From positions 1 to 23,164 of IMG/VR virus record IMGVR_UViG_3300042567_000400: a stretch of DNA of 23,164 nt, one strand, 5' to 3'. A program made the translations under genes and the position numbers. The notes below the pieces were generated by a model, which saw only the letters and a list, made by a program, of their open reading frames with translations, had not been told where the DNA came from and made no database searches. Source of the DNA: a virus. Below, piece after piece: positions 1-23,164 of this stretch; within the stretch, counting starts at the first letter, position 1, and the number at the start of each line of letters is the position of its first letter.

Positions 1-77
1 CCTTGCCAGTCACCACGCACCGGGAACATCACGTCGGTGAGTCCTTTGCACGCTGCTCGATCAGACCAGTGGCTCAC
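1..77 (-). CDS. WhiB-family regulator, N-terminal part (runs off the window)
   Basis: Only the first 25 codons are in the window. A GTG start at 77-75 overlaps the TGA of the preceding gene by four bases (GTGA). The translation begins VSHWSDRAACKGLTDVMFPV and continues RGDWQ. This matches the WhiB N-terminus: Trp, then AAC with the first Fe-S cluster cysteine, then a D-x-MFP motif and RGD. The other three cluster cysteines would lie beyond the left edge. WhiB proteins are Fe-S transcription factors restricted to actinobacteria and their phages, so this is the best single pointer to the host phylum. It is the last visible gene of the leftward early operon and may change host or phage transcription. 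The family call rests on a short segment. Confidence 0.75.
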   Translation of the reverse strand, partial: MSHWSDRAACKGLTDVMFPVRGDWQ

Positions 78-268
78 GTCGGACCACACGAACGCTGGAA
101 CGCGATCTCGGCTTGCAGTGCGTCGACAAGTCGATCGAGATGAGCGATGCGTCGGCGACAGACCTCGAGAGTTTCGATGGCGTCGCTGAGTACCTCGCGG
201 TCAATCTCTGCAGCCAAGAACTCTTCAAGCAGTCGTGCTTTCATGCGGTCGATCTGGTGCTCGTTCAC
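74..268 (-). CDS. Small coiled-coil hypothetical protein (64 aa)
   Basis: I do not recognise the family. I chose the GTG at 268 because it overlaps the TGA of the upstream nuclease gene as GTGA, like the other junctions of this operon; an upstream in-frame start would lie well inside the nuclease gene. The protein is charged and almost wholly helical, with heptad-like leucine/isoleucine spacing (LLEEFLAAEIDREVLSDAIE, then RIAHLDRLVDALQAEIAF), so a coiled-coil oligomer is likely. There is no signal peptide or membrane segment. It sits between a resolvase-like nuclease and WhiB and should be co-expressed with them early in infection. Function unknown. Confidence 0.7.
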   Translation of the reverse strand: MNEHQIDRMKARLLEEFLAAEIDREVLSDAIETLEVCRRRIAHLDRLVDALQAEIAFQRSCGPT

Positions 269-618
269 GGCTTTTCTCCGATCATCGCCATGAGGGTCGT
301 GAAGGCTTCGCCAGTCATGGCGACATACCAATCAGCAGGGTTTGTTTTGCGTGTGCGTTTGAACCACACGACGCCGAACCGGCGACCGCCGTTTGCTGCC
401 TGGTCGTTTGCTCGATCGAGCCAGTGCGACAGTTGGCCGGCGTAGCTCGAGTAGTTCTTCACGTCGATGCTCGGCCATTCGATAATCGGAACGAACAGAT
501 CGCCACGGTCGTCAGTTGCGCCGGCAGGGATGCGTTGCGCGCGCACGCCAAGGGTTGCGAGATACTCGACGACGGCACGCTCAGCGTCTGAGCCTTTGCG
601 TTTCTGTGGGTTAGTCAC
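265..618 (-). CDS. Holliday junction resolvase-like nuclease (PD-(D/E)XK type)
   Basis: A 117-residue protein with a GTG start at 618. It starts VTNPQKRKGSDAERAVVEYL, followed by a GATDDRGD segment, an IDVKN motif and a lysine/arginine-rich end. The order E (in DAERAVVEYL), D (in DRGD) and D-x-K (in IDVKN) is that of Hjc/RecB-like PD-(D/E)XK nucleases, which phages use to resolve recombination or replication branches. Actinophage genomes often carry a protein of this length and shape annotated as a Holliday junction resolvase. The start overlaps the TGA of the 30-aa gene and the end overlaps the next gene by four bases, so translation is probably coupled along the operon. Another DNA-processing nuclease role is possible. 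Confidence 0.7.
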   Translation of the reverse strand: MTNPQKRKGSDAERAVVEYLATLGVRAQRIPAGATDDRGDLFVPIIEWPSIDVKNYSSYAGQLSHWLDRANDQAANGGRRFGVVWFKRTRKTNPADWYVAMTGEAFTTLMAMIGEKP

Positions 619-707
619 AGCACGCCGCCACTGATGAGCCAGACCCAAAGCATCACGATGAAGACGATGCAGAAGACTGCGACCATTGCGAAGAAGTCGG
701 ACTTCAT
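615..707 (-). CDS. 30-residue single-pass membrane peptide
   Basis: A very short frame from ATG at 707 to TGA at 617-615. The peptide starts MKSDFFAMVAVFCIVFIVML and ends WVWLISGGVL, so nearly all of it is one hydrophobic helix after a short charged N-terminus. It overlaps the upstream gene by ATGA and the downstream nuclease gene by GTGA, exactly like its neighbours, which is strong support for such a small gene. A membrane-anchored micro-protein made early in infection could act on the host envelope or in superinfection exclusion, but the sequence shows only membrane location. Function unknown. Confidence 0.6.
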   Translation of the reverse strand: MKSDFFAMVAVFCIVFIVMLWVWLISGGVL

Positions 708-883
708 CGCTTGACCGGCCATGCGAAGATGCCGACCGCTGCAGCTGCACACAATGCAACTAGGGCGATCATCGGGCCGAGAAGATCAGACTGAGCGATT
801 GCTTCGACTGATGTCGGCAGCAATGCAAAGCCGACGACTAGTGCGCTGAACTGCAGCGCCTGTTTCAATGTCGCGCGCTTCAC
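704..883 (-). CDS. Small two-pass membrane protein (59 aa)
   Basis: GTG start at 883 overlapping the upstream TGA as GTGA. The N-terminus is basic (VKRATLKQ), followed by a first hydrophobic helix (about residues 8-25) and a second (about residues 35-55, rich in Ala, Leu and Val), ending WPVKR. Both ends are positively charged and the loop between the helices is short and acidic, so an N-in/C-in hairpin topology is likely. I recognise no named family. It lies between a zinc-binding protein and another membrane peptide in the early operon. A later or earlier start is unlikely given the four-base overlap. Confidence 0.65.
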   Translation of the reverse strand: MKRATLKQALQFSALVVGFALLPTSVEAIAQSDLLGPMIALVALCAAAAVGIFAWPVKR

Positions 884-1095
884 GCTGCACCGTCCGGCGT
901 GTAGTTGCTCGGGTGGTGATAGCGCGACGTGATTGCCGTCCACTCGTCATCGCTGACGCGTGAGTAGTTGGTGACTGTTTGTGAGCGCTTCGTCTCAGCA
1001 CACTTGTGATTGAGAAACGCTTGAGCCTGAGCTGCGTCGTCGTCGTGCCAGAACACTTTGCGACAGTTGGCGCAGGTGATGTTCGCCCCGCTCAT
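880..1095 (-). CDS. Small zinc-finger-like protein (71 aa)
   Basis: ATG at 1095 overlaps the TGA of the excisionase-like gene (ATGA). The N-terminal half carries CANC at about residues 8-11, then about 20 residues later an H-x-C pair (NHKC), giving a C2HC set that could hold one zinc ion. The C-terminal half is polar and includes DDEWTAITSRYHHPSNYTPD. Small zinc-ribbon or zinc-finger proteins are common in actinophage early operons and usually lack a known role. Zinc binding is inferred from the cysteine and histidine pattern only; nucleic-acid or protein binding are both possible. Confidence 0.65.
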   Translation of the reverse strand: MSGANITCANCRKVFWHDDDAAQAQAFLNHKCAETKRSQTVTNYSRVSDDEWTAITSRYHHPSNYTPDGAA

Positions 1096-1307
1096 GCCGC
1101 ACGCTCTGGGGTGGTGGTGTGGCGGCCGATCCACTTGTCGATCGCAACGATGTCGAAACGAAGCCGACGATCGATGCGCGTGACGGGGATGCGGTTCTGC
1201 TTGACCAGCTCGTAGATCGTGTCCTTCGACAGCCCGGTGTATTCGACCAGCCAGGGAAGGTCACGAAGTCGCCCAAGTTGGCCCGATTCGGTAGTGAGTG
1301 GCTCCAT
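1092..1307 (-). CDS. xis: Excisionase/AlpA-like winged-helix DNA-binding protein
   Basis: A 71-aa protein with the MerR/excisionase-type helix-turn-helix (HTH_17-like): LPWLVEYTGLSKDTIYELVK, then a wing region (NRIPVTRIDRRLRFDIVAID) ending KWIGRH. This size and motif are typical of phage excisionases, recombination directionality factors that bind attL/attR and push the integrase toward excision. It is the first gene of the leftward early operon, divergent from the repressor, the usual place for xis or cro. It is separated from the integrase by the repressor, so switching would be set by which promoter is active. The start sits about 8 bases after a -10-like hexamer, giving an almost leaderless mRNA. 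A Cro-like regulator is the main alternative. Confidence 0.75.
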   Translation of the reverse strand: MEPLTTESGQLGRLRDLPWLVEYTGLSKDTIYELVKQNRIPVTRIDRRLRFDIVAIDKWIGRHTTTPERAA

Positions 1308-1315
1308 GGGGCCGT

Positions 1316-1344
1316 ACCGTAATCAGAGTATGATTCTGAGTCAA
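1316..1344 (-). promoter_or_regulatory. Putative leftward early promoter
   Basis: On the minus strand a -35-like TTGACT (1344-1339) is followed after exactly 17 bases by TACGGT (1321-1316). The excisionase-like ATG begins at 1307, so transcription would start at or within a few bases of the ATG and the message would be leaderless or nearly so. No purine-rich ribosome-binding site precedes the ATG. The -35 matches the sigma-70 consensus well and the -10 only moderately. The hexamers are interleaved with repeats that look like repressor sites. Confidence 0.5.
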
Positions 1345-1358
1345 GTATCTGATTCTGA
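1323..1358. promoter_or_regulatory. Candidate operator: repeated TGATTCTGA over the leftward promoter
   Basis: The nonamer TGATTCTGA occurs at 1331-1339 and again at 1350-1358, 19 bases apart, or nearly two helical turns. The first copy forms an inverted repeat with TCAGA at 1323-1327 (TCAGA, 7 bases, TCTGA). The repeats bracket the -35 hexamer and spacer of the leftward promoter, as expected for lytic-promoter operators bound by the neighbouring repressor. The assignment to that protein is inference. Confidence 0.45.
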
Positions 1359-1380
1359 AAACTGCCGATAGGGTGAAATT

Positions 1381-1432
1381 AGGGCAAACCAGTAGGGGCC
1401 ATGCTGGTCACGTTTGCCCTAGATTTAGGGCA
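1381..1432. promoter_or_regulatory. Inverted repeat upstream of the repressor gene, plus a third half-site
   Basis: AGGGCAAAC (1381-1389) and GTTTGCCCT (1412-1420) form a perfect 9-bp inverted repeat with a 22-base gap. A further AGGGCA half-site (1427-1432) lies just before the repressor ATG at 1438. This could be an autoregulatory operator of the repressor or a second regulator's site, or it could fold as an mRNA leader hairpin. I found no convincing -35/-10 pair for the repressor itself. Confidence 0.45.
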
Positions 1433-1437
1433 GAAGT

Positions 1438-1815
1438 ATGAGCAGAAATAGCAGCACCACCGTCGAGCAGCGCAAAGCGTTCTCGGTCGCTCTTGAAGCG
1501 GCAATGCAGTCGGCTGGGATTCGATCGGCAGCCGACCTCTACCGGCGCGGATCGGCAGCCGGCATTGATCGCACCGCCGACACCTTTAATAAGTGGTTCC
1601 GTGGAGAGTCCGAGATTGCCGTGCCGCACGTCTTGATCCTCGAGCAGATCTGCGGCGTTGAGCCAGGACACCTCTCACGCCACCTGGGCTGGGTTCCCGT
1701 TGGAGTCAGTGAACAGACCACGATCGAGCAGCTGATCTTGGTCGATCGGAATCTCACCGACGCCAACAAAGCCACCTTGCTCGGGCTGCTGGAGCAGCTG
1801 CGGCGAGTTCAGTAG
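1438..1815 (+). CDS. Immunity repressor (Cro/CI-like HTH)
   Basis: A 125-aa protein, one of only two rightward genes supported here. Residues about 10-70 form an HTH_3-type domain: a helix with SVALEAAMQSAGIRSAADLY, then GIDRTADTFNKWFRGES as the turn and recognition helix, followed by the VLILEQICGVEPGHLSRHL helices. The C-terminal part (TIEQLILVDRNLTDANKATL) is short and probably serves for dimerisation. There is no LexA/S24 peptidase domain, so induction would not be by RecA-stimulated self-cleavage. Its position, divergent from the early operon and next to the integrase, is that of the lysogeny repressor in many temperate actinophages. Repeats on both sides of the intergenic region are candidate operators. 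Confidence 0.8.
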   Translation: MSRNSSTTVEQRKAFSVALEAAMQSAGIRSAADLYRRGSAAGIDRTADTFNKWFRGESEIAVPHVLILEQICGVEPGHLSRHLGWVPVGVSEQTTIEQLILVDRNLTDANKATLLGLLEQLRRVQ

Positions 1816-1998
1816 ATCGCCGACAATTCGCAGCTGCGAGGCAAGCGCTATGCAGCGGTCTTGATCGTCGCCAGCGACGTGAGCAGCACACACGAAAGCC
1901 GTGAACCATTGGCTTTTTGTGTAGTCGTCGCTCATGGCGTCGAAACTAGCGAGCCCCTCTGACAGACCCATTTCGGGGGGGGGGGGGGGTGATTGCAT
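1675..1998 (-). CDS. Candidate ORF with in-frame poly-proline tract, antiparallel to the repressor end
   Basis: This frame is open from ATG at 1998 (MQS, five prolines, EMGLSEG) to 1675. An internal ATG at 1935 gives an 86-aa form starting MSDDYTKSQWFTAFVCAAHV. Residues encoded outside the repressor overlap (1816-1935) look protein-like (DRCIALASQLRIVGDLLNSP), but the last 47 codons are antisense to the repressor's 3' end. The five prolines come from a C15 run directly after the ATG-CAA-TCA start, so any change in run length not divisible by three would uncouple the upper start. A loose promoter (TTGCAG, 16 bases, TGTTAT) lies upstream on this strand. No family is recognised and it may not be a gene at all. 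Confidence 0.35.
   Translation of the reverse strand: MQSPPPPPEMGLSEGLASFDAMSDDYTKSQWFTAFVCAAHVAGDDQDRCIALASQLRIVGDLLNSPQLLQQPEQGGFVGVGEIPIDQDQLLDRGLFTDSNGNPAQVA
1975..1989. repeat. Homopolymer G15 (C15 on the minus strand)
   Basis: Fifteen consecutive G residues, by far the longest homopolymer in the window. It lies between integrase and repressor, inside the candidate ORF described above. Such runs are slippage hot spots and can act as phase-variation switches, but they are also typical places for length error in assemblies. Confidence 0.9.
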
Positions 1999-2056
1999 TC
2001 GCCACTTCGACCGCCGTCCGAATAACAGTTCTCCGCTAAGAGCCTGCAACCTAACC

Positions 2057-2095
2057 GTGACCAAAGTCACGCGCAAGCGGTAGCGCTTATTGCGC
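2057..2095. terminator. Hairpins at the integrase 3' end
   Basis: GTGAC/GTCAC (2057-2061 and 2066-2070, 4-base loop) is followed by GCGCAA/TTGCGC (2071-2076 and 2090-2095). Nested inside the second is AAGCG/CGCTT (2075-2079 and 2084-2088). The integrase TAA (2089-2087) lies in this second hairpin. There is no U-tract, so this may be a weak terminator or a processing and stability element rather than an intrinsic terminator. Confidence 0.35.
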
Positions 2096-3196
2096 AGACC
2101 TCAGGTCGTCGAGGTCGCCAGCCAGTTCGGCATCCATGCCAGCCATCAGATGCCCGTAGCGATCCATCGTGATCGCGATCGAGGCGTGGCCAAGCCGCTG
2201 CTGGATTGCCTTCGGGTGAGCGCCAGCATTGATCGCCAGGGCAACCGAGGTGTGGCGTAGGTCGTGAAAGCGAGGCATGTTGACGAAGGCTGGCTTGTAG
2301 TTCCTGATGACCTGCTCCCCCATGCCGGCGGCGTAACAGGCTGGGTACCAGATGTTGCGTCGAAAGCTTTGAGCGATCGGCTTGCCGAACGAACTGGTGA
2401 AAATCAGGTCGCTTGGCTTCGGGCCGGTGAACTGCTCAAGGTGTGCTTGCAGTTCGATCGCTACCGATTGAGGCAGCACGATCGTGCGTCGGCCAGCTGC
2501 AGTCTTGGGATCTTCTCGCAGCCATTGTTTGTTGAGAAAGATCAGCTGCCCAGCGACGGTGACGCGCGCGCCTTGGACATCCATGCGACGCAGGCCGACG
2601 AGTTCAGACCAGCGCAGACCGCCATAGGCAGCCACCAAGACGAGGCACTTGTAGCGCTTAGGAATGGCAGCGGCGATTGCTTCGATCTGCTCAACGGTAA
2701 AGGTCTCCATGTCACGTCGAGGGATGCGTGGCGCTTTGACTTTGTCGACAACATTCTTCGCAGCGATCCCCTGGTCGACTGCCCAGTTGAGCATCGTGGC
2801 AAGTGTGCGGTGATGACGCCGAACGCTCGAGGGCGCGAGACGTTGCATCTCTTGAGCCAGCCATCGCTGCACTGCCGGCGGCGTGAGCGCTGAGACTTTG
2901 AGATCTCCGAAGGTCGGCAAGATGTAGCGGTTCAGGTCGCGCTGGTAAGTCCAGAGGGTGCCAGGAGAGAGATGGATCGAGGCGTCGATCCACATCTCGG
3001 CCAATTCGGCCACCGAGATCGAGCCGTCGTAAGAGGTTCGCAAGCCGCGCTTGATGTCGGTGGTAACTGAGGCGAGATAGGCGGTGGCTTGCTTCTTGGT
3101 CTCAAAAGACTTGGCCCGCTGAGCGCCGTTCTCGTCTCGCCAGCGTGCTCTCCACTTGCCCCGATGGTTATCAATCGCCACGTCTCGCCCTTCCAT
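2087..3196 (-). CDS. int: Tyrosine-type site-specific integrase
   Basis: A phage integrase of about 369 aa. The N-terminus holds an AP2-like arm-binding domain (GKWRARWRDENGAQRAKSFE). A SAM-like core-binding domain (about 60-150) comes next, then the catalytic domain. Catalytic residues are visible: Arg in GGLRWSE, the H-x-x-R of HDLRHTS, the His of LGHAS and the nucleophilic Tyr in TMDRYGHL. I chose the ATG at 3196 (MEGRDVAIDN) because the frame extending to 3244 would run through the paired GGTACAC arm sites; the ribosome-binding site (AGGG) is weak and close. The gene lies beside a tRNA-Leu 3' fragment, so it should integrate into a host tRNA-Leu(UAA). Arm sites just upstream of its start suggest autoregulation. 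Confidence 0.95.
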   Translation of the reverse strand: MEGRDVAIDNHRGKWRARWRDENGAQRAKSFETKKQATAYLASVTTDIKRGLRTSYDGSISVAELAEMWIDASIHLSPGTLWTYQRDLNRYILPTFGDLKVSALTPPAVQRWLAQEMQRLAPSSVRRHHRTLATMLNWAVDQGIAAKNVVDKVKAPRIPRRDMETFTVEQIEAIAAAIPKRYKCLVLVAAYGGLRWSELVGLRRMDVQGARVTVAGQLIFLNKQWLREDPKTAAGRRTIVLPQSVAIELQAHLEQFTGPKPSDLIFTSSFGKPIAQSFRRNIWYPACYAAGMGEQVIRNYKPAFVNMPRFHDLRHTSVALAINAGAHPKAIQQRLGHASIAITMDRYGHLMAGMDAELAGDLDDLRSAQ

Positions 3197-3205
3197 ATCC
3201 CTAGC

Positions 3206-3227
3206 GGTACACATTACGGTACACATT
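3206..3227 (+). repeat. Integrase arm-type repeat pair 1
   Basis: GGTACACATT occurs at 3206-3215 and again at 3218-3227, a 12-base step. The pair sits between the integrase start and the attP core. The same heptamer recurs in two more pairs on the other side of the core, as expected for sites bound by the integrase N-terminal domain. Confidence 0.6.
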
Positions 3228-3311
3228 TCGGGCCCGATTCGCACCGATTCGGGCCAGTTGCGGCCATTGCGTCAGTTTGTGACGACGTTGCGAAACTGTC
3301 CAGAAAACCAA

Positions 3312-3341
3312 CAAAAACCCCGCTTTTTTGCAGGGTTTTTG
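3312..3341 (-). terminator. tRNA-Leu terminator carried in attP
   Basis: CAAAAACCC (3312-3320) and GGGTTTTTG (3333-3341) form a 9-bp stem extended inward by a GC pair after one mismatch. On the minus strand the hairpin follows the tRNA 3' end by only a few bases and ends in a T5 run, so it is a good intrinsic terminator for a tRNA read leftward. Being A/T-flanked on both sides it could also stop rightward transcription. Confidence 0.75.
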
Positions 3342-3345
3342 TAAG

Positions 3346-3402
3346 TGCCCGGAGCGGGATTTGAACCCGCAAGAAGTTGCCTCCCGGGGGGTTTAAGCCC
3401 CC
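3346..3402 (-). other. attP core: 3' half of tRNA-Leu(UAA)
   Basis: Read on the minus strand this gives an anticodon arm GGGGG-CTTAAAC-CCCCC (3402-3386, anticodon TAA), then a variable arm (3385-3371). The T-arm GCGGG-TTCAAAT-CCCGC (3370-3354) and the 3' acceptor strand TCCGGGC plus discriminator A (3353-3346) complete it, with no encoded CCA. Upstream of the anticodon stem there is no D-arm and no GCCCGGA acceptor strand, so the tRNA is not complete. Integration at such a core would restore an intact host tRNA gene. The strand exchange point is probably in or near the anticodon loop, as is usual for tyrosine integrases using tRNA genes. Confidence 0.85.
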
Positions 3403-3440
3403 TCTACACGTTCAAGGGGCACATGGGATTAGAGGCCCCC

Positions 3441-3481
3441 GGTACACCATTTGGTACACGAAAAAGGCCGATTTGTGTACC
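3441..3481. repeat. Integrase arm-type repeat pair 2 plus an inverted copy
   Basis: GGTACAC occurs at 3441-3447 and 3453-3459, again 12 bases apart, and in inverted form as GTGTACC at 3475-3481. These lie on the far side of the tRNA core from the integrase gene, forming the opposite attP arm. Confidence 0.6.
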
Positions 3482-3491
3482 AGAAAAAACC

Positions 3492-3578
3492 CTAGCGAGA
3501 CCCCTCGGCTTTCTTCATTGCGAGACTAACTGGCACTTGGCGATCGAGCGGCGACGATTTAGGCCGAGGGGTTGCTAG
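3492..3578. repeat. Long-range inverted repeat in the attP arm
   Basis: ACCCCTCGGC (3500-3509) pairs perfectly with GCCGAGGGGT (3563-3572). The match is extended by CTAGC (3492-3496) with GCTAG (3574-3578) after a small asymmetric bulge. The 53-base interval holds no gene. It may be a structured RNA, a recombination-protein site, or part of the host-derived flank. Role unknown. Confidence 0.5.
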
Positions 3579-3632
3579 ACAACCATCACTTCCGTCTACG
3601 CCCAACGCACACAAGGCATCGCCGGTGCTGCT

Positions 3633-3652
3633 GGTACACATCGGTACACATC
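3633..3652 (+). repeat. Integrase arm-type repeat pair 3
   Basis: GGTACACATC occurs at 3633-3642 and immediately again at 3643-3652, a 10-base step instead of 12. It is the outermost pair, about 240 bases from the core. No gene is seen from 3403 to 3756; that stretch holds only attP arm repeats, the long inverted repeat and one hairpin. Confidence 0.55.
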
Positions 3653-3699
3653 GCCACCAGTCGCCCCTGTATGGCTCGCAGAGCGCCTCGCAGGCTTAG

Positions 3700-3718
3700 T
3701 GTGGGGCATCGCCCCACA
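3700..3718. other. Compact GC-rich hairpin upstream of the 49-aa gene
   Basis: TGTGGGGC (3700-3707), loop ATC, GCCCCACA (3711-3718): a perfect 8-bp stem with a 3-base loop, about 40 bases upstream of the rightward gene at 3757. There is no U-tract. It could be the leader structure of that gene or a DNA-binding palindrome at the attP edge. Confidence 0.45.
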
Positions 3719-3756
3719 TCAGTGGGATTCGATAAGGCGAACGAAAGGCGGCTCAC

Positions 3757-3906
3757 ATGGGTCTCGGCACCGATTCAGCAATGCTCGTGCAGATGAAGAA
3801 GGCACAAGGCGAAACCAACGATCGACTCGAGCGACTGCTGGCAGAGCAGCAGCGCACCAACCAGCTGCTGGCCAGTTTGATCGAGGCCATGCAGTCGAAG
3901 CCGTAA
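3757..3906 (+). CDS. Small coiled-coil protein (49 aa), rightward, beside attP
   Basis: ATG at 3757 preceded by AAAGG at a reasonable distance, ending TAA at 3904-3906. The protein reads as one amphipathic helix: MKKAQGETNDRLERLLAEQQ, then RTNQLLASLIEAMQSKP, with leucines in heptad positions, so it probably forms a short coiled coil. It is the only rightward gene besides the repressor and faces the holin end-on, with a strong inverted repeat between them. A gene isolated between attP and the late operon and read against it is often expressed from the prophage, so a lysogenic-conversion or late-regulatory role is possible. No family is recognised. Confidence 0.55.
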   Translation: MGLGTDSAMLVQMKKAQGETNDRLERLLAEQQRTNQLLASLIEAMQSKP

Positions 3907-3910
3907 CGCA

Positions 3911-3954
3911 GAAGATCCCCCGCCGTGGCCTATTGGCACTAGCGGGGGATCTTC
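3911..3954. terminator. Bidirectional terminator between convergent genes
   Basis: GAAGATCCCCCGC (3911-3923) and GCGGGGGATCTTC (3942-3954) form a perfect 13-bp stem with an 18-base loop. It starts five bases after the stop of the rightward 49-aa gene and lies past the end of the leftward late operon. A clear U-tract is missing, but the stem is the strongest in this part of the window and placed exactly where both transcripts should end. The stretch 3955-4052 holds no further gene. Confidence 0.75.
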
Positions 3955-4052
3955 GCAGACCGGCTCAGTTAGGTGTTGCGGGCTCAGCCCTTGAAGGTCT
4001 GATCGCTTCCATTCGCAGCAGCAGGGGACTGCGTGATCGAGCCGGGGATCTT

Positions 4053-4071
4053 GCTCAGAGAATCTCTGAGC
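4053..4071 (-). terminator. Hairpin overlapping the holin stop codon
   Basis: GCTCAGAG (4053-4060), loop AAT, CTCTGAGC (4064-4071): a perfect 8-bp stem containing the holin TGA. It lacks a U-tract, so it is more likely a 3'-end stability element or a weak terminator ahead of the larger repeat at 3911-3954. Confidence 0.4.
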
Positions 4072-4321
4072 CTGGAGGGATGGTGGCGTTCACTGGCAGC
4101 GTCATCAGCGAGGTGGTGCCCTTGTCGCCGATGCCAGCCGAAGCGATCGAGCTCAGAAGACTGAGCACGCCAGCGGTGGCGGCGGTGCCGGCGATGGCTT
4201 GCCAGTCGGCGGTGAACCAATCGAAGGTCGTCGCAGCGATGACGGCGATGAGCGCCTGGGCGACTGTCTTGATCGCGCGCTCGGCGGCTGACTTCCAGAA
4301 GGTGGCGGTGAACATGGTCAT
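4055..4321 (-). CDS. Phage r1t-type holin
   Basis: An 88-aa protein starting MTMFTATFWKSAAERAIKTV. The FWK-x-AAERA-x-KT-x-AQAL signature is the hallmark of the Lactococcus phage r1t holin family, common in actinophages. Two hydrophobic helices follow (about residues 18-34 and 38-62), giving the hairpin topology of small holins that permeabilise the inner membrane at lysis. The ATG overlaps the TGA of the Ntn hydrolase gene by four bases, so the two are translationally coupled. It is the last gene of the late operon, several genes after the endolysin, an unusually wide separation for a lysis pair. Confidence 0.85.
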   Translation of the reverse strand: MTMFTATFWKSAAERAIKTVAQALIAVIAATTFDWFTADWQAIAGTAATAGVLSLLSSIASAGIGDKGTTSLMTLPVNATIPPGSEIL

Positions 4322-4860
4322 GGCTCCTGTGTTGATTGCGTGAGAACGGTGAAGGGTTCGCAGACTGAGGTCGAGTGCAGCGCAGCTGCTCGCAATGCCA
4401 TCTCGACTCGAGCTGCTGGGTCGCCTTGAGTTGAGGCCAGTGAGCCAAGCGCTAGGTGATCGCCACAGCCGATGGCTTCGTAGCCGAGGATTGATCTGCC
4501 GACGTGGTAATCCTCGTCAATGCAGTAGAGAGCGCCCCGGTAGCCGACCAAGAATACTCCGCCACTGTCTTCATTGTCGCTGCTCTTGGCGAAGCCTCCC
4601 TGGTGGAAGAGCTTGCGGCAGGCGTCGACGAACACGGTGCACATGTGGCTCATGTCGTCATCGGTGATCTGCTTGGGCACCTTGAGTCGGTACTGCAGCA
4701 GCTGGCCCATTCGGAACGAGTCGCAGTAGCCGATCAGATACTCACCAACGGTGAAGACTTTCGGCTCGGTGTAGCGAGTGATGCGTGTGTCTTCGACTGC
4801 AGCGGCGTCGCCGCCGATGATGACGGTGCCGTCATGCTCGAGGCCGACGATGCAGGTCAC
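4318..4860 (-). CDS. Proteasome/HslV-like Ntn hydrolase
   Basis: A 180-aa protein starting MTCIVGLEHDG, followed by IIGGDAA and later EPKVF. Loss of the initiator Met would expose Thr2. With Asp18 in GGDA and Lys34 in EPKVF this reproduces the Thr1-Asp17-Lys33 spacing of proteasome beta and HslV catalytic subunits. The following strand (IGYCDSF) and a helix-rich C-terminal half fit the four-layer Ntn fold, and the length is close to that of HslV. No ATPase partner such as HslU is in the window. Similar phage proteins exist but their substrate is not established. It overlaps the holin and the upstream membrane gene by four bases each, so it belongs to the lysis/late operon. The catalytic assignment is by motif; activity is untested. 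Confidence 0.8.
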   Translation of the reverse strand: MTCIVGLEHDGTVIIGGDAAAVEDTRITRYTEPKVFTVGEYLIGYCDSFRMGQLLQYRLKVPKQITDDDMSHMCTVFVDACRKLFHQGGFAKSSDNEDSGGVFLVGYRGALYCIDEDYHVGRSILGYEAIGCGDHLALGSLASTQGDPAARVEMALRAAALHSTSVCEPFTVLTQSTQEP

Positions 4861-5099
4861 GACTCACGCTTCCAGAGGTAGGCGTTGCGAAGGTGCACGA
4901 CCATCCACACGCAAGCGAGGACGGTGAAGGCGGGCAGCGGTTGAGGTCCGATTGTTGAGTAGGCGAGAAAAGGCACGCCGGTCAGTGATGCGGTCAGGCA
5001 CCAGCCCCACCAGATGCGACGCTCGATGACGAGCGCGTAGACGGCGAGGCCAGCCAGATCGCAGGCGAGTATCAGCCACGACCAGACCTGCTCACTCAT
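4857..5099 (-). CDS. Small three-pass membrane protein (80 aa)
   Basis: The ATG at 5099 (MSEQVWSWLILACDLAGLAV) overlaps the end of the DUF6378 gene and the TGA overlaps the Ntn hydrolase start. There are three hydrophobic segments: about residues 5-23, 28-46 and 50-70, with a conserved-looking RRIWWGW turn and a basic C-terminus (HLRNAYLWKRES). The Trp-rich loop recalls small PnuC-like or holin-accessory membrane proteins in actinophages, but the similarity is only in general shape. Its place next to the holin suggests a role in lysis timing or as a second membrane lysis protein. Confidence 0.65.
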   Translation of the reverse strand: MSEQVWSWLILACDLAGLAVYALVIERRIWWGWCLTASLTGVPFLAYSTIGPQPLPAFTVLACVWMVVHLRNAYLWKRES

Positions 5100-5454
5100 C
5101 TTCGAGTTCGTCGAGGAAAGCCACCAGCGACTCATCCATTGCCTCGTCGCTGGCGTCTGACCAGACGGCGTAGAGACAGTCTGCGTAGCCGGCAAGGTCG
5201 ACGATCGAGTCGCGCACCATGTCGGCGGTGAACTGCTGATCGAGTGCGTTGCCGATGCGTGAGAGTTTGACCGAGATCATGAAGGCGACTGCCTCAGGCA
5301 CGCTGAGAGTGACGCCAGTGATCGCTTCAAAGATCTCGGCGGTGCGGCCGTAGTCGATGCTTGGGTGGTTGTAGAGAGCACCACGATTGCCGTGCACTAG
5401 GCGATCGGCTTCGGCGGTGACTGAGTCCCAGAGTGGTCCCGGTTGAGTGTCCAC
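5092..5454 (-). CDS. DUF6378 family protein
   Basis: A 120-aa protein. I chose the GTG at 5454 because GGGAGG lies a few bases upstream, while upstream in-frame starts fall in the neighbouring gene. The order ADRLVHGNRGALYNHPSIDY, GRTAEIFEAITGV, AFMISVKLSRIG and DSIVDLAGYADC matches the DUF6378 pattern widespread in actinophages and other phages: HG-R, YxHP, FGRTA, KLxR and DSxxDxAGY. The motif set resembles all-alpha nucleotide-pyrophosphatase (MazG-like) folds, so a nucleotide-related function is a reasonable guess, not an established one. It lies between the metallophosphoesterase and the membrane protein and is probably co-transcribed with both. Confidence 0.8.
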   Translation of the reverse strand: MDTQPGPLWDSVTAEADRLVHGNRGALYNHPSIDYGRTAEIFEAITGVTLSVPEAVAFMISVKLSRIGNALDQQFTADMVRDSIVDLAGYADCLYAVWSDASDEAMDESLVAFLDELEDE

Positions 5455-5477
5455 GATTGCCTCCCTGCAGGCGGTGG

Positions 5478-6290
5478 TCAGTAGATGTGAGCGGTGAACT
5501 TGGCGAGGCTGACGCCTTCGTAGCGTCGGCACAGATAGTCGAGGCTGACGAACATGGGGTCGTAGCTGCCGTCTTCGACCTGGTGCTTGACGATGAGGCC
5601 ACGCCAGTGAGCGTTGCCCTGCGGGCCTTTGTAATCCTCGTCATGCAGATAGCAAGCGCCGGCAATGAGACCGTGATGGCTTCGACCAGCGACGAACCTG
5701 ATGGCGTAGTCAAGCGTCTGCTGGTGGCCCATTGTGAAGGTGTGGCCGATCTGCTTGAGTCGACCTGCCGCTGCGCCGCCCAGCGGGCGGCCACTCATCG
5801 GCTGGACATAGACGTGGCAGTAGCCGACACCATCGATGAAGACTGGCTCGAGGTAGCGATGCACCTTCCAGCCGTGCGCTTCGTAGTTCAGGTCGTCGGT
5901 GGAGATAAGACCGTGCAGCTTGGGGTCATCGTTGGTCGCCCGGTTGATGCGGTCCTCGTGGTTGCCGAGCGTCAGATGCAGCTCGGGCTTGTAGAGCTTG
6001 TCCTTCACCTTGCGCTGGTGATCGTTGAAGCGCTCAAGCGGTGCGCACAAAATGTCGAAGGCTTCGTTGGCTGCTTCGATGTCATCGTTGTAGCGGCGAC
6101 CCTCGAAGGATCGCTTGCCGATGTCGTAACTGCTGAGGCTTGGCATGTCGGCATGGTCGCCAAGGTGCACGATCACGTCGGGCTTGCGCTCGATGATGTA
6201 GGCACCGATCCACTCGAGGTGGCTAGTCGGGACTCCTGGCTTGGCTTGCGTGTCAGGAATGACTAGGTGCGTGCGCGTTGAATCAGACAT
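5478..6290 (-). CDS. Calcineurin-like metallophosphoesterase
   Basis: A 270-aa protein from ATG 6290 (MSDSTRTHLVIPDTQAKPGV). Metal-ligand motifs appear in the family order: D-T-Q at residues 13-15 (in place of the usual D-x-H), GDH at 44-46, GNHE at 109-112, a GH in TFTMGHQQT and a late HH-containing segment (RSHHGLIAGACYLHDE). This is the binuclear-metal phosphoesterase fold, acting on phosphodiesters or phosphomonoesters; the substrate cannot be told from the sequence. The first-motif Gln instead of His is a notable difference. Phages use such enzymes in nucleic-acid end processing or nucleotide metabolism. It sits unusually inside the lysis-side accessory block. Confidence 0.85.
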   Translation of the reverse strand: MSDSTRTHLVIPDTQAKPGVPTSHLEWIGAYIIERKPDVIVHLGDHADMPSLSSYDIGKRSFEGRRYNDDIEAANEAFDILCAPLERFNDHQRKVKDKLYKPELHLTLGNHEDRINRATNDDPKLHGLISTDDLNYEAHGWKVHRYLEPVFIDGVGYCHVYVQPMSGRPLGGAAAGRLKQIGHTFTMGHQQTLDYAIRFVAGRSHHGLIAGACYLHDEDYKGPQGNAHWRGLIVKHQVEDGSYDPMFVSLDYLCRRYEGVSLAKFTAHIY

Positions 6291-6318
6291 GCAGTCGCCC
6301 GTCTGTTGAGGGAAAGAA

Positions 6319-6648
6319 CTACCAGCGACGCTTGCCGCGATGATGCACAGCCTCATGGCGGTGCAGCTCGTCGGTGACAGCGTCGAAGCGTGCGTCGACC
6401 TTGGCGTCGACGGCACGAACATCGCCGCCGATCTGCTTCACGTCGCCGATCAACTCGTCAAAGCGTTCAGCGTTCGCGCGCGCGTTCTGGTCGTGCTGGT
6501 CACGGTTCTCGGTGCGCAGCTTCACGATCTGCACCACAAGTGTGGTGATGGCTCCGAGCACAAGCGTGATGCCGGTGAGGATTGCGACCCACTCGGCAGC
6601 GCCGAAGCCGGGACCGTCGCTGATGGCCGTCGAGGCTTGGGCGAGCAT
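6319..6648 (-). CDS. DUF2746-like membrane protein
   Basis: A 109-aa protein with a short N-terminal region and one transmembrane helix (about residues 18-42: AEWVAILTGITLVLGAITTL). A long charged coiled coil follows (residues 43-95: NRDQHDQNARANAERFDELI, then DVRAVDAKVDARFDAV), ending in a His/Arg-rich tail. This layout and the place directly after the endolysin match DUF2746 proteins of actinophages, often considered holin-associated or spanin-like lysis accessory proteins. The protein should be anchored in the inner membrane with the coiled coil on one side; which side cannot be told. Confidence 0.7.
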   Translation of the reverse strand: MLAQASTAISDGPGFGAAEWVAILTGITLVLGAITTLVVQIVKLRTENRDQHDQNARANAERFDELIGDVKQIGGDVRAVDAKVDARFDAVTDELHRHEAVHHRGKRRW

Positions 6649-6654
6649 GACGAG

Positions 6655-7422
6655 TTACTTCTTGGAAGCGTTGATCGAAGGCACGAGACCGAAGTTGCCG
6701 AGGATGGCAGGGTCAACGTCGCCGATCATTGTGATGCCAGCCTGCACTGCTGAGGCATACGCCGCAGCGTCGAGGTGCACGGCAATGTTGCCTGGCTGAG
6801 TGATTCGATAGACCGCACCATCACGGGGGTCACGAATGAGAGCGTCTTTCACGTCGTCCTCCTCAGGACTTGGAGTTGGTTGGCCGACGATCGCTTCGAC
6901 AAGAAGCTGATCGAGAGCTGCACGATCGGGATGGCGTGACCATGCGTCTGAGCGATCCCAAGGTTGGACATCGCCGTGACAGAACAGACCGGCACGGTTG
7001 AGTGCGTCGGTGCCGATCCATTGAGCGTTCGCTGCTGGATCGATTCCAAGGAATGCCCACAGCGCACGAATGGCTTCGCCCGCTTGAGCGATCATTGCTT
7101 GAGTGTTGGCATCGTCGGAGCTGAGATCAGCACTGCGACCGGCGAGACAGATGTGCCACGTGCGCGAGTTGTAGCCAGAGGCGGCGACGCTGAAGGTGGT
7201 GTAGTCGGGCGGCACTAGCACGACAGTTTCTTCGCTGTCGACGATGCAGGCATAGGAGCCGGGATCGCTGCGTCGAGCAATGAAGCCGGCAAGGTTGCGC
7301 GCTGTTCCTGGTCCGGTCGGACCCTCAGAGGTGTGCACGCCGATCGCATAGGTCGGCGTTGTGTTCCTTGAGGGATAGAACTGCGGCGAGGCTGGTGGAT
7401 TGTCGAGCAGGTAGTAGCCCAT
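6655..7422 (-). CDS. Endolysin: N-acetylmuramoyl-L-alanine amidase
   Basis: A 255-aa protein whose ATG (7422-7420) shares one base with the TAA of the upstream tail gene (TAATG). The N-terminal ~175 residues form an Amidase_2/PGRP-like domain with His30 (GVHTSEG) and His149 (FCHGDVQPWDRSDAW) as zinc ligands; Asp156 or Asp159 could supply the third. It would cut the amide bond between muramic acid and the stem peptide. After a Pro/Glu linker (PTPSPEEDD) there is a ~65-residue C-terminal module (ALIRDPRDGAVYRIT) that probably binds the wall or the virion. There is no signal peptide, so release depends on the holin. No LysB gene is found next to it. Confidence 0.85.
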   Translation of the reverse strand: MGYYLLDNPPASPQFYPSRNTTPTYAIGVHTSEGPTGPGTARNLAGFIARRSDPGSYACIVDSEETVVLVPPDYTTFSVAASGYNSRTWHICLAGRSADLSSDDANTQAMIAQAGEAIRALWAFLGIDPAANAQWIGTDALNRAGLFCHGDVQPWDRSDAWSRHPDRAALDQLLVEAIVGQPTPSPEEDDVKDALIRDPRDGAVYRITQPGNIAVHLDAAAYASAVQAGITMIGDVDPAILGNFGLVPSINASKK

Positions 7423-8051
7423 TAGACCGGTGCGCCGTATGGGCCGCAATCTTCGATTGCAAGAAAGGTTGGAGAGTTGAGTCCATAAATTGAACCCGTG
7501 TTGCTATTCGCGGAAGCTGTCACATCAAAAGTCAATGTTGTGTTGGCCGTTGCTTTGTAAATACCAACAACCACAAGAGTCTGGTCATCGAAAATGGAAA
7601 TGTTTTTTTGAATACCTGTGGCCACAGCAGCGCCACCCGCACGGATAGTGAAGTTGCAAGTCACATTGGCGACATTGACTAGAAAGCGACACTGAAACGT
7701 GCAGCGGTAATAGCGATTATTCACAACAGGCACGGAGCCGGTAATGTTTGGAATTACTGCAGCGGTAGTAAAGGTGCGACCGTTTACAGTATCGACAAAA
7801 TAGGCTTGCATCCCCCACGGAGCATTCCACCCTGGACCTTTGCGCCATGTTGTGCCGTTGTAGGTGTAGAGGCCCTCGTTAGCGTCGTTGCTGCCGATGT
7901 AGGCAACCATGCCGTCTTCGGGCGCAGTGATCGCTGCATCGCGTGCAGCGGTCGTCGCAAAGAACATGACCGACTGCTCCATCAGGTAGTTGTTCATGTC
8001 TGCCGACGTGAGCACCGATGCAGCTGTGAATGGTTTGTAACCAGAACCCAT
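7422..8051 (-). CDS. Tail-tip/receptor-binding-like protein, paralogue A
   Basis: A 209-aa protein preceded by a GGAG ribosome-binding site. Residues 1-80 are nearly the same as in the neighbouring gene 8089-8712 (MGSGYK-x-FT, ITAPEDGMVAYIGSNDANEG, WRKGPGWNAPWG), and the last ~10 residues (IEDCGPYGAPV) also match. The middle (about 81-195) is unrelated, beta-rich and Asn/Thr-rich, like a jelly-roll receptor-binding domain. The DNA of the middle part is visibly more A/T-rich than its surroundings, including a T7 run. Its place between the minor tail protein and the endolysin is that of tail-tip or fibre genes. A role in host recognition is inferred. Confidence 0.7.
   Translation of the reverse strand: MGSGYKPFTAASVLTSADMNNYLMEQSVMFFATTAARDAAITAPEDGMVAYIGSNDANEGLYTYNGTTWRKGPGWNAPWGMQAYFVDTVNGRTFTTAAVIPNITGSVPVVNNRYYRCTFQCRFLVNVANVTCNFTIRAGGAAVATGIQKNISIFDDQTLVVVGIYKATANTTLTFDVTASANSNTGSIYGLNSPTFLAIEDCGPYGAPV
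7812..8051 (-). repeat. Paralogous N-terminal block, copy A
   Basis: This block encodes residues 1-80 of the downstream tail-tip paralogue. It is highly similar to 8473-8712, and residues 41-66 are identical in the two proteins. It marks one end of a tandem duplication. Confidence 0.8.
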
Positions 8052-8088
8052 GAGAGTCTCCTAGTGTCCGTGAAGTTGGGGGTATTAC

Positions 8089-8712
8089 TTAGGCAGGTGC
8101 GCCGGCAGGGCCCATGTCTTCGATGATCAGAGTCGAACCGACGTTGACTGTGACCGTTCCACCGCCAGAGATCATTTTGACTCCAAGCCCTCGAGTCATC
8201 GGGCTACCAGTCGTAGTGAAAGTCACTTCTTGCATGTTGCACATGGGGGCCGTGTTGGCTGGCATGTACTGCTGATAGGACCTTGTGATCGTTGAGCCGT
8301 TACCAATACCAAACTCCAAAGTTCCAACTGCGCTGCCCACCCAGTAAAAGTTGACGCGTGCGCGATAAAGGCGATTTGCGAAAGGCGTGCCACTCCAAGA
8401 AAGTGTCGTTGGAAAACCGAGAGTGTTGAAGGCGTAAGCCGCACTAGCGCCGAGAACGACTTCGGTGACGTGACCCCACGGTGCATTCCAGCCCGGACCT
8501 TTGCGCCAGCCGCTGCCGTTGTAGGTGTACAGACCCTCGTTCGCATCGTTGCTGCCGATGTAGGCAACCATGCCGTCTTCGGGGGCAGTGATGGCGGTGT
8601 CGCGTGCTGTCGTGTTGGCGAAATACATCACCGTCTGCTCTTGGCAGTAGTTGTTGAGATCGCTGGCGGTAAGCACAGCGCCTGATGTGAAGACTTTGTA
8701 GCCAGAACCCAT
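8089..8712 (-). CDS. Tail-tip/receptor-binding-like protein, paralogue B
   Basis: A 207-aa protein with a good GGAG site upstream of ATG 8712. It shares its first 80 residues and its last ~10 residues (IEDMGPAGAPA) with the protein encoded at 7422-8051. Its own middle (about 81-195) is rich in Gly, Thr and Tyr (FNTLGFPTTLSWSG, then FGIGNGSTITRSYQQY), typical of beta-sandwich tail-tip domains. The two proteins may sit together at the tail tip through the shared N-terminal domain while showing different surfaces. No reverse transcriptase or variable repeat is present, so this is duplication plus divergence or swapping, not a diversity-generating retroelement. Confidence 0.7.
   Translation of the reverse strand: MGSGYKVFTSGAVLTASDLNNYCQEQTVMYFANTTARDTAITAPEDGMVAYIGSNDANEGLYTYNGSGWRKGPGWNAPWGHVTEVVLGASAAYAFNTLGFPTTLSWSGTPFANRLYRARVNFYWVGSAVGTLEFGIGNGSTITRSYQQYMPANTAPMCNMQEVTFTTTGSPMTRGLGVKMISGGGTVTVNVGSTLIIEDMGPAGAPA
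8473..8712 (-). repeat. Paralogous N-terminal block, copy B
   Basis: This block encodes residues 1-80 of the upstream tail-tip paralogue and is the counterpart of 7812-8051, 661 bases away. Confidence 0.8.
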
Positions 8713-8727
8713 TGCGGTGATCTCCTG

Positions 8728-10218
8728 CTAGTAGGCGAGCTTGTTTTGATCCAAGACGCCGAGGGTTGCATTGTCGAGAATGAAAAAGCCGGTGTAGAAC
8801 GTGGCGCTCGAGAGGCCGAGTGTGGTGCTCCAGTTGCCGGGCGTGATTGTGTGACCGATTGATTCAACGAAGCAGTCGCGCTGCACAGCCGAGCCGCCGC
8901 CAGGCACTGCGAACTTCACCGCCACACGATCACGAATCTTGCGAGAAAGCAGATCGGGATACAGCGTGGACGGATTGCCCTGGGGTGCGAACCGAATCTC
9001 TTCTGGTCGCAGCTCAGGGTTCGCATACTGCGAAGCCAAGAACAGGGCGAGGTTCTGTGCTTGTGTCTGTCCGTAGGCGGCATTGCCGCCAACGTCGGAA
9101 ACGATCGGCACCTCGATGGCAAGAGTCCGTGCGCCATAGAGAGAGATCGATTCAGCGTTTGAGACGATGACGGTGGTGCCGGTGAGTTCCTCGCCGGTGA
9201 CTGCGTTTGTAACTTTGCGGTCGATCTTGACGATGTTGTAGATCAGCGAGTCGTCATAGACGATTGAGGTGCCGACGAACTTCTTGCCGGCAGCGTCGGT
9301 GGTGTCGTAGGTCGACTGAACCGTGATTGAGCGATCGTCAGAGATGATGGCGTCACGGTCGGCGAAGATCACAGTGCCATCGTCGTCGACGTAGATGACG
9401 CCTGCGTCTGCAGCTGCTGCTTCTTGCAGCATGTCCAGCGGCGTCTTGGTGGCGTCCTGTGCGGCGAGGTAGGTGGTGCCTTCGTCAATGTCGCGCAGAT
9501 TGTCTGGCCAGCCAATGGCATCAAGGATGGTTTCGATGCGAAGCCCTGGCAGGTCGGTGCCGGTTCCGATGATCGGTGTGGTTGATACGCCGCCAGAGAC
9601 GTTGATGCTGCCAGTTGTTTCCGAGCCGACTACGTCGATCGAAGAGACGCCGTAGCCGCCGCCGTCTGATGGGTTTGAGACGGCCACGTCGAAGCTGGTG
9701 GTTGCGCTTGACGAGATACTTGCCGATGAGGGCAGACCGCCGATGATGTTGGACAGTGGCTTGAAAGCATCAGAGCAAGAGATGGTCGCAGTGGCATCGC
9801 CGATGCCTGCGTCTGAGTAACTGAACGTCCACGAGTCGATCCAGCCACGAAAGATCGGATAGGTGACGCCGTTCCACGTTGCACGAATCACGACAGGGAT
9901 TGATGGCACGACGCCAGTGACGCCGACGGTGGCGTTGTAGTACGGGCTCGCTGTGTTGGTTGGATCGAACGAGCGGTCGCGATTATCCAGCGTGATCGTT
10001 GCCGTGCCAGTACCGAAACGCTCAAGCGCTCGACGTCGGCCACGATTGGTGTTGACTGATCGCACCGATGTGGAGATGTCGTAGAAGAAAGCGCCGTCGC
10101 CGAGGGTGGCAGTGTTGAGACCAGGGCCCACACTAAGAATGAGCCGGCTGCCCGTGTTCGCACCAACGACCGAAGGAGCAAAGAGCACCTCGAGCGTTGG
10201 CATGTTGGCGAGGCTCAT
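8728..10218 (-). CDS. Minor tail protein (baseplate/hub-like)
   Basis: A 496-aa protein whose ATG overlaps the TGA of the tape measure gene by four bases. An internal ATG at 10203 (MPTLEV) is a less likely start. The sequence RGRRRALERFGTGTATITLD followed by NRDRSFDPTNTASPYY and later FRGWIDSWTF is the recurrent signature of actinophage minor tail proteins encoded right after the tape measure. These usually form the distal tail or hub complex. The middle is rich in Ser/Thr/Gly, suggesting inserted beta domains. It ends shortly before the paralogous tail-tip genes, which may attach to it. The exact position in the tail tip is unknown. Confidence 0.8.
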   Translation of the reverse strand: MSLANMPTLEVLFAPSVVGANTGSRLILSVGPGLNTATLGDGAFFYDISTSVRSVNTNRGRRRALERFGTGTATITLDNRDRSFDPTNTASPYYNATVGVTGVVPSIPVVIRATWNGVTYPIFRGWIDSWTFSYSDAGIGDATATISCSDAFKPLSNIIGGLPSSASISSSATTSFDVAVSNPSDGGGYGVSSIDVVGSETTGSINVSGGVSTTPIIGTGTDLPGLRIETILDAIGWPDNLRDIDEGTTYLAAQDATKTPLDMLQEAAAADAGVIYVDDDGTVIFADRDAIISDDRSITVQSTYDTTDAAGKKFVGTSIVYDDSLIYNIVKIDRKVTNAVTGEELTGTTVIVSNAESISLYGARTLAIEVPIVSDVGGNAAYGQTQAQNLALFLASQYANPELRPEEIRFAPQGNPSTLYPDLLSRKIRDRVAVKFAVPGGGSAVQRDCFVESIGHTITPGNWSTTLGLSSATFYTGFFILDNATLGVLDQNKLAY

Positions 10219-12416
10219 GGCACAAGTACCGTTGCGCCTCGACGACTAGCGCGCGCGATGGCGTCGATTACGACGCGCTCGATGGCGTCGGGATCTCCTG
10301 CGACGGTGTTGATTGTGACGTTGATTGCAGGACCGCCGCCGAGACCGTTGCCGCTGAACAGTGCCTTCTGCTGCTGAGGGTTCAGGATCATCTCGTTGTC
10401 ATGCAGCACAGCGAGACCAGCACCGCCACCGGCTCCAGTGTTGAAGACGCCGCCAGTGGCGAACTCTGGAATCGAGAAAGTCTTGCCGGCGATGAGTGCG
10501 CCGACGCCGGTGTATTTCACCCAGTCGGGAACGGTCACGGAAAAGCCGCCGAGAGTGTTATTCCAGAGAGTCTTGATGCCGTTGAAGGCAGCCTCGAAGG
10601 GTGCAGTGATTGCGTTGCTGATTCCTGAGAACACGCTGCCAATGATGTCCTTGGCCGTTTGGAAGAATCCCCAGACAGTGGCGATGCCGTTCTTGATGCT
10701 TTCGAACACTGTCGAGATGACGCCCCAAGCGGTGCTGATCTTTGAAGAGACGTTGTCCCAGACCGCTCGAACTATCTCCCACAGTTTCTGATACCAGGGG
10801 ATGAGGTAGTTAACGATGTAGCCGTAGATCGCATCCCAGATCGGCTTGATGATGTTGTTCCAGACTTCGCTGATCTTCTCGCTGATCCACGTCCACACGT
10901 TCTGGAAAACATCCCAGAGAAAGTTGACGTAAGGGATCAAGATGTTGGTGATGTAAAAAGAGATCGCATCCCAGATCGGCTTGATGATGCCCCAAACAAA
11001 GCTAGTGACTGCTTGAATCTTTGACCAGACGTTTTCCCAGTTGGCCTGCAGCCACTTGATAATGCCAACGAGCAGCACGATCGGCACGATGATGACGCTG
11101 CCAAGAATCAGAATGATTGCTGCGTAGGCCTTGTGATCCATGACCCAATTCCAGACCTGGTCCCAGTTGTTCCAGAGATAGATCGCCGCAGCAACCATTG
11201 CCGCAATAGCGACGCCGATCGCAATAAACGGCGCAGCAGCAGCAACAGTCGCAGCAGCTGCTGCAATCATTGAGACGGTGTAGGCAGCAAGCACTACAAG
11301 CAGTACGCCGCCAAGCACGCCAGCGACAATCTTCATTACGTCAGCATGTTCGGTCATCCATGCGGTGAGCTGCTCGACCTTCGGGCCGAGCTGATCCATC
11401 ACCTCGCCGATCTTGTTGAAGACCTTCGTGGCGATTGGTTCGATGGCCAAGAACACACGGTTCTTGAGCATGGTGAGTTTCTCGGCGAAGTCTTGAGTGT
11501 CTGCACTTGCGCCGAGGATGGTTTCGCCGCCGCCTGCGATGGCTGCGGTCATGTCTTCGTAGGAGAGCTTGCCTTCACGAATGAGGGCTGCAAGTTTCGG
11601 GCCGGCCTTTGCGCCGAAGACGTCGAGCGCAATGCCTGCGCCAGCAACGTCGCTAGGTGCGCCCTTGATTGCGTTGAAGGTTTCGCTGAAGACGTTCGAG
11701 GCGTCTTTGCCTTGCTTGGCTGCGGTCGCCAGGGACTTCGACAGCGCAGGCATCACATCGCCAGCATCCACGCCAGCCTTGGCGAGTGTGGCGAGGAAGC
11801 CTGCCGACTGGTCGAAGGAGAGACCAACTTCACGCAGAACTACGCCGGCTCCACTCATGGTGCCGGCAAGTTCCGCTACTGACACGCCAGAGGCTTGTGA
11901 GGCACGGAACAGAAGATCGAGTTTGCCCGATTGATCTGCAGCACCGACGCCGAAGTTGTTGAACACGTCGGTGACTGCTGTGAGGTTGCCGCCAAGATCG
12001 GTGCCGGTCATGCGTGACAGCTCGAGCACCTGGCTAGAGAGTGTCTGCAGTGGTGCGCCGGTGAGGCCGAGCTTCTGCGAGAAGACGGTGATGGCTTTGC
12101 CAGCATCGCCGAACGACGTAGGCACTGCGCCTGCGACCGCTTTCATGTCGGCTTGCAGTGCCTCGAGTGCCGGACCTGTGGCGCCGGTGCCGATGCGAAT
12201 GCCATCGAAAGCGTCGTCGAATTGTGAGCCGACTTCAAAGAGTCCGACAGCAACGGCGGAAGCGCCAGCAAGCATGCCGAGACTGGCAGCCGCTGCGCCC
12301 TTCATGATCTTCTGAGAAGTCGATGAAGTTGAGGCGGCGAGTGTGTCTAGCTCTTTGCGAGCCTTGTCGATTCCAGCGTCGTTGAACTTGGAGACGACAT
12401 CAATAAACACCGACAT
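10215..12416 (-). CDS. Tape measure protein
   Basis: At 733 aa this is the longest gene here, with AGGAG upstream of ATG 12416. The N-terminal half is helical with TP901-type features (GSQFDDAFDGIRIGTGATG; SGVSVAELAGTMSGAG). A long hydrophobic region follows at about 365-470 with several membrane-like helices (VLGGVLLVVLAAYTVSMIA). Next comes a Trp-rich repeat region (about 480-600) in which IIKPIWDAI recurs 45 residues apart. The C-terminus has GG-rich segments ending in the NVTINTVAGDPDAIE motif typical of these proteins. It sets tail length; at roughly 1.5 angstrom per residue this predicts a tail of about 110 nm (rule of thumb). The two chaperones encoded upstream would coat it during assembly. 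Confidence 0.92.
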   Translation of the reverse strand: MSVFIDVVSKFNDAGIDKARKELDTLAASTSSTSQKIMKGAAAASLGMLAGASAVAVGLFEVGSQFDDAFDGIRIGTGATGPALEALQADMKAVAGAVPTSFGDAGKAITVFSQKLGLTGAPLQTLSSQVLELSRMTGTDLGGNLTAVTDVFNNFGVGAADQSGKLDLLFRASQASGVSVAELAGTMSGAGVVLREVGLSFDQSAGFLATLAKAGVDAGDVMPALSKSLATAAKQGKDASNVFSETFNAIKGAPSDVAGAGIALDVFGAKAGPKLAALIREGKLSYEDMTAAIAGGGETILGASADTQDFAEKLTMLKNRVFLAIEPIATKVFNKIGEVMDQLGPKVEQLTAWMTEHADVMKIVAGVLGGVLLVVLAAYTVSMIAAAAATVAAAAPFIAIGVAIAAMVAAAIYLWNNWDQVWNWVMDHKAYAAIILILGSVIIVPIVLLVGIIKWLQANWENVWSKIQAVTSFVWGIIKPIWDAISFYITNILIPYVNFLWDVFQNVWTWISEKISEVWNNIIKPIWDAIYGYIVNYLIPWYQKLWEIVRAVWDNVSSKISTAWGVISTVFESIKNGIATVWGFFQTAKDIIGSVFSGISNAITAPFEAAFNGIKTLWNNTLGGFSVTVPDWVKYTGVGALIAGKTFSIPEFATGGVFNTGAGGGAGLAVLHDNEMILNPQQQKALFSGNGLGGGPAINVTINTVAGDPDAIERVVIDAIARASRRGATVLVP
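10826..10989 (-). repeat. Two copies of a 29-bp direct repeat inside the tape measure gene
   Basis: The same 29 bases occur at 10826-10854 and 10961-10989, exactly 135 bases (45 codons) apart, encoding the repeated IIKPIWDAI helix. Identity at DNA level suggests a recent in-frame duplication or gene conversion of one helical module. Recombination between the copies would shorten the tail-length ruler by 45 residues. Confidence 0.75.
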
Positions 12417-12425
12417 GTCGCACTC

Positions 12426-13025
12426 CTAGGGTTCAAGGCTGTTTGAATCGAAACTGCGTTGCAGCTGCTGTTCGTAAAACTGAACGATCTGCCTGATGCT
12501 TTTGTTTGCTGTCTGCCAGCCCTTCGACTCGTACCAGGCGCGCCAGATGAGGCGTCGAGGTTTGCCGAGACCGGCTGCCAGCAATGAATCGCCGAGCACG
12601 TTGGTTGCTTTCTTCCGACCGGCAAGCTCAAACGCTGCGGCCGCACCGTCAAGGTTTGAGATGCGCCAGGCAGCCTGCTCGGCAAAGCCGCTCTTACGTT
12701 TGCCGCCTTGCTTGACGACGATGCCTTTGCGGGCAGTGGACGGATTCCAATACGGCAGGCGCGAGGGTGCGTAGCGTTCGTCGCCGTAGCGCCAGCCAGA
12801 CAGCGGCTGATCGGGAACGAGACCTCGCGCCGTGTTGGCGATTGGCTGCAACACGTTGCGGATCTCTTTATCCATTGCTCTACGAAGTTTCGGATCGAAC
12901 TCTTTGAGCTCGTTCTTGAACTTGTCGTAGTTGTAAAGAGACAAGGCCAGGTCGAAACCCTGCATGTCAATGGCGGTAGGTGCCGTCGGCGTAAGGGCAC
13001 GCGGTGGAGTTCGGCGCCTTGGCAT
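12426..13025 (-). CDS. HK97 gp10-like protein, minor tail/neck component
   Basis: A 199-aa protein with a purine-rich site (AAAGGGG) before ATG 13025. An alternative start MQGFDLALSL lies 20 codons in. The segment LKEFDPKLRRAMDKEIRNVL followed by ANTARGLVPDQPLSGW resembles the helix and SxxP-x-SGW signature of HK97-gp10-type tail-completion proteins. It lies between the tail-assembly chaperones and the tape measure, not in the neck cluster where gp10 homologues normally sit, so it may be a minor tail protein with a related fold. The C-terminal half (RRLIWRAWYESKGWQTANKS) is basic and helical. Confidence 0.6.
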   Translation of the reverse strand: MPRRRTPPRALTPTAPTAIDMQGFDLALSLYNYDKFKNELKEFDPKLRRAMDKEIRNVLQPIANTARGLVPDQPLSGWRYGDERYAPSRLPYWNPSTARKGIVVKQGGKRKSGFAEQAAWRISNLDGAAAAFELAGRKKATNVLGDSLLAAGLGKPRRLIWRAWYESKGWQTANKSIRQIVQFYEQQLQRSFDSNSLEP

Positions 13026-13027
13026 CT

Positions 13028-13153
13028 CTACCCCTTTCGCGATTGCTCTTTCAGCACAGCAACGATCGCCCAGAACACGTCAGGCGGGGTCTCGAGCAGA
13101 TCGTTTGGTGCGATGCTGGTGGCGACAGAGACCTGCGCCACCAGCATCGTCAT
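13028..13153 (-). CDS. Second tail-assembly chaperone (gpT-like), -1 frame of a frameshifted pair
   Basis: The frame has its own ATG at 13153 overlapping the TGA of the first chaperone (ATGA), giving 41 aa: MTMLVAQVSVATSIAPNDLL, then ETPPDVFWAIVAVLKEQSRKG. The ending PPDVFWAIVAVLKEQ is typical of second tail chaperones in actinophages. The frame is -1 relative to the first chaperone and is entered from a slippery CCCTTTA at 13168-13162. The fused product spans 13425 to 13028 (132 aa). Fused and unfused forms act together to fold the tape measure and recruit major tail protein, as for lambda gpG and gpGT. The ATG could also allow separate reinitiation. Confidence 0.75.
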   Translation of the reverse strand: MTMLVAQVSVATSIAPNDLLETPPDVFWAIVAVLKEQSRKG

Positions 13154-13168
13154 GCTTTCTCTAAAGGG
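13111..13168 (-). promoter_or_regulatory. Programmed -1 ribosomal frameshift signal
   Basis: On the minus strand the heptamer C CCT TTA (13168-13162) lies in the zero frame of the first chaperone, an exact X-XXY-YYZ slippery site. Twelve bases later, just after the zero-frame TGA, a perfect 14-bp inverted repeat begins: CGATGCTGGTGGCG, an 11-base loop and CGCCACCAGCATCG (13149-13136 and 13124-13111). Slippery site, short spacer and stable stem-loop are the three parts of a canonical bacterial or phage frameshift element. The -1 frame leads directly into the second chaperone. Confidence 0.85.
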
Positions 13169-13425
13169 ACGCGCGGCTCGTCGCCGGCTTCGATCGAGTC
13201 AATGTCATCGAGCCATTCGTCGAACGGTTTCACGACAAGACCAGAAACGTGCGAACCCTTCCAGGCTGCCCAGCAGAGCGCTTCATAGGAAGCGTCCTGG
13301 CCGAACAGTTGAGTCATCGGCTTTGCGAACTGACGCTCGGCAGCGACGATGACCTTGGGGGTAACGGGGATCTCATACGGCTCGCCCTGTGCAGGAACGA
13401 CCCGAAGACGCATGAGAGCAGCCAT
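13150..13425 (-). CDS. First tail-assembly chaperone (gpG-like)
   Basis: A 91-aa acidic protein between the major tail protein and the tape measure, which is the fixed place of the tail chaperones in siphoviruses. Features include a beta-rich start (LRVVPAQGEPYEIPVTPKVI), a helix AAERQFAKPMTQLF and LCWAAWKGSHVSGLVVKPFD, followed by an acidic end (DDIDSIEAGDEPRVPLEKA). The W-A-A-W and F-D-E-W patterns are common in this family. Its last codons contain the slippery heptamer that feeds ribosomes into the second chaperone frame. The start lies two bases after the TAG of the major tail protein, indicating coupled translation. Confidence 0.85.
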   Translation of the reverse strand: MAALMRLRVVPAQGEPYEIPVTPKVIVAAERQFAKPMTQLFGQDASYEALCWAAWKGSHVSGLVVKPFDEWLDDIDSIEAGDEPRVPLEKA

Positions 13426-13427
13426 GA

Positions 13428-13832
13428 CTAAGCCGTCGCCTTGGCGATGGTGCCGTCGATCGGCCAGGTGATTGAGGCAGCGGCGAGTTCGCCGACCTGC
13501 GCATCAAGTGGCATCCACTCGGTGACAAGCGCCGAGAAGGTGTAGGACGGGTTTGCTGTGCCGGCGGCGGTGCCGTTCGGCTTGACGACGACAGTGGCCG
13601 TGGAGCCGATCAGCGGGTAGAGCGTGGTTTCGACTGACGCAGCTGCGAAGTCTTGGTTGAAGTCAATCGCTACTGACGAGTCAGCAAGACCGGCGACGCG
13701 ACGCTTGGCTGTGTTGCCGAACGTTGTGGTCTCGATCTCGGCGCGCGTTGTTGAAAGTGTCACCTTGGTGATGTGGCTTGAGAGGTCCACGCCGCCGATG
13801 GAGACGTTGGCATTGGTGATGACGATGGCCAT
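13428..13832 (-). CDS. Major tail protein (tail tube)
   Basis: A 134-aa protein with AGGAGG upstream, inside the end of the preceding gene. It is almost wholly beta-strand: NANVSIGGVDLSSHITKVTL, TTFGNTAKRRVAGLADSSVA and PSYTFSALVTEWMPL. This short tail-tube fold occurs in many actinophages, where the protein starts with SIGG-x-DLSxH and a TTxG/RxAGL turn. It would polymerise into hexameric rings around the tape measure. The strong ribosome-binding site fits its need for very high expression. Confidence 0.85.
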   Translation of the reverse strand: MAIVITNANVSIGGVDLSSHITKVTLSTTRAEIETTTFGNTAKRRVAGLADSSVAIDFNQDFAAASVETTLYPLIGSTATVVVKPNGTAAGTANPSYTFSALVTEWMPLDAQVGELAAASITWPIDGTIAKATA

Positions 13833-13838
13833 GACGGC

Positions 13839-14018
13839 TTAGTCCTCCTGGTTGGGTGTTGCGGTTTCGACCTTGGTGGTCTTGGACTTGGTGCTTGCGA
13901 GATGACCAGCACCGATGAGGTGCTCGATGTCGCAACCCTCGAGGTCGTCATCGCTGACGACGTCGCCGGGTTCGTGGCCCACCACGTTGAGTGGGCCGAC
14001 GATCTTGTAGGTGTTCAC
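13839..14018 (-). CDS. Small neck/connector-region protein (59 aa)
   Basis: A GTG start at 14018 with AGGAG a few bases upstream. The protein begins VNTYKIVGPLNVVGHEPGDV and continues CDIEHLIGAGHLASTKSK, ending in a Lys/Thr-rich polar tail. The VxGHxPGD and LIxAGHL motifs recur in small actinophage proteins encoded between head-tail connector genes and the major tail protein. Their role is not well defined. It lies between the tail-terminator-like gene and the major tail gene; its end supplies the latter's ribosome-binding site. Confidence 0.75.
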   Translation of the reverse strand: MNTYKIVGPLNVVGHEPGDVVSDDDLEGCDIEHLIGAGHLASTKSKTTKVETATPNQED

Positions 14019-14027
14019 GAGTGACTC

Positions 14028-14435
14028 CTATGCGTGGACAGTGACGTTGAACTCGCAGGTGATGTATGCAGCGTCACCAAGCGAAAGAGGGCGCACGGCG
14101 ATCATGTCGCCGACCTTGAGCGTTGAGCAGTTACCGGCAAGGGTCTTGTCGGCTTCGATTGCTGCACGCACAGATTGCGTGCCGCCGTAACTCATCCAGC
14201 CGTCGAGATAGCGCTGCGCTACTCGATCACCCATGCGACCGGCGACGAGGCTGATGGTGAACTCCCATTCGGAAAGGCCGCCAGCCATTGCTCGGTGATA
14301 GGTCACCGACTGCATCTGGATGACTGCCATCGGCGGGTTCACTTGTTCGGGCAGATGATCGGCAACTCGCAGCCCTGAGATGGTTGCAAGGCGAACGCCG
14401 AGTGCAGTCTGAAGTGATGAGGCGGTGCCAGCCAT
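14028..14435 (-). CDS. Tail terminator / head-tail joining protein
   Basis: A 135-aa protein starting MAGTASSLQTALGVRLATIS, then LRVADHLPEQVNPPMAVIQM and later AQRYLDGWMSYGG. The N-terminal helix followed by the P-E-Q-V-N-PPxAVI strand is the signature of tail-terminator or neck proteins of this siphovirus type, which cap the tail tube for joining to the head. Its ATG shares one base with the TAA of the connector gene before it (TAATG). Assignment to terminator rather than another neck ring is by sequence pattern and gene order. Confidence 0.7.
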   Translation of the reverse strand: MAGTASSLQTALGVRLATISGLRVADHLPEQVNPPMAVIQMQSVTYHRAMAGGLSEWEFTISLVAGRMGDRVAQRYLDGWMSYGGTQSVRAAIEADKTLAGNCSTLKVGDMIAVRPLSLGDAAYITCEFNVTVHA

Positions 14436-15031
14436 TAGGCGACGACCGGATTGCGATACGGGCGCAGCATGCGCTCGACATCGGGATCAATCGCGCGCAC
14501 CGTGATGGCTCCAAGATCGCCGAACCCGGCGACACCGAGAAGCGAGTCGCCACGCTTGACGAGTCGACCAGCCAGGAGAATGCACGCCGAGGTAACTGGC
14601 GAAGGCACTGATGGCCATCCCCACTTGGCAGTGACCTGCAGGTAGGCCGGTGCGGCAGTAGTCAGGAAAGAGATGCCGATTGGGCGAATCATCGTGATCG
14701 GTGAGCCCTTGGCCAGTGAGTTGACTGGCTCGAGCTGATACTGCGCAGCTGTGAGTGTTGTGGCGTAGGTGCCGTCTCCAGCCGAGTCTGTCTTGATGAC
14801 CAGGCTGGTGGTGGTTGAGATGTCGTCAACCATGACGAGATCGGCGACCGGTGGAACATAGAGCCGAGCGGTTGCGTTGGCGTCGGCGTAGAAGCGACGG
14901 TCGCAGTGTTGGTCGATGACTCGCGAGGCTTCGGTGATGCGTGCCTCGAGCATGGTGTCGTCGACGGTGTCATTGATGCGCATCACGCTCTTGAGCTCAG
15001 CAAGCGTGCAGTAGCCGTTGGTGATGGCCAT
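14435..15031 (-). CDS. Head-tail connector (gp6/gp15-like adaptor)
   Basis: A 198-aa protein starting MAITNGYCTLAELKSVMRIN. The N-terminal helical part (DTMLEARITEASRVIDQHCD, RRFYA) matches the gp6-like head-tail connector domain: a helix with xxI-x-x-AS-xxID-x-x-C-x-RRF. It forms the ring under the portal. The middle is beta-rich (LYVPPVADLVMVDDI) and the C-terminus has helices with RxVKRGDSLLG. It follows the methyltransferase with a one-base TAATG overlap, so the inserted modification genes have kept translational coupling across this junction. Confidence 0.8.
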   Translation of the reverse strand: MAITNGYCTLAELKSVMRINDTVDDTMLEARITEASRVIDQHCDRRFYADANATARLYVPPVADLVMVDDISTTTSLVIKTDSAGDGTYATTLTAAQYQLEPVNSLAKGSPITMIRPIGISFLTTAAPAYLQVTAKWGWPSVPSPVTSACILLAGRLVKRGDSLLGVAGFGDLGAITVRAIDPDVERMLRPYRNPVVA

Positions 15032-15558
15032 TAGATTCTCCAGACGCGGACATAGCCGCGGACGATTTCGTTAGCGCCATGCTCGGCAAGGAACCACGCA
15101 ACCTCTGAGCCTTTGCCCTGGTCGTCTTCGTTGTCGTCGACTGCGACGATCGAGCCAGGGGCCAGCAGGTTGAGAGCTGCCATGAGTTCGCTGAGGTGAT
15201 GAGCTGCTGCTGGCTGCGGGTTCTTAAAGTCCACATCGAACGAGTCGAGGTAGAGAAAGTCGCAATGGCCGGTGAGTGTTGGGATCACATCGAGTGAGTC
15301 GCCGACGATGGCGGTCGTTGCTTGCAGTCCAAGTTCGGCGACAAGTTCAGCGCCAAGTGGATTGATGTCAATCGTGGTGACGGTGCCGCCGAGGTCGGTG
15401 GCGAGTTGGTCCCACACGATCGTTGACTGACCGTCGCCTTCCCAGTTGCCCAGGTCTCTGACGGTTCCGGTCTCAACGATGCGACAGCCTTCGCCCAGCA
15501 GCTCGGCGATGGTGGCGAATGCTTCGTGCCGTTTGCCGAGCCGGTCCCAGGCGATCAC
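15031..15558 (-). CDS. Class I SAM-dependent methyltransferase-like protein
   Basis: A 175-aa protein with a Rossmann-like pattern. RIVETGTVRD holds motif I (E-x-G-x-x-x-D), GTVTTIDINP gives the acidic end of strand 2 that would bind the SAM ribose, CDFLYLDSFD is the strand-4 motif, and PGSIVAVDDNEDD follows. The overall plan resembles the Methyltransf_24 / CmcI-like group. The start overlaps the stop of the glycosyltransferase gene as ATGA, so the two are made together and may act on the same glycan or protein. Placement between capsid and connector genes is unusual. Substrate unknown; a non-enzymatic derivative is possible. Confidence 0.7.
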   Translation of the reverse strand: MIAWDRLGKRHEAFATIAELLGEGCRIVETGTVRDLGNWEGDGQSTIVWDQLATDLGGTVTTIDINPLGAELVAELGLQATTAIVGDSLDVIPTLTGHCDFLYLDSFDVDFKNPQPAAAHHLSELMAALNLLAPGSIVAVDDNEDDQGKGSEVAWFLAEHGANEIVRGYVRVWRI

Positions 15559-16835
15559 TTCGCCATCAGTTCGTCGATCTCGGCGAGCACTGGCAGCCAG
15601 TATTTGTCGAAGACGATCTTGTTGTCGTAGGTCTCAGCGTGTGCTCGAGCAGCAGCCTTTCGGTCTGCGTCTCGGGCGGTGTCGTAGGCGTGCTCAAGTT
15701 GCTCAAGCACTGAATGCACCAGCGGTGTGGCGAACCATGAGGTCTGCAGTGCGTCCCAATAGGGCTGCACGGAGACGAGGTAGCCGTGATCTTCGACGAG
15801 CTCAGGCTGAGCGGTGAAGTTAGAGACGATTGAGGGCACGCCGCAGGCGGCAGCTTCGATGACTGGAACGCCGAACCCTTCGCCACGAGAGGCAGCGAGG
15901 TTGACATCCATCGCACCCATGAGACCTGCCAGCACAAACGGCGGCAGACCTGCGTAGTAGGCCCACTGGTCAGTCCAGACGATGCGGTTCTCTGGGATAC
16001 CGCAAGCGCCGGCAAGTTGGACGAGATCCACGCCGCCTTGTGCGCCACGTTTCTCGGTGTGCATGTAGACGTAGACATCGTCATGGCTGGCCATGAACTG
16101 GCCGAGCGCCAGCAGGTTCTCGCCCCACGCTTTGCGCATCGGTGCGATGCCCTTATTGGCAGCGACGATTCCGACCACGAATGCGTCGTCGGGGATCTTG
16201 AGAAGTTGGCGACCTGTCGCACCGTCAACGGTTGCGCCTGGTCGAAACGTGTGAGTGTCGACGCCGTGTGGGATGTAGCGATGGTCAATGCCGGCAGCCT
16301 CGAGCATGCGTGCGCCATAGTTCGCCATTGCGATCGGCAGCACATTGTCTCGGCGGCACCAGTCGAGAACGTCCGGCGGTGCGGGCGTGTGATCGATTGG
16401 CACCCATGAGGCGATGACTTTGATGTCGTCGAGCTTTGCGCCTTTGAAGACCCAAGTGTCGAAGAGTGTGATTAGAGCGGTGGGTCGACCGGTCTGGTCT
16501 TGGGAGTACTTGAGGTGAGCGTCGAGGACGTCTGCCGAGTAGGGGTGGAAGCCGGTCGGGAGGACTTCGATGCCTTCCCACTCGGTGATGAAACCTTGGG
16601 TGCCGTAGTTGTTGGAGAGGGTGATCGGTCGGCCGGTGGCTTTGATTTGGCGCGCGACTTGCGCGGTTTGGACGCCGTAGCCGGTGCCTGCTCCTGCGAA
16701 GTTTGAGTGCCAGCAGATTCCTGCACGAGTGTCGCCACTGACGCTTCGACTAGGTACTGCGCCAGGTATGGCGGCAGCTCGACCTCGCTGTTGCGTATGA
16801 CGACCCACATGGCCGGTGCCTTTCTTCTTGCCCAT
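15555..16835 (-). CDS. GT4-family (GT-B) glycosyltransferase
   Basis: From ATG 16835 (426 aa), with AGGAG six bases upstream. The GT-B domain begins near residue 39: GICWHSNFAGAGTGYGVQ is the N-terminal Gly-rich loop. A linker with MEAAGIDHRYIPHGVDTHTF, the VVGIVAANKGIAPMRKAWG strand and the GT4 donor motif GEGFGVPVIEAAACGVPSIV (E-x7-E) follow. It should transfer a sugar from a nucleotide-sugar to a protein or glycan. Its place right after the capsid gene suggests modification of virion proteins or of host surface glycans. The first ~38 residues are Arg/Ser-rich and do not look like GT sequence, while another frame over the same DNA does look protein-like, so the start is uncertain. Confidence 0.85.
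   Translation of the reverse strand: MGKKKGTGHVGRHTQQRGRAAAIPGAVPSRSVSGDTRAGICWHSNFAGAGTGYGVQTAQVARQIKATGRPITLSNNYGTQGFITEWEGIEVLPTGFHPYSADVLDAHLKYSQDQTGRPTALITLFDTWVFKGAKLDDIKVIASWVPIDHTPAPPDVLDWCRRDNVLPIAMANYGARMLEAAGIDHRYIPHGVDTHTFRPGATVDGATGRQLLKIPDDAFVVGIVAANKGIAPMRKAWGENLLALGQFMASHDDVYVYMHTEKRGAQGGVDLVQLAGACGIPENRIVWTDQWAYYAGLPPFVLAGLMGAMDVNLAASRGEGFGVPVIEAAACGVPSIVSNFTAQPELVEDHGYLVSVQPYWDALQTSWFATPLVHSVLEQLEHAYDTARDADRKAAARAHAETYDNKIVFDKYWLPVLAEIDELMAK
16472..16810 (-). CDS. Possible overlapping ORF (112 aa) in another frame at the glycosyltransferase start
   Basis: From ATG 16810, with GAAAGG upstream, this frame reads MWVVIRNSEVELPPYLAQYL, then VEASVATLVQESAG, before becoming Lys/Pro/Ser/Thr-rich (KPRKSRAKSKPP). 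The first ~33 residues are amphipathic and more protein-like than the glycosyltransferase frame over the same bases. The later part lies antiphase to clear GT sequence and could be a by-product. Small proteins starting MWVV occur after capsid genes in other actinophages in my recollection, so a genuine short gene with a frame change, or an overlapping pair, is possible. Its C-terminal limit is unsure. Confidence 0.35.
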   Translation of the reverse strand: MWVVIRNSEVELPPYLAQYLVEASVATLVQESAGTQTSQEQAPATASKPRKSRAKSKPPADRSPSPTTTAPKVSSPSGKASKSSRPASTPTRQTSSTLTSSTPKTRPVDPPL

Positions 16836-16867
16836 GAGATGCTCCTAGCCCGAATGCCGTGTGTGCT

Positions 16868-16920
16868 GTCTGGTTGGCCGGTGGTGGCTCGCACGGGCAA
16901 CGAACCACCACCAACCAGAC
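16868..16920 (-). terminator. Large hairpin after the major capsid gene
   Basis: GTCTGGTT (16868-16875) and GGTGGTGG (16880-16887) pair with CCACCACC (16905-16912) and AACCAGAC (16913-16920). This gives a 16-bp stem with one four-base bulge (GGCC, 16876-16879). It lies between the capsid stop and the next ribosome-binding site. With no U-tract it is probably a partial terminator or an mRNA-stabilising 3' structure that lets capsid be made in excess over downstream genes. The rest of 16836-16947 is non-coding. Confidence 0.65.
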
Positions 16921-16947
16921 AAAGCCCGTAAGAGGTGAGGCGTCCGA

Positions 16948-18156
16948 TCAGGACGCGCCACCTCGGAAACACTTGACTGCGTTTTGATCGACGACCGCAC
17001 CGTCTCCACGCCAGGTGACGCGGAAGGTGATGAGGTCGTTTACAAAGCCAACGCTGTCGTCGCGTGCGAAGTCGATGCCACGGACCTGGCGGACGTAGTA
17101 CGCCGATGCCATGTCGCCGAAGAGAACCGACTTTGCGCTGGTGCCGGTGGCAACCACGTCTGGGTTTTCCAGCACGGCGTAGCCGAGCAGCTGATCAGGC
17201 GCGTTGTCCATGAACGACGGCTGCCAGATGTAGCTACCGTTTCCGTCCTTGATCTTGCGAACTGCAGCAACGGTGCTTGCGGCCATTTGAAACGATGCGC
17301 CACGACGTCGATAGGGAGATCCAACCGAGTAGACCAAGTCCACCAGATTCTCGTAAGTCGGAACGCCAGCAACGCCGGTTCCGCCAGTGACGCCGGTGCC
17401 GGCTCCATTGACGATGCCGTTCGGCTGTGTGGTTCCGGTGCCGACGGTGAGTCCAGCGTTGACCGCTGTGCCCATGCCGACTGCAGCCTGGCGGGCGACG
17501 AAGTCAAGCAGGTTGATGCCAGAATCCTCTACCACCTCTCGACTTAATTGGAACGTGGCGGCGTACTTGAACGCACCAAGGGTGACGAACGCTGCGAACG
17601 TCGGGTCAGATTCCGTGATTGCTGTGCCTTCACCGATGATTGCTGGGGAGGTGTAGGTAGCGGTGCGAGGGATCTGAAGAGACTCGCCACTGTTCGTGGT
17701 GAGGATGGTGACGACGTTGCCGTCAAGCATCGGGCCCTGGACGACCAGGTGTTCAACGAGCTGGTCGTAGAACGAGGTCGGCACTGGTGCGCCGGTGCTG
17801 GACTTGGTGATGTCACGCTTATCGAACGAGAACGAACGACGCTCGCCGAGGGCGATTTCACGGATGATGTCGCTGTCTGACTTCTCGGCAGGAGCAGCGG
17901 TGCGAACACCGAAGTCAGCCGGGACGCCGAGAGCGGCGCGTGATTCGTCGATTGCACGCTCGCGTGCTTCGATGTCGATGATGTTCTTGCGACGTGCATC
18001 GAATGCGTCGATGTCGTCGTTCATGCGGGTGAACTGCTCAGCCTCTTCGGCTGAGAGGTCACGGTTCTCGGACGCTGCGTGATCGAGAAGAGCCTTTGCT
18101 TCTTCCCAGGTACGCGCGCGCTGTTCCGAGAGGCGAGTGACGAGTTCGTCAGTCAT
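16948..18156 (-). CDS. HK97-fold major capsid protein
   Basis: A 402-aa protein with AGGAGG upstream of ATG 18156. Residues 1 to about 85 are charged and helical (SEQRARTWEEAKALLDHAAS; FTRMNDDIDAFDARRKNIID), the built-in scaffolding (delta) domain removed by the prohead protease. The capsid fold follows: the VPTSFYDQLVEHLVVQGPML entry, an E-loop-like region with LQIPRTATYTSPAIIGEG, and P/A-domain strands (FKYAATFQLSREVVEDSGIN; AVNAGLTVGTGTTQPNGIV). It ends at YYVRQVRGIDFARDD and TWRGDGAVVDQNAVKC. It forms the icosahedral shell. A strong ribosome-binding site and the hairpin after the gene fit high expression. Confidence 0.95.
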   Translation of the reverse strand: MTDELVTRLSEQRARTWEEAKALLDHAASENRDLSAEEAEQFTRMNDDIDAFDARRKNIIDIEARERAIDESRAALGVPADFGVRTAAPAEKSDSDIIREIALGERRSFSFDKRDITKSSTGAPVPTSFYDQLVEHLVVQGPMLDGNVVTILTTNSGESLQIPRTATYTSPAIIGEGTAITESDPTFAAFVTLGAFKYAATFQLSREVVEDSGINLLDFVARQAAVGMGTAVNAGLTVGTGTTQPNGIVNGAGTGVTGGTGVAGVPTYENLVDLVYSVGSPYRRRGASFQMAASTVAAVRKIKDGNGSYIWQPSFMDNAPDQLLGYAVLENPDVVATGTSAKSVLFGDMASAYYVRQVRGIDFARDDSVGFVNDLITFRVTWRGDGAVVDQNAVKCFRGGAS

Positions 18157-18265
18157 TGGTGCCTCCTGGGCGGTTGGGTTTGGTTAGTGAATGCAGGTGG
18201 TGGTCGATCGGTGGTTGCGCATGGGGGGCGCTCCGGGCGATGGCTCCGAGCTGCAGATTCGATGC

Positions 18266-19006
18266 TCAGCGCTTGGCGTTGAGCTCGAGCATGCGACGAG
18301 CAAGATCGACTGGCAGACCGTCTTCGGTTGCGTCGACTGGCTCGGCGATTTCTTCGGTGTTGCGAACTTGCGCACCTTCTGTGGCGGGGTAGGCGGGGAA
18401 GCCAGTCACCACTGAGACTTCGTGCAGGATGACTTCGCGCAGTTCACGCGAGCTGCCATCTTCTGACCATGAGTCGCCGCCACGAGGCACTGAGAAGCCG
18501 AAGCTCATCGAGTGCACGTCGCCGCGCTGCATGAGGATTGAGAGGTCGCGGCCGTAGGTGGTGTCTGGTAATTCGGCTTCGACGTACAGACCACGATCAT
18601 CTTCGCTGAGCGACAGGGTCGCCGAGCGTGTGCTTGCCAGCACCTGGTCGGTGTTGTGATTCAAGAACATGCGCTTTTCGCTGTCTGATTTGAGCGAGCG
18701 ACGAAACGCACCAGGGGCGATGGTCTCAATGAAGGGCAGCGGCTCCGATGGGGAGTTGAACACTGCGGCGTAACCAGCGAAGCGCATCGGCATCTCGGTG
18801 TCGGCTTCAACAGCTCGAAGCTGCAGGCCGTCGACCTCAACGGTGCGGAACTCGACATCGCGACCACCGATGCGGCGACTCTCGATCTCGACGGCGGTGT
18901 AACGAACAGGGGTTTGTTCGGGCATGGTTTCATCCATTGGCTCGGAGCAAGACCCCTGCGTCTCGCCGTGGTTCAACTCTTCATCGGTCATTGCGATCTC
19001 CATCAT
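18266..19006 (-). CDS. HK97-type prohead protease (U35 family)
   Basis: A 246-aa protein starting MMEIAMTDEELNHGETQG. The protease core starts around RFAGYAAVFNSPSEPLPFIE, then TIAPGAFRRSL. The catalytic His is in MFLNHNTDQVLA and the catalytic Ser in VHSMSFGFSVPRG; the following acidic helix region (LREVILHEVSVVTGFPAYP) is conserved in the family. It should cut the scaffolding domain from the capsid protein during maturation. Its ATG overlaps the TGA of the portal gene. The extra ~60 N-terminal residues are acidic and probably unstructured. About 110 non-coding bases, holding the capsid ribosome-binding site, separate it from the capsid gene. Confidence 0.92.
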   Translation of the reverse strand: MMEIAMTDEELNHGETQGSCSEPMDETMPEQTPVRYTAVEIESRRIGGRDVEFRTVEVDGLQLRAVEADTEMPMRFAGYAAVFNSPSEPLPFIETIAPGAFRRSLKSDSEKRMFLNHNTDQVLASTRSATLSLSEDDRGLYVEAELPDTTYGRDLSILMQRGDVHSMSFGFSVPRGGDSWSEDGSSRELREVILHEVSVVTGFPAYPATEGAQVRNTEEIAEPVDATEDGLPVDLARRMLELNAKR

Positions 19007-20172
19007 CGGATCGGTGGCTCAGCGTCGGTGCCGACTGGCGGTTGCGCTTCGCTTGTGCCTGCGACGATTGCGCCTGGCAAGACCATGACGAAATCGTCAC
19101 CGTTTTCGTAAGGCTCCATGCCTTCACGCTCACGCGCCTCGTTAGGCGTCAAGATGCCCGACATGATTGCGGTCTGATAGGCACGGATTCGTTCGGTGGT
19201 GTTGGCACGAAGGAACGCTGAGGTGTCGAACTTGATCTCGCGAGGTGCAACCATCAGACCGCTCAGCGCCTTCTCGATGCGCACAAGCCACGGCAGCAAC
19301 GTGTAGGTGACGAAGTGCATGCCAGCGGACTCGTTGTTCTGGTAGGTCTGTGAGTCGCCGCGTGCGCCGATCATGTAGTTCGGAACTCGAAAGATGCGCG
19401 CAATGTCGTTGATCGTCTGCTCACGAGACTCGGCAAGTTCCATGTCCTGGGCCGAAGCGGTGATCGGCTTCCACTTCATGCCGTTAGTGAGAACGGCTGG
19501 TCGACGCTTGCGGCGGTGTGAGGTTTCCCACGTTGCCTGCAGAACCTTCGCTTGGTCGGTGGTCATGTCGCCGTCGACTTCGAGCACCGACGAAGGCGTT
19601 GCGCCTTCGGAGTACCACTGATTGACGAAGCGTGCCTGAGCGAGTGCGAGGCCGATGGTGTTGCGCTGCATCTCGATCGGTGACAGACCGACTGCAGATT
19701 GCGGCGGTGTCCACCAGCGCAAGTGCAGCATGTTGTTCAGATCGATGACGATGCCGTTCGTCGTGTAGTACCGCTGGCGGTTGACGATGTTGACCTGCAC
19801 GTTCGTAGGGTGCAGAGGTGTCAGCGTGAGTGGTGCGTTCGTGTTCACGTCTCGGTCGACGTAGATGTACGCGTTGCCGTGCAAGGCAAGCGAGGTCACG
19901 ATCATGTGGATGAGTTCGTACTGCGTGTGCTCGGTCGAGCTGTCGATCCACTTCGGGATCGGCACCGGCTCGGTGCGATCGCCAACGTGGCGGATGCCAC
20001 GCATGGGCAGCGACGCGACAGAGTCGGCGATCAGCGACACACACGCCATGAGGGCAGTGACCTCAAGGGCGGTGGATTCGGTGATTGCTTCGCCTGACCA
20101 GTTCGTCGTCGGCAGCCAGACAGAGGTGCGCACGGGGTCAGGGTTGAGCGCGCGTTTTGCAAAGAGACTCAT
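19003..20172 (-). CDS. HK97-type portal protein
   Basis: A 389-aa protein. Family features in order: VTALMACVSLIADSVASLPM (wing start), LIHMIVTSLALHGNAYIYVD, NMLHLRWWTPPQSAVGLSPI (stem/clip region), FVNQWYSEGATPSSVLE, RREVPNYMIG-like IARIFRVPNYMIGARGD and ANTTERIRAYQTAIMSGILT. These are the phage_portal family signatures. It forms the dodecameric ring at the capsid vertex through which DNA enters. The length is typical. ATGA overlaps join it both to the 47-aa membrane peptide before it and to the protease after it. Confidence 0.95.
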   Translation of the reverse strand: MSLFAKRALNPDPVRTSVWLPTTNWSGEAITESTALEVTALMACVSLIADSVASLPMRGIRHVGDRTEPVPIPKWIDSSTEHTQYELIHMIVTSLALHGNAYIYVDRDVNTNAPLTLTPLHPTNVQVNIVNRQRYYTTNGIVIDLNNMLHLRWWTPPQSAVGLSPIEMQRNTIGLALAQARFVNQWYSEGATPSSVLEVDGDMTTDQAKVLQATWETSHRRKRRPAVLTNGMKWKPITASAQDMELAESREQTINDIARIFRVPNYMIGARGDSQTYQNNESAGMHFVTYTLLPWLVRIEKALSGLMVAPREIKFDTSAFLRANTTERIRAYQTAIMSGILTPNEAREREGMEPYENGDDFVMVLPGAIVAGTSEAQPPVGTDAEPPIR

Positions 20173-20312
20173 CGGTTAGCCACCAAGAATGAAGCGCAGA
20201 TCGCCAGCACGCCGGCGGCGATCAATGCGGCAGGGATTGAAAGCATCGCGACACCAGCCACGATGAGTGCAGCGCCGATGAGCTCGACGATGGTGGTGAG
20301 TAGTTCACTCAT
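20169..20312 (-). CDS. 47-residue membrane peptide between terminase and portal
   Basis: ATG at 20312 lies inside the end of the terminase gene (overlap of eight bases) and the TGA overlaps the portal ATG. The sequence MSELLTTIVELIGAALIVAG followed by VAMLSIPAALIAAGVLAI is two hydrophobic helices or one long bent one, ending CASFLVANR. The exact fit between two certain genes with overlaps at both ends supports it. Small hydrophobic genes at this place occur in some actinophages, with unknown role. Being made with head genes, it may link capsid assembly to the membrane or act as an early holin-like peptide. Confidence 0.65.
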   Translation of the reverse strand: MSELLTTIVELIGAALIVAGVAMLSIPAALIAAGVLAICASFLVANR

Positions 20313-21774
20313 CAGTCATGCTCCAAGGGTCGACGATCTGCGGGGTTCCCTGCGGGCGCAGCTCGGGCGCAACGTGCGCCTGCAGTGCAAGAGTTGCGGC
20401 GACTAGTGGTGATACGTCGACGCTGTTGTCGCGTCGATGCCATGCCCACGCATCGCCGAGGTTTCGTTTCTTTGATCCAGCGACCGCTGCGTTCAGCGGC
20501 ACCTGGTCGATGTGGCGCAAGCGCCCTTGCGTTGCGAGGTCGTAGAACTTGCCACAGCCAGCAACCATCTGCCGTGTGCCGACTTCGACGATCTGCAAGC
20601 CCATGTTGCGAAGATCAGACACCAGCGAGTTCGCCCCGGAGACGGGGTCGATCACAATGCTGCGGTACTTGCGCACACGATCTTCGGCGGCGAACCAGTC
20701 CAGCACCCATGAGGTTCCTGGTCGGTTGCCGATTACTTCGACATGGGCTGCGCCATCTGAGCGAGTGCCAGCGGCGCACAGTGATGCCATCGATCGTGAT
20801 GGCGTGACATCGAGGGCGATGGTCGGCTGGTCAGCGATCGCGCTCGAGGTGTCAGCGCAGGCTTTCCAGTCGTCTTCGCTGATGATCTGCCACGGTGCAG
20901 CAGCTGCTCGATCTTGGCGTTGGTTCAGATACGCGCGCCGGAACTCGGGCTCACGCATTGACTCAAAGTCAGAGCGGATCGCTTCGATCGGCACGGTGAT
21001 GCCGAGCGCCGGCATGCAGGCACGCCAAGTGTCGGGGTCGCTGATCTCAGCGTCTTCGGGTGCTGACCATTCAAAGAATGCGACCGAAGAGGTCTGCCCT
21101 GACGAGGCGCGCATGCGTCCGTCGTCGATCTTCTCGTTCAGGTAGAGCGAGTCTTCGGTGCCGGCAGTAGAGACGATCCACAACTGAGGCTGCGGGCGCG
21201 TGACCATTGCCGGTTTCATTGCTTGCTCAAGGCGGTCGTCGACGTAACTGAACGCTTCGTCGAGCACGCCTAGGTCAGCCTGTGCGCCGTGGCCGGCGCT
21301 TTCGGTGGTTGCCAGCAGCGACCAGATCGAGCCGTTGTTCCAGCGAATTGCTTCGCTGCCGTTGGTGCGTCGCACCTGAATCAGCGGCGCAAGTGCCGAA
21401 CGCTCAAGAACGGGGACGTGTTCGTCTTCCCACTTGAGTCGTGCATCTTTGCCAGTTTGAGCGGTGTAGAAGATTCGCTGCCGGTCACCCATTGCGATGC
21501 AGCGGTGAGTCATCGCCGCCAGCATCAGCGTCGTCTTGCCCGACTGGCGAGGAACAGTGAGCCGCACTTCGCGATACGCGAGACGGCCAGTCTCTTCGTC
21601 AAGTTCGTAGGCGATGTCGGCAACAAGTCGCTGCCACGGCATCAAAGGTGTGCCGAGAAGCTCAGCGATCTGCGCGACTTTCCCACCGAGCGTTGGGCGG
21701 TCGGTTCGTGGAGTCGACCACCGGGGTGGACAGTTCTGCCAAGAAGCGACCGAGCTCGTCATTGGTGTCGCCAT
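20305..21774 (-). CDS. terL: Terminase large subunit
   Basis: About 489 aa from ATG 21774, chosen because GGAAGG lies 8 bases upstream; the next Met (21762) has no site. After the PPRWSTPRTDRPTLGGKVAQ entry comes the ATPase domain, with Walker A VPRQSGKTT (residues about 74-82) and Walker B LGVLDEAF (Asp172-Glu173). The nuclease domain carries ALDVTPSRS, SIVIDPVSGAN and the NLGDAWAW segment, giving the three acidic metal ligands of the RNase-H-like fold. It packages DNA into the prohead through the portal and cuts the genome. The gene overlaps the small terminase gene by about 113 bases, a large overlap for this pair. Confidence 0.95.
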   Translation of the reverse strand: MATPMTSSVASWQNCPPRWSTPRTDRPTLGGKVAQIAELLGTPLMPWQRLVADIAYELDEETGRLAYREVRLTVPRQSGKTTLMLAAMTHRCIAMGDRQRIFYTAQTGKDARLKWEDEHVPVLERSALAPLIQVRRTNGSEAIRWNNGSIWSLLATTESAGHGAQADLGVLDEAFSYVDDRLEQAMKPAMVTRPQPQLWIVSTAGTEDSLYLNEKIDDGRMRASSGQTSSVAFFEWSAPEDAEISDPDTWRACMPALGITVPIEAIRSDFESMREPEFRRAYLNQRQDRAAAAPWQIISEDDWKACADTSSAIADQPTIALDVTPSRSMASLCAAGTRSDGAAHVEVIGNRPGTSWVLDWFAAEDRVRKYRSIVIDPVSGANSLVSDLRNMGLQIVEVGTRQMVAGCGKFYDLATQGRLRHIDQVPLNAAVAGSKKRNLGDAWAWHRRDNSVDVSPLVAATLALQAHVAPELRPQGTPQIVDPWSMTDE

Positions 21775-21967
21775 TGCCGCGACCTTCCAGTTCTGACAGC
21801 GTTGCCCGTAGTTCACGCGAGATGGCCGCTGTCGCCATGCCCGCATCGCCGTCAAGCGCTTTCGCAAGAGTCACCGCAAGGCGACCGCGCGCGTCATCAA
21901 CGACAGAGATCTCTAACTGGCGCAACGTAGAGCGCACAGCTTTCTCGTTCGGCCCTTGTGTGGCCAT
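21662..21967 (-). CDS. terS: Terminase small subunit
   Basis: A 101-aa protein with GGAG upstream of ATG 21967. It begins MATQGPNEKAVRSTLRQLEI and has two helical stretches (RGRLAVTLAKALDGDAGMAT; AAISRELRATLSELEGRGN), ending with the ELSTPVVDSTNRP segment that recurs at the C-terminus of small terminases next to this type of large subunit. It would recognise the packaging site and hand DNA to the large subunit. It is shorter than average and lacks an evident N-terminal HTH, so the DNA-binding mode is unclear. The last 38 codons overlap the start of the large subunit in another frame. Confidence 0.8.
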   Translation of the reverse strand: MATQGPNEKAVRSTLRQLEISVVDDARGRLAVTLAKALDGDAGMATAAISRELRATLSELEGRGNGDTNDELGRFLAELSTPVVDSTNRPPNARWESRADR

Positions 21968-21977
21968 GTTGCTCCGA

Positions 21978-22538
21978 TCAGATCGGCAGCGTGCCGATCC
22001 ACTCGTTGAGATCGGCGAACGCTGTTGCGCATTTGCGCCAGCGCTGAGCAGTGACGGTCATGTAGCGGCCGGTGCCGTAGACCTCGACGCCGCCGGCTTT
22101 GCGACCTTTGTCGATGTCGGCAAGTCCCCACACATGCAAGCCATCGCCGCTTGGCGAGACTTCGATGTAGGTGTCGGGCACGCCGGCGATGATGTCTTTT
22201 GCCCAGGGTAGAAGTCGGCCACGACCGTCAAGGCAGTGATCGATGTCGACACACGCGATGCGGTCGGCGTTAGTGAGCACAAAGCCGAAGCCTGCGCCGA
22301 TCTGCGATGCAGCTGCAGTGTCGAAGTCGCACCAGGTCGAAGGGTTCGTCGAACTGGCGTTGTCACCATTTGTGGTGAGCGGCACCTTCGTCGGTGAGTA
22401 GCGCACCCAGCGGTCGATGATGCGCAGCTGCTCGGCCGGAAGCGCTCGATGCGCAGCGACTCGGCAGCGGCTTGAGCAGAAGACGGTGTCGCCACGACGG
22501 ACGACAGGCAACGAGCTCGAGCAGTGGGCGCAGGTCAT
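21978..22538 (-). CDS. Primase-polymerase (AEP/prim-pol)-like protein
   Basis: A 186-aa protein from ATG 22538. The N-terminus is a zinc ribbon: Cys3, Cys6, Cys21 and Cys25 (MTCAHCSS; VFCSSRC). A compact archaeo-eukaryotic primase-like core follows: WVRYSPTKVPLTTNGDNASS, GFGFVLTNADRIACVDIDHC with the metal-binding Asp98 and Asp100, and EVSPSGDGLHVWG with His135. The core closes with the GVEVYGTGRYMTVT strand. This is the bifunctional DNA primase/polymerase N-terminal domain alone, without a helicase part. It sits next to the terminase genes and not among replication genes. It could prime or repair DNA ends; activity is inferred from motifs. An upstream in-frame extension to 22628 is possible but a promoter lies in it. 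Confidence 0.75.
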   Translation of the reverse strand: MTCAHCSSSLPVVRRGDTVFCSSRCRVAAHRALPAEQLRIIDRWVRYSPTKVPLTTNGDNASSTNPSTWCDFDTAAASQIGAGFGFVLTNADRIACVDIDHCLDGRGRLLPWAKDIIAGVPDTYIEVSPSGDGLHVWGLADIDKGRKAGGVEVYGTGRYMTVTAQRWRKCATAFADLNEWIGTLPI

Positions 22539-22544
22539 GGGCGA

Positions 22545-22580
22545 ATTGTAGCCCGTAACGGGTAACGGCTGCACGCTTCT
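22545..22580 (-). promoter_or_regulatory. Putative leaderless promoter with tandem repeat
   Basis: TACAAT (22550-22545), one base from the sigma-70 -10 consensus, lies six bases before the prim-pol ATG at 22538, so the transcript would begin at or next to the start codon. There is no convincing -35 at 16-18 bases. Instead CGTTAC occurs twice in tandem (22567-22555 on this strand), including the palindrome CCCGTaACGGG, which could be an activator or repressor site in the place of a -35. Confidence 0.5.
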
Positions 22581-22819
22581 GACGTGGGACTCTGGAACCG
22601 TTTTCCGATGCTCGGACAAACTCCGCACAGGTTGGCCCAGGAGCGCCTGCCAGTGGTTCGGCTAAGTGGTTTTGCATGAGCAGGCACAGCGATCGAGCTG
22701 CGTGGCTGCTAGGGTGCTCTCAGTCCCAACTCCCCCGGCAACGCCGTGGGGGGGAATGTCAGGGGGACATGGGGTAGTTCTGGTGCGGATCACAGAAAAA
22801 CGACCCGGTACGGGGGGTC
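22581..22819. other. Structured non-coding stretch, candidate packaging (cos/pac) region
   Basis: About 240 bases with no supported gene between HNH endonuclease and prim-pol. It holds CCCCCGGC-AAC-GCCG followed by a G-run (22732-22754), able to form a GC-rich hairpin, and next to it ATGTC/GACAT (22756-22770) around a G5 run. Several further G-runs occur between 22750 and 22830. Phages with an HNH gene beside the terminase usually have their cos site close by, so this is the best candidate. No cleavage site can be pointed out. Confidence 0.35.
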
Positions 22820-23077
22820 TCACCATGCTCTCGAGGTCGGCAGCGGCCGAGCGCCGGTTGGCATTCGTGCGCCGCGTGACGAGTTGCATGATCTATGTGC
22901 AGCAGCGACGTTGTCGGGGGACTCCCCCAAGTGTGGAGCAACTGACAGCGGGATGATGTGGTCGACTGTGTCTGCGCCAGGTTGACCGCACAGCCAGCAG
23001 ATGTCTGACTGCTCGAGCACACGCAGCCGTAGCCGCTTCCATGCTCGAGTCGATCTTCCGATGTAGCGATCAGTCAT
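22820..23077 (-). CDS. HNH endonuclease
   Basis: An 85-aa protein from ATG 23077; a TTG eight codons upstream is less likely. Motifs: Cys27-x-x-Cys30 (ICWLCGQPG), then Asp39-His40 (TVDHIIPLS), then NVAAAHRSCNSSRG with Asn56, His61 and Cys64. These form the HNH beta-beta-alpha metal site plus a structural zinc (two Cys pairs). Small HNH proteins encoded beside the terminase genes take part in cos cleavage and DNA packaging together with the terminase (known for HK97-like phages). The basic N-terminal helix (RSTRAWKRLRLRVLEQ) fits DNA binding. It is the first gene of the late region on this strand. Confidence 0.85.
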   Translation of the reverse strand: MTDRYIGRSTRAWKRLRLRVLEQSDICWLCGQPGADTVDHIIPLSVAPHLGESPDNVAAAHRSCNSSRGARMPTGARPLPTSRAW

Positions 23078-23102
23078 GTCGACTCGCAGTGTGTACGACA
23101 AA

Positions 23103-23129
23103 GGCGTCGCCGCTTGTGCGGTCGACGCC
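23103..23129 (-). terminator. Hairpin upstream of the HNH gene
   Basis: On the minus strand GGCGTCG-A-CCGC, loop ACAA, GCGGCGACGCC (23129-23103) form an 11-bp stem with a single bulged A, followed by TTTGT. It looks like an intrinsic terminator that would isolate the late operon from transcription entering on the right. It could also be part of the genome-end region. Beyond it, 23130-23164 shows no gene. Confidence 0.5.
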
Positions 23130-23164
23130 TAGTTGACGCACAGGGTACACGCCCTAGTGGGTGC

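Follow-up and report, generated by a model that had tools for sequence, protein, structure and literature searches.

The region at positions 3206-3652 of the DNA analysed here (the window, a stretch of 23,164 bases comprising positions 1 to 23,164 of the source record IMGVR_UViG_3300042567_000400) is very probably an intact phage attachment site (attP), with its core at the anticodon loop of tRNA-Leu(UAA), an integrase that would act through paired GTGTACC arms, and a host tRNA that would be kept whole. A tRNA 3' half as the core, an adjacent tyrosine integrase gene (PF00589) and arm-type repeats on both sides are the marks of a tyrosine-integrase attP, and all of them are present in the sequence of this locus. 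The features considered below are as follows, with the offsets of the arm-type sites counted from the first base of the core:

1092-1307, minus strand: excisionase-like helix-turn-helix protein (HTH_17; phrog_66, excisionase and transcriptional regulator)
2087-3181, minus strand: tyrosine integrase gene (PF00589, PF14659, PF22022, phrog_1)
3206-3212, minus strand: putative arm-type site GTGTACC, integrase-proximal pair, offset +185
3218-3224, minus strand: putative arm-type site, integrase-proximal pair, offset +173
3311-3342, minus strand: predicted intrinsic terminator behind the tRNA 3' end and upstream of the integrase gene (13-bp stem, then a T-rich tail)
3346-3397, minus strand: tRNA-Leu(UAA) 3' half, the attP core region (from sequence reading, compensatory pairs and ARAGORN with a generic 5' half)
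3391-3397, minus strand: anticodon loop CTTAAAC, the likely strand-exchange (overlap) region
3441-3447, minus strand: putative arm-type site, core-proximal pair on the late-gene side, offset -50
3453-3459, minus strand: putative arm-type site, core-proximal pair on the late-gene side, offset -62
3475-3481, plus strand: putative arm-type site, inverted, in the long attP form only, offset -84
3633-3639, minus strand: putative outer arm-type site, in the long form only, offset -242
3643-3649, minus strand: putative outer arm-type site, in the long form only, offset -252
3911-3954, no strand assigned: 13-bp perfect inverted repeat between the late genes and attP (from a repeat search; similar repeats lie upstream in relatives)

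In the process that we propose, the N-terminal domain of the integrase would bind the paired GTGTACC arm sites, and the anticodon-loop core would recombine with the same loop of a host tRNA-Leu(UAA) gene, joining the host 5' half to the phage 3' half to give a whole tRNA. In the lysogen, the restored tRNA would be followed by the phage-carried terminator, an arm pair and the integrase gene, all on one strand. The terminator may have two roles in this arrangement: ending the tRNA transcript in the lysogen, and protecting the integrase gene, in the lysogen from tRNA transcription and in the free phage from late transcription. The site marks an uncultured phage as temperate and names tRNA-Leu-UAA as the gene to seek in a probably actinobacterial host. 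In addition, within its phage family, what stays in place in attP (arms, spacing and terminator) can be distinguished from what is swapped (the tRNA half). Apart from the naming of the target and the family comparison, this is ordinary phage biology.

The tRNA half and the integrase gene

Read along the minus strand from 3397 to 3346, the tRNA half consists of the anticodon loop, the 3' strand of the anticodon stem, a long variable arm, the T-arm, the 3' strand of the acceptor stem and A73; it ends with this discriminator A and carries no CCA. A complete tRNA gene was sought with ARAGORN and found neither in the window nor in the loci L001-L068, L069-L088 and L089-L115. When the 3' half was joined by script to a generic leucine 5' half, the product was called tRNA-Leu(taa) by the same program, as were the 3' halves of three relatives joined to this 5' half (3/3). 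None of 200 shuffled 3' halves (single-base shuffles with the first 7 nt kept) was called as a tRNA, a lenient control, as the 5' half had been made to pair with the acceptor strand. A search of Rfam gave no tRNA match above the gathering score, the best being tRNA-Sec at 27.9 bits (gathering score 47), which fell to 25.6 bits once the stretch was cut at the core.

The pairing pattern was examined in an alignment of eight Leu-type copies out of 12 (7 distinct rows; L003, L004, L005 and L018 were omitted, being near-identical). In these eight rows, pairing was 100% in the variable arm and in the T-stem, with one compensatory pair each, while covariation was small with seven distinct rows and two of the five measures were no higher than their shuffles. 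Judged by these pairings, the tRNA half is conserved as tRNA. The anticodon stem was just 71% paired, compared with 100% for the variable arm and T-stem, and the relatives have no tRNA sequence on its 5' strand; we therefore place the start of the homology at the anticodon loop, and by this comparison the full anticodon stem of the window copy is incidental on its 5' strand. As the tRNA homology of the relatives begins at the anticodon loop, strand exchange in this phage is likely to take place within it. Class I integrases such as that of L5 are described as having their crossover in the anticodon loop (PMC1762012). The first-pass annotation, made from the letters of the window alone, had listed an anticodon arm, variable arm, T-arm and acceptor strand of a tRNA-Leu(UAA) and no 5' half. 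Of this reading, the anticodon loop, variable arm, T-arm and acceptor strand stand and the full anticodon arm does not, given its incidental 5' strand.

The open reading frame of the integrase extends to 3244, but comparison with relatives makes a GTG at 3181, or an ATG at 3196, the likelier start. Its catalytic residues, located by the usual active-site motif, are conserved in an alignment of relatives. With the likely start at the GTG at 3181, the arm pair at 3206-3224 falls into the leader of the integrase gene, and the integrase could thus regulate itself through this pair. Self-regulation has been reported for intS of KplE1 (PMC2951348).

Beyond attP, on the side opposite the integrase gene, are the late genes (endolysin, tail tape measure, capsid, protease, portal and terminase), and the inverted repeat at 3911-3954 is probably the terminator of the late operon. 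Two further genes of the window may be mentioned. Beside the integrase and excisionase-like genes, an open reading frame on the opposite strand (1438-1815, plus strand) resembles an HTH repressor by eye; it had no match in Pfam or PHROG. At 4318-4860, in the late genes close to their lysis end, there is a match to an HslV-like peptidase family (phrog_1040).

Relatives, predicted terminator and putative arm-type repeats

Relatives of the integrase were drawn from viral_contigs, and the types of their attachment sites were read by eye in the upstream regions. Besides the window, 11 loci (L002-L009, L015, L018 and L019, several of them near-identical) carry a tRNA-Leu(UAA) 3' half. Five loci (L010-L013 and L057) carry a different 3' end, here called B type, which runs from the T-loop to CCA (TCAAGTCCCCCCTCCGACACCA). 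A tRNA-Cys(GCA) 3' half is present in 10 loci (L014, L016, L017, L050-L054, L070 and L083, with L051-L053 alike), and a tRNA-Cys 5' half in two (L073 and L095, which are 99.4% identical over 902 bp). The comparison of arms and hairpins took 18 rows, the window and 17 of these loci; the more distant loci (23-47% identity: L020-L024, L074-L082, L084-L088 and L096-L107) were left out of the comparison of attachment sites, and L074, L075 and L078 served as the outgroup of the tree. This tree, built on 23 integrase rows, placed the B group in one well-supported set (100/99) and the Leu group in one set with weak support (73/0), and the Cys type needed two changes. We prefer to read the B type as a tRNA end cut in the T-loop, since this reading ends in a normal acceptor strand plus CCA; a tRNA-Leu(CAA) cut in the anticodon loop was also considered for it and is less favoured for the same reason.

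The call of an intrinsic terminator at 3311-3342 rests on conservation, because a single terminator-like match in 1.1 kb is at the level of chance (shuffle mean 1.0). A hairpin of -13.4 kcal/mol or lower with at least 8 T at its end was found behind the tRNA part in 17 of the 18 rows (the window and 17 relatives), the exception being L017, in which the hairpin is followed by 5 T. Among 204 random segments of 125 nt from the loci of the 17 relatives, 64 reached this energy and 6 also the T count; as the basic hairpin rule, which demands no T-run, passes 200 of the 204, only the energy and the T count are informative. Under a stricter hairpin rule, 16 of the 18 rows were found, and L015 and L019 were missed. 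A terminator behind the tRNA half, as proposed from the first reading of the window, is supported by the 13-bp stem with its T-rich tail and by the contrast between 17/18 rows and 6/204 random segments.

The position of this hairpin bears on its origin. In the eight Leu rows it starts at +54 to +57, i.e., 2-5 nt behind the tRNA end at +52. In the six Cys rows it starts at +44 to +46, about 0-2 nt behind a tRNA end near +44 (judged by eye in L050, L051 and L054, where the hairpin starts at +45). In the four B rows, it starts at +56 or +57 though the tRNA part ends at +22. In addition, similar hairpins (AAAACCCCGC...GCGGGGTTTT) with similar following sequence recur behind three different tRNA ends, and L050-L054 have another hairpin sequence at the corresponding place.

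These observations can be explained in two ways. One is capture of the terminator from a host along with the tRNA 3' half, in which case the phage would give the gene back its own 3' end. The terminator stands directly behind the tRNA end in the Leu and Cys rows and could simply follow the tRNA, and we regard such a capture as a possible but minority explanation, to be given roughly one chance in a few. In the B rows, however, the hairpin keeps the position that it has in the Leu rows despite the much earlier end of the tRNA part, and the hairpin and its following sequence are shared across the three tRNA ends. The alternative explanation, that the terminator belongs to the phage, is based on this B-type position and on the recurrence of the hairpin with three tRNA ends; we favour it, as the terminator looks more like a part of the phage's own attachment-site framework than like captured host flank. 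The case against capture depends on the B type: the Leu and Cys types by themselves would fit a terminator that follows the tRNA end, and do not separate the two readings. The B type, a tRNA end of no assigned isotype, in turn carries less weight for this reason. A phage terminator that completes the 3' end of a host tRNA gene is plausible.

The heptamer GGTACAC (GTGTACC on the other strand) occurs 8 times in the window, compared with 0.87 expected, and 7 of the 8 copies lie within 3206-3649 (444 bp) around the tRNA half. Both inner pairs keep their distances in the relatives: the pair at -62/-50 and the pair at +172 to +174 / +184 to +185 are each present in all 12 rows of the Leu and B types, where we chose the position of the B-core anchor. 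One to three of these four sites are altered in six of the 12 rows (L008, L011, L013, L015, L019 and L057), as counted with motif variants listed by eye. A further inverted site is found at +151 to +159 in four of the 12 (L008, L009, L010 and L015). In the Cys type, the distances are shifted, to -60 to -71 / -49 to -60 on one side and +140 to +152 / +151 to +163 on the other. A helical phasing of the arm distances was considered and set aside, as the numbers fitted poorly.

It is improbable that the GTGTACC copies are repressor operators or excisionase sites: the integrase-proximal pair lies in the leader of the integrase gene, where regulation could act, and GTGTACC is also found in the tRNA-Cys loci L070 and L073, so that the repeat does not simply track the target. 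Against this, repeat pairs on both sides of a core follow the arm-type pattern given in a published description (PMC3203893), and several related integrases have a changed repeat, GTGCACA, at like places (L016, L050, L051 and L054). We retain the GTGTACC copies as putative arm-type sites of the integrase.

Extra outer sites are present in four of the eight Leu rows analysed (the window, L002, L006 and L008). By eye, the flanks of the outer pair in this long form are those of the inner pair in the short form (L007), which would fit an insertion of about 190 bp carrying an arm pair of its own. Positions 3480-3632 are part of this apparent insert of about 190 bp, and a long interrupted inverted repeat (3500-3509 / 3563-3572) lies within it; folded as a possible RNA, this repeat did no better than shuffles (z -1.0; 31 of 200 fold as well), and we draw no conclusion from it.

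Kindred integrases are found beside Leu(UAA) and T-loop-cut halves at the same spacing, and beside a tRNA-Cys(GCA) half at a similar, shifted spacing. A tentative hypothesis, to which we give less than even weight, is that one chassis of arms, terminator and integrase gene acts as a socket for exchangeable tRNA halves, such that the target, and even its polarity, may be changed without rebuilding the arms; the long forms would have gained about 190 bp, with the old arm pair pushed outward and a new pair placed at the required -62/-50. The two loci with a tRNA-Cys(GCA) 5' half may be described here. In L073 (456-497, with the equivalent stretch in L095), this half lies between arm pairs at -83/-72 and +161/+172, a possible attachment site of reversed polarity, and when it was joined by script to the 3' halves of six relatives, tRNA-Cys(gca) was called in 6/6. 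No terminator-like site was found at this stretch, where shuffled sequence yields 0.6. Phages that recombine with the 5' part of a tRNA gene are known, but are described as less frequent (PMC6563490, citing Zhao and Williams 2002).

A site inside the phage genome

A 3' tRNA half beside an integrase gene is also expected at one end of a prophage, and the 23-kb record is shorter than its relatives of about 31 kb. The window could accordingly be taken for a prophage end or remnant, in which the tRNA half would be the 3' part of the host gene at attR with host DNA beyond it. We consider this very unlikely. The late phage genes continue on the far side of the core, arm-like pairs lie on both sides of it, and no complete tRNA was found. 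Exact end repeats, as in circular assemblies, were present in two of the five related contigs tested and in none of the other three. In a Leu-type relative of 31,090 bp, an end repeat of 126 bp stands behind 8 extra bases at the start, and attP, in the same arrangement as in the window, lies inside the contig; in a B-type relative of 31,709 bp, the end repeat is 123 bp and the corresponding site is likewise inside. Over most of its length, the window matches the 31,090-bp relative, of which about 8 kb is missing from the window. The self-overlap of this relative largely refutes a prophage end, and a junction (attL or attR) with host DNA directly beyond the core was rejected in view of the phage genes on both sides and the end-overlapping relatives.

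The attP identity proposed in the first-pass annotation is thereby upheld. It had rested on an integrase to the left of the site and lysis genes to its right, an order now confirmed by the PF00589 and phrog_1 assignments of the integrase and by the endolysin and other late genes; the absence of a complete tRNA, the paired arm-like sites around the core, the excisionase-like gene nearby and the two relatives with end repeats point in the same direction. The annotation had also named two findings that would count against it, a complete tRNA-Leu gene adjacent to the site and host sequence starting directly beyond the core: ARAGORN found no such gene in the window, and phage genes lie on both sides of the core instead. 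The weakest alternative, that the phage destroys the host tRNA and substitutes a tRNA gene of its own, as described for the tRNA-dependent lysogeny of other actinobacteriophages (PMC10865867), is most improbable and was rejected, as the conserved tRNA part is 52 nt rather than the about 10 of a short core, and ARAGORN detected no tRNA gene either in the window or in five relatives (24-32 kb), which were scanned as overlapping halves.

The ends of other contigs deserve a separate comment. Three related contigs (G003, G017 and G008) have an end at nearly the same place, corresponding to about 22,720-22,800 in the window; the start GTGGACAGCAGTGCGCTGACAG is found in two of them and the end GGGCTGG in all three, one of them reversed. 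This suggests fixed genome ends (cos) near 22.77 kb of the window; G008 and G017 may be one population.

Described attachment sites and the probable host

In a blastn search of the phage collection at E 0.01, the 447-bp attP gave no match. Eight regions of named phages, chosen from the 20 listed of 2,251 records, were read for the same arrangement. A tRNA-like 3' end with a strong hairpin nearby was seen in five of the eight chosen regions, in a hairpin survey that left out L114, and the arrangement is therefore not rare in this sample. In L112, L113 and L115, the tRNA-like end and the hairpin are upstream of the integrase gene (in L115 the hairpin has no T-run). In L108 and L110, they lie past the end of the integrase gene on the other strand, the end in L108 being identified by eye. 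L109 begins within a tRNA-like end and no hairpin was seen in it, and L111 showed neither in the stretch read. In the Nibb (Anayavirus) region, a hairpin stands behind a putative 3' end of a tmRNA.

The closest described counterpart is attP of mycobacteriophage CrimD and other Cluster K1 phages, which was set beside the window by its published description. In that description, the CrimD site is formed by the 3' end of a tmRNA, with two pairs of arm sites and a putative terminator, a stem-loop, placed between the core and P3 (PMC3203893). The window resembles it in having a core made of a host tRNA-like 3' end 5' of the integrase gene, two flanking arm pairs and a stem-loop (PMC3203893), and in the window, too, the stem-loop lies between the core and the integrase-side arm pair. 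The anatomy of a tRNA or tmRNA 3' end, terminator and paired arms has thus already been published for CrimD, and the site described here is another example of it, not a new arrangement. The two differ in that the CrimD target is a tmRNA with a 24-bp core near the T-stem, whereas the half in the window is that of tRNA-Leu(UAA) from the anticodon loop on; furthermore, P3/P4 of CrimD are described as inverted relative to P1/P2 (PMC3203893), whereas both inner pairs of the window have the same direction and three extra sites are present.

Similarities to other sites were likewise drawn from published descriptions alone. As described for L5, the window combines a core in the anticodon loop with direct, paired arm-type sites plus extra ones and a tyrosine integrase, but the L5 target is a tRNA-Gly (PMC1762012, PMC3203893). 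As described for Tweety and Pixie, it has a long common core (40 or more bases) over a tRNA that would be rebuilt on integration; these phages differ in their tRNA-Lys target and in the sequence of their arm sites (PMC2884959, PMC3203893), which in Pixie are given as one pair, a set of three and an inverted site (PMC3203893). Reconstruction of a tRNA by a core of 30-45 bp has been described as typical (PMC10865867).

According to the first-pass annotation, the site would also tell which host tRNA to look for. The target can indeed be named as tRNA-Leu(UAA), but the host gene itself had no match in genome_contigs: the exact 57-mer attP query gave 0 matches there, an absence that does not exclude the host, and a degenerate 53-base pattern (43 specified bases) also gave 0. 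Whole-tRNA patterns for lysogen junctions gave 0 matches in viral_contigs for the Leu type and 0 for the B type. The host is probably actinobacterial, because a WhiB gene is present in a close relative and the best-listed named match of the capsid protein is to a Pontimonas phage. The WhiB gene (PF02467; L060 14814-15170) lies in the part of the 31-kb relative that is absent from the window, and was the one such match among ten open reading frames tested; whiB has been used as a sign of an actinobacterial host (PMC6802176). The major capsid protein is 36.9% identical to that of Pontimonas phage phiPsal1 (MG835450), the best among the named phages listed. In genome size and late-gene content, phiPsal1 is similar to the phage studied here, but its 56 annotated features include no integrase. 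Among the head genes of the window, a glycosyltransferase gene is found at 15555-16835 (Glyco_trans_1_4, phrog_2170), and phiPsal1 also has one behind its capsid gene.
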